Source: Planctomycetaceae bacterium (GTDB lineage: Bacteria; Planctomycetota; Planctomycetia; Pirellulales; Pirellulaceae). Taken from it: a DNA stretch of 45,373 bases. Below are positions 1 through 45,373 of this stretch, in pieces (the stretch's first letter is position 1; every line of letters begins with the position of its first letter). The notes below the pieces were generated by a model that was not told where the DNA came from, made no database searches, and saw only the letters and a list, made by a program, of their open reading frames with translations. The translations under genes were made by a program, and so were the position numbers. The DNA lies in the NCBI GenBank assembly GCA_024225195.1, contig JAAEMV010000050.1:1-45373 (forward strand), in the 5' to 3' direction.

Positions 1-1
1 A

Positions 2-472
2 CTCGACGGTGATCCACAACACGCGGGCGTTCAGTTTCGTGCCTCGCAGTTGGTGCCTGACAAAACAAAGCAATTGACCTATTACAATCGCCCCGATGGA
101 CAGGGTGCGCCCGGAAAATTTCGCAACTGGTCAAATAAGAAGAATGAAAGTGATATCAACAAATCTCACATCAATCTTCCTTTTCTGGCAATGACCATCG
201 CCATCCCCGACGCAACAACCAAGGGGAAAGAAACAGATAACTCTGTCTACACGATTGCTTACCTTAGCGATGACGCAAACCCCAAGCCCAGTCGATTTAG
301 CGAGCGTGACTACGGAAGGTTTGGATCATATTTCCCAACCACCGTCGTCCCCGAGACTCCACTCAGCGTTCGTTATCGCTATTGGATCGTCGACGGCGCA
401 GCCGACAACAAAACCATCAAGCATTTAAGCGACCAATTTTCCCAACCCGTGAAAGTTGAGGTCTTAAAATAG
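2..472 (+). CDS. PmoA-like (DUF6807) protein, C-terminal part
   Basis: The reading frame is open to the left edge, so this is the 3' part of a longer gene. Reading upstream of the TTG at 50 continues without a stop and begins LDGDPQHAGVQFRAS. That segment, together with the later SERDYGRFGSYF motif, resembles the C-terminal half of the 'methane oxygenase PmoA' / DUF6807 family common in planctomycetes. That family name is historical and no enzymatic role is established for it. The stop lies 5 nt before the amidohydrolase start, so the two genes are probably co-transcribed. The family call rests on motif memory only. An unrelated secreted beta-sandwich protein is possible. Confidence 0.5.
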   Translation, partial: LDGDPQHAGVQFRASQLVPDKTKQLTYYNRPDGQGAPGKFRNWSNKKNESDINKSHINLPFLAMTIAIPDATTKGKETDNSVYTIAYLSDDANPKPSRFSERDYGRFGSYFPTTVVPETPLSVRYRYWIVDGAADNKTIKHLSDQFSQPVKVEVLK

Positions 473-477
473 TTTCC

Positions 478-1737
478 ATGGAATCCACGGTCACTATTCC
501 ACTTCTGAAAGACCACCACTCCCATCCACTATTTTATTCTGCCTTTAACCATGCAGTCTCTCTGAACGAGGTTCAACACAAACATTTGGCCGAAGAGGTC
601 CTCAGCCAATCGTTTGAACATCGCAACGGCGAACTTACCGTCGCCCATGGTTGGCGAAGCAATCACTACCAATGGTCCCAAGCCGAGATTGAATTGATGC
701 CCCCTCTGGCGGTTTTCAATGTCTCTCTCCATTCCTTGATCATCAATCGCGGCGGAATGAATTGCTTAAGACTAAAATATGGTGACACTGTCAATCAGAT
801 AGCAGATCCAATTTGGTACGAAAACAACCTGCGCGTTGTCCTGAATTGGTTTGCCAATCTCTATGCGTCTCGAGAGAACCTCTCTCATTTCTTTGCAAAA
901 CTGAGATACCTTGGCATTCACTACCTCGAAGAAATGTTACTCGTGGATGAGAACGAGATACAAATTTTCGAAGATTGTAATCTCCTCGATCGAACTCGTT
1001 TCTGGTCTGCACCGGATACGTTTCAATCTTTATCGCCTCACGCAAAAACGCAGGTGCACGGTCTCAAGTTATTTACCGACGGAGCCTTTGGCTCGGAATC
1101 AGCAGCGCTGCATCGCCCCTTTCTTAGCGACGAGGGTACGAATCGCGGCATGTTGATTTACAAAAACTCCGAACTCACCAACACCATCGACCACTGCCTG
1201 GAAACGGAAAAATCTCTCGCAATTCATGCCATCGGCGATCGCGCCATCGAACAAACCATCTCCTCCTTAAAACAACTAGAGCCGCGATTGAAACGGGCTC
1301 CTGAAATTAGGATTGAACATGCTCAATTAATTTCCGAAGAGCAAGCAAACATGGCTATCGATCTCGGTATCAAACTTTGCATGCAGCCCAATTTCAGCAG
1401 TGACTCCAGCGACTACGCCGACCGACTCGATCAAGCCTATTGCATTGGGAACAATCCATTCCGGATGCTAATCGACACAATTGGATACACCCCCGGAGAG
1501 AACCTGTTACTGGGAAGCGATGGAATGCCGCACGGCATTGAATCGGCAGCCAGGAACTCATTTTTCCCAGCAATCCCCTCCCAGCAACTCTCAATTCCAG
1601 AGTTCACCGCTGCCTATTGCCTAAATGATTTTTCAATGGGCGGCATCAACTTAAAAATTGATGAATCAACGAGAACCATTAGTTATGACATCCTGCCGCC
1701 TCAGAATGACCAGGGCACCAGCGATAATAACATCTAA
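478..1737 (+). CDS. Amidohydrolase (YtcJ / Amidohydro_3 type) lacking the N-terminal sandwich domain
   Basis: This 419-residue metal-dependent hydrolase has a TIM-barrel amidohydrolase fold. Visible metal-site motifs, in order, are DHHSH at residues 12-16 (the DxHxH motif), GLKLFTDGAFGS (the lysine that is often carboxylated), HAIGDRA, RIEHAQ and GSDGMPHG. The order and spacing match the YtcJ subfamily. Typical YtcJ proteins have about 540 residues and begin with a beta-sandwich segment before DxHxH. Here the HxH lies almost at the N-terminus, so that domain is missing although all metal ligands remain. The start codon is 5 nt after the upstream stop, consistent with an operon. The substrate is unknown. 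Confidence 0.8.
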   Translation: MESTVTIPLLKDHHSHPLFYSAFNHAVSLNEVQHKHLAEEVLSQSFEHRNGELTVAHGWRSNHYQWSQAEIELMPPLAVFNVSLHSLIINRGGMNCLRLKYGDTVNQIADPIWYENNLRVVLNWFANLYASRENLSHFFAKLRYLGIHYLEEMLLVDENEIQIFEDCNLLDRTRFWSAPDTFQSLSPHAKTQVHGLKLFTDGAFGSESAALHRPFLSDEGTNRGMLIYKNSELTNTIDHCLETEKSLAIHAIGDRAIEQTISSLKQLEPRLKRAPEIRIEHAQLISEEQANMAIDLGIKLCMQPNFSSDSSDYADRLDQAYCIGNNPFRMLIDTIGYTPGENLLLGSDGMPHGIESAARNSFFPAIPSQQLSIPEFTAAYCLNDFSMGGINLKIDESTRTISYDILPPQNDQGTSDNNI

Positions 1738-1765
1738 AGAGAACGGTGCTGGCGAGAATCGAAAC

Positions 1766-2275
1766 CTACGCCGAGACGTCGTCGATCAATGCGTGAATCA
1801 AGCCGTTGGTTTCTTCACGCTTTTTTAATCGCATTTGTTTACGCATATCTCGATCTCTAAACACAGCCACCTCTTCGGCGGACTGTGGCTCTACGGCAGG
1901 CACAGGCGTAGGCTTGCCATTTTCATCGAGTGCAACAAATGTCAAAAACGAAATGGCGGCAACATTTCGATCCGAATCTCGACTCGCGTTTTCAGTCATT
2001 ATTTTGACAAAAATCTCCATCGAACTTCGCCCGACCGAGCACACGTATGACTCTAAAACAACGATATCATCTCGCTGAATCGGACGATGGAAATGGACAC
2101 CGTCATTCGAAGCCGTAACCACAGACCCACGACAGTGTCGACGGGCGGAGATGGCGGCAGTCTCATCGATTCGCTTCATCAAAAGGCCACCAAACATCGT
2201 ATCGTGCGCGTTAGTATCGCCCGGGAGAACAATATTTTCCTGAACAGCTAACGACTGGTTCATCGGTACCGTCAT
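1766..2275 (-). CDS. Acyl-CoA thioesterase (hotdog fold)
   Basis: This 169-residue protein has the features of the YciA/BFIT acyl-CoA thioesterase family: PGDTNAHDTMFGG near residue 18, MKRIDETAAISARRH, and a central strand with VHFHRPIQ, in the usual order for a single hotdog domain. Members hydrolyse acyl-CoA thioesters in the cytoplasm, usually as hexamers. The start at 2275 is supported by an AGGAGGG Shine-Dalgarno sequence about 7 nt upstream on the minus strand. The gene is convergent with the amidohydrolase, with only 28 bp between them. The chain-length preference cannot be read from sequence. Confidence 0.88.
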   Translation of the reverse strand: MTVPMNQSLAVQENIVLPGDTNAHDTMFGGLLMKRIDETAAISARRHCRGSVVTASNDGVHFHRPIQRDDIVVLESYVCSVGRSSMEIFVKIMTENASRDSDRNVAAISFLTFVALDENGKPTPVPAVEPQSAEEVAVFRDRDMRKQMRLKKREETNGLIHALIDDVSA

Positions 2276-2414
2276 GCGACTTCCCTCCTCTTAATTCTCG
2301 TATCAATGAATGTCTTTTGGGTGCCGAATTGAGACCAACCCCATCAAACAGACCCGCTCAGTATTTCGCGTATTTATTTTTTAACGAGTCTCACGCCCGC
2401 CAATCGCCATCCCA

Positions 2415-3983
2415 TTAAACGCTTAGCTTTCTTTTGATTTTCGAACCTTCTGGGGTCTGTTGTACCTCAAAACCCGCCGCATGTATTTTGTCACGAAACG
2501 CATCCGATGTCGGCCAATCTTTGTCTTTTCGAGCCGTATCCATTTCATTTGCCCACTGTTGAGCTTGCTCGAATTCAGCCGCGTCGGACTCAGATTCGAC
2601 CTCCTCCGCAGCGTTCGCAATTCCCTCATTAATTGGGGCAACTGACAAAACCGAATTCATTTTTTTCAACACAGCCAGTGCGAGCCGTGGATCTGGATGG
2701 TCGCTCTTAATCCAGGGAAGCATAACCCCCAAAGCACCTGACACGTTGAGGTCATCCGCCAACATTGCGGCGAATTCACCAAGCACTGGATGTGACAAAT
2801 CAACCTCAGCCTCACCGCTGTCACCCTCAATTTTATCCTCTAGCGTTTTACGGAACTCAACCATCCGGTCGATCGTTTGCGCAGAATCAATCAACCCCTT
2901 CGCGGTAAAATTCATATTGGTTCGGTAATGTGATTTAATCAATTCAAACCGAAGAACCGCCGGATGCACGCTACGCCCCATCTCAGTCAGTTCGCCAGTA
3001 CTTTCGTCAGTGACTTTCACTTTCCCGTCGAACACATCCCGTGCCGTATAGAAATTACCTAACGACTTTGACATCTTTTCATTTTCAACAAAAAGAAATC
3101 TTGCATGAATCCAAAAATTGGCAAACCGATCTTCGCCCGTCGCGCCACAAGATTGCGCTATCTCACATTCGTGATGAGGAAAAATCAGATCCTCTCCTCC
3201 GGTGTGGATGTCGATCACATCCCGACCAATGATAGACCGCGCCATCACACTACACTCAATATGCCAACCCGGATAACCAACTCCCCAGGGTGAATCCCAT
3301 TTCATGATGTGATTCTGGTCCGGCTTCCACAGCATGAAATCTCCGGGGTGCTTCTTTCGAGATTGATTTTCCGCTGAAACACGACCACCAGCGTTACTCT
3401 GAATTTTTTCCAGTGAGTTACCACTCAACTGTCCATAACCAGGAAAACTCTCAACGCTGTAATAGACAACACCATCATCAGCTACGTAGGCATGCCCTCG
3501 CTCGAGTAACTTTTGGATCATGCCGATCATGCCGTTGGCACCCTCAACATGATTCGTCGCCTTAGGAACATTATGTGGATACTCGTAGGCCACCTTGTAA
3601 CCCAATCGCCGAGCATCTTCCAAGAACGCCTGAGTGTAGAACTCAGCGATTTGGTATGGGTCCTCAGGATTTTCAATCGCTCCTTCGGGAACCCTTCCAG
3701 ATTTTTTATTGACTTTGACGCGATTGGCCGCCTCCATCATTTTATCCGCTTCGCCCTCAACCATATGGCCGACATCCGTAATGTTCATTACGTGATGCAC
3801 CTCGTGGCCTGTCAATTCAAAAAATCGTCGGAGCAAATCGCCAAACAAAAATGAACGAAAATTCCCAATGTGTGCAAAGTCGTAAACCGTCGGTCCACAA
3901 CTGTACATCGACACTTTACCGGGCTCTAACGGAGTGAACTCTTCGTGCTGGTTCGTCAAAGAATTGTAAAACTGAATTTTCAT
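2415..3983 (-). CDS. cysS: Cysteinyl-tRNA synthetase
   Basis: This is a class I aminoacyl-tRNA synthetase that charges tRNA-Cys. From the ATG at 3983 (522 residues) the signature residues are CGPTVYD (zinc-ligand Cys29), HIGN at 38-41, the GWHIECS zinc cysteine (Cys244), the zinc-site HHECE at 270-274, and KMSKS at 303-307. The C-terminal helical anticodon-binding region is present and includes an acidic insertion. The frame extends 10 residues upstream to 4013, but the family's conserved N-terminus begins at the methionine at 3983. The protein is longer than the E. coli enzyme (461) because of insertions, including one after the Rossmann N-half (around residues 82-110). Confidence 0.97.
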
Positions 3984-4189
3984 TGCGTTTGTTCGCTGCG
4001 AGATTAAGAGCAAATTTAAAAAGCTTTAGGTCTGCACAAATTTACACTCTAACCATGATTTAGCTCAAGCCAGATGCTGGGGAACCTGTGCTTTTCAACG
4101 GAACAAACACCGTGAAATTACACCTGACGACAAAAGAGACAACCGAATCAGGCAAGCCAGTGCCATTTCAACCGGCTTCATGAGGTTAC

Positions 4190-5854
4190 CTAGCGTGGCA
4201 AACCCGTCATTCCCCAAATTTCATAAAGCCAGGGATGAACCCAAGGATTCGCCACCGAATAGCACGCAGATACCGCACTCACGGCAAACAAAAGGTAACA
4301 AATCGCCTTACCAGTTCTAGTTCTTGCCAATCCGTCCACCACCGGCAACATGCAAACCAACCACAACGGCGCTAACCAAAACAACCACCTCAAGGCACTT
4401 GTTACACCACCGTAATTTCGATCCATCTCAGGTCGATTGAGATAGAATCCAATCACAACCACCGACAACACCACTGTCATCAAACCAAGCCAGCGCATTT
4501 GAAATTGACCCGCTATTTTGGCTCCAATCAATAGCGAAAACATCCCGGCAAAACTCATCACCCACATTGGGGTCAATGAAAAAACACCATGGTGGCCAAA
4601 CAGCACGTGAAATGCATACAAGATTCCAGAAGGCTGCCCACGGTCAACAAGCGATTTAGATTCCGCGTTCACATCCAGCCAGTAACTCCCCGGATAGTCG
4701 TACCAATTATCCCATTGGCGAATTTCATATTCGAACCCCGCCCCCCCGGCATCGCCTACATTGACAATCGAAAACTGTTTCGCCGAAAGGAGATCCCGCA
4801 CAACCCACCGAGTATCGTTACTGGGCGAACTAGGCCAAGTCCCGACGCTAACTTCGGGGGATCCAAGTTCATCGTAGTTTAATTCCGGTGGCAACTGGCC
4901 CTTGGCCAATGCCACCTCAAAGTCCCCCGTTAGCGTCTTAACTACATCACCGTCACCTCGATGGGCATAGGCCGGTCGGTATTCTCCATGAGCAAGGAAA
5001 TTGGTTCCAAAAAAACCAACCGCGACCAGCACAAAACCGGGAACAAACCCAAACGCCGTCCCGCGTGGCGAACGAACCAAACAATACAACGCAGCCAAAC
5101 TAAAAAACGAGAGAGCAGGTAATTCATTCGCAGCGGCAAATGCCGAAAACAGCCCCGCCGCAAAAAAATAACGCCAGCCCGCATTCTCCTTCCGCCAAAT
5201 CACCGACAGGCAATATAAAGAAATCATCACGCTGATCGCTGCGGGCAAATGGTTATTGAGTGTGTTGACGTACGTCGAAAGATAAGTTCCAAAACCAGCG
5301 CAAGCCAAAACGTAATATCGAGACCAATCACGAACGGGAATGGAGTTAATCGTAAGTGCCATGAAATACAGGTAGACTGCCCATCCACCAACGTTCACAA
5401 GCAACAACATCAGCCTCGCCACAAAAATTGGATCGTTTTCAAGATCTCTTCCAGTTACGATTTTGACACCACGATAAACCCCAGCCAAAAGCGTGGGCAA
5501 TAGCGTCGGTTTACTGGAATAAAAATGGAGACGCCCGTCTTCACCGACATGCTGAACTTTGTCGATCGAATCCCAATCGATCGGTTGTCCTCGACGAATC
5601 GCCTCATCAATTCTATAGGTACCATCGTCACCGAGTGACCTAATGGTGCACCATCGACTTCGATCGTTCGCGCTAAAAAACGGTGAATCGCCTCGGGCTT
5701 GATGGTTCTGGACCGTCAAAACACGTCCGGCTACAACCGACAACGAGCATAAGATCAAAATCCAAAAAATAGCCCAGTGTCTTTGCGCGCAGAAATTTGG
5801 CAACTCGGCAGGGCAAGTTTCATTCTGATTTTTAGAATTTGAAGACGCATTCAT
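4190..5854 (-). CDS. Multi-spanning membrane protein, GT-C glycosyltransferase-like
   Basis: This 554-residue protein has about ten hydrophobic segments, the first near residues 28-45. It has a large soluble loop between about residues 290 and 390 and ends with closely spaced helices. The segment RSRWCTIRSLGDDGTY after the first helix resembles the first external loop of GT-C type membrane glycosyltransferases of planctomycetes. A role in transferring sugar from a polyprenyl-phosphate donor is inferred, helped by two upstream genes on the same strand (a GT2 polyprenyl-phosphate glycosyltransferase and a flippase-like protein). No catalytic residue can be assigned with confidence. It could equally be an uncharacterised membrane protein. 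Confidence 0.6.
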   Translation of the reverse strand: MNASSNSKNQNETCPAELPNFCAQRHWAIFWILILCSLSVVAGRVLTVQNHQARGDSPFFSANDRSRWCTIRSLGDDGTYRIDEAIRRGQPIDWDSIDKVQHVGEDGRLHFYSSKPTLLPTLLAGVYRGVKIVTGRDLENDPIFVARLMLLLVNVGGWAVYLYFMALTINSIPVRDWSRYYVLACAGFGTYLSTYVNTLNNHLPAAISVMISLYCLSVIWRKENAGWRYFFAAGLFSAFAAANELPALSFFSLAALYCLVRSPRGTAFGFVPGFVLVAVGFFGTNFLAHGEYRPAYAHRGDGDVVKTLTGDFEVALAKGQLPPELNYDELGSPEVSVGTWPSSPSNDTRWVVRDLLSAKQFSIVNVGDAGGAGFEYEIRQWDNWYDYPGSYWLDVNAESKSLVDRGQPSGILYAFHVLFGHHGVFSLTPMWVMSFAGMFSLLIGAKIAGQFQMRWLGLMTVVLSVVVIGFYLNRPEMDRNYGGVTSALRWLFWLAPLWLVCMLPVVDGLARTRTGKAICYLLFAVSAVSACYSVANPWVHPWLYEIWGMTGLPR

Positions 5855-5940
5855 ACTGACTTAACTATCGCCTAAAGCCACAAAAAGAAAATTCAACGAT
5901 GAAAACTGAATCCCTTTTTAATTTTGAAAATATTTTCTGA

Positions 5941-6912
5941 TTATGTTTCCCGCGATCCACCAAGTCGGCTTCGAATGGAATAGGGCTCTCGATTTTCTTG
6001 CCCTCGGGCAACGATCAACTCTGCCAGAAACCCCATGCACAGCAATTGGGTGCCAAGCAAAAAAGCGCCAAGAGAATAAAGGAGCAGTGGCCGCTGATGA
6101 ACCGGGGCCCATTCACTGAAAGCTTCAAAGGAGACCCGAAGAATCCAATAAGCCGTCATGTATGCGATTCCAGCAGAACCAAGAACCAGTGAAAACAACC
6201 CCAGCGCGCCAATCACATGCTGTGGACGCTGATTAAACCCAGTTAAAAAACTGACCGTCAGCAAATCTAAAAAACCTTTGGGTAAACGAGACCATCCATA
6301 CTTCGAGACACCATGTTCCCGCGCCCGATGATTGACGGGAATTTCGCCAACCCGGAAACCTTTTGCATGAGCCAAAACGGGAACGAATCGGTGCATCTCC
6401 CCATAGAGCTTAACCTCATCAAAGATTTCCCGGCGATACAACTTAAATCCGCAATTGTGATCGTGGAGCTTAACACCGGTTAGATAACCGACCAACCAAT
6501 TAAAGACCTTGGACGGCACCGTTTTCCCGATGGGGTCGTGCCGAACCTGCTTCCAGCCACTGATCAGATCATAATCGTCACCCAGTTTTTCCAGCATGCT
6601 CGGCAATTCAGCCGGATCATCCTGTAGGTCTGCATCCATCGTTACCAATAGTGAGCCCGTGGCTGTCTCCGCTCCTGCTCGCAAGGCAGCTGCCTTGCCG
6701 AAATTCCGGCGAAACCGGATACACTGGACGCGGGCATCAGTATTCGCCAACTCAGACAATACGTTCCAACTGCGGTCGGTTGATCCGTCATCGACGAAAA
6801 CATACTCAACCTGATACTGATTGGCCTCAGCAACGGCACTTATCTCGCGATGAAGTTCTTTGAGCGAATCTTCTTCGTTAAAAACAGGAATAATGATTGA
6901 GATTGTTGGCAT
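5941..6912 (-). CDS. GT2 family polyprenyl-phosphate glycosyltransferase (DPM/ArnC-like)
   Basis: The N-terminal GT-A domain starts MPTISIIIPVFNEE, followed by VFVDDGSTD, the metal-binding MDADLQDDP and an NHRAREHGVSKYG stretch, as in dolichyl/undecaprenyl-phosphate mannose and aminoarabinose transferases (DPM1/ArnC group). Two hydrophobic helices at the C-terminus anchor it in the membrane, as in ArnC/GtrB. The product is expected to be a polyprenyl-phosphate-linked sugar used by a GT-C enzyme. The start at 6912 fits the family N-terminus. The longer start at 6957 would add 15 non-conserved residues and overlap the upstream gene. The gene sits between the flippase-like gene (28 nt upstream) and the GT-C-like gene. 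Confidence 0.88.
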   Translation of the reverse strand: MPTISIIIPVFNEEDSLKELHREISAVAEANQYQVEYVFVDDGSTDRSWNVLSELANTDARVQCIRFRRNFGKAAALRAGAETATGSLLVTMDADLQDDPAELPSMLEKLGDDYDLISGWKQVRHDPIGKTVPSKVFNWLVGYLTGVKLHDHNCGFKLYRREIFDEVKLYGEMHRFVPVLAHAKGFRVGEIPVNHRAREHGVSKYGWSRLPKGFLDLLTVSFLTGFNQRPQHVIGALGLFSLVLGSAGIAYMTAYWILRVSFEAFSEWAPVHQRPLLLYSLGAFLLGTQLLCMGFLAELIVARGQENREPYSIRSRLGGSRET

Positions 6913-6940
6913 GCTTCTTTCGCTCCAGAGAACAACTTCT

Positions 6941-8047
6941 CTACGGTACTTTACCAATTGCCTGGCGGTAACCGTAAATTATACCAGACGTGGCGAGTTC
7001 TGCTGTTAACCAGATAACCCGAATCACAATCGCCGCTACAATCGCCGTGACCGCACCAAACTGAGAACCAAGCAGAGGAATCATCACTAACTCCCGAACG
7101 CCCAGACCACCGGGAAGCAATGAAACGAAACCGGCCACGGTCGCTAAAGAAACACAAACCATCGCCAACGAAAAATCAGAAATCGCCACGGCAGTCCCGG
7201 GCAAGCCCTTCAGCACCATCCACAAACTTAAACCGTTCAAACACCAACCCATCGTCATCAATAGCCAACCGAAACTCATCGTCTGAAGATTCAGGCCGTT
7301 CAATAGTTTTTTTGCCTTACGCCCCTTCACAACCCCCAATTTTAAAGCAATCCAGCGAAAGATCGGCGGCCAAGTCAATATTCCAGCAACGACGGCCAGC
7401 AGAACGCCAACTGTTTTGAGAAGCATCTGCCCTTCAAACTGCAAGACTAACAGCAGGCTGCCAATCACTGACCCAACGAAGATCCAAGTTAATGTTTCGA
7501 CAAAAACGCTCGCCGCTGCCGGTGCTGTACTGACCTCGTCTCCGCGAATCATATCGGTGCGGATTACAACCACCATCGCTTTCCCCGGCACGTATTTGCC
7601 AAGCTGACTTGCAAAAAAGGCCAACAAGGCCGCGCCGAATTTCGGCTTTTGCCCCAACGCGATCAGCACGCGAAACCAAAAACAACAGGATAAAAACATG
7701 GTTCCAATGTAGGCCCCGACTGCGCCGATCCACCAACCGTATTGAACAGCTGAAAAATCAAAACCTTCTTGACGCAACTGCTGAAAAGAAGTGATAGCAG
7801 TGTAGACAACTGCGATCACAACAGAGATCATCATCACAATGCGGAAACAGCGAATCAGCTTGGCTTTGCTCCACCGACTGTCCCCACCACCGTCTAAATT
7901 TTGACCAGTTGGGGAAACATTCGACGTTTTAGCCGAAAGATCGTCAGTTTGATTAGGCACTTTGATAATTTCTGTTTTAGGTAGATCAACCAACAACAAC
8001 TTCATCGACGCGGTTTGAGGCTCACAAATCAACTCGCTCCAGGACAT
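6941..8047 (-). CDS. Lysylphosphatidylglycerol synthase TM / UPF0104 flippase-like protein
   Basis: This 368-residue integral membrane protein belongs to the LPG_synthase_TM (UPF0104, AglD-like) family. The family motifs GKYVPGK near the middle and SLLPGGLGVRE near the C-terminus are visible, with about eight hydrophobic helices starting near residue 70. The first 70 residues are hydrophilic and probably cytoplasmic. Members are thought to act in lipid or lipid-linked-sugar translocation. The start is supported by GGAGTCAGGGA directly upstream of the ATG on the minus strand. It is the first gene of a three-gene minus-strand cluster with a GT2 and a GT-C-like gene, which suggests a shared role in glycosylating an exported molecule. 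Confidence 0.85.
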   Translation of the reverse strand: MSWSELICEPQTASMKLLLVDLPKTEIIKVPNQTDDLSAKTSNVSPTGQNLDGGGDSRWSKAKLIRCFRIVMMISVVIAVVYTAITSFQQLRQEGFDFSAVQYGWWIGAVGAYIGTMFLSCCFWFRVLIALGQKPKFGAALLAFFASQLGKYVPGKAMVVVIRTDMIRGDEVSTAPAAASVFVETLTWIFVGSVIGSLLLVLQFEGQMLLKTVGVLLAVVAGILTWPPIFRWIALKLGVVKGRKAKKLLNGLNLQTMSFGWLLMTMGWCLNGLSLWMVLKGLPGTAVAISDFSLAMVCVSLATVAGFVSLLPGGLGVRELVMIPLLGSQFGAVTAIVAAIVIRVIWLTAELATSGIIYGYRQAIGKVP

Positions 8048-8143
8048 TCCCTGACTCCACGAAGATTTCGCTATTTACCCGCATGTTACCGAATCATTAA
8101 TATAGAGTGCTACCCAGAAATTAATTGAATGTTGGAGTTGTCC

Positions 8144-9157
8144 ATGAAGGGTTTCACCGCCTTAGTTTTCGCCATTGCCATTGCAGGCATTCTCAGCCCA
8201 ACCGTGTACAGCGCGCCCGGTGAGCAAATTCCAACTTCCGAACCTGCAATCTCGCAGAGCCTTAGCAAGCCTGTGATCTTTACTTTGGACGAAGCCACCA
8301 TCAACGAGTTCCGAGTGCAGGGCGAATTGGAAGCTGACATCGATCCGCGCGATGAAAACCAGAGGCCTTTAGGTTTGGAGCGAGTCAATGGTTTTATCCT
8401 CACAAAATACGGCAACTCAAACCCAGATTTATTACACAAAAAACTAAATCGCCAAGTATCTAGGCAAAAAGACGGGATTATTAGATTTGAACTGCGAGAA
8501 TCTGACATTCAATCGCTAACAACTTGCCGTCTCGTGTATGAATTATCAGAGGAAGAACGAGGCCGTTTTACCAAAGTTCAATTTGCGTATTTCGATGACC
8601 AACCCAACTTAGCGAGCAATACCCAGCCTGACTGGATTCCCGGTAATAAAAAACCAGCTTACATGCTCGATGGCGCAACTTCTCAAAGCGTGCCGCAACG
8701 ACAGGAATTTATGCCCCCCAATAAACAACCAACTCAAAGCCTCCCCTCTCCATCAAATCTTGCCAGAATACCAAGTCCATCCTGGCCAACCACTCCGCCA
8801 AATCGAACTAGCGATCCTGTATTTCCGAATCCGCAAACTCAACTTGCCAACCACGCCGACGACATTCCAGCTGAAAATTCACTCGGCAATGGAAACCGGA
8901 CCTCCCCAACCAACACAGCAGTGAATAGAGCCGAACGAAAATTCGTCAACAATGTTTCCAGCGACGTCACCGCCCCCGGAGGAATCACAGAAAATAAAAC
9001 AGGCAATTCTTCGGGCAGTTCTACCTTTTTCATTTACGTAATGCTGCTGATCTCACTGGGACTCAATGTCTATTTAGTCATGATTTCACGTGGTTTCTAC
9101 GTCCGGTACGGAGAATTAGCAGCCGAACTGCGTGAGACATTTACAGCGAATTTTTAA
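8144..9157 (+). CDS. Exported hypothetical protein with C-terminal membrane anchor
   Basis: The family is not recognised. From the ATG at 8144 (GGAG about 6 nt upstream) the protein begins with a typical signal peptide (MKGFTALVFAIAIAGILS). A compact domain follows to about residue 170. Then comes a long Pro/Ser/Asn-rich, probably disordered stretch (about 175-290). A single hydrophobic helix near residues 298-318 precedes a short basic tail. This suggests an extracytoplasmic domain tethered by its C-terminus to the inner membrane. An ATG at 8129 in the same frame would add five residues before the signal peptide and has no better ribosome-binding site. It precedes ompH by 181 bp on the same strand. 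Confidence 0.7.
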   Translation: MKGFTALVFAIAIAGILSPTVYSAPGEQIPTSEPAISQSLSKPVIFTLDEATINEFRVQGELEADIDPRDENQRPLGLERVNGFILTKYGNSNPDLLHKKLNRQVSRQKDGIIRFELRESDIQSLTTCRLVYELSEEERGRFTKVQFAYFDDQPNLASNTQPDWIPGNKKPAYMLDGATSQSVPQRQEFMPPNKQPTQSLPSPSNLARIPSPSWPTTPPNRTSDPVFPNPQTQLANHADDIPAENSLGNGNRTSPTNTAVNRAERKFVNNVSSDVTAPGGITENKTGNSSGSSTFFIYVMLLISLGLNVYLVMISRGFYVRYGELAAELRETFTANF

Positions 9158-9338
9158 GAACTTGACCGTTTATTAGGTGCTGGCAGATATTTTCCAACTA
9201 AATCCGCCTTTACGAAAAACCCAATCGGCGACACAATGCCGAACACGAGACATTTTGACAACTCGAACCGGCTGGCTTCGGCAAATGGATTTCCGAAACC
9301 GAATCGAGTAACCCTCACGACAGCAAGGAGTGCTGAAA

Positions 9339-9944
9339 GTGAAAACTAAGCGACGGATCGCAACCTTTCTTACCGTTCTCGCGGTAACCGCCTTGATGAA
9401 TCTTTCTTCGGTATCGGCTCAGCAAAAAGTCGCTATTGTTGATATTCCCCTGATTTTCAAGAGTCATGTCAGTTTTGGCGACCAACTCGGTGCGTTAAGA
9501 ACTGAAGCCGAAAAATTCAAAATGGACTCCATGACGGCTCAGCAAGCCTTAATGGAAAAAGCCAGGTTGCTGGAGCAAAGTTTGACGCCAGGAACCGCCG
9601 ATTTCAAGCGTGAAGAGACCGCTTTGGCTCAGCAGGCAGCCAAGATGGAAGTCGATCAAAAAGACACGATGCGAGGGCTGATGCGACGCGAAGCTCAACT
9701 GCATTACCAAACTTATCAGGCAATTCAAGAAGTCATTCAGCAATATTGCGAACGAAACCGCATTCAGCTTGTTCTTAAATTTGATCGAGGTCAGATCGAT
9801 CCAGCCAAGCCAGAATCAGTGATGCAAAAGGTCAATCAACCTGTGATTTTCTATGTTCAGCAAAATGACATTACGGATCTGGTAATTGCCAGGGTCAATC
9901 AGATCGCGACCGCGCAGAATCCCGGTAGTACTTTTCAAAAGTAA
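9339..9944 (+). CDS. OmpH/Skp family periplasmic chaperone
   Basis: The protein has an N-terminal signal peptide ending near the SVSAQ segment, then a short beta strand (KVAIVDIPLIF). A long charged, coiled-coil helical hairpin follows, and then a final strand with IQLVLKFD. This is the order seen in Skp/OmpH, the trimeric chaperone that carries outer-membrane proteins across the periplasm. AAGGAG at 9325-9330 is ideally spaced (8 nt) for the GTG at 9339. The upstream GTG at 9330 overlaps that Shine-Dalgarno sequence and is unlikely to be used. It precedes lpxC, a pairing also common in proteobacterial envelope operons. Confidence 0.85.
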   Translation: MKTKRRIATFLTVLAVTALMNLSSVSAQQKVAIVDIPLIFKSHVSFGDQLGALRTEAEKFKMDSMTAQQALMEKARLLEQSLTPGTADFKREETALAQQAAKMEVDQKDTMRGLMRREAQLHYQTYQAIQEVIQQYCERNRIQLVLKFDRGQIDPAKPESVMQKVNQPVIFYVQQNDITDLVIARVNQIATAQNPGSTFQK

Positions 9945-10000
9945 CTCCAACACCGGAAAAATGAATTCGCTGGCTCGATTGCTCCCCTGAAAGTAAAAAA

Positions 10001-10873
10001 TTGGCTCCTCCCAGAAAACAAACTACGATCTCCCAAAGCGTCTCAGTTTCCGGTTACGGATTCTGGAGCGGAAGGGATATCGAATTGAACTTCCAACCTG
10101 CGGAAGCCAATAGCGGCATCGTCTTTGTGCGAACCGATCTCCCTGGTCAACCCAGGATTCCAGCCATTATTCAGAACCGAATCAACGGTCCTCGGCGCAC
10201 AACGTTAGTTGCCGAGGGTTGCCCCGTTGAAATGGTCGAACATGTTCTTGCAGCCTTGGCTGGATTGAACATCGACAACTGTGAAATCCACGCTACTCGG
10301 GCTGAAATGCCAGGTGACGACGGCTCAAGCAAAGCGTTTTCGGATGCTGTGATCCAAGCGGGACGGGTGGAACTGGACGCTGATCGAGAAACCCTCCGCG
10401 TCACTTCTTCCATTCGCGTTGGTGACGAAAATGCCTGGATTCAAGCAGAGCCGGTTGAGCAGGATCGTTTCGAACTTGCTTACCAACTGAATTACGCGTG
10501 CCCTTCCATTGGAACACAAACCTACCAAACCGAGGTCACCCCCGAGGTTTTCGCCTCGGACATTGCTCCGGCGAGAACTTTTGTGCTTCTTGAGGAAGCA
10601 CAAGAACTACAGAAAAAAGGGCTAGGCCAACGAGTCAGCTATCAAGACATCCTCGTTTTTGGGCCACAAGGGCCGATCGACAATCAGCTTCGATTCGAAA
10701 ACGAATGTGCTCGACACAAACTACTAGACATGATTGGTGACTTCTCACTATCGGGTACTGACCTGATTGGAAAGTTCACTGCATCAAAAAGCGGCCACCG
10801 TTTGAACTCACAATTGGTATTCGCGCTACTGCAGCAAATAGGCCATACTAACACCATTCGCAAATCAGCTTGA
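10001..10873 (+). CDS. lpxC: UDP-3-O-acyl-N-acetylglucosamine deacetylase
   Basis: LpxC catalyses the committed, zinc-dependent deacetylation step of lipid A synthesis in the cytoplasm. The conserved zinc and catalytic motifs are present at the same numbering as in E. coli: EHVLAAL with His81, HKLLDMIGD with His239 and Asp243, and SGHRLN with His266. The protein has 290 residues and is not fused to FabZ. No ATG or GTG is available; a TTG at 10001 is the first start in the frame, and the frame is closed by a stop at 9962. Its stop overlaps the next start by 4 nt, so lpxA is translationally coupled. Confidence 0.95.
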   Translation: MAPPRKQTTISQSVSVSGYGFWSGRDIELNFQPAEANSGIVFVRTDLPGQPRIPAIIQNRINGPRRTTLVAEGCPVEMVEHVLAALAGLNIDNCEIHATRAEMPGDDGSSKAFSDAVIQAGRVELDADRETLRVTSSIRVGDENAWIQAEPVEQDRFELAYQLNYACPSIGTQTYQTEVTPEVFASDIAPARTFVLLEEAQELQKKGLGQRVSYQDILVFGPQGPIDNQLRFENECARHKLLDMIGDFSLSGTDLIGKFTASKSGHRLNSQLVFALLQQIGHTNTIRKSA

Positions 10874-11745
10874 AACGAAATTCTGTGGATATATATTCCC
10901 CCAACGAAGGCACGCAGCAAGTGGACACACAAGAACCAGCACCCAAGGTGTCAAACTTGGCCTGCGTCGACCCGGCGGCTTCCCTCGCACCGGGCGTCGA
11001 AATAGGGCCATTTTGCGTCATCGGACCGAAAGCAAAGATTGGCAGAAATACTAAATTAATCAATAACGTCACGATTCTGGGCGACGTCACGTTAGGCGAA
11101 GACAACCTCGTCTCACCCGGTGCTGTTCTCGGTGGAGAGCCTCAAGATCTTAGTTACCGAGGTACTGACACCAAAGTTGTCATTGGCGACCGGAATGTGA
11201 TTCGGGAATGTGTCACCATCAACCGAGCAAGTGAAAAAGAAGATTATTACACTCGCGTTGGCAGCGATTGCTATTTCATGGGCAATGTTCACATCGCCCA
11301 CGATTGCATGATCGGCGACCGGGTAATTATCGGACACGGATCGATGCTCGGCGGGCACGTCCACGTTGACCATCACGCGACACTCTCTGGCTCTGTCGCC
11401 GTTACTCACTACGGCGCAATTGGCTGTTACACATTTATTGGTGCGGCAAGTCGTGTGCTTCAAGACATCGCCCCCTACATGCTCGCCGACGGAAGCCCAG
11501 CTCGCCCTCGGTGTATCAACATCGTCGCTCTGAGAAGAAATGATTTCGAACAACCTGTGGTCGACGCAATCAACGAAGCGTATCGATTGATGTATCGAGC
11601 CCGTGTTGGGCTGAGCAATTGCGAAGAAATTCTAAAATCAAAAGGCCATTTAATTCCCGAGATCAGCCATTTCTTGGAATCGGTTGCCCAGTCGCAAGCC
11701 GGCCGTCATGGCCGCGGACGCGAGCTAAGGAGAAAAGCAGCGTGA
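10870..11745 (+). CDS. lpxA: Acyl-ACP--UDP-N-acetylglucosamine O-acyltransferase
   Basis: This is a left-handed beta-helix acyltransferase with many hexapeptide repeats. The LpxA signature is present: VSPGAVLGGEPQDLSYRG, VIRECVTINRAS, VHIAHDCMIGD and the C-terminal helical part starting NIVALRRNDF. It acylates the sugar nucleotide at position 3 in the first step of lipid A synthesis. About 28 extra residues precede the first repeat, so a later start is possible. The TTG at 10870 overlaps the lpxC stop (TTGA). The end overlaps the next gene in the same manner (GTGA). Whether it prefers GlcNAc or the 3-amino analogue cannot be decided here; the neighbouring oxidoreductase makes that question relevant. 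Confidence 0.95.
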   Translation: MKRNSVDIYSPNEGTQQVDTQEPAPKVSNLACVDPAASLAPGVEIGPFCVIGPKAKIGRNTKLINNVTILGDVTLGEDNLVSPGAVLGGEPQDLSYRGTDTKVVIGDRNVIRECVTINRASEKEDYYTRVGSDCYFMGNVHIAHDCMIGDRVIIGHGSMLGGHVHVDHHATLSGSVAVTHYGAIGCYTFIGAASRVLQDIAPYMLADGSPARPRCINIVALRRNDFEQPVVDAINEAYRLMYRARVGLSNCEEILKSKGHLIPEISHFLESVAQSQAGRHGRGRELRRKAA

Positions 11746-12848
11746 CAAAATTACGAGTTGCCGTCATTGGGGCAGGACATCTGGGAAGGATTCACACACG
11801 TCTCCTTAAAACTCAATCGGAAATTGATTTGGTCGCGGTGGCTGACCCAAGCCCGGCGGCTCAACAGCAAATCATCGATGAATTTGGAGTCAATGTTGTT
11901 AGCGACTATCGCAAACTGATCGATCAAATCGATGCGGCTGTCATTGCCACGCCAACCCGTATGCATTTTGAGATTGCCCAGGAACTCCTCAATGCAAAAG
12001 TTCACACGCTCATCGAAAAACCACTCACTGATTCGGTTACCGATGCCAATGACCTAGTCAAAGCGGCTGAGGATAATGGGTGTGTCGTTCAAGTCGGCCA
12101 CGTCGAACAGTTTAATCCAGCGATCAAGTCAGCACTGGGATTAGTCGGTCAACCTAAATTTATCCAGGCATCCCGCATGAGCGGGTACACTTTTCGATCG
12201 ACTGATATCGGAGTCGTTCACGACCTGATGATTCACGATATCGACCTCATCAATTCAATGTTCGAAGGTCAACTGGTAGAAACCCGCGCCACAGGCGTTT
12301 CTATGTTCGGTCACAACGAAGATATCGCTCATGCCCGTCTACAATTCAGCTGCGGTGGCGTAGCAAACTTAACCGCTTCGCGCTGCAGCTTTGAAGCACA
12401 AAGAAGTTTTCAAATCTTTGGTACTGACGGTTTCGCTAACGCTGACCTCGCCACCAACAAGGTCACTTTTGTAAAAGTTCCCACGTGGATTCAAAACAAA
12501 AAGTACGATCTTCTCGATACCACTCCCGAACAACAAGCGTTCATTCGCGAAAATCTCTTTTCAAAAATACTTCCCAAGTCCGAGATCGACGTCCCTCAAA
12601 CTAACGCGATTCTGGCAGAACAACAGGATTGGCTCGATGCCATCCGGACTTCTCAACCGACGCGCGTAAGCGTTCAACAAGGTGCAGAAGCAGTTAAAAT
12701 CGCAGACTCCGTGATTAACTCAATTAATGCTCATAGCTGGAGCGAGAGTTCCGCGGAACAGCCATCAGAAACGATGTCCCAGGCACCTCCAACGTTGCTT
12801 CCGTTCCCTCTCAATGCTCACGAAGAACAACGACGCAGGGTCGCCTAA
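11742..12848 (+). CDS. Gfo/Idh/MocA family NAD(P)-dependent oxidoreductase
   Basis: The N-terminal Rossmann domain starts VAVIGAGHLGRIH (glycine-rich loop around residues 8-17), then VIATPTRMHFE and EKPL near residue 92. These are the hallmarks of Gfo/Idh/MocA sugar(-nucleotide) dehydrogenases. The C-terminal alpha/beta domain follows with the VGHVEQFNPA segment. The GTG at 11742 has AAGGAG upstream and overlaps the lpxA stop; the frame's upstream 41 residues are non-conserved. Tight coupling to lpxC-lpxA suggests a role in lipid A precursor metabolism. One known precedent is GnnA, which oxidises UDP-GlcNAc at C3 before transamination. No GnnB-like aminotransferase lies in the window, so this is only a hypothesis. 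Confidence 0.88.
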   Translation: MTKLRVAVIGAGHLGRIHTRLLKTQSEIDLVAVADPSPAAQQQIIDEFGVNVVSDYRKLIDQIDAAVIATPTRMHFEIAQELLNAKVHTLIEKPLTDSVTDANDLVKAAEDNGCVVQVGHVEQFNPAIKSALGLVGQPKFIQASRMSGYTFRSTDIGVVHDLMIHDIDLINSMFEGQLVETRATGVSMFGHNEDIAHARLQFSCGGVANLTASRCSFEAQRSFQIFGTDGFANADLATNKVTFVKVPTWIQNKKYDLLDTTPEQQAFIRENLFSKILPKSEIDVPQTNAILAEQQDWLDAIRTSQPTRVSVQQGAEAVKIADSVINSINAHSWSESSAEQPSETMSQAPPTLLPFPLNAHEEQRRRVA

Positions 12849-12930
12849 AAACCGTTAAACCACAATTGAATAGGTGCCAGGCCGCCCTCCGAGGCGGTTC
12901 CAAGCACTGTCCTGACGGAATCATAGCGTC

Positions 12931-12975
12931 AGCCAGCGTTGCATTTCGTCAGTTTCACATCTAGCCAGCGTTACA
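12931..12975. repeat. Short intergenic direct repeat (two 13-mers)
   Basis: AGCCAGCGTTGCA at 12931-12943 and AGCCAGCGTTACA at 12963-12975 match at 12 of 13 positions with a 32-bp period. They lie in the 230-bp gap between two converging genes. Just upstream (12882-12897) a CCGCC/GGCGG hairpin is visible, but it lacks a T-run and cannot be called a terminator. Confidence 0.5.
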
Positions 12976-13078
12976 CCCAGTGCGTGCTCAGATGCAATTC
13001 TAACATCGCCGCGGCAACGGTTATCAAATCGCACCATCGCCTTTCCAACCACTGAACTTAGGCCACAGGCCTTTCGGA

Positions 13079-14839
13079 CTAGGCGAGATCTCGATCTTCA
13101 AACAGCACTAACGCCAACAGCATGGCCATCGCACCGTATAGGAAGGTGTAGATGATTGACCAGCCCATATAAGAGTAAGGCACTACGGAATTCGTGTTGA
13201 TTGCGGCTTGAATGTCAAAATGGTTGAGAACAGGAAATACGATCGCAATCAAGTTTCCAAACACGACCACTGGCTCAAATTCAGCGAGCGACGACTGAAC
13301 TAACAGCGGTGTCAGGTGCCCAAGCACATAAACTGAAAAACAGATTAAGAAATTTGCAAGAATTCCGAACCGAGTTGAAATCGCAACACTGATTGCAACA
13401 AAAATCAACACTTCTAGGAAACAAAGAATTATCCCGGGGATGACCGTGACCGATTCAATGAAGCACTGAGGCCATTCGCAAAGCCCCTTCGAAGCTTCCT
13501 GGTAATCGTAGATGGGTTTGTAGGCAGTCCAAATCACAAACCACAATCCAAGAACAATAAACATCACCGCGATTGCCATGGATATTCCGGTAAACTTGCC
13601 GAAAATGAACTGTCTTCTCCCCACAGGTTTGGAAAGCACCGTCAACGCGGTGCGTCCTTCGATCTCTTCGGCAACCGACTTACTGGCCGCCCAGATCGCG
13701 AGGAAAATCGCAAGGACGCGGATTAAAGTTAACCCCGAATCCTTGTACATTTTGATGTCTTCGCCAAACGTGTTGTATGGGACATAAATTGAGCCAACCG
13801 TAAACAACGCTCCGATCACGAGGACGAGCAGATACAACGGTTGATTAACTTCCGTTTTGAAGGTGGAGTGGGCGATTGCGAACACCTTTGGACACATCGT
13901 CGCAAAGGTCAGGTAGAACAAATAAATCGCGAATACAAATACGGCCACACTCGGGACGACTCCCACCTCTTGGTAGATCGGAGTTACCAGCCATGAGATG
14001 TTAACCGTCGCCTCTGTTCCTGCTTTCCCCATATATCGGAAATAGAGTTTGTCGATTTGGTCCAGCGGAATGGGCCCCCGCCCATCGACCCGCTGCCTCA
14101 AAATCATCTCGTCGGAACCGGGTTGGATATCGACAATACCCGTCGTCGCAGCTTCATCGATTGGAAACACTGCCATATCCAATCGTTCATTCGATTGAAT
14201 TCCAAAGATCCTTAACTCGGCACCATCAAAATCAACATCGATTCCAGTCCCACCGTCCTGAGTCGTCGACGCGGGCACGGTGAACGATTTTTCAAACTTT
14301 CCAGTGAACGGCAGTCGCACCAAAGATGCAACCAATTCGTTTGGCTGATCAACGAATTTGATAAAGCCAAATCCGTTGTAAGACGCAAGAACAAAGCCAA
14401 GGAGGGTGAACGCGACCATCGCAATACAGACTTTGTTAACCCAACTGAGGAACCCTTCTCGGAAGAGACCTGAGGTCTCACCAATCATTCGTCTCGCAAT
14501 TAATCGCCACGCACCAAATCCAACAAACATCGATATTGGGAATGCGAAACAGAGGGGCATTACCGCTTCAGATGAAAATAGATTGCCCGTTCTCCAACTC
14601 AGAAACCACGTGAAGAGACCAAAGTAGATTAGACCGGTCACCAAACCGAAGATCGTATATTTTCGCGAATCTTCGCTGACCGTGTTGAAAAACTTGACCC
14701 GCTGAAAAACCAGGATCTTGGCCATCATCAACAGTACAAAGATGAAGCCAATCGTGATGCCCAAAGAAACTAGCCAGACCGGAGTCAGCCAATTAGTTAC
14801 TTTTATGTTCTGAGCAATAAGAAAGGGGACGCTAGTCAT
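13079..14839 (-). CDS. ABC-2 type transporter permease
   Basis: This 586-residue membrane protein has hydrophobic helices near the N-terminus (about residues 18-180). A large extracytoplasmic domain of about 110 residues follows, and then a second helix block. After the middle there is the cytoplasmic loop SVAEEIEGRTALTVLSKPVGRRQFIFGK. This E-x-x-x-x-T-x-x-x-L-x-x-P-x-x-R pattern is characteristic of ABC-2 / gliding-motility type permeases. The substrate is unknown. No ATP-binding subunit is adjacent on either side, so the partner must be encoded elsewhere. Confidence 0.85.
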   Translation of the reverse strand: MTSVPFLIAQNIKVTNWLTPVWLVSLGITIGFIFVLLMMAKILVFQRVKFFNTVSEDSRKYTIFGLVTGLIYFGLFTWFLSWRTGNLFSSEAVMPLCFAFPISMFVGFGAWRLIARRMIGETSGLFREGFLSWVNKVCIAMVAFTLLGFVLASYNGFGFIKFVDQPNELVASLVRLPFTGKFEKSFTVPASTTQDGGTGIDVDFDGAELRIFGIQSNERLDMAVFPIDEAATTGIVDIQPGSDEMILRQRVDGRGPIPLDQIDKLYFRYMGKAGTEATVNISWLVTPIYQEVGVVPSVAVFVFAIYLFYLTFATMCPKVFAIAHSTFKTEVNQPLYLLVLVIGALFTVGSIYVPYNTFGEDIKMYKDSGLTLIRVLAIFLAIWAASKSVAEEIEGRTALTVLSKPVGRRQFIFGKFTGISMAIAVMFIVLGLWFVIWTAYKPIYDYQEASKGLCEWPQCFIESVTVIPGIILCFLEVLIFVAISVAISTRFGILANFLICFSVYVLGHLTPLLVQSSLAEFEPVVVFGNLIAIVFPVLNHFDIQAAINTNSVVPYSYMGWSIIYTFLYGAMAMLLALVLFEDRDLA

Positions 14840-15016
14840 GCTGATGTCGTCTTATTAGTGAAGCCAAGTGGAAATTACGGCATTTTTACACGGGAAAGAG
14901 ATATATCCTTGTGCTTACGAATATTATGCTCACATTGTTCAGATTCTTCAAAGGGAGAGTGGATGCAAATGTCAGAGTAGGGCAAAGGGAGGTTCAATGG
15001 TTCCGAATACGCTGAT

Positions 15017-15289
15017 TCAACCGATGATTTCGAAGCCCGTAAACTCACCCCGATAGGGTTTTCCGATTCTTTCGGTATCCGCGACGGTACCACGGTTTTC
15101 TTCGAGTAAAGCCTCTATAAATCCATCGATTTGCGTGAGCTCACCTTCAATGAACAGCTTTACCCGACCATCCGACAAGTTCTCGATTGTTCCAGTAACG
15201 CTAAATCGACGAGATAATTGCTTAGCCGTATACCTGAAACCGACCCCCTGAACCCGGCCTGAAAACAGAATTTCCCCTCCTCGCAACAT
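15017..15289 (-). CDS. acyP: Acylphosphatase
   Basis: This 90-residue protein has the size and fold-defining motifs of acylphosphatase: FSGRVQGVGFRYTAKQLSRR (the phosphate-binding loop with the catalytic Arg) and GTIENLSDGRVKLFIEG (the G-x-V/I-x-N segment with the catalytic Asn). It hydrolyses carboxyl-phosphate bonds. The C-terminus GEFTGFEIIG is also typical. It lies 177 bp upstream of the permease gene on the same strand. A shared function is not evident. Confidence 0.93.
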   Translation of the reverse strand: MLRGGEILFSGRVQGVGFRYTAKQLSRRFSVTGTIENLSDGRVKLFIEGELTQIDGFIEALLEENRGTVADTERIGKPYRGEFTGFEIIG

Positions 15290-15445
15290 CCGCTCGCTCC
15301 ACTTTTAAGCCTATCAATTCAACGTCCCCACCCAATCTACTTTCCCTGCCCCAAGATTCAAGCTACAACCGCAAGGGGAGAGCCAGCCTCGCCGGCGTAG
15401 TAACGTCTGAACCGGTCTAACGCCAAGGCAACTAACTCCACCGGC

Positions 15446-16318
15446 ATGCAAACTCAGCGTTGCATGCAAAATCAGGTAGAACCATCCACCCAAATCTCAG
15501 CCGAACCACTGAAACCATTTATGAAAATCAGCCCCGATGAACTTGAAATCTACTCAGCCGCCAGTCGAGAAGCAGCCAGACGAGGCGGTCAAGTTCTTTT
15601 AAAGTGGATGGGAAAAACGACCACCCGGGAAAAAGGATTCCGTGACCTAGTGACACAAGCGGATGTCGAATCCCAGCAGGTCATTCAAGAATTTTTAAAT
15701 TCTGAATTTCCCGAACATCGATTCATTGGCGAGGAGTCAACTGGGGAATCCGAGGAAATCTCCGATTCGGATTTTTGCTGGATAGTCGATCCTCTCGATG
15801 GAACAACCAACTACGTTCACGGCCTTCGATCTTTTGCCGTTTCAATTGCTTTATATCGTCGCAAGACTCCACTCGTCGGCACGGTTTTGGATCCGGTGCT
15901 CGACGAATGTTACTGGGCATCTCAAGGATTGGGAGCCAAATTAAATGGCGAGCCGATTCAAGCGAGCGACTGCAAGGAAATCGGTAAATCACTGTTTGTA
16001 TTCAGTTTCCCTCGCGGCATGACCAGAACCAACCCAGAGGTCGTAAGATTCCTAAACATGCTGGAGAACGTAGGCAGCATTCGCCGACTCGGTTCTGCTG
16101 CGCTCAACTTGTGTTACGTTGCCTGCGGCCGTGCCGATGGTTACTGGGCAACCAGTCTTTCTAAATGGGATGTTGCTGCCGGTTGGCTAATCGCCCGCGA
16201 AGCAGGCGCCTCTGTCGCTGATTTCCGAGGGCATGAAATCGATATAGAACAACCATTTTTCTGCGCTGCAGCGACTGCAGATTTACTTAAACAAGCAAAC
16301 CCACTTCTCAATGTTTAA
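15446..16318 (+). CDS. Inositol monophosphatase family protein
   Basis: The metal-binding motifs of the lithium-sensitive Mg-dependent phosphatase family are in order: IGEES, WIVDPLDGTTNYVHG and WDVAAGWLIAREAGA. Family members (SuhB, HisN type and others) dephosphorylate inositol, histidinol or nucleotide phosphates, and the exact substrate is not clear here. The length from 15446 is 290 residues. A second in-frame ATG at 15521 (MKISPDELEIYSAASREA) would give 265 residues and fits the usual family length better. Neither start has a clear Shine-Dalgarno sequence. It converges on the thioredoxin-like gene. Confidence 0.9.
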   Translation: MQTQRCMQNQVEPSTQISAEPLKPFMKISPDELEIYSAASREAARRGGQVLLKWMGKTTTREKGFRDLVTQADVESQQVIQEFLNSEFPEHRFIGEESTGESEEISDSDFCWIVDPLDGTTNYVHGLRSFAVSIALYRRKTPLVGTVLDPVLDECYWASQGLGAKLNGEPIQASDCKEIGKSLFVFSFPRGMTRTNPEVVRFLNMLENVGSIRRLGSAALNLCYVACGRADGYWATSLSKWDVAAGWLIAREAGASVADFRGHEIDIEQPFFCAAATADLLKQANPLLNV

Positions 16319-16343
16319 TTCCGCTGCACCTAATTGAAAAGAC

Positions 16344-16384
16344 TCGACAACAGCTAAATCGACGACAGCTAACTCGACGATAAA
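16344..16384. repeat. 15-bp imperfect tandem repeat, about 2.5 copies
   Basis: TCGACAACAGCTAAA at 16344, TCGACGACAGCTAAC at 16359 and a truncated TCGACGA plus TAAA at 16374-16384 follow one another directly. The array fills most of the short gap between two convergent stops (16318 and 16397). It has no hairpin with a T-run. It looks like a small replication-slippage duplication. Confidence 0.65.
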
Positions 16385-16396
16385 ACGCTGAAGGCA

Positions 16397-17044
16397 TTAA
16401 TCTTTCTTACGCTTCGCAAAGGCTTGGCGAATCTCCTCAAGACGCTGCTCGTCTGAAGTTGATGATGATTCAATCATCGTCACGAAGTGAGCAACTTCAG
16501 CGGGCTGAACAGGACAGCCAATGTTGCCCTCCGGACCAACGGATGTAATCAGTTCTTTTCCGTCACTATCAAGAATCACCATCCACGGCATACCGCCGGA
16601 CCGATCCTTTTTCATCTCATCGAACATGACTTGTCCACCCTCCATCTTGTCAGTCGCGATTGCAACGACCAAATAATTATCTTCGAACAAAGGACTGTTC
16701 TCCACGAGGAACTCCTCGAGTTTGTGACACCACCCTCACCAATCCGCAGTAAAATGAACAAGAACCGCCTTGTTTTCGGCCTTGGCTGACTTCAACGCTG
16801 CACCCAAAACCTCGGTTGCCACCAAGGGGGTTTCTGCACTATCCGTTTCTGTCAACTCTGCAGCGCTCTTCTCCAATTCGGGCGGCTTGCTTAACGGCTG
16901 CCGCCCCTGATTTTCGAGTGCCGTCTTCACTATTTCATTTTGGGCCGTTTGTGCTTCTTTTTCTTTTTTCGACAACTGCTCTCCATCGCACCCGAGAGCA
17001 GCAGCAATCGTGAAAAGCAGGGCCGCACAGATTAACCTTCTCAT
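16397..17044 (-). CDS. Thioredoxin-fold lipoprotein with in-frame UGA (candidate selenoprotein)
   Basis: Read through a UGA at 16738-16736, the frame gives one 215-residue protein. The ATG at 17044 follows GAGGAG. It begins with a lipoprotein signal peptide with lipobox AALGC (Cys19), then a charged linker to about residue 75. A thioredoxin-like domain follows: VLVHFTADW, UGA as residue 103, then GWCHKLEEFL. The active site thus reads U-G-W-C, with UGA exactly where the first cysteine of CxxC belongs and Cys106 as the second. The cis-proline motif GGMPW (Pro153) lies about 47 residues on. Sequence on both sides is thioredoxin-like in the same frame, and a SECIS-like hairpin follows. Alternatives are a nonsense mutation (pseudogene), a sequencing error, or two separate ORFs (17044-16736 and 16705-16397). 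The protein is probably periplasmic and lipid-anchored, in thiol redox or folding. Confidence 0.7.
16703..16720 (-). promoter_or_regulatory. SECIS-like stem-loop downstream of the UGA
   Basis: On the minus strand CGAGG (16718-16714) pairs perfectly with CCTCG (16709-16705) around a 4-nt loop AGTT. A further C-G pair lies beyond a U-U mismatch (16720/16703). The loop begins 23 nt after the UGA and has G at its second position. Published rules for bacterial SECIS elements ask for an apical loop roughly 16-37 nt downstream with a G in the first two loop positions, so the geometry fits. The stem is short and lies in coding sequence, so chance pairing is possible. Confidence 0.45.
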
Positions 17045-17154
17045 CGCAAACTCCTCTATCTGTAAATTCAATCCCGAAGCCAAAAAGTCCTAGCAGTTGC
17101 CATTCCATCTTAAGCTAAATATTTGTTCGCTCAAAACTTTAACTGAATGAAAAT

Positions 17155-18303
17155 TTAGCGTGAGAGATCCCGCATAAAAATCAAAGACACAGGAAATAAA
17201 ATCATTAAGGGTAACCAGGCGGAGAGCGCCGGAGACCCGATAAGACCATTACCACCAAGAGAGTGACAGACCATTTCCACCAACAGAAATAAAACGATAA
17301 CTCCCAATCCACCCAAAACGCCAGACACGACGTTTTTTTCAAGCTTTCGAATCACCAAAGGCAACCCAAGCAAAAGTAAAGTGAAGTCCATCACCGGCTT
17401 CAAGAATCTTGAGTGCAGCTCAACTGCCAATTCATTTACTTTCCGTTTTTTTGTCGCTTTCAGCTCGCCTATCAGTTCGGGAGTTGACTTGTATTTAGCA
17501 TCAGCACTGATAAGTAATTTTTTAGTATTTAGATCAGTGGCAACAAAGCACTGATTATTGTGCAACCATTCGAAATCACGTGGTGTATAAACCACGGTTT
17601 CACCGCCTTCGCTTTCAACTGACTTCAGTTGATGCATTTCTTTTGGGAAATTTACTTTGTGGAAACGAAATCCCGAAGGCTTGCCTGACTCCGCAACTTC
17701 AAAAAAAGCACTCTCAGCTTTTATCTTTTGGAACCCTGCTTCTAAGCCAATTGGAATTCTTACTTCGGGCGCCGTGATCCCGTCTTTTGAAAGTAAAAGA
17801 AGATCCCCGGAAAAGGCAACTCCCGTTTTGTAATCAATCCTCTCATCGAATGCTTTCGATACTGCGGAAGATGTCTTCCATTCAGTCCACTCCTGCCAAT
17901 CCATGGTCAGGCGATCACCCACTTTGGGGATCAGAACTTCACGGCTCAAAACCGTCATCGCAATAATGATGGAGGCCGCAACGAAAACGACTTTAAAAAT
18001 ACGCAGCTTACTGATTCCAGCTGCCTCGATTGCCGTGACTTCTCGATTGCGTTGTAACAAACTAATCGAGAAAATCGCCGCCACTAAAATGAATACGCCT
18101 GCGAGTTCATTGAAACGGGCAGCACACTGCGGATAGTATCGATCGAAGATCGCCGAAGACAATCCATCGGCCTCAGCAATCGCAGCGATCTCATCTGCAT
18201 TCCCTGTGCCGTCGATAACGAGAAACAGGCCAAAGAAACTGGCAAAGCAAATCAAAAATGTCTTCAAAAAGACAGAGAGTAAATAGCGATCGACAATTGT
18301 CAT
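17155..18303 (-). CDS. LptF/LptG family permease (LPS export)
   Basis: This 382-residue YjgP/YjgQ-type protein begins MTIVDRYLLSVFLKTF, the family's typical cytoplasmic start and first helix. It then has the helix and loop LQRNREVTAIEAAGIS that contacts LptB, a central periplasmic beta-rich domain, and three C-terminal helices. LptF and LptG form the inner-membrane part of the lipopolysaccharide export ABC transporter. This fits the lpxC/lpxA genes elsewhere in the window. Only one of the pair is present here, and F versus G cannot be assigned. The thioredoxin-like lipoprotein gene lies 110 bp downstream on the same strand. Confidence 0.88.
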   Translation of the reverse strand: MTIVDRYLLSVFLKTFLICFASFFGLFLVIDGTGNADEIAAIAEADGLSSAIFDRYYPQCAARFNELAGVFILVAAIFSISLLQRNREVTAIEAAGISKLRIFKVVFVAASIIIAMTVLSREVLIPKVGDRLTMDWQEWTEWKTSSAVSKAFDERIDYKTGVAFSGDLLLLSKDGITAPEVRIPIGLEAGFQKIKAESAFFEVAESGKPSGFRFHKVNFPKEMHQLKSVESEGGETVVYTPRDFEWLHNNQCFVATDLNTKKLLISADAKYKSTPELIGELKATKKRKVNELAVELHSRFLKPVMDFTLLLLGLPLVIRKLEKNVVSGVLGGLGVIVLFLLVEMVCHSLGGNGLIGSPALSAWLPLMILFPVSLIFMRDLSR

Positions 18304-18668
18304 TTTTCTGCTTTTTACCCGTCAATTCTATCGTTCTTGTCCAAAGAGGCCTCCCGAAGATTGTAGATTGACCACCGTTTTCAATCGACTGCAACTTTCT
18401 TTCAAAACAACTAACCCAGCCTGTTTTTGCTAGCGTAAAACAAGCCGTGTTTATTAGCAATCTTCGTGATTCCACCATGCAAGCGGGCGCATCTGAGCCG
18501 ATTCCCAACCTGAATAAGCCAGTTGAACTCGACGGCGGTTGCCACACCTCGCTCAGAATTCTGTGATCGAATGATTGACATCCCCCCCAACAGCTCTAAC
18601 AATCCAACACTACGTGAGGTAGCGGCAGTTTCGCAAGACGAACCACCAATGCAAACACGGACAAAAGC
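18304..18668. other. Divergent intergenic region between lptF/G and comF
   Basis: These 365 bp separate two divergently transcribed genes and must contain both promoters. The open frames crossing it on either strand resemble no known protein. No terminator, RNA gene or repeat was seen, and no promoter could be assigned with confidence. Confidence 0.4.
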
Positions 18669-19472
18669 ATGCTGGAAATTGCATCTAAAATGCGCACCCT
18701 CTGTTTCCCGCCTCGATGCGTCAATTGTCGAACCGAAATTGGCCAATCTAAGATTCGGCAAAATCAATATCGAGGTAAACATGCGACCTCATTACATCAA
18801 CACGAGCGACTCACATCTTTACTGGAAAGCCATTGGTGCGACCGTTGCTTTCCGAATTTGGTTCATCAAGACCTTGCCACCTGCTGGACTTGCGGTGCTC
18901 AACTGAACCAGCAATCGCCTTTGGGCATCAGATGCGCCCTTTGTTTTAAGAAAAACTTTCGATTCACTAGGGCAATTTCACTTGGCAACTACCAGGGTCA
19001 ACTCCAACAGTTGGTTATTCGAATGAAAAACCAGCACGACGAACCATTGACAATTCAGTTAGGCAACCTACTGGCGAATCAATTAATTGATTCTGAATTA
19101 TTTGAAAACATTGATTTAATTACCGCAGTCCCAACGCATTGGTGGCGAAGGTTGAAGCGAGGCTTTCAGGCTGCCGAGATGATTGCCGAGACCATCGCGC
19201 ACGAGGTCGATCGACAGTTCAGGCCAGAAATTCTGAAATGCCAGCGAAGCACAAAAAAGCAAGGAACGCTCGCCAGTACAGCCCGTCAGAAAAACGTTCA
19301 AAATGCTTTTAGCGTGAATCGCTCGACCTCACTTCAAGGGGCAAACGTACTCCTGATTGATGATGTCATGACCTCAGGGGCAACGGTCAATGAAATTTCT
19401 CGCATTTTACTTCGCTCTGGAGTTGAGAAAGTTTACGTAGGTGTCATCGCGAGGGGCGCCCGCGTCAGCTAA
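18669..19472 (+). CDS. comF: ComF family phosphoribosyltransferase-like protein
   Basis: The N-terminal zinc-finger region has four CxxC pairs (CVNC, CDRC, CWTC, CALC). It is followed by a phosphoribosyltransferase fold with AVPTHWWRRLKRGF and the PRPP-binding loop VLLIDDVMTSGATVNE. This is the standard ComF layout. Some homologues are needed for DNA uptake in natural transformation; the molecular activity is not firmly established. The length (267) is at the upper end for the family. A second in-frame ATG at 18690 (MRTLCFPPRC) is an alternative start. DUF502 and hemC follow on the same strand. Confidence 0.85.
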   Translation: MLEIASKMRTLCFPPRCVNCRTEIGQSKIRQNQYRGKHATSLHQHERLTSLLESHWCDRCFPNLVHQDLATCWTCGAQLNQQSPLGIRCALCFKKNFRFTRAISLGNYQGQLQQLVIRMKNQHDEPLTIQLGNLLANQLIDSELFENIDLITAVPTHWWRRLKRGFQAAEMIAETIAHEVDRQFRPEILKCQRSTKKQGTLASTARQKNVQNAFSVNRSTSLQGANVLLIDDVMTSGATVNEISRILLRSGVEKVYVGVIARGARVS

Positions 19473-19574
19473 ACTACTGCTTCCAGCGTCCACTACTTAG
19501 GTGTGCATCGCCTGATAATTATCCCTTTTTTCATCCCCGTATGCTTACACCCGTTTGCTGATTGCCGATTTTTA

Positions 19575-20612
19575 ATGAACTCAGAAGACAAATCGACTCG
19601 GAAAAAATCCGCTGTCAAAAAAAGTAATAAAAAGAACCCTCCCACCAAGGCTGGCTGGTTTCGCCGATCCTTTAATCCGTTCCGTATCGCAACGCTCAGA
19701 GGGTTAGGAATCCTACTCCCACCGTTGCTGACAATCATGCTCTTCGCCTGGGCTTGGAACACGATCGAAAGAGCTATCTTACTTCCTGTTGAGTCACTTT
19801 CCGAAACGGCCCTTGCATACGCAATCGAAGACATCCGCACCGATTCGATGATCGAAGTCGAAACGAACGGACTAGAAAACGTTCAGGAACGATTCAAGTC
19901 TGGCGCTCAAGGAAAGCTCTACACTTCGCTCGACGGAACTTTACTAGTCCAATTTAATAGCCATTGGCTCCCCTTGGACGTGTTTGAGATGGTCAGTGCG
20001 AATCCTGGCACTGCGAATCTCTCTACTGCGCATGACTACTACAAACGTTACGTACAACTGAGATACTTGAAACGACACCTCGTGATACCGGCCTTTTTGG
20101 CCATCTTCCTCGGGGTCATGTACATTGTCGGAAAATTACTCGCCGCGGGAATTGGTCGCTTTTTTTGGCATCAATTCGAATCGCTCATCAATCGCTTGCC
20201 GATCATTCGAAACGTTTACTCGTCCGTCAAACAGGTCACCGATTTTGCGTTCAGTGAAACTGATGTTCAATTTACGCGAGTCGTTGCAGTTGAGTATCCC
20301 CGACGAGGGATTTGGTCAATCGGGTTTGTAACCGGAGAGAGCATGCTGGATATCCGCCGCGCTGCCGGGGAACCCGTCCTTTCAGTTTTAATGCCGACCA
20401 GTCCTATGCCTGCAACGGGATTCACGATTTCAATTCCCAAAAGCGAAACCGTCGATCTCGACATTACGATTGACCAAGCTATCCAATATTGCGTTAGCTG
20501 CGGTGTCGTCGTGCCGGATCACCAATCCGCAAAAACCGCGATTGAAGGCGAGTTTCAAAAGAAGAATCAAAACAAATCGCAACTGGAAAACGATGCCCCA
20601 GACGACGACTAA
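19575..20612 (+). CDS. DUF502 membrane protein
   Basis: This protein of the DUF502 family (345 residues from the ATG at 19575) carries the family motifs RGLGILLPPLLTI (first helix), GRFFWHQFESLINRLPIIRNVYSSVKQV, VVAVEYPRRGIWSIGFVTG and MPTSPMPATGF. It has two transmembrane helices. The central insertion between them (about residues 70-160) is long for the family. The N-terminus is very lysine-rich. An upstream GTG at 19503 would add 24 residues containing an unlikely hydrophobic stretch. Related proteins are implicated in membrane trafficking in plants, but the bacterial function is unknown. Confidence 0.85.
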   Translation: MNSEDKSTRKKSAVKKSNKKNPPTKAGWFRRSFNPFRIATLRGLGILLPPLLTIMLFAWAWNTIERAILLPVESLSETALAYAIEDIRTDSMIEVETNGLENVQERFKSGAQGKLYTSLDGTLLVQFNSHWLPLDVFEMVSANPGTANLSTAHDYYKRYVQLRYLKRHLVIPAFLAIFLGVMYIVGKLLAAGIGRFFWHQFESLINRLPIIRNVYSSVKQVTDFAFSETDVQFTRVVAVEYPRRGIWSIGFVTGESMLDIRRAAGEPVLSVLMPTSPMPATGFTISIPKSETVDLDITIDQAIQYCVSCGVVVPDHQSAKTAIEGEFQKKNQNKSQLENDAPDDD

Positions 20613-20662
20613 GTCTGGCAACGATGGACGTTCGCTCAAGTTTCAGCACAACCTAACACAAC

Positions 20663-21595
20663 ATGACACAAAATCACGCTAACAAAAAATCAGACATCCG
20701 GCTCGGCACCCGCGGCAGCCAATTAGCTTTGTGGCAAAGCAATTGGGTTAAGTGCGAGCTTGAAAAACTTGGCATCAGCGTTGAGCTTATAACAATTAAA
20801 ACTGAGGGTGATATCCAAACGGGATCGCTCGCTCAAATTGGCGGACAAGGTCTTTTCACAAAACGCCTTCAGGTAGCTCTCCTGAATGAAGAGATTGATC
20901 TCGCAGTCCACAGCCTCAAAGACTTACCCACGGAAGATCATCCACAACTTACGATTGCGGCGGTGCCCCCCCGTGAAACTGTCGCCGATGCATTAGTCAG
21001 CAACCGTTTCACTAGTTTACAAGACTTGCCTTCGCAGGCAGTCATCGGTACCGGGAGTGTCCGGCGAGCTGCCCAACTACTGCATTTGCGACCGGATCTT
21101 GAAATTCGGGACATTCGCGGTAACGTCGATACGCGATTGAAAAAACTTGATGCTGGTGAATTCGACGCGATCATCTTAGCCTCCGCAGGGCTGCTTCGGC
21201 TCGGGTTCGAAAATAGAATCTCGTACAAGTTCCCGCCGAACGAATTGGTGCCGGCCGTCGGCCAGGGAGCTCTTGGCTTGGAAACCCGCCGAACAGACGA
21301 GGAGACAATTTCTCGAATCGCTAATCTCAATGACCCAGTAAGTTTTCACCGCGCAATGGCCGAACGAGCGATGCTTCGAACACTGTATGCTGGCTGCCTT
21401 TCACCCGTCGGTGCCTTAACGCATGTTCAAAATGGCCTGCTTCAACTTAAAGGCGCAGTTCTCAGCCATGACGGAGAACACAAAATTGAGTGCGAAGAAA
21501 CAAGCGATCTAGAGCAATCGAACTCACTTGGTCAGAGAGTTGCCGAAAAATTGATCGAAGCAGGCGCAGCCCAGTACCTTCAAGACCGCGATTGA
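20663..21595 (+). CDS. hemC: Porphobilinogen deaminase (hydroxymethylbilane synthase)
   Basis: HemC polymerises four porphobilinogens to hydroxymethylbilane in haem synthesis. The 310-residue protein has the family signature throughout: LGTRGSQLALWQ, the HSLKDLPT segment with the catalytic Asp, GTGSVRRAAQL, RGNVDTRL and VGQGALG. It also has AGCLSPVGA, where Cys245 is the attachment site of the dipyrromethane cofactor. The ATG at 20663 fits the family start. It is 50 bp downstream of the DUF502 gene. Confidence 0.97.
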   Translation: MTQNHANKKSDIRLGTRGSQLALWQSNWVKCELEKLGISVELITIKTEGDIQTGSLAQIGGQGLFTKRLQVALLNEEIDLAVHSLKDLPTEDHPQLTIAAVPPRETVADALVSNRFTSLQDLPSQAVIGTGSVRRAAQLLHLRPDLEIRDIRGNVDTRLKKLDAGEFDAIILASAGLLRLGFENRISYKFPPNELVPAVGQGALGLETRRTDEETISRIANLNDPVSFHRAMAERAMLRTLYAGCLSPVGALTHVQNGLLQLKGAVLSHDGEHKIECEETSDLEQSNSLGQRVAEKLIEAGAAQYLQDRD

Positions 21596-21725
21596 ATTGA
21601 CGGAAGCCAAGTTCCTTACGCGGCTTACTCGTTACTGTCTCTTGGGGATGCGAGGCAAGGCGGATCTTTACTTAGAGCTCCGCAACAGTCGCATTGCGTC
21701 CACAGCTTGGACGGCATTTCGTGAT

Positions 21726-21757
21726 CGCTATGATTAGCCTCAATCAACGCTATGATT
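21726..21757. repeat. Short direct repeat upstream of the hydroxylase gene
   Basis: CGCTATGATT occurs at 21726-21735 and 21748-21757, a 22-bp period. It lies in the 237-bp gap between hemC and the aromatic amino acid hydroxylase gene. The period equals about two helical turns, so a regulator site is conceivable, but it could be a chance or slippage repeat. No other feature was seen in this gap. Confidence 0.35.
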
Positions 21758-21832
21758 TTGAGCATCAAACAATCAACAGCCAGGACCTTCACAAGCCTCC
21801 CTGGTTTCATCACATGGATAAGCGAGTGAGCT

Positions 21833-23155
21833 ATGCCCAATCATACGCAAGCCGACTACGAACTGTTTGCCCAAAAAAATGGGCTCCGCCTAAGTGATGT
21901 GACTCCACTAACGCTCGAAGAACGACTTCAGCGTTTGGAAACGGAGTTGTCCCGGACAGATGTTCCGTATCCGATCGACTCCCACAAACGAGCCCCCTAC
22001 ATTGCGGCTGCCAAATCAGGGCTTCCTTTTCGCACTGGCAACCTGGGCTCCGAGTCGGTTGACCTCGGTGATTATGAATGCCATCAGCATTACGAAAACT
22101 ATTCTTTTGAAGAACATCTCAGCTGGGCTTGTCTGGTCGCCCAACAGAAAAAAACCAAGGAAAAATTCGCCTGCCAAGAATACCAGAATGGTGAAAAATT
22201 ATTCGAAATTTCTGGAGGCGTCATTCCAGACTTTTACCTACTCAACGCACGAATCTACCAACAGACGGCTTGGCAACTCGCAACCGTCAATGAAATCATT
22301 CCTGCCGAACTCTTTTTTACATGTCACAGCAAACGTTTCTTTCCCGTGACGACATTCATGCGTCCGCTCGGAACAGATTACCTCGAAGAACCTGACATTG
22401 GGCACGACGTTGCCGGACACGTCGCGACGTTTACTATTTCTGCGGTTGCAAACGTGATGAAATATCACGGTGAAGCTCGAAATATAATTTACGCCGATCG
22501 AGATCAACAAATCGAAGCAGTGCAGGGGGATGAAAAGGCAATTCAACTCATCAAAGAAACTGCCGATGAGTTGCTGAAATATGCAGGGCGAATCTATTGG
22601 TTCACCGTTGAATTTGGATTAGTAATGGAGAACGGTCAAGTCCGGGACTTTGGTGCAGGAATCCTCTCTTCACCGGGTGAGACGATTTATAGCATCGGCG
22701 GAGGTGAATCGAATCGGATCTTAATCGACCCCTCGTGTGACCAAGATCTACTTCGGTTGGCCAACACTGATTACCTGATCAGCGAATTCCAAAAAACCTA
22801 CTTCGTTTTGGAAGACTTTGATTTGCTCGAATCATTGACGCCAGACAGGATTTTGGAAGCCAGTAAAAAAGCGATGGACCTACCCGACTTCACTTGGCGA
22901 GAAATTCTCCCTGGTGATCGAGTGATCGATGTTGGAACTGCCATGATGAGCATCAACGAAAAATACCACCGGCTAATGGCAGGTCAGGAAATGGATGAAT
23001 GCCTGACTCGGACCGCCATCAAAAACCTCAACCTTTACCGCGATGGGCTCAGCAGCGAACTCCTAGCGCAGTTTCAGCAAATGCCAAACGAGGTTCCGCA
23101 GGAAGTAGCACGTTGGTTTGACGAAAACCGGGACAACGTTAATTCTCTTAACTAA
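21833..23155 (+). CDS. Biopterin-dependent aromatic amino acid hydroxylase (phenylalanine 4-monooxygenase-like)
   Basis: The family's non-haem iron site is present: EPDIGHDVAGH supplies His191 and His196, and YWFTVEFGL supplies Glu260 (two histidines and one carboxylate). Other family segments include FMRPLGTDYLEEPD, FGAGILSSPGET and the C-terminal QKTYFVLEDFDLL. The enzyme would hydroxylate phenylalanine (or a related aromatic amino acid) with a pterin and O2. At 440 residues it is longer than most bacterial enzymes (about 260-300) and has about 120 residues before the catalytic core. The first motif reads HDxxGH rather than the usual HExxGH. It is convergent with ppc. Confidence 0.85.
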   Translation: MPNHTQADYELFAQKNGLRLSDVTPLTLEERLQRLETELSRTDVPYPIDSHKRAPYIAAAKSGLPFRTGNLGSESVDLGDYECHQHYENYSFEEHLSWACLVAQQKKTKEKFACQEYQNGEKLFEISGGVIPDFYLLNARIYQQTAWQLATVNEIIPAELFFTCHSKRFFPVTTFMRPLGTDYLEEPDIGHDVAGHVATFTISAVANVMKYHGEARNIIYADRDQQIEAVQGDEKAIQLIKETADELLKYAGRIYWFTVEFGLVMENGQVRDFGAGILSSPGETIYSIGGGESNRILIDPSCDQDLLRLANTDYLISEFQKTYFVLEDFDLLESLTPDRILEASKKAMDLPDFTWREILPGDRVIDVGTAMMSINEKYHRLMAGQEMDECLTRTAIKNLNLYRDGLSSELLAQFQQMPNEVPQEVARWFDENRDNVNSLN

Positions 23156-23163
23156 ATCAAGCC

Positions 23164-23187
23164 GCTTCAGCCACGTGCTTCAGCCAC
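23164..23187. repeat. 11-bp tandem duplication with 2-bp spacer
   Basis: GCTTCAGCCAC occurs at 23164-23174 and 23177-23187, just after the hydroxylase stop in the 118-bp convergent gap before the ppc stop. No terminator-like hairpin was seen there. Confidence 0.55.
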
Positions 23188-23273
23188 ACCAAACCCAATT
23201 TCGCCGACTTCTCATTACACCGAGCCCAACACCGATTTAGGGTTCGTCGCCGCGTCGACCAAATTCAATAGCA

Positions 23274-26054
23274 TTACCCGACGCTTTGCAGTCCCGCAGC
23301 GATTCCATTGACCGATTGAAGAATCTCATGACGAATTGCATCCGAATCCAACACCTCGGGGTCGGACCGTAATTTTTTAAGTAACTCAACTTGGATGTAG
23401 TTAAGCGGATCGACGTAGGGATTTCTAACTTTGATACTGTGCTGCAACCACGGCTCGCAATGCAAGAGTTCGTCTACCTCCGCGACTTCGAGAACCAGCT
23501 TTTTACTAAGGTCAAATTCTGCTTTGATATCCTCGTAAACAGCTCCGCCATGCTCTTCAGAGAGCGACGCATACAACGCTGAAATTGCCATATCAGCGCG
23601 TCCCATCCCCAACTGGACATTGCTCATCAGGGTACGAAAGAATGGCCACCGCTGATTCATCTCTCTCAATTCCGCCAACTTCGAATCATAGTCTCCCTCG
23701 GCAAGCCAATCCTGAAACCCTGTTCCAACACCGAACCAACTGGGGATATCCGTTCTAGTTTGCGTCCAGGCAAAAACCCAGGGAATCGCCCTCAAGTCAT
23801 CCAGTGTCTCAGTTGCCGCTCGGCGACTTGGCCGCGAGCCGATATTTAATTGTCCAATCTGATCGATTGGCGAAGCGGCATGGAAGTACTCAAGAAAATC
23901 CTCTCGTTCCACAAGGCTTCGATACTTTCGATAGGCGATCGAACTCAACTCATCCATGATTTCAGACCAACGCTCAATTTTATCAAATACCGGACGTGTT
24001 CCTGTCGAACAGAGCACGGCATGCACCAACTGCTGTAGATGTCGATGAGCAATCTCCGGCTCACTGTACCGCGAACTAACGACTTCTCCCTGTTCTGTAA
24101 TTCGAATCCGTCCCCGAACCGATTCGGGGGGCTGAGCCAAAATCGCTCGATTCGCCGGTCCACCTCCGCGTCCTATCGAACCGCCACGCCCGTGGAACAG
24201 AGTCAGCACGATTCCATTGCGCTGACACACTTCCGCCAATTGTCGCTGAGCAGTAAACAACATCCAGTTCGCCCGTAGATATCCGCCATCCTTATTGCTG
24301 TCACTGTATCCAATCATGATTTGTTGCTGATTGCCACGCTCAACAAGATGTTTTGCGTAAACGGGATTATCGAATAACGCTTGCATGATCGCGGGCGCCG
24401 CTTTTAAATCCTCAACTGTTTCAAACAGCGGCACAATGTCGAGTGAACCAAACAAATCTGCATCATGTGCCAACAAAAGAACTTCAAGAATATGACTGAC
24501 GCCCTGAGTCATACTGATAATGTAAGCCTCGATGGCTTGGTTCCCCATCTTAGCCTGAGCAAATCCAATCAAGCGAAACAGGGTGAGAAGATCATCCGTC
24601 TGACTAGTGAATCCAAATTGACCGTCCGATTTACGTCCGCCGGACCAAGACCTCGGGCTCTCTATCTCGCGGCTAAGTACTGCAATCTTCTCCGCTTCAG
24701 GGAGCGACTGATAATCTTCCACCGTCTGATTCTTTGCAAAAATCTCCGCGGCAGCTTCTTGATGACGCTTCGAATGTTGTCGCAAATCGAGAGATGCCAT
24801 GTGAAAGCCAAACACCTGGGCAGATCGAATCAATCTTGCAAATCGACCACGCACCAATCGCTCACCCTGATTGGCTAACAAACTATCACGAATCAGATAT
24901 AAATCATCTAGAAATTGGTCGACCGAATCGTAGGCTCGGGGATCTTTTTTCACTGCTGGAACCCGACTCCAGGTAATTTCATTTTGCTTTTTCGTCGCGA
25001 CTAATCGCCGATAAATCATAATCAGCTTTTGCCGGTAAGGTTCCTGCGAAAATCGCTCCAAAACTTCATACTCTTCCTCGGGAACCAACTCTCGATCTTT
25101 TTCTAAACTAGCCAAAAACCAATGGCTGAAATTCACGCGTGTTGTCGACGGGCTCAACAGCGAGTACATCGAGCGAACCTCTTTTAGATAATGAGACAAA
25201 ACAGTCGCTTCATGCTCTTGAAGCGTCTCCTCCGTCACGTCGGTTGTCACGTACGGATTACCGTCTCGATCACCACCGATCCAAGAACCGTATGAAAGAA
25301 ACGAAGGAACATCGAAACGTTGCTCAGGAAAATGCTTCACCAACGCGGCATCGAGTTCTTCATAAATCCGCGGCACTAAATCAAAAAGTGTGTTTTCAAA
25401 AAAGTACAAACCACTATTTCGCACTTCGTCCATCACTGTCGGTCGGCGATTTCGAGTCTCGTCACTTTGCCACAGCAGGACAATATAATCCCGCAGTAAT
25501 TCCTCAGCCTCATTTCGCTCCTGAGCAAATAGGTCGGCAGAATCAAGTCGCTTAAGCAATGTCGAAACTTTGTTGAGGATTTGACGAATTGTCCGTCGTT
25601 TCGATTCCGTTGGGTGTGCCGTAAAAACCGGCGTTACCACCATGCGTGTTAGAATCTCCTGAATTTCTGAAGCCTCAACTCCCTCACGTTTGAGTGTACC
25701 CAAAGCTTCATCCATGGTTTCGTCCATGGGGACATTCGATTCGAACGCAGTCTCTGCGCGTTCACGCAAAATCCGAACTCGCTCTCGCTCCTCCGCCAAA
25801 TTCACTAACTGAAAATACGTTGAGAATGCTTTTAAATTTGCCGCTGCCAGAGGCAGGTCATTCAACAAACTTGGAATCACCTCATCCAATCGCTGCTTCG
25901 CGCCAGCATCCCCCGCCCGCCAGGCTTTCGCCAATTTGCGTATCTCTTCCTCCATCTCAAACACTTCACGCCCCTCTTGGGCGATAATCGTCTCCCCTAA
26001 CAATCCGCCCAACAATCGAATCGTTCCGCTCAGCTCATTTTGTTTTTTGTTCAT
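23274..26054 (-). CDS. ppc: Phosphoenolpyruvate carboxylase
   Basis: This 926-residue enzyme carboxylates PEP to oxaloacetate, an anaplerotic reaction. Catalytic motifs include VFTAHPTES (His147), GGDRDGNP, GYSDSNKDGG, FHGRGGSIGRGGGP and PPESVRGRIRITEQGE. The C-terminus ends NGIAAGLQSVG, close to the family's usual NGIAAGxRNTG, so the protein is complete. Its N-terminus contains the LRLLGxLLGE-like helix of bacterial PEPC. It is a single gene, convergent with the hydroxylase gene and divergent from ilvC. Confidence 0.97.
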   Translation of the reverse strand: MNKKQNELSGTIRLLGGLLGETIIAQEGREVFEMEEEIRKLAKAWRAGDAGAKQRLDEVIPSLLNDLPLAAANLKAFSTYFQLVNLAEERERVRILRERAETAFESNVPMDETMDEALGTLKREGVEASEIQEILTRMVVTPVFTAHPTESKRRTIRQILNKVSTLLKRLDSADLFAQERNEAEELLRDYIVLLWQSDETRNRRPTVMDEVRNSGLYFFENTLFDLVPRIYEELDAALVKHFPEQRFDVPSFLSYGSWIGGDRDGNPYVTTDVTEETLQEHEATVLSHYLKEVRSMYSLLSPSTTRVNFSHWFLASLEKDRELVPEEEYEVLERFSQEPYRQKLIMIYRRLVATKKQNEITWSRVPAVKKDPRAYDSVDQFLDDLYLIRDSLLANQGERLVRGRFARLIRSAQVFGFHMASLDLRQHSKRHQEAAAEIFAKNQTVEDYQSLPEAEKIAVLSREIESPRSWSGGRKSDGQFGFTSQTDDLLTLFRLIGFAQAKMGNQAIEAYIISMTQGVSHILEVLLLAHDADLFGSLDIVPLFETVEDLKAAPAIMQALFDNPVYAKHLVERGNQQQIMIGYSDSNKDGGYLRANWMLFTAQRQLAEVCQRNGIVLTLFHGRGGSIGRGGGPANRAILAQPPESVRGRIRITEQGEVVSSRYSEPEIAHRHLQQLVHAVLCSTGTRPVFDKIERWSEIMDELSSIAYRKYRSLVEREDFLEYFHAASPIDQIGQLNIGSRPSRRAATETLDDLRAIPWVFAWTQTRTDIPSWFGVGTGFQDWLAEGDYDSKLAELREMNQRWPFFRTLMSNVQLGMGRADMAISALYASLSEEHGGAVYEDIKAEFDLSKKLVLEVAEVDELLHCEPWLQHSIKVRNPYVDPLNYIQVELLKKLRSDPEVLDSDAIRHEILQSVNGIAAGLQSVG

Positions 26055-26279
26055 TAGTTCTGTGGATCACTTACAACGGAGACCCGACATGATTCACTGA
26101 CGGGCAAAATTAGGATAACGCCAACCCGATCGCAATCGAGCAGGCCACATTTTAGCCCTGTTCTGAGGACAAAATCGAATATATCGCAGGAAAAATTAAA
26201 ACTATGGCCTCAAAATAATCGCCGGAAAAAATTTAGTATCCAAATCACTGCTCCTCGCTCACTGCACTACGATCGCAAT

Positions 26280-26564
26280 TTAACAACGACCGCCGCAAAT
26301 CACCTTCAAAGGAACAGAATCAACCGCAATCAGCTCAACCCACATCCATCCATTTTCAACTCGCACCCAAGTTACACATTGGGCAATTTCTTTTGGCAAA
26401 ACCTTGGAATTGACTTTCATCGCTCCCTCTTTAGAATCGGCTTCGCGTGCTGAATCAGAGAGGGGCAAAAGGAAACGATCACGTTTGTTTGATTGCAGCA
26501 TCAAATTATACGAAAGTCCATTCCTGCGATAGCGAACTTTACCCCGATGATCAGCGTGCTGCAA
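26280..26564 (-). CDS. Small hypothetical protein (doubtful)
   Basis: A 94-residue open frame on the minus strand lies in an otherwise gene-free region. The composition is protein-like, with a Trp-rich stretch (VTWVRVENGWMWVEL) and a C-terminus ending in CGGRC. No family is recognised and no Shine-Dalgarno sequence supports the start. It overlaps the ilvC leader ORF on the opposite strand. It could be a genuine short protein or a chance ORF. Confidence 0.25.
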   Translation of the reverse strand: MQHADHRGKVRYRRNGLSYNLMLQSNKRDRFLLPLSDSAREADSKEGAMKVNSKVLPKEIAQCVTWVRVENGWMWVELIAVDSVPLKVICGGRC

Positions 26565-26585
26565 ATTTCACGCAAGACAACTTGA
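26547..26585 (+). promoter_or_regulatory. Candidate ilvC leader peptide (MISVLQISRKTT)
   Basis: The ATG at 26547 opens a 12-codon ORF in which four of the first six residues are branched-chain amino acids (I, V, L, I). Its TGA abuts the stem of an intrinsic terminator 85 nt upstream of ilvC. This is the layout of a translation-coupled attenuator. No clear ribosome-binding site and no convincing antiterminator pairing were found, so the assignment is tentative. Confidence 0.3.
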
Positions 26586-26615
26586 ACGGCTCGCACGTAT
26601 TGCGAGTCGTTTTTT
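26585..26615 (+). terminator. Intrinsic terminator in the ilvC leader
   Basis: AACGGCTCGC (26585-26594) pairs with GCGAGTCGTT (26602-26611), with one G-U pair, around the 7-nt loop ACGTATT. A run of six T follows at 26610-26615. No plus-strand gene ends upstream, so it either terminates a leader transcript of ilvC (attenuation) or ends a small RNA. Confidence 0.7.
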
Positions 26616-26670
26616 GATTTAGCCAACCACACATCCCTTCCGGAATCTTTGGAAATAGCTGGAGCCCATA

Positions 26671-27672
26671 ATGACCACCATGTTTTTCGAGTCAGATATT
26701 AATAGCCAAGCCCTTGAAAACCTCTGTGTTGCCATGATTGGCTACGGCAGCCAAGGTCGTGGACAGGCGATGAACCTTAGAGATAGCGGAATAAACGTCG
26801 TTGTCGGGCTTCGCGAAGGCGGTAAAAGCTGGAACCAAGCTGTTTCCGAAGGCTGGGCACCGCTGAGTATGGAAGATGCGGCAAAGCAAGCGGATGTCGT
26901 TTGCATGATGTGCCCCGATATGGCACAGCCCCAGGTTTACCGCGATATCGTAGCTCCCAACCTCAAACCCGGATCCACCGTTTTATTCTCACATGGATTT
27001 TGTATTCATTACGGAGCGATTACAGTCGCACCGGAAAACAACGTCGTTATGCTTGCCCCGAAAGGACCGGGTGGCATGGTTCGACGTCAATATGAAGAAG
27101 GCAGCGGTGTTCCCGGACTTGTCGCAGTGCATCAGGACGCGACCGGTAATGCACTCGACATCGCACTTTCCTACGGATGGGCAATCGGTGCTGCGAGAGC
27201 TGGAATCATCCAGACGACCTTCCCGGAAGAAACCGAAACTGATTTGTTTGGCGAGCAAGCAGTCCTCTGCGGTGGCTTAACGGAATTGATAACCGCCGGT
27301 TGGGAGACACTCGTCGAAGCCGGCTATCAACCGGATGTCGCCTATTTTGAATGCCTGCACGAAGTCAAATTAATCGTCGATTTGATCTACGAAGGTGGAA
27401 TCGCACGGATGCACGAGTTTATCAGCGATACGGCAGCCTACGGAGACCTCGTTAGTGGAAAACGAATCATCACCGATGAGACTCGAGCCAACATGAAAGC
27501 AGTGCTTAAAGACATTCAAGATGGAACCTTTGCTAAACAATGGCAAGAAGAAGCGGCCTCGGGATCAGCGAACTTCAAGCGGATGATGGAAGAAGACATC
27601 GCCCACCCCATTGAAGCGACCGGCCAAGCCTTGAGAAAGCAATTTTCATGGCTGAAACAAAACCAGGCTTAG
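26671..27672 (+). CDS. ilvC: Ketol-acid reductoisomerase
   Basis: IlvC converts acetolactate / acetohydroxybutyrate to dihydroxy acids in branched-chain amino acid synthesis, using NAD(P)H and Mg. This is the short class I form (333 residues). The Rossmann motif reads GYGSQGRGQAMNL where most homologues have GYGSQGHAHALNL. KGPGGMVRRQYEEGSGVP, FGEQAVLCGGL and YFECLHEVKLIVDLIYEGGI carry the catalytic Mg-binding residues. GGAG at 26661-26664 supports the start at 26671. The next gene, ilvA, is in the same pathway, 180 bp downstream. Confidence 0.96.
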   Translation: MTTMFFESDINSQALENLCVAMIGYGSQGRGQAMNLRDSGINVVVGLREGGKSWNQAVSEGWAPLSMEDAAKQADVVCMMCPDMAQPQVYRDIVAPNLKPGSTVLFSHGFCIHYGAITVAPENNVVMLAPKGPGGMVRRQYEEGSGVPGLVAVHQDATGNALDIALSYGWAIGAARAGIIQTTFPEETETDLFGEQAVLCGGLTELITAGWETLVEAGYQPDVAYFECLHEVKLIVDLIYEGGIARMHEFISDTAAYGDLVSGKRIITDETRANMKAVLKDIQDGTFAKQWQEEAASGSANFKRMMEEDIAHPIEATGQALRKQFSWLKQNQA

Positions 27673-27852
27673 GATTGACGTCACAAGGTATCCGTCGGGC
27701 GTTCGTAAAAATAGTTGAACATCCTCTTGATCTAAGTTTGGATCTCTTCGATTTTGACTAACTTGACTACGCTTCAAAATGGCCACTCAACCGGCCATTG
27801 ACACTACTAACAGTCGACTCTTTGCTGTAAATCATCCGCTAAAGGTTGTGCA

Positions 27853-29448
27853 ATGACTGACTCAGCGCCATCGAATTTCAATAGCGATACACCGGTAGAA
27901 GATCTGCTGCGCTTGCTGGAACTCGAAACGGAAGCGGCGCTCGACCGGATTTACCAACTCGACCACCCGACTCCTTTGGATTCGGTGGACTTGGAAAGTG
28001 GTGCCACGCTAACGCTCAAACGGGAAGACCTCTCGGTTGTCCACAGTTATAAATGGCGAGGATCTTTCAATAAGATTCTGGCAATGCACCAGTCAGGATT
28101 TACGGGTAAATTAGTAGCTGCATCAGCGGGAAATCACGCTCAAGGCGTGGCTGTCACGGCGAAGCGTTTGAATTTGCCGGCTACCATTTTCATGCCTCGC
28201 TCCACGCCCGTGCTTAAACAAGAGTCTGTCAAAAGCTTTGGAGGCGAATTCATCGAAATCCGCCTTCACGGTGACTCATTTGACGAGGCAGCCAAGGAAG
28301 CTCATCGTTTCGCTGAATCCACTGGCGGTGTCGTGATTCCACCCTACGACGACCTACAAGTCATCGCCGGCCAGGCAACCATTGGGGTTGAAGTCGCCAA
28401 CGAAATTGAATTACCGCCGACTCACGTATTTCTCGAGGTCGGCGGCGGGGGCATGGCCTCGGGCGTCGCGTCAGTGGTTAAAAAGAAGTTCCCCTCAGCA
28501 AAATTGATTGTGGTGGAAGCCGTCGATCAAAACAGCATGGGAGCTTCTTTGGCAAAAGGTCAAAGAACCACCATCGATACGCTTGATCGATTCTGCGACG
28601 GAACAGCCGTTGCCTGCCCGGGAGAAATCCCGTTTCGACTGTGTCAACATTTGATCGACGAATGTATCACTGTCACCAACGATCAGGTCTGCGAAGCAAT
28701 CCAGTACCTTTGGCAAAAAAAGAGAACCATCGTTGAACCTTCCGCGGCCCTCGGAGTTGCCGGAGCTATTCAATATCCGTTGACGGAGGACGATCGCCCC
28801 TTGACCGTCCTCTCAGGATCAAACGTCGACTTTATGATGCTGCCCAAAATTGCCAGGCGAGGCCAAGTCAAACGCCCGGAAACGCGTTACTACGCCTTTG
28901 AAATTAATGAGCAACATGGTGCGATGGCAGAGCTGCTCGATCGGTTCTTTGCCAACATGAACATCATCGATTTCCAGTACGGGAAAGTCTCTGAGACCCA
29001 CGCCTACCCGGTTATTGGAATCGAAGTCCCCCATGCTGAAATCGAATTGCTCGATCAATTCCTTGTCGACCCGAGCGCTCCGCCACACCATGACATTACG
29101 GGGTCGCCGGGCTCAGAGTTCCGCGTCATCCCGTTCAATATCGACGTAATCGCATTCCCATTTTTCGCGGTAATTGAATTTGCAAACCGCCCCGGAGCAC
29201 TTCGTGATTTCATGCGGTTCGCCAGCACTTTATCGAGCGTGTGCTACATGAACTATACCGATACTGGACAAACCGAAGGCCAGGCGCTGATGGGATTTGA
29301 ATTTGAGAACATCGGTCGACAATCCGAATTTATGGAATGGTTGGAAGCAACCACGAAATTCCAAGTTGTTCCCACAGAAATCGTAAGACACTTCAGTCCC
29401 TCAAGCGATGCAGAACTTCGCTGGAAATCTCTCGGCGATTCAAACTGA
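27853..29448 (+). CDS. ilvA: Threonine ammonia-lyase, biosynthetic (threonine dehydratase)
   Basis: This PLP enzyme deaminates threonine to 2-oxobutyrate, the first step to isoleucine. Motifs are HSYKWRGSFNK (PLP-binding Lys67), ASAGNHAQGVA and the glycine loop EVGGGGMASG. At 531 residues it is the long form: two ACT-like regulatory domains follow the catalytic core (starts near YYAFEINEQHGAMAEL and FFAVIEFANRPGALRDF), so feedback control by isoleucine/valine is expected. A perfect 7-bp hairpin (AATGGCC/GGCCATT, 27778-27799) lies about 50 nt upstream but has no T-run. An intrinsic terminator follows the gene. Confidence 0.95.
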   Translation: MTDSAPSNFNSDTPVEDLLRLLELETEAALDRIYQLDHPTPLDSVDLESGATLTLKREDLSVVHSYKWRGSFNKILAMHQSGFTGKLVAASAGNHAQGVAVTAKRLNLPATIFMPRSTPVLKQESVKSFGGEFIEIRLHGDSFDEAAKEAHRFAESTGGVVIPPYDDLQVIAGQATIGVEVANEIELPPTHVFLEVGGGGMASGVASVVKKKFPSAKLIVVEAVDQNSMGASLAKGQRTTIDTLDRFCDGTAVACPGEIPFRLCQHLIDECITVTNDQVCEAIQYLWQKKRTIVEPSAALGVAGAIQYPLTEDDRPLTVLSGSNVDFMMLPKIARRGQVKRPETRYYAFEINEQHGAMAELLDRFFANMNIIDFQYGKVSETHAYPVIGIEVPHAEIELLDQFLVDPSAPPHHDITGSPGSEFRVIPFNIDVIAFPFFAVIEFANRPGALRDFMRFASTLSSVCYMNYTDTGQTEGQALMGFEFENIGRQSEFMEWLEATTKFQVVPTEIVRHFSPSSDAELRWKSLGDSN

Positions 29449-29460
29449 ACCTAGCGGCGC

Positions 29461-29500
29461 AAAAAAACTGGCAGCTTTTCACTGCCAGTTTTAATTTTTT
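29461..29500. terminator. Bidirectional intrinsic terminator after ilvA
   Basis: AACTGGCAG (29466-29474) pairs perfectly with CTGCCAGTT (29482-29490) around a 7-nt loop, with TTTTAATTTTTT on one side and AAAAAAA on the other. It can terminate ilvA on the plus strand and the small convergent gene on the minus strand. Confidence 0.9.
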
Positions 29501-29520
29501 TAGTCAGGGTAGGCAACTAT

Positions 29521-29838
29521 CTAACGGACGTTTGAAAACACATCCGCCGTAACTGCATGGGCTTCAATCGACACTCGCTCGCCGCGGTCAGGTCGTGTCA
29601 ACTCAAGCGACAACTGCGTTCCGTCGATCGAATAATCCGCAAAATAGGTTTCCCCATTCGAACTCAGGGTTACCTTTTGGGGCGTCACCTGAATCACATC
29701 AAACTTTTGGCCCAGCGGTTGGAGGACCCACTCGTCTTCAGCAACTCGAAGCGATCGAATCCCGTCATTGTTCATCACCGTCGTGGCGTTAATAAGAACC
29801 GAATCGATTTCCCATCCGCCCAAAGGTACACTAGTCAT
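29521..29838 (-). CDS. Small conserved-type hypothetical protein, lipocalin-like
   Basis: This 105-residue protein starts MTSVPLGGWEI. The pattern of alternating strands (G-W near the start, then ITEPS-type short beta strands) recalls small lipocalin-like planctomycete proteins such as the TIGR03067 group, but the match is loose. GGAG about 10 nt upstream supports the ATG. Sharing a bidirectional terminator with ilvA supports it being a real gene. There is no signal peptide, and the function is unknown. Confidence 0.6.
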   Translation of the reverse strand: MTSVPLGGWEIDSVLINATTVMNNDGIRSLRVAEDEWVLQPLGQKFDVIQVTPQKVTLSSNGETYFADYSIDGTQLSLELTRPDRGERVSIEAHAVTADVFSNVR

Positions 29839-30136
29839 AAGTCATACTCCGCAAATCAAAAGATAAAAATAAATGGTATAAAAGCAGTGCAAATCCCAAG
29901 CCAAATAATAAAAAGCCGGTTTTCGTGCACTTTCCCTAAGCAAAAGCATCTCAATATGAGAACCATTTCGAAAAAATGAGAAACTCAAACTGGTTTCCTG
30001 GTCGCTAAACTAGGAACGCAATGTATGGCAGCAAGGAACAAAGGCGAACAACTTATAAATTATAAGACGCGCGTTGAACGGCCGATTCCCTCTTAACTCA
30101 AACACAAAATCCCTCACTTCGACCAAGAGAAAATTA

Positions 30137-31630
30137 ATGAGCCAAACCATTTTCGAAAATGCCTACATTTGCTTCGCATTGTTGGGCTTTTTAATGACAA
30201 GTCAATGCACCGCCTACTCACAAGAGACTGCCCCTAATCCTGTCCCCCCCAACATTGTGCTAGTAATGGCGGACGATCAAGGATGGGGACAGACTGGGTA
30301 CAATGGACACCCCATTTTAAAAACACCACACTTGGACGAAATGGCAGCCAAAGGACTTCGCTTCGAACGCTTTTATGCCGCTGCTCCCGTTTGCTCCCCC
30401 ACGCGGGCCAGTGTCCTTACTGGACGAACCAACCAAAGAACGGGCGTTGAAAGTCACGGTTACGCACTGAGGTTGCAAGAAAAGACTTTAGCTACCGCAT
30501 TGTCAAATGCCGGCTACCAAACGGGACACTTTGGAAAATGGCATCTCAATGGATTGCGGGGTCCAGGTGTCCCCATTTCAGCCAAAGACAGTCACCATCC
30601 CGGCGTTTTCGGTTTCGACACCTGGCTCTCAGTCACTAATTTTTTTGATCGCAATCCTATTCTCAGTCGCAATGGAGATTTTGAAGAATTTAAAGGCGAC
30701 TCCTCGGAAATCATCGTCGATGAAGCCGTGAAATTCATTAGGCAACAAGCGATATTAAAACGCCCGTCTTTTACCGTCATCTGGTTTGGCACCCCCCATA
30801 ATCCATTCATGGCAGCACCAGAGGACGCTCGTCCTTTTGCGCACCTCGACCGAGATTCTAAAGACCAACACGGCGAACTCGTTGCGATGGACCGAAGCAT
30901 TGGCACCCTCCGCAAGTCAATCAAAGAACTGGGAATTGCTGAACAAACCATCATTTGGTTTACGAGTGACAATGGCGGGCTACCTAAAATTACTCCTGAA
31001 ACCGTCGGTGGATTGCGAGGTTTTAAGGGCAGTCTTTACGAGGGTGGATTGAGGGTTCCCGCCGTAATCGAGTGGCCGTCTCATATCTCGCCACGCGTGA
31101 CGTCCTATCCGACCGTTTCGATGGACATCTTCCCCACTTTGGCAGAAATCGTCAAACTTCCCGCATCCTCAATGCTTAACACGAATGATGGATTGAGTCT
31201 TAAAAAACTATTCGACACGGAAATTACGACGCGGGAAAAACCAATCCCATTCGACTGCCTCGGGAATCAGGCGGTTATCGACAACGACTGGAAACTGATT
31301 CGCCTTGGCAGGAACGAAAACAAAAAACCTAAATTCGAACTTTATAACCTCAAACAAGATCCCCATGAGAAACTGAATTTATTCGACGCGAACGAGGCGG
31401 AGGCGAATCGAATGCTCGGACTGTTAACTGGCTTTGATTCATCAATCCAACGGAGCATCGATGGAAAAGACTATCCCGAAGGCAAGGTAAACGACGGCAA
31501 CCCCCAACCTAGATTCTGGAACACCGTCGATCATTACCAACCTTTCATCGAGCAATGGAAAAATCGCCCCGAATACGCAACCTGGCTCAGGAAAAGACAG
31601 AACAACAGGCGAAAAAAACAAGCACCCTAG
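30137..31630 (+). CDS. Sulfatase (formylglycine-dependent, S1 family)
   Basis: The protein begins with a signal peptide (MSQTIFENAYICFALLGFLM). It has the arylsulfatase N-terminal metal motif VMADDQGWGQTG and the CSPTR active-site motif (Cys86 from this start), whose cysteine is converted to formylglycine. GHFGKWHL, TSDNGG and the C-terminal FELYNLKQDPHEKLNL subdomain follow. Such exported sulfatases remove sulfate from polysaccharides and are numerous in marine planctomycetes. The frame extends to 30074, but those 21 residues would precede the signal peptide. The substrate cannot be inferred. The 298 bp upstream contain no gene. Confidence 0.93.
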   Translation: MSQTIFENAYICFALLGFLMTSQCTAYSQETAPNPVPPNIVLVMADDQGWGQTGYNGHPILKTPHLDEMAAKGLRFERFYAAAPVCSPTRASVLTGRTNQRTGVESHGYALRLQEKTLATALSNAGYQTGHFGKWHLNGLRGPGVPISAKDSHHPGVFGFDTWLSVTNFFDRNPILSRNGDFEEFKGDSSEIIVDEAVKFIRQQAILKRPSFTVIWFGTPHNPFMAAPEDARPFAHLDRDSKDQHGELVAMDRSIGTLRKSIKELGIAEQTIIWFTSDNGGLPKITPETVGGLRGFKGSLYEGGLRVPAVIEWPSHISPRVTSYPTVSMDIFPTLAEIVKLPASSMLNTNDGLSLKKLFDTEITTREKPIPFDCLGNQAVIDNDWKLIRLGRNENKKPKFELYNLKQDPHEKLNLFDANEAEANRMLGLLTGFDSSIQRSIDGKDYPEGKVNDGNPQPRFWNTVDHYQPFIEQWKNRPEYATWLRKRQNNRRKKQAP

Positions 31631-31677
31631 CACCGGCAATCACTAAAAATAGAAACGCGTTAAACCTGTGCAAGGGA

Positions 31678-33513
31678 CTAATTCCGCAAATAAAATTCAT
31701 ACTCGACGGTGGGCTTAAAACATTCACCAGGCTTGATGGACGCTTTCCAATTCACAACGCTACTGTTGTTAATTGGATCGCCGCCGTGGATGGACCAATC
31801 ATTGGGATTGAATCCCTCCAGTTTGGTCTTCCCTTCATCGGATACCTCGTTTGCCTTTCCACCAAAACGAAGGCTAACTTCCACCGGAACCTCATACTCT
31901 TTGTTGTTAGCAATTTCAGCGATGACTTTTCCTTTCACAAGTGAGTAGCTCGAATTTCGCCATTGAACCGCGTTCCGCTCTCGACCAGTTTCTTGATTGT
32001 CGACACCAGCCTTTAAATCCACGGAGACCGTCATGGGGAGGCGGCAAATTCCCCCTGGAGAAGTGTAGGTAAGTAACTCCTGAGCCAAAGGTTGAAAGCC
32101 ATCGACTAACATGGCAGCACCGGTAGTCCAAGGGACCTTCGTATCATTAATTAATTCAACTTGATGCCAAACTTTGCTCTCTGAAACAACTAATGGCGAC
32201 TTTCCATTACGGCCCGAAGCGAATTCGTGGGCAGAATGCTGAACCGTCACATCCCAAGTATAGATATCTCGGTAGGCGACCTCAGCCTTCAGAATCCGAA
32301 CACTTGCTCGCTCGCCTTTTTTAAGTGACATTGGCTTGAGCTTGTAGACAAAAAGATCGTTGCCACCGCTGGTCGTTAAATCACCAGCCAATCCTTCAAT
32401 CAAGCCTTCAGAATTGCCAGTCGACCGAGCGCTGCGAAAATCACTTGTGCTCTGCGAATATATCGTATTGCTGAATTGATCGATCGCTTGATTACTCATG
32501 ATTTGAGGCGCTGCTTCAACAAGTACATTTTTCAAACTTGCCTCCAACACCATTGGACTGGGCGATGCCTTAAATCGAAAATTGGGAACACCAACGACAA
32601 CGTGCAAAGGGACATCTATCAAATCCTCCGAATCATTGATTATCTCTCCTTGCATTAGGATCTCTGCGGTTTTCGCAGACGCACGCTCGACCTCAACGCC
32701 TCCTTCGTCTCCCTTAAATTCAAACGGCTTGTCCGTCAAATTTAATCGATAGGTCGGAAGCCAGCGAATACCGGGGCAGAAGTACATTAAGCTCAATTCA
32801 ACTTCGGTGTTTGGCGTCCCAAAATCGAACGTTAATTTTTTTTCCCGCGTCAACTTTTTCACGTTTTGTTCGACGGTTGTTTTCATACCTTCAACTGTCA
32901 GATTTGAAACGGAATTAGCCGCGATCATCATGTCGCCAGCTTCCGTACGCAATAAGAAATGAGTCCCCAAAACGGTGTCCACTAGAATCTCAGCTTCAAT
33001 CGCTCCACCGTCGCTGTCGTGACGAGTTCTATCGCGGGGATCAGTTTTCTCAGGGATCAACTCTCGATTGGCAAGAACCTTGAGTAGCACACCTTTGACC
33101 GATTCCGATTTCTCACCTCGAATTTGCAATGAACACGATGCCCCTAGATTGGCGGTTACAATTTCCATTACCGTTGTGCAATTTATCTCCCGCTTACCTT
33201 CTGATTCCGAGGCTTCCCAACCTGCGACCATTGAGCTAATTTTTCCTTGTTGGGCGATCGCCCAGAAAGACCCGAGAATTGCTGAATCTGGGACCTCATT
33301 CGTAAACACTTTTCCTTCCGCATCGGTTTTCGCCGTCCCTTTTTTTACAATTAAAAAATATCCGTCTTTAAAAATAACAACATTTTCAGTTGTTAAATTC
33401 AGTTCAGATTTTTCCATCAAGCTGCTGAATTTATTGTCAGCGAAAATCAGGTCCGAACCAGAAAACAGGGTTACCCATCCAACAACTAACAACGTCAAAC
33501 GACCAATCACCAT
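31678..33513 (-). CDS. Exported DUF4139-like protein
   Basis: Start chosen at 33513: there the protein has a signal peptide (MVIGRLTLLVVGWVTLFSGS...FADN) and GGGGA upstream. The longer frame to 33654 would include the predicted promoter. The mature part (about 585 residues) is beta-rich. A segment near the middle, CPGIRWLPTYRLNL, followed by a GEIINDSEDL stretch, resembles the DUF4139 domain, where W-x-P-x-Y is conserved. The function of that domain is unknown. The gene lies next to a two-component system and has a promoter nearly identical to that of the response regulator. It is therefore probably a target of that system, in the envelope. Confidence 0.65.
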   Translation of the reverse strand: MVIGRLTLLVVGWVTLFSGSDLIFADNKFSSLMEKSELNLTTENVVIFKDGYFLIVKKGTAKTDAEGKVFTNEVPDSAILGSFWAIAQQGKISSMVAGWEASESEGKREINCTTVMEIVTANLGASCSLQIRGEKSESVKGVLLKVLANRELIPEKTDPRDRTRHDSDGGAIEAEILVDTVLGTHFLLRTEAGDMMIAANSVSNLTVEGMKTTVEQNVKKLTREKKLTFDFGTPNTEVELSLMYFCPGIRWLPTYRLNLTDKPFEFKGDEGGVEVERASAKTAEILMQGEIINDSEDLIDVPLHVVVGVPNFRFKASPSPMVLEASLKNVLVEAAPQIMSNQAIDQFSNTIYSQSTSDFRSARSTGNSEGLIEGLAGDLTTSGGNDLFVYKLKPMSLKKGERASVRILKAEVAYRDIYTWDVTVQHSAHEFASGRNGKSPLVVSESKVWHQVELINDTKVPWTTGAAMLVDGFQPLAQELLTYTSPGGICRLPMTVSVDLKAGVDNQETGRERNAVQWRNSSYSLVKGKVIAEIANNKEYEVPVEVSLRFGGKANEVSDEGKTKLEGFNPNDWSIHGGDPINNSSVVNWKASIKPGECFKPTVEYEFYLRN

Positions 33514-33595
33514 GATATCCCCAAGCGTTAATAATGAAGTTACTATCGGCCTTAAGAGACTTAACGACTTGGTTAATTCTCCGTAAGCTCTAACC

Positions 33596-33640
33596 ATCAT
33601 ACGTAGTCCTCCGAGGATGAGACGTAACGAGAATGTAACG
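33596..33640 (-). promoter_or_regulatory. Promoter of the DUF4139-like gene with direct-repeat operator
   Basis: On the minus strand the operator is CGTTACATTCTCGTTACGT (33640-33622): two GTTAC half-sites with 11-bp spacing, as bound by OmpR-family regulators. Exactly 20 nt later comes TATGAT (33601-33596), a -10-like hexamer. The start codon at 33513 is about 80 nt further on. The same arrangement precedes the response regulator gene at 36637-36681. Confidence 0.65.
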
Positions 33641-33726
33641 TCCCAACTCGCCAAAACAGCTGCGACCCAAGTTGCCTAACGAGGTACCTGCGCAGCGAAA
33701 CAGCAGGTAAATTGTGCGGTGCTAAC

Positions 33727-33748
33727 AAAAAACCTTCAATTGAAAGGT
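33727..33748 (-). terminator. Intrinsic terminator after the histidine kinase gene
   Basis: Immediately after the kinase stop (minus strand), ACCTTT pairs with GAAGGT (33748-33732, last pairs A-T/G-U) and is followed by TTTTTT (33732-33727). The stem is short (6 bp). It separates the regulator-kinase operon from the downstream DUF4139-like gene, which has its own promoter. Confidence 0.65.
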
Positions 33749-33749
33749 C

Positions 33750-35834
33750 TTAATTTTGAATTGGCAGTTCAAGGACAAAACAAGCCCCCGCCGAGTGGCG
33801 GTCGAGTTTGTTTTTTCGATCCGCGATTTTGAGCTTCCCCCCCAAAGAGGATGCCATTCGCCGACATAACGCCAAACCCAACCCAACTCCCGGAGCCGTA
33901 TTTGCTGCATCCTGATCCGATTTGCAAAAGGGCTGAAACATCCGCTTCCGGTATTTAACTGGAACGCCAGGCCCAAAGTCCTGTACATAGATCGCCAACG
34001 TTTTTCCGTGACGCGAAATTTTCAGATCAATTCTTGGCTGGGAACTTGGCCGCGCGTACTTACACGCATTGTCGACTAAATTAAAAATGATCTGCTCCAC
34101 TGTCGCCGGTTGAGTTGCAAACCTGAAATCGGCAACGGATTCGTCAATCTCTAATGCGATCTCCCAGTCTACTTCAGCCGCCCTCTCTTTGATTCTGGAC
34201 TCGAATCGCCCCAGCATCTCAGCGGCGGTGAGTGTTTCGACGCATCCTGAATCAGCCCCCCGTTCTAGACGAGCGAACTGGAGAACATTTTCAACCAAGT
34301 GAGATAATCGATCCGCCTGCAAGCAAAGTGTATTGGCATAATCCTGTTGCTTTTCTGGCGGTACCATTTTCTCCGCCAACATTTCAGCGTACATCCGAAA
34401 CGTCGTCAACGGTGTTCGTAATTCATGCGTCACCGCCGACACAAATGTCGCCCTTCGTTCACTGAGGCGAATAACCCCAAACAAAAGTGTCGCGGAAGCA
34501 ACCGCAGCAAGTGCCAACCCTAGCCAGGCTACCCATAAAGCGAGCTTTAATCCTGCAAATGAGTTTTGATCCGCGGTCGAACCGATCGCCAAAGTCGATA
34601 GCAAACTTGAGCTATCGACGACCAATTGGACGGGCAGCGTCGTCAAAGCCGTCATAACGTTTAAATCTGTATCCTGCTCTAATTCTTCGAATTGAACATT
34701 GGGAAGCAAATCCTCAACTTCGGCACGGAGTGCATTCTGAATGGCAGGCCAATCGAGCCAGCACACTTGAATGACGGGCAAATCGCCAACGGAACCGTCC
34801 CGAGTGACTTCGCGAACCAGCACCAGATTCTCCCCCACCCATACTGGCTGCATCACACCAACTGAATCCAGTGCGTTAACATTTTCACCAGCGAAACCAA
34901 TCCCACCCTGGATTTGACTTAGGCTGTTGTTCTCCAAAACGTTAGCAGAACTATTCTCTTGCCATCGCTGTGACGTGAGGTTGAGCGTGTTTTGCAATCG
35001 ACGGCTGAACTCCTCATTACCACGGGATGCTCCCCGAGACTGCTGGACTGCTCGCTTACTATTCTGAGCGATTTGAGGTATTTCTGCACCTTTCGCATTC
35101 TTATTCAACAGGTCACTTGAACTCGATTTCACCCCTCCATACTTCTCAAAGGCAGGCACTTTGTAATAGGACTGCTCAGCTTCAGTTTGCGAGAGCGCGC
35201 CTCTGTTTTGCTCGGCCGATGCAATATCAATCGAAACGTCGGCAAGCGACTCACTACTAAGATCAGCCAACAATGTTTCGTAGGTAAACAGATTTTCAGC
35301 CTCTAACAATAACTGCTCGCTCAAGCCAACTGTTTGGGCACTGAGACCAAATTGATTTTCGGCGAGCAATCTTGCGGATCCTCTCGGTATCTGAGGAGAG
35401 CGGAGATCCTGCTCACAACCCATCTGAAAATAAAATTTCACAAACTGAGGAGGAGGAAACATCAATGGCGAAGCGACCTTTTGGTAACTTCCTCCCGGCG
35501 AGTCTGAACTACTACCTGTTCGACTTGGCACTCGTCCTCCTTGATTGTTGGTAACCTCGGCTGGCACAAATGCCTGGTAAAACGAATCGTAAGAGTAACT
35601 CGGACGAGCGGCTTCCCTCGCAATCAAGGGAAGTATTTTTAAATCCATCCGATACAGCGCGCTGCTGATCCGCTCCTGCAGCTCCGCTTCCTGCCTCGCG
35701 AGTTCGGTCTCGCGCCTGTCATTTTCGCGACTTTCATCCAGCCGGACGGTCATAATCGTCAACCAGCCCATTCCGGGGATCACGATGGCGAGCCCAAAGA
35801 AAAACAGGATCCAGATCTGCCAAGGACGTCGCAT
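33750..35834 (-). CDS. Sensor histidine kinase with a large extracytoplasmic domain
   Basis: Transmembrane helices at about residues 5-30 and 431-455 (from the ATG at 35834) flank an approximately 400-residue extracytoplasmic region. That region has no recognised domain and includes a Gly/Ser-rich stretch near 99-118. The cytoplasmic part has the HisKA motif VTHELRTPLTTF (phosphoacceptor His470) and the HATPase motifs IIFNLVDNACKYA, QDFGPGVP and GVGLGLALCRRM. The start overlaps the response regulator stop by 1 nt (TGATG), so the two are translationally coupled. The upstream start at 35864 is inside the regulator gene. The partner is the adjacent OmpR-type regulator. The stimulus is unknown. 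Confidence 0.93.
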   Translation of the reverse strand: MRRPWQIWILFFFGLAIVIPGMGWLTIMTVRLDESRENDRRETELARQEAELQERISSALYRMDLKILPLIAREAARPSYSYDSFYQAFVPAEVTNNQGGRVPSRTGSSSDSPGGSYQKVASPLMFPPPQFVKFYFQMGCEQDLRSPQIPRGSARLLAENQFGLSAQTVGLSEQLLLEAENLFTYETLLADLSSESLADVSIDIASAEQNRGALSQTEAEQSYYKVPAFEKYGGVKSSSSDLLNKNAKGAEIPQIAQNSKRAVQQSRGASRGNEEFSRRLQNTLNLTSQRWQENSSANVLENNSLSQIQGGIGFAGENVNALDSVGVMQPVWVGENLVLVREVTRDGSVGDLPVIQVCWLDWPAIQNALRAEVEDLLPNVQFEELEQDTDLNVMTALTTLPVQLVVDSSSLLSTLAIGSTADQNSFAGLKLALWVAWLGLALAAVASATLLFGVIRLSERRATFVSAVTHELRTPLTTFRMYAEMLAEKMVPPEKQQDYANTLCLQADRLSHLVENVLQFARLERGADSGCVETLTAAEMLGRFESRIKERAAEVDWEIALEIDESVADFRFATQPATVEQIIFNLVDNACKYARPSSQPRIDLKISRHGKTLAIYVQDFGPGVPVKYRKRMFQPFCKSDQDAANTAPGVGLGLALCRRMASSLGGKLKIADRKNKLDRHSAGACFVLELPIQN

Positions 35835-36571
35835 CAGTTCGCTCCATTTCCGCAAACAGACCACATGTAACCTTTTCCGCGCACGGTCAATATAGTTGCA
35901 GCAGCGGCTTTGTTCTCTCTCATTTTTTCACGCAACCGGGCAATGTGCATATCAATCGTACGCGTCGTAATCCCTTTCGGACTAAGCCTCCACACGCTCG
36001 ACAATAACTCCTCACGAGATATCGCGCGTCCGGAATTCGAGACGAGATACTGAATCAACTCTGTCTCTTTTTCAGAAAGCTCCGCACGGGTGGCAGCCGA
36101 TTCGCCTTCGGTAGACTTCTGAGGACGAAAGCGAACTTCCCTTCGTTCAAAATCAACTACCCCTCCTGGAAAACTAACAGACTGCACGTCTCGAGGTCGC
36201 TCCGGTGACCGACGCAACACGGCCTCCACTCGAGCCAACAATTCTTTGATGCTGAATGGTTTGACAACGTAGTCGTCGGCGCCATCCCGTAGCCCTTGCA
36301 CTCGGTCCTGCTCATCCCCCTTCGCCGTTAGGATAATTACCGGTTGGGTCGGTCGGACTTGTTTTAATTTTTTTAAAATCTCTAACCCGGAAACTCCAGG
36401 CAACGCGAGATCCAACAACAGCAAATCGTATTCCGATTGGAGCGCCATCTCCAAACCCGAAATGCCATCACCTGCCTGCAGCACTTGATGCCCGGTATAC
36501 TCCAGCGAATCAACGATTCCACGACGAATTGCCGCATCGTCCTCTACCGTCAATATTACCGTCTTGGCCAT
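35834..36571 (-). CDS. OmpR/PhoB-family response regulator
   Basis: The receiver domain starts VILTVEDDAA (acidic pair Glu10/Asp11) with phosphoacceptor Asp54 in LLLDLALPG and the conserved Lys in ILTAKGDE. A winged-helix trans_reg_C domain follows (SREELLSSVW, TRTIDMHIARLREK, VRGKGYMW). The start at 36571 fits the family; a start at 36592 would add seven residues. The gene heads an operon with the sensor kinase. An 11-bp-spaced direct repeat 91 nt upstream suggests autoregulation. Confidence 0.94.
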   Translation of the reverse strand: MAKTVILTVEDDAAIRRGIVDSLEYTGHQVLQAGDGISGLEMALQSEYDLLLLDLALPGVSGLEILKKLKQVRPTQPVIILTAKGDEQDRVQGLRDGADDYVVKPFSIKELLARVEAVLRRSPERPRDVQSVSFPGGVVDFERREVRFRPQKSTEGESAATRAELSEKETELIQYLVSNSGRAISREELLSSVWRLSPKGITTRTIDMHIARLREKMRENKAAAATILTVRGKGYMWSVCGNGAN

Positions 36572-36636
36572 TTTTAAATTCCATGGGAACACGAGCTGAC
36601 TCGACAGCGGCCGCCTAGTGCCTACCGCCGTTCCTT

Positions 36637-36681
36637 ATTCTACGATGCAATCGTAGATCATTACGTAACAAAGATGTAACG
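36637..36681 (-). promoter_or_regulatory. Promoter of the response regulator gene with direct-repeat operator
   Basis: Minus strand: CGTTACATCTTTGTTACGT (36681-36663), then 20 nt, then TAGAAT (36642-36637). The 19-bp operator matches the one upstream of the DUF4139-like gene at 16 of 19 positions, with the same half-site spacing, orientation and distance to the -10-like hexamer. Confidence 0.65.
36639..36657. repeat. Perfect inverted repeat overlapping the regulator promoter
   Basis: TCTACGAT-GCA-ATCGTAGA forms 8-bp perfect arms around a 3-nt centre. It overlaps the -10-like hexamer and lies between the direct-repeat operator and the gene. It could bind a second dimeric regulator, or form an early hairpin in the transcript. 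Confidence 0.55.
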
Positions 36682-36775
36682 AACCTACGAATTCGAGCCG
36701 CGGACTCCATTTTTCAGGGAATTAACGTAGAAAGAGCAAATTGTTCGACCAACGGAACTCGACAGCGAAGCTGGA

Positions 36776-38575
36776 CTAACGGTCTTGCTGATCGGACAAA
36801 CGATTCAGTAAGTCCTGCTCGGACAGCACCATATCAAAGTATCCGATCATCATCTCCTCATGGGTTTGATCGCCCCATCTAACCGTTTTCTTTGGATTGG
36901 GATTGGAAAAATTCTTGGCTGAGTTATCAAAAATCGCTTCGCAAAGAATTTCCGTACCACGAGGCAGCAACTTGGGTTGCTCAAACTCGTATCCGTTTTG
37001 CCAGTTGAAATCATAGTTAGGCACATCCAGCAAGACTTCGCTCCGTCCGTCAGGATAGTTTGCCGTGTATTTAAACGACTTGCCCCTCAAGTGCATGTGC
37101 GGAAACATTGCAAGCAACAATGCGTCCTGACGCATCGTTCGTCTCGCCGTAACATCGTGATTTGCTTCGCCTGCCGGGATTAAAAACTTTGTATTTTGAA
37201 CACTTTTTGTGCCAACGACTTTACGGACTTGTTTTTTATCGGCGAACTTAAATCCTACCGAACTAAGATCCGTTTGGGGCGTTCCGATTGGCGTATAGTG
37301 AACCTGAAATACCAACGTCGCGCCGGCAGGAATAACTTTAGCGAGGCCGTCGGTCAACATGAGAGGAGTTGAACCAGGTGCGGCAGCGGTAAGCCAATCC
37401 GAATCGAGTTCACCGTGAACAGGCTTCCTTCCCCGCCTTGAAACAGCCACAATGATATGATGGACAACGGCACGATTGCCGATTCTGATCTCTGCTGCCT
37501 GAACCCACTTGTCTTCCTTGAAATTTGTTTTGACTTGGAAATATTGATAGGGCAAAATCCCGCCAGCGGGAATGGGATAAGGTTTTTTTGTCACCTGAAA
37601 TACAACATCAGGCTCTCCTATCCGCCAGCCTTTGGTAAATTTCGGGGGAGTTGGTAAATCATTCGTATCTCCTAAGGGGGCACCGGCCTTCACCCAATCG
37701 GCAATCAGTTGCTTTTGCTCGGTTGATAAAGTTGGATCATTCTTAAATTTTCCGTGCTTGGGGTTCGCGTGCCAGGGTGGCATTCGCTGATCCTTAACCA
37801 CTTCATCAATCATGCCCGCCCAACCGACGACCTCGTCATAATCAGTTAAGCTAAACGGTGCAGCTTCCCCATCGCGGTGACATTTAACGCACCGCTCGTT
37901 TAAGATTCGAGAAATCTGATTTGCGTAGGTAACCGTTGACTGGTTCTCTGTATCCTGAGTTAAGACTCGCCCGATAATACATCCATCGGTGTCAGTTTTC
38001 TGAATCTTGGGAGCTTTCCGGTTTTTGATTGCCTCCACTGCATCCGCCAGGTAGTTATTTGACGCCTTAAACTTTTGTTTCCCATAAGTGAATTGATCAT
38101 CAATTGCGCCTTGGTACACCAACTCTTGATTTGAATCAAACAGGAAAACTTCCGGAGTTCTACTCGCCCCGAAAGCATCGGCAACGCGGTTTGCAGGATC
38201 TTTGAGTAAAGGGCAGTTGACCTTCAAATCGCTTGCGAATTTAGTAATCTCAGTAATGGAATCTTGGCGATTCGAATTTAGACCAATAATCTGTAACTGA
38301 TCACGGTTGTTCTTAACCAATTCCCCCAACTTGGGAACATAAAATTTCACTAACGGGCACTCGACGCCGAAAAATACAACAATGGTAGATTTGTCGGAGT
38401 CGAGATTGGACGAATCGAACGAGTTGCCTTGATAGTCTTTCAAAACAAAACTTGGCATTCGGTCCCCGACCTGCAACTGCTCTCGTTCAGAGTCTTCAGC
38501 GCTCAACCTGCCCGATGTTAAGCAAGCGGCAGTAAGAGAGAGAAGGACAATTAGGGCTCTAAGTTGGTACTTCAT
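36776..38575 (-). CDS. Redoxin / c-type haem / PHM-like copper protein
   Basis: This 599-residue exported protein has a signal peptide (about residues 1-26) and three regions. First is an AhpC/TSA-like redoxin domain (about 32-185) that keeps a single cysteine in GVECPLVKF (Cys73) instead of a CxxC. Second is a c-type haem site CVKCH (229-233) with the downstream Met candidate RMPPWHA. Third is a C-terminal region with VVHHIIV and MFPHMHLRG, resembling the copper-binding PHM fold of type II ascorbate-dependent monooxygenases. This architecture is typical of planctomycetes and relatives. The activity is unknown. It lies upstream of the regulator operon on the same strand but ends about 95 bp before the operator, so it is probably separate. 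Confidence 0.8.
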   Translation of the reverse strand: MKYQLRALIVLLSLTAACLTSGRLSAEDSEREQLQVGDRMPSFVLKDYQGNSFDSSNLDSDKSTIVVFFGVECPLVKFYVPKLGELVKNNRDQLQIIGLNSNRQDSITEITKFASDLKVNCPLLKDPANRVADAFGASRTPEVFLFDSNQELVYQGAIDDQFTYGKQKFKASNNYLADAVEAIKNRKAPKIQKTDTDGCIIGRVLTQDTENQSTVTYANQISRILNERCVKCHRDGEAAPFSLTDYDEVVGWAGMIDEVVKDQRMPPWHANPKHGKFKNDPTLSTEQKQLIADWVKAGAPLGDTNDLPTPPKFTKGWRIGEPDVVFQVTKKPYPIPAGGILPYQYFQVKTNFKEDKWVQAAEIRIGNRAVVHHIIVAVSRRGRKPVHGELDSDWLTAAAPGSTPLMLTDGLAKVIPAGATLVFQVHYTPIGTPQTDLSSVGFKFADKKQVRKVVGTKSVQNTKFLIPAGEANHDVTARRTMRQDALLLAMFPHMHLRGKSFKYTANYPDGRSEVLLDVPNYDFNWQNGYEFEQPKLLPRGTEILCEAIFDNSAKNFSNPNPKKTVRWGDQTHEEMMIGYFDMVLSEQDLLNRLSDQQDR

Positions 38576-38758
38576 GAAATTATTGGACCAAATGAGGACT
38601 TTTAAACAAAAACGTCGATTTAAGGATAACTTTTCTCGGGAATTAACGAAATGCCGTTCTGATAAACCATTCGGCGTCGAGTCGTGTTAAAATCAGGGCG
38701 GATGCCGAAAAAGTCCCCCTTAGACGAGTTAATGTAAGCAGGAGATACGCGGTTCCAA

Positions 38759-38764
38759 AGGAGG
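38759..38764 (+). promoter_or_regulatory. Strong Shine-Dalgarno upstream of DUF2071 gene without a standard start nearby
   Basis: AGGAGG at 38759-38764 is followed 6 nt later by ATT (38771), in frame with the DUF2071 protein. No ATG, GTG or TTG lies between the upstream in-frame stop (38735) and 38825. A second AAGGAG (38774-38779) is also followed by an in-frame ATT at 38786. Use of a rare AUU start is possible. Confidence 0.3.
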
Positions 38765-38824
38765 TATTGCATTAAGGAGAATCCGATTACAACCGTACTA
38801 GAAAAGCAGACGGCGAGCGACCGA

Positions 38825-39550
38825 ATGTGGGCGCTCCCAGACCGCAGTTGGGCCATGCGAATGCAGTGGCACGACCTACTTTTCATGCACTGGAGAATCG
38901 AGGAGGATGCCCTGCGAAGGTTGATCCCGGATGGTCTTGAGATTGACACCTTTGACGGCTCCGCGTGGATCGGTGTCGTACCCTTTAAGATGTCAGGGGT
39001 GGCACCTCGGTACGTTCCCAACGTTCCGTTCATGTCATGCTTCCCCGAACTGAACGTCCGGACATACGTTACGATCAACGGTAAACCGGGGGTTTGGTTT
39101 TTCTGTCTCGAAGCTACGAATCCGATCGCGGTTCGTATCGCCCGGAAATTCTTTCACCTGCCCTACATGGATGCCAGGATTGAGGTTGGCGATTCTCACA
39201 AAAAAAATAAGGGACAGTGGATTGGGTATCGTTCGGTTCGCTCTCACCCCGGGGAACTCCCCGCTACATTTAAGATTGATTATCGGCCAATCGGCAAATC
39301 CTTTCTCGCGCGGCCCGGATCACTCGAAGAATTTTTGACCTCCCGGTACTGTCTTTACTCCGCAGACAGTCAGGGAAAGATCTTCCGGGGCGAAATTGAC
39401 CACGATCCTTGGCGACTGCACGAGGCGCAAGCGATTGTCCGCGAAAACACGATGACCGATTGGATGGGTGTCCAGCTCCCAAGTGAAACTCCATTGCTTC
39501 ACTTTGCCAAACACGCCAAGGTCGTCGCTTGGACGCTGGATGAAGTTTGA
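38825..39550 (+). CDS. DUF2071 (YqjF-like) protein
   Basis: This 241-residue protein has the DUF2071 signature: WHDLLFMHWRIEEDALRRLIPDGLEIDTFDGSAWIG near the N-terminus (the lipocalin/acetoacetate-decarboxylase-like fold), then LNVRTYV and PGVWFFCLEA, and SLEEFLTSRYCLY in the C-terminal half. No enzymatic function is known. The first standard start in the frame is the ATG at 38825, which lacks a Shine-Dalgarno sequence. The conserved segment WALPDRSWAMRMQW starts right after it, so the true start may lie upstream. Confidence 0.85.
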   Translation: MWALPDRSWAMRMQWHDLLFMHWRIEEDALRRLIPDGLEIDTFDGSAWIGVVPFKMSGVAPRYVPNVPFMSCFPELNVRTYVTINGKPGVWFFCLEATNPIAVRIARKFFHLPYMDARIEVGDSHKKNKGQWIGYRSVRSHPGELPATFKIDYRPIGKSFLARPGSLEEFLTSRYCLYSADSQGKIFRGEIDHDPWRLHEAQAIVRENTMTDWMGVQLPSETPLLHFAKHAKVVAWTLDEV

Positions 39551-39656
39551 TCGCCGCACGTTTCGGCGTTCTTGAAACATTCATTACCGGAAGTTGTTGG
39601 TTTTAACTGCAAAAGTCGTTAGACTGTGGTCGTCAGTTAATCTAAGAGCCGAAATC

Positions 39657-40793
39657 ATGAAATTGTATTTTTCGAATCGCGTCCGACAGCAATCTTCGCT
39701 GTCTCGCTGCCTCCTTCTATTCACAGTTGTCCTGTCCGCGGCAAGCGTGTGCGGCTGGGCACTGCCGACGGCCAAGACCGACGACGACAAACCTCTTGGT
39801 AAAGTTCCCAAACTCCCGGTCGATAGCCTCCCAGCAAAAATCAGCACGACAAAAATACCGGGCGGGTTTAATGGAATTCCTGCGGCACCCGCTGACAACG
39901 CGACGACTGCCGAAAAAGTTAGTCTGGGGCGAAAGCTTTTCTTTGATCCGATTTTGTCCACGGATGGGACGGTCTCGTGCGCAAGCTGCCACCAGCCTGA
40001 CCACGGTTTCGCAAGCCCGGACCCGATCGCTGTTGGAGTCGGTGGAAAAATCGGTAAGCGAAATGCTCCAACCGTGATCAACCGTGTCTTTGGGAAGAAA
40101 TTTTCTTGGGATGGACGTGACGACAGTTTAGAACAGCAGGCACTAGGGCCTCTTAAGAGCGAAACTGAGTTGGGCGGCAATGTCGAACTCGTGCTCGAGA
40201 ACATCAGAAAGAACCCTGAATACGTCCAGCAGTTCCAAGTTGTTTTCGGAGGCGATGCGAAATCACCGACTCCCGAAATGGTCACTGCGGAAAACCTCGC
40301 TAAGGCCATTGCGAGTTTTGAACGCACTCTGACGTCTGGCAATTCGAAGGTCGATCGTTTCCGCGCTGCCGAATACGAAGCCTTGTCAAAAGAAGCCCGC
40401 CAGGGTTTGTGGATTTTTGAAAGTCGGGGCGGATGCTGGAAGTGTCACTCGGGTTCCAACTTAACGGATGAAGCCTTCCACAATACTGGAGTTGGCTTTG
40501 GTAAGTCGGGCCGAGATCAGGGACGCTTCGAGGCGACAAAAAATCCTGGTCACGAGTTTCAATACAAAACTCCAACTTTGCGTGATGTTGAATTCACGGC
40601 TCCTTATATGCACGATGGCAGTGTCAAAACACTCAGGGAAGTAGTTGAGTTTTACAATCGCGGCGGCGACCCAAACGATCCCTCTCTTGATAAAAAAATG
40701 GCTCCCTTAAATCTTTCGGAGAAAGAGATTGGTTTCCTAGTTGAATTCTTGAAAGCGCTATCGGGGGAGAGCGTACTCAACCCTGCTAATTAA
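39657..40793 (+). CDS. Di-haem cytochrome c peroxidase (MauG/CCP family)
   Basis: The protein carries a signal peptide, then two c-type haem sites: CASCH at residues 108-112 and CWKCH at 260-264. Conserved family segments are GRKLFFDPILS, FASPDPIAVGVGGK, NAPTVINRVF, FSWDGRDDSLEQQA and TPTLRDVEFTAPYMHDGS. CCP enzymes reduce H2O2 in the periplasm; MauG relatives instead oxidise proteins or small molecules. Start 39657 (MKLYFSNRV) places the signal peptide at the N-terminus. The frame extends to 39594 without support. Several planctomycete paralogues usually exist, so no gene symbol is given. Confidence 0.92.
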   Translation: MKLYFSNRVRQQSSLSRCLLLFTVVLSAASVCGWALPTAKTDDDKPLGKVPKLPVDSLPAKISTTKIPGGFNGIPAAPADNATTAEKVSLGRKLFFDPILSTDGTVSCASCHQPDHGFASPDPIAVGVGGKIGKRNAPTVINRVFGKKFSWDGRDDSLEQQALGPLKSETELGGNVELVLENIRKNPEYVQQFQVVFGGDAKSPTPEMVTAENLAKAIASFERTLTSGNSKVDRFRAAEYEALSKEARQGLWIFESRGGCWKCHSGSNLTDEAFHNTGVGFGKSGRDQGRFEATKNPGHEFQYKTPTLRDVEFTAPYMHDGSVKTLREVVEFYNRGGDPNDPSLDKKMAPLNLSEKEIGFLVEFLKALSGESVLNPAN

Positions 40794-41158
40794 GCGTACT
40801 GCGACGCCGATTAACGCGTGCGACGCCGATTAACGCGTCTCACAAGATCAAAATCTAAGGCCATCATCATTGCCGAAGTCACGTCGTTATTCCTATGCGG
40901 CGCCGGCTCACTTCGTCCTTCTGGGTGTTGTGCATTTGACAAAACAGTCAAAGGTCCACCGCACGGTCGGCTCAATTGTTACATCCGAGAAGATTGCTGC
41001 CCGACAAAGCAAAAAAATACCTCGGGTGTCTATGTCGATCACAGATAATTCGTGATATTCTGAACTCCGCGGCGGATCAGCATGCGTTTTCAAAATCCGG
41101 CCGACCATTTTTACTTAATCAACGAACGAGTCACTGCTGACTCCAAGGGCAATTCCAA
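40794..41158. other. Intergenic region with tandem repeat, upstream of the MoxR gene
   Basis: These 365 bp contain the perfect 19-bp duplication at 40801-40838 and otherwise only short open frames (76 and 61 codons) that resemble nothing known. The promoter of the MoxR/unknown/TerB cassette is expected in the right half, but no convincing -35/-10 pair was found. Confidence 0.4.
40801..40838. repeat. Perfect 19-bp tandem duplication
   Basis: GCGACGCCGATTAACGCGT is present twice in direct succession (40801-40819 and 40820-40838), starting 8 nt after the peroxidase stop. The preceding TTAAGCGTACT looks like a degenerate part of a third copy. Each unit contains the palindrome ACGCGT. Confidence 0.9.
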
Positions 41159-42145
41159 ATGGGTCAAACCCAATCCGTCCACAACGTAAATTTAACGCTG
41201 TCTGATCCTCACGATTCCTCTGGCGAATGGATTGGGCAACACGAAATATTAAAACAGGTTCTTGCCTGCTGGCTTACGATTAATGACGCCGATTCGCCAC
41301 TAACCCCCCGAATCATTGGACCTCCGGGGATCGGCAAGACAGCGTTAGTAACGGCCGCCACCAAAGTTCGAGGTCAAGAACTTTATATTTACCAATGCAC
41401 CGCTGATACCCGCCCGGAAGACTTGCTGGTCACGCCTGTGCTTGCAGAAAATGGCACTATCGCCTATCACGCCTCGCCCTTAGTCACAGCGATGATCCGA
41501 GGAGGAGTTTGCATCCTCGATGAAGGCAACCGCATGAACGAAAAGTCGTGGGCTTCCCTCGCACCACTGCTCGACCACCGACGATATATCGAGTCCATTG
41601 TCGCGGGCGTCACAATCCAAGCTGATCCTAATTTCCGATGCGCGGTAACGATGAATCAGGATGAATCGACTTTTGAAATTCCTGATTACATCCTCAGCCG
41701 CTTGCAACCGACGCTTACGCTCAAATTTCCATCTCGCGAAGATGAAAAACATATCCTCAGTTATCATCTGCCTTTTTGCGCCGATGACATGCTGGCGATG
41801 ACAGTTGATTTTTTACAAAAGTCTCACGAACTCAAATTAGACTTTTCAACCCGAGACGGAATTAATCTTTTAAGATTTGCCATGAAGAGAATTGCTCAGG
41901 AGACCGAACATCCACTCGCCACGGACGTTGCTTGGAGAGAGGCACTGGAAAAATGTCTTGGTGAAGAGGCACTTGATCTCAATCGACTTTCACAACAGCG
42001 AACGCAAACACTCGGCGGACAAACATTACCCATGGGGTTCGGAGATTTCTTTTTCTCACCGGGAGATCCCCTCCGACCAGACCTCGAAGAATATAACATT
42101 GATGAACTCGATGATTTGGACGATGAAGATGAAGACGAGGCGTAA
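41159..42145 (+). CDS. MoxR-type AAA+ ATPase
   Basis: This 328-residue AAA+ ATPase has Walker A GPPGIGKT (54-61), Walker [10 protein letters not shown] (Asp121/Glu122), sensor 1 VTMNQDE and an arginine-finger region ILSRLQPTL. It resembles the MoxR / AAA_5 branch. Such ATPases usually remodel or activate a partner protein encoded beside them, typically one with a VWA domain, but none is present here. The C-terminus is highly acidic (residues 309-328, mostly D/E), unusual for MoxR and perhaps an interaction tail. It is followed after 3 nt by a large unknown gene and then a TerB-like gene. Confidence 0.9.
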
Positions 42146-42148
42146 CAC

Positions 42149-44068
42149 TTGATTCACGAAATGCTCAAAATTGGCTCCCGTGTCACCTGCCTACCCATTG
42201 TTCATGGCAGCGGGGATTTTGCGTGGGAAGTCAGACGCTTGATGCTGAAACACTCCTTCGACTGCGTCGCGATCCCACTTCCTCCCTCGTTTCAAACGCC
42301 TGTCGAAAAGGCAATTTTGAATTTACCAACGCCAAGCGTCGTATTCCAAAAAGACATGCCGGAATATCAGACGCAGTGGACCCCCGAGAGCCGACCAGCA
42401 GGTGAGGATGGTGAAAGCTCAGAACCATCATCCGATTCGGACGTCCAGGCACGGGACTCCGGAGCAAGCTATGTCCCCATCGACCCGTGCCAGGGTGTGA
42501 TCGCTGCCATCCGCACGGCAATGGGAGATCATATTCCGAGGAAATTCATTGATCTCGAAACGAGTTGCTACCACCCCCACACCCGCTCACTACCCGATGC
42601 CTATGCCTTAAAAAAGCTTCCTATCGAAAGATTCACTGCCGCAATCGTCCCCCACATCACTGCCTCGACTGACGACCAATGGAAGTCTCGAATCGCTTGC
42701 CAAGCCTGGAAAGTTCGAGAACTGTGCATCGATTACAAAAATATCCTGTTAGTCACAAGTGTTCTGGATTTCCCATGGATTCGTCAGGCCTTTCATGACA
42801 AAAACTTAACTCCGCCACAAGAAGAGAATTCACTCACTCCCGAAGCCTACCAACTGCCACTGGACTCGCTCTATTTCCTTCTGGGAGAGTTGCCATTCAT
42901 TACTGGCCTATACGAACACGCGCGGCAGGAACTGAGCGACGATGAACACCTTTCCATCGACGGTCTAAAAGAATTACTGATTGCCGCACGGGAAGACTAT
43001 CAAGCGGAATATAAAAACCGAGCGAGAAAGATCACTCCCAAGATACTCTCCCAATGCCTCAAGTACATTCGCAACCTAACACTGATTGACAATCGTTTTA
43101 CACCGCAATTAACAACCATCGTGACCGCCGCACAGCAAGTCGCCGGCGATGGCTATGCTCTTCATGTGCTCGAAAAATCAAAACAGTTTTGCTTTGCCAA
43201 AAACCTTGGCCTGCCTACAGCGCGGTTGTCAATCGATCGAGCAGAGTTGCCTGGCGAAGAAATCGTCGATGTCGTCAGTCGCCTGCCTGGACCGCCTGTG
43301 TCGCTTAGTCAAATCGAATTGATTCCTCGACCCGACGACAATCAAATCGTCGATTGGCAACAAAGCTGGGATCCTTATTCTCAATGCAGTTGGCCACCAG
43401 AAGATGATCTAATTGAAAACTTCCGGCAAACTGTTTTTGACCGCGCAAAAGAGGCGATGGGCGTCGATCTCGTTCAAACCGAGAAATTTACAACCAGCAT
43501 CAAAGACGGGATCGACATTCGAGACACCGTCCGCCATTGGTACAATGGTGAAATTTATGTCAAAGTTCTACCACCCTCTGTTGGGAAACTTGACTGTTCG
43601 GTGATGCTGTTCGATTCACCCGCTGATCCACGCGAATACCCCTGGCGAACCACCTGGTTTGCAGAACACAAAAATGAATCCACACTCGCTTTTTTCGCGA
43701 GTGATTTTGCTGACCAACCGGTCGGCCCGGGCATCTGTTTGGCTAATTATGGGGGGGCTTTATTCCTCTACCCGCCGGTCGCAATTCACGATATCTGGCA
43801 GGACCCACGGCTCGATTTTGCCACAACGCTTGAAGAACGCCTATTAGCCGCAGCTTGCCTCCACAGCCGCTGCCCCAACATTGCGTTAGTCAGCCCCTCG
43901 CCTCCCGGCATGGCCTGGCGACAACTGGCCAAAAAATTCAAGAAAAAACTAGTTCATATCCCATTGTCTCGATTTAGCGATTCGACCATTCAACAACTCA
44001 GAATGGTGCATGTACTTAACGGCAAGGACGTGCGCAGCTATGCTGCAGACTTCATCCGCAAGGTTTAG
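42149..44068 (+). CDS. Large protein of unknown family in a MoxR-TerB cassette
   Basis: The family is not recognised. The 639-residue protein is soluble, with no signal peptide. The N-terminal segment CLPIVHGSGDFAWEVRRLML...DCVAIPLPPSF has a strand-His-helix-strand logic that recalls the start of TraB/ChaN/EreA-like domains (DUF5682 group). A mid-region KVRELCIDYKNILLVTSVLDFPWI could be the matching second half. Between them lies an acidic, Ser-rich linker (about residues 78-108). The C-terminal third (from about residue 400) may be another domain. The start is a TTG at 42149 with GAGG upstream, or the ATG at 42161. It starts 3 nt after the MoxR stop, so the two are probably co-expressed, perhaps as substrate and remodeller. 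Confidence 0.75.
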   Translation: MIHEMLKIGSRVTCLPIVHGSGDFAWEVRRLMLKHSFDCVAIPLPPSFQTPVEKAILNLPTPSVVFQKDMPEYQTQWTPESRPAGEDGESSEPSSDSDVQARDSGASYVPIDPCQGVIAAIRTAMGDHIPRKFIDLETSCYHPHTRSLPDAYALKKLPIERFTAAIVPHITASTDDQWKSRIACQAWKVRELCIDYKNILLVTSVLDFPWIRQAFHDKNLTPPQEENSLTPEAYQLPLDSLYFLLGELPFITGLYEHARQELSDDEHLSIDGLKELLIAAREDYQAEYKNRARKITPKILSQCLKYIRNLTLIDNRFTPQLTTIVTAAQQVAGDGYALHVLEKSKQFCFAKNLGLPTARLSIDRAELPGEEIVDVVSRLPGPPVSLSQIELIPRPDDNQIVDWQQSWDPYSQCSWPPEDDLIENFRQTVFDRAKEAMGVDLVQTEKFTTSIKDGIDIRDTVRHWYNGEIYVKVLPPSVGKLDCSVMLFDSPADPREYPWRTTWFAEHKNESTLAFFASDFADQPVGPGICLANYGGALFLYPPVAIHDIWQDPRLDFATTLEERLLAAACLHSRCPNIALVSPSPPGMAWRQLAKKFKKKLVHIPLSRFSDSTIQQLRMVHVLNGKDVRSYAADFIRKV

Positions 44069-44094
44069 TACCCAAATTTAAGTCTTTTGATCTT

Positions 44095-44442
44095 ATGAAT
44101 AACATCGAACTCTTCCATAGCCTCGTTCATCTCGCCGCTATTGATAACAAGTTTACGGATGAAGAAATTCGGTTTCTCATTCAGCGGGCGGAACGTTGGA
44201 ACATTCCAAGCGAAGAGTTCGAAGCCGCCCTTGCCGGCATCTCAACAGAAGGATTCTCGGTTAAGATCCCTGAGAAAATGGAAGATCGCGTCATCATGCT
44301 CAAAGAAATGATTCGTTTGATGGCGATTGACGGCGTCATGGCCGAGCCTGAAAAACGACTGTGTGCCGTTGCTTCCGGGCGAATGGAATTTACGAGCAAA
44401 CAATTTTCCCAAATCCTCGACGAAGTGATCGCGGAAGCCTAA
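44095..44442 (+). CDS. TerB-like protein
   Basis: This 115-residue helical protein has two TerB-type motifs: LVHLAAIDNKFTDEEI near the N-terminus and MIRLMAIDGVMAEPEK in the second half. These acidic loops resemble the metal-binding sites of the tellurite-resistance TerB / DjlA N-terminal fold. TerB domains often act as membrane-linked or conflict-system adaptors. It is 26 nt downstream of the unknown 639-residue protein and probably the last gene of the MoxR operon. Confidence 0.8.
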   Translation: MNNIELFHSLVHLAAIDNKFTDEEIRFLIQRAERWNIPSEEFEAALAGISTEGFSVKIPEKMEDRVIMLKEMIRLMAIDGVMAEPEKRLCAVASGRMEFTSKQFSQILDEVIAEA

Positions 44443-44496
44443 CCACTCTCGTGAGGCTCTGCCTCCTCAGGGAACTCACAAGCTACCGTCGCGTGC

Positions 44497-45373
44497 CTAG
44501 TCGTTCGCCTCGGTAGCACCAACACTCACTCCCCAAAGCTCAATCAAAAGATCATGCATCTTCGGATCGTGGTCTTTGAGTTCTTTTTTGTTGAATGGAA
44601 AGAAATCATTCTTTCCAAAAAATGCCTCCGTTGACTCAGCAAAGTATTCTTTGCCATTATTCATTCCATACGCTTTGTCATCGATAATCTTTCGCCCGGT
44701 AAATCGTTTTACCAAGTCATAACTACCGGAGTCACGAGCGGCCTCGTACTGCTTCCGGATTTTAGGATTACCAAATCCCAACACCTGATCATGATACGCG
44801 TGAGCCAGTTCATGCAGCATCAGATAGGGCATCCGGATATTTTCAAACTCGAAATTAGCCACATTGGTGATTTCTACCGACTTCCCCATCCGCACGTCTC
44901 GCCCATTATTTTTTAACCAGCCACGATTCCCGTGGTATTCAGCTCCGGGCCGCACACCGGGGTAAGGCGGATTGACCCAAATTTGCACCGCTTGCATTTG
45001 TTTCACAGCTTTGCCTGGTACAACGGCCATCAGCCTGGCCAATTGCTGCGAAAGCAATTTCAACATCTGTTTGGTCTTAGCGGGAGACTCTTGCCAAAGT
45101 CGATCGTGAAGATTTACTTTCCATCCACGAACATCAAAACTCGTATGACTTTCCAATTTAAAATGAGGGTCATGCGTTTCCCGCAACTGTTCGGTTAGCT
45201 GCGCGGACATCCGATCACGCACCTCCCGATACATGGGGGAGTTCGCCAGATTAACCAATTGATTCGGGTCAGACGATAACTCGTAAAGCTCTTCATCATC
45301 ACGCTCACCAAATGCCAAACGATTCAATTTCTTGACACCGGGTTCCTCCTCATTTTCCAGCATCCATTGCTTA
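44497..45373 (-). CDS. Sulfatase C-terminus fused to HELAH zinc metallopeptidase (partial)
   Basis: The frame is open at the right edge (KQW precedes the methionine at 45363), so only the C-terminal 291 residues are visible. The first 50 residues, with EELYELSSDPNQLVNLANSP and QLRETHDPHF, are a typical sulfatase C-terminal subdomain. The rest is a different domain with the zinc motif HELAHAYHDQ and a downstream YFAESTEAFFGKNDF that can supply the third ligand (Glu). No transmembrane segment is seen. The sulfatase N-terminal part with the formylglycine motif must lie outside. A fused sulfatase-protease acting on sulfated glycoproteins or proteoglycans is an inference. Confidence 0.75.
   Translation of the reverse strand, partial: KQWMLENEEEPGVKKLNRLAFGERDDEELYELSSDPNQLVNLANSPMYREVRDRMSAQLTEQLRETHDPHFKLESHTSFDVRGWKVNLHDRLWQESPAKTKQMLKLLSQQLARLMAVVPGKAVKQMQAVQIWVNPPYPGVRPGAEYHGNRGWLKNNGRDVRMGKSVEITNVANFEFENIRMPYLMLHELAHAYHDQVLGFGNPKIRKQYEAARDSGSYDLVKRFTGRKIIDDKAYGMNNGKEYFAESTEAFFGKNDFFPFNKKELKDHDPKMHDLLIELWGVSVGATEAND

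Follow-up and report, generated by a model that had tools for sequence, protein, structure and literature searches.

The window examined here, a 45,373-nt contig (C50) of a Planctomycetaceae genome, carries a frame in which a single UGA stands where a thioredoxin-like protein would have the first cysteine of its active site. Is this gene broken, or is the UGA read as selenocysteine (Sec)? The genome spans 6.43 Mb in 1063 contigs and is 94% complete; among named genomes, two 'Mariniblastus sp.' assemblies are the closest to it. The frame runs from ATG to TAA with a sole in-frame TGA at codon 103 and is continuous on both sides of it, as the original prediction had it (table 1). GGG TGG TGT follow the TGA, hence U-G-W-C, and 112 codons remain until the TAA. 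The expectation that automated annotation would split such a gene was borne out by a mechanical list of open reading frames, which does cut it. The exchange of UGA and Cys codons among homologues, a hairpin specific to TGA copies, synonymous conservation, coding constraint and the Sec genes of the organism together make a selenoprotein very probable: we put at about 95% the probability that this is an intact selenoprotein gene with a bacterial SECIS, and no pseudogene.

Table 1. Features of the selenoprotein gene and its product, in window coordinates.
Feature	Position	Strand	Basis
Very probable selenoprotein gene, 215 residues + TAA, UGA103 read as selenocysteine	16397..17044	-	frame and 104 homologous loci
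GAGGAG, probable ribosome-binding site, 5' of ATG	17051..17056	-	sequence; position by eye
Predicted signal peptide, ends at lipobox-like ALGC	16988..17044	-	Cys19 conservation in relatives
Cys19, probable lipidated residue	16990-16988	-	conserved in relatives
Thioredoxin domain, residues 75-196	16457..16822	-	Pfam Thioredoxin_7; AlphaFold; PDB folds
In-frame UGA, predicted Sec103, first residue of U-G-W-C	16736..16738	-	TGA/Cys codons in 104 loci
Cys106, predicted resolving Cys of UxxC site	16727..16729	-	TGT or TGC in homologues with readable site
SECIS hairpin CGAGG-AGUU-CCUCG	16705..16718; loop 16713-16710	-	comparative and synonymous evidence
Pro153, cis-Pro position, GGMPW	16586..16588	-	invariant in protein alignment of relatives
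Cys177 (GNIGCP), third Cys, loop ahead of last domain helix	16514..16516	-	co-occurs with Sec; phylogenetically confounded

Comparison of homologous loci established the UGA/Cys exchange. We counted 104 loci that had a readable site and scored 90 bits or more: TGA stood at the first active-site codon in 43 (from 42 genomes) and TGC or TGT in 61, and no other codon occurred there. That a UGA would rarely fall by chance on the one codon where Sec is expected had been argued from the window alone, and its recurrence in 43 of 104 loci bears this out. Five loci below 90 bits (L041, L101, L108, L170 and L171) were left out of the count, and so was one whose site could not be read (L040). L038, L042-L060, L103, L104 and L158 also lay outside it, as did weaker matches without a fetched locus, including five weak TGA-bearing ones (in G057, G024, G025, G031 and G043). 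A contig scan gave nine loci, with L052 and L053 on the same contigs as L023 and L029. A search of 60 genomes detected strong matches with one internal TGA in 12 of the 28 genomes of the genus, the organism's own included, and in one genome of a different genus (G031). A set of 241 family genomes contributed five further one-TGA matches (G200, G201, G202, G208 and G213), and 392 genomes of the phylum a further 25 TGA loci in 24 genomes, all 25 of which were read. Since those 392 genomes were drawn evenly from the phylum, the phylum counts are counts in a sample. In three family matches (G128, G149 and G196), the flagged TAA or TAG falls at the C-terminal end.

Coding constraint persists past the UGA. 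Over the 69 codons downstream, comparison of the window gene with its counterparts in G018, G022, G007, G017, G019 and G003 gave dN of 0.05-0.08 and dS of 0.8-1.4. Distant pairs (G027, G021, G024 and G031) gave dN of 0.22-0.48, with dS from 1.05 to over saturation, while G016, at dS 0.02, is too close for judging constraint. These results bear on whether a nonsense base at the Cys codon, from decay or from a sequencing or assembly error, simply splits the gene. TGA is one base away from TGC and TGT, and the wider family does contain an off-site TGA, in G074, a genome where selA was not found; the presence of TGA at the same codon in 43 loci of 42 genomes nevertheless largely refutes a pseudogene or error in the window, and the low dN past the UGA, the specificity of the hairpin to TGA copies and the full Sec machinery of the genome also count against it, leaving it very improbable. 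The TGA of G074 (L101) lies off the active site at a position where G113 and G128 have Trp, and it looks like decay or a sequence error. Within the genus, G025 has a Cys copy despite having tRNA-Sec and selA. This copy (L033) reads CTWC, has two extra cysteines around the cis-Pro (ECGLPC) and retains a left-over five-pair stem at the SECIS position; it is perhaps the product of a Sec-to-Cys change.

The hairpin noticed in the original prediction is present: a 5-bp stem closes a 4-nt loop, AGUU, with G as its second base, and the loop lies 22 nt past the UGA. Comparison revealed that, of the 43 TGA copies, 40 have the five pairs intact and 40 have the AGUU loop, at the same spacing, whereas only one of the 61 Cys copies has the five pairs (G025) and none has the AGUU loop. 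The exceptions among TGA copies are G201 (four pairs), G467 (a different stem with loop AGUUU) and G372 (a different hairpin farther on). A wider search, for any stem of at least 5 bp with G in the first two loop bases, matched all 43 TGA copies vs 13 of 61 Cys copies. Selection on the RNA shows most clearly in synonymous conservation. The stem codons form the most synonymously conserved five-codon window, a result reached in 0 of 100000 draws with 12 genomes and in 19 of 100000 with the closest eight.

Double changes that keep pairing were seen in G015, G031 and G568 (GC to AU) and in G640 (GC to CG). None of 500 shuffles reached these four doubly changed cells, but five turn up in a slid control, so we treat the covariation as modest and as supporting evidence only; paired cells made up 96.7% in the hairpin vs 48% in the slid control. 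Single-sequence folding is uninformative as proof of a SECIS, and the case rests on comparison: the 46-nt stretch with and after the UGA folds at -10.8 kcal/mol, an ordinary value against shuffled sequences (z -0.11), and its minimum-energy fold has four of the five stem pairs. An excerpt of PMC13188914 gives the limits of bacterial SECIS elements as a loop of 3-9 nt, a stem of 4-16 bp, G in the first two loop bases, a spacing of 16-37 nt and an energy of at most -7.5 kcal/mol. In loop, stem, G position and spacing, the window hairpin stays within these limits. Its energy fits only with the surrounding 46 nt folded, the consensus helix alone giving -6.99 kcal/mol.

The hairpin also bears on a selenium-free alternative, in which the lineage has reassigned the UGA or reads through it with another residue such as Trp. 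The frame would indeed be open whichever residue the UGA encodes. The other 61 loci have Cys at the site, however, not Trp, the hairpin accompanies the UGA, and tRNA-Sec is encoded in the genome together with selA, selB and selD; we give such a reassignment a very small chance.

Every Sec gene that the original prediction had proposed to look for was found in the window genome. Its tRNA-Sec scored 67.4 bits, above the Rfam cut-off, and was called tRNA-SeC(tca) by ARAGORN; selB (365.9 bits), selA (592.8) and selD (257.4) were all above their cut-offs. The selD frame (L019, contig C223) is 740 residues long, and its active-site residue reads as Cys. Its extra N-terminal half looks like an NADH-dehydrogenase-type flavoprotein. 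Across the 42 genomes with a TGA copy, selA was present in 36 (15 of 18 in the family, 21 of 24 in the phylum), in G021 only as a piece at a contig end that falls below the curated cut-off. It was not found in G003, G018, G213, G590, G434 or G524. The first two have tRNA-Sec and selB; the last three, where selA alone was sought, are 82, 77 and 91% complete. Sought in 12 TGA genomes, selB was found in 10 and not in G213 (77% complete) or G202 (98% complete, selA present). G021 and G027 have no strong tRNA-Sec, yet carry selA and selB. In the phylum sample, selA occurred in 21 of 24 Sec genomes vs 16 of 25 that have a Cys copy as their best match, a difference that is not significant (p 0.095).

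We also considered whether the Sec trait explains which members of the genus carry the gene, and rejected this. A tRNA-Sec above 60 bits occurs in 24 of the 28 genus genomes (own included) vs a TGA copy in 12, which gives the trait a wider spread than the gene. Weaker tRNA-Sec matches were not counted, since the default threshold gave matches in 14 of 14 control genomes.

The predicted read-through product is 215 residues long. Its signal peptide includes Cys19; after a linker comes the thioredoxin domain, which contains U103-G-W-C106 and G-M-P153-W, and we take the cis state of Pro153 from the thioredoxin fold. Pfam Thioredoxin_7 (PF13899) spans the UGA, matching residues 81-159 with 38.7 bits vs a cut-off of 27, which agrees with the thioredoxin-like character first read from GWC and GGMPW. 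Thioredoxin_2 and Thioredoxin were also above cut-off. An AlphaFold model built with 17 aligned proteins has ten-residue blocks above 90 pLDDT over residues 71-210, and the best solved match by both fold and profile is 3fk8, a disulfide isomerase. No NCBIfam model exceeded its cut-off, either with the window protein or with the sets of relatives tested (six and three). The proposed lipobox held up in part. All 13 aligned relatives whose N-terminus is visible keep Cys19, as do G200, G201 and G208, so a lipoprotein anchored at this residue is likely; the A-L-G-C motif itself is loose in the window gene. By our reading, two-domain relatives in the phylum often have a plain signal peptide instead. 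Overall, the checks of the thioredoxin-like selenoprotein reading that could be run came out in its favour, and none of the refuting outcomes named in the original prediction turned up.

The AlphaFold model places a third cysteine, Cys177, in the loop that connects strand 164-167 to helix 181-194. In thioredoxins, the equivalent loop borders the active site. Cys177 is present in 40 of 43 Sec loci vs 6 of 61 Cys loci, a count that includes two split Sec copies; the raw association is strong (Fisher p 9e-19), with rows that are not independent. The tree of 103 rows is weakly resolved; the Sec label needs seven changes on it, and independent pairs are too few. Because of this shared descent, we make no claim that Cys177 depends on Sec.

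Upstream on the same strand is an LptF/LptG permease frame (17155-18303), and an inositol-monophosphatase frame (15446-16318) faces the selenoprotein gene. Both neighbours are kept in 5 of 18 homologous loci tested (G016, G018, G007, G017 and G019) and one in 3 (G022 and G003, where the gene is at a contig end, and G024); within the stretch fetched, neither was seen in the other 10. Elsewhere in the window, adjacent lpxC-like (10001-10873) and lpxA-like (10870-11745) frames on the forward strand both exceed NCBIfam cut-offs. We take them as lipid A genes, in keeping with the LptF/LptG frame beside the selenoprotein gene. A 599-residue frame on the reverse strand (36776-38575) has a peroxiredoxin-like AhpC-TSA domain (38114-38470) and, beyond it, a haem-like CVKCH motif seen by eye. 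Searches of the window gave no Rfam match at gathering score, no tRNA and no plasmid match at E 1e-5.

How might the protein work? We infer that tRNA-Sec and SelB would read UGA103 as selenocysteine, SelB being recruited by the hairpin downstream in the mRNA and charged tRNA being supplied via SelA and SelD. The product would be exported, probably lipidated at Cys19, with its thioredoxin domain in the cell envelope. There, Sec103 would act as the attacking selenol on a client disulfide or oxidised thiol; Cys106 would resolve the intermediate as a selenenylsulfide, and some donor would then re-reduce the pair. Cys177, probably close to the active site, may serve as an additional or alternative partner. 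By analogy with the DsbD-gamma/DsbH/PDI-like group, we moderately favour a role as reductant of disulfides or oxidised thiols in envelope proteins.

The same selenoprotein might instead reduce peroxide or another oxidant, with Cys177 as the resolving cysteine. Sec is frequently used against peroxides, and in seven relatives the frame also encodes a ResA-like AhpC-TSA/Redoxin domain (three of them examined with Pfam). Against such a role, the Pfam matches of the window protein at E 0.001 are all of thioredoxin type (Thioredoxin_7, Thioredoxin_2, Thioredoxin and Thioredox_DsbH) with no peroxiredoxin among them, and UxxC is a disulfide-exchange motif. We consider peroxide reduction the less likely role.

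The seven relatives (G402, G434, G582, G444, G460, G390 and G640; loci L119, L122, L123, L125, L127, L128 and L129) each have a ResA-like UGPC domain followed by a UGWC-type domain in one frame, the first domain of G460 having UPPC rather than UGPC. From their sequences they are probable double selenoproteins. In the three examined with Pfam, AhpC-TSA/Redoxin and Thioredoxin_7 were both matched, and no NCBIfam model was over cut-off. Folds past the first UGA, in six of the seven, were mixed, so this first UGA is less well supported. Ten further loci (L109, L110, L111, L112, L113, L114, L115, L130, L131 and L132) encode tandem thioredoxins, the first with CxWC and the second with UGWC. In the window genome, an in-frame TGA was found in 7 of 20 AhpC-TSA matches (L179, L181, L182, L187, L188, L190 and L191, on C180, C695, C448, C156, C433, C621 and C591); all seven were read, and five have UPPC or UGPC. 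These redoxin-family frames are probably further selenoproteins, so the window selenoprotein is probably one of several in the organism.

Tentatively, and at rather less than even odds, these genes may form an undescribed Planctomycetota selenoprotein family with three architectures: a lone UGWC lipoprotein, a tandem of a Cys-thioredoxin and a Sec-thioredoxin, and a double form of a ResA-like UGPC domain and a UGWC-type domain. The window gene would then represent its single-domain, lipid-anchored branch. Such a family would have a nearly fixed SECIS (CGAGG-AGUU-CCUCG) and a third cysteine by the active site as an alternative selenenylsulfide partner of Sec, and its double form would pass electrons from Sec domain to Sec domain.

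Thioredoxin-fold selenoproteins with UxxC are well known, and the window protein is a new member of modest novelty. There is a fair chance that its subfamily is unlisted so far. Table 1 of PMC13188914 has 119 families and subfamilies, among them a PF13098 thiol:disulfide interchange protein with UxxC (reference protein WP_011366075.1) and a Trx7/PDZ protein with CxxU. Excerpts of PMC2398784 and PMC4807772 report, respectively, Trx-like 1, 2 and 3 with UxxC and selenoproteins in two planctomycete genomes; table S9 of PMC4807772 may list relatives. Our literature search returned no paper on Mariniblastus or Pirellulales with selenocysteine and none on a UGWC selenoprotein or a ResA fusion. It did return papers for Planctomycetota with selenocysteine. 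The closest likeness is to the PF13098 protein (PMC13188914) and to Trx-like 2 (cd02953, UxxC; PMC2398784), which, as excerpted, share a Sec-first UxxC in a thioredoxin fold. The window protein passes PF13098 too (29.9 bits vs 27), but its best Pfam match is Thioredoxin_7, and it is a short, likely lipoprotein with a third Cys; compared by excerpted description, it may belong to the same subfamily. The Trx7/PDZ selenoprotein (NF041199) also has a Thioredoxin_7-type domain with Sec, which is second in its motif according to PMC13188914 and first in the window protein, and NF041199 gave no match at E 0.001. To TsoB (NF045694), a rhodanese/DsbD fusion-like selenoprotein, there is a weak match at its DsbD-like end (31.6 bits vs a cut-off of 805); the window protein, by contrast, lacks a rhodanese part and contains a single Sec. 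The thioredoxin fold is shared with DsbH (NF043050; 35.6 bits vs 190), the DsbD gamma domain (DsbD, 28.7 vs 330) and the Xylella disulfide isomerase 3fk8. These have Cys where the window protein has its predicted Sec.

Automated gene finding tends to split such genes or call them pseudogenes, and here a phylum-wide family is affected. The Sec and Cys copies, the nearly fixed SECIS and the Sec-linked third Cys can be compared across the phylum and amount to a natural experiment on the reasons for retaining Sec and on the features that the local SelB recognises. In the window genome, several redox proteins seem to contain selenocysteine. The two-Sec ResA-thioredoxin fusion of its relatives, if real, would let electrons pass between two selenocysteines within a compact system.
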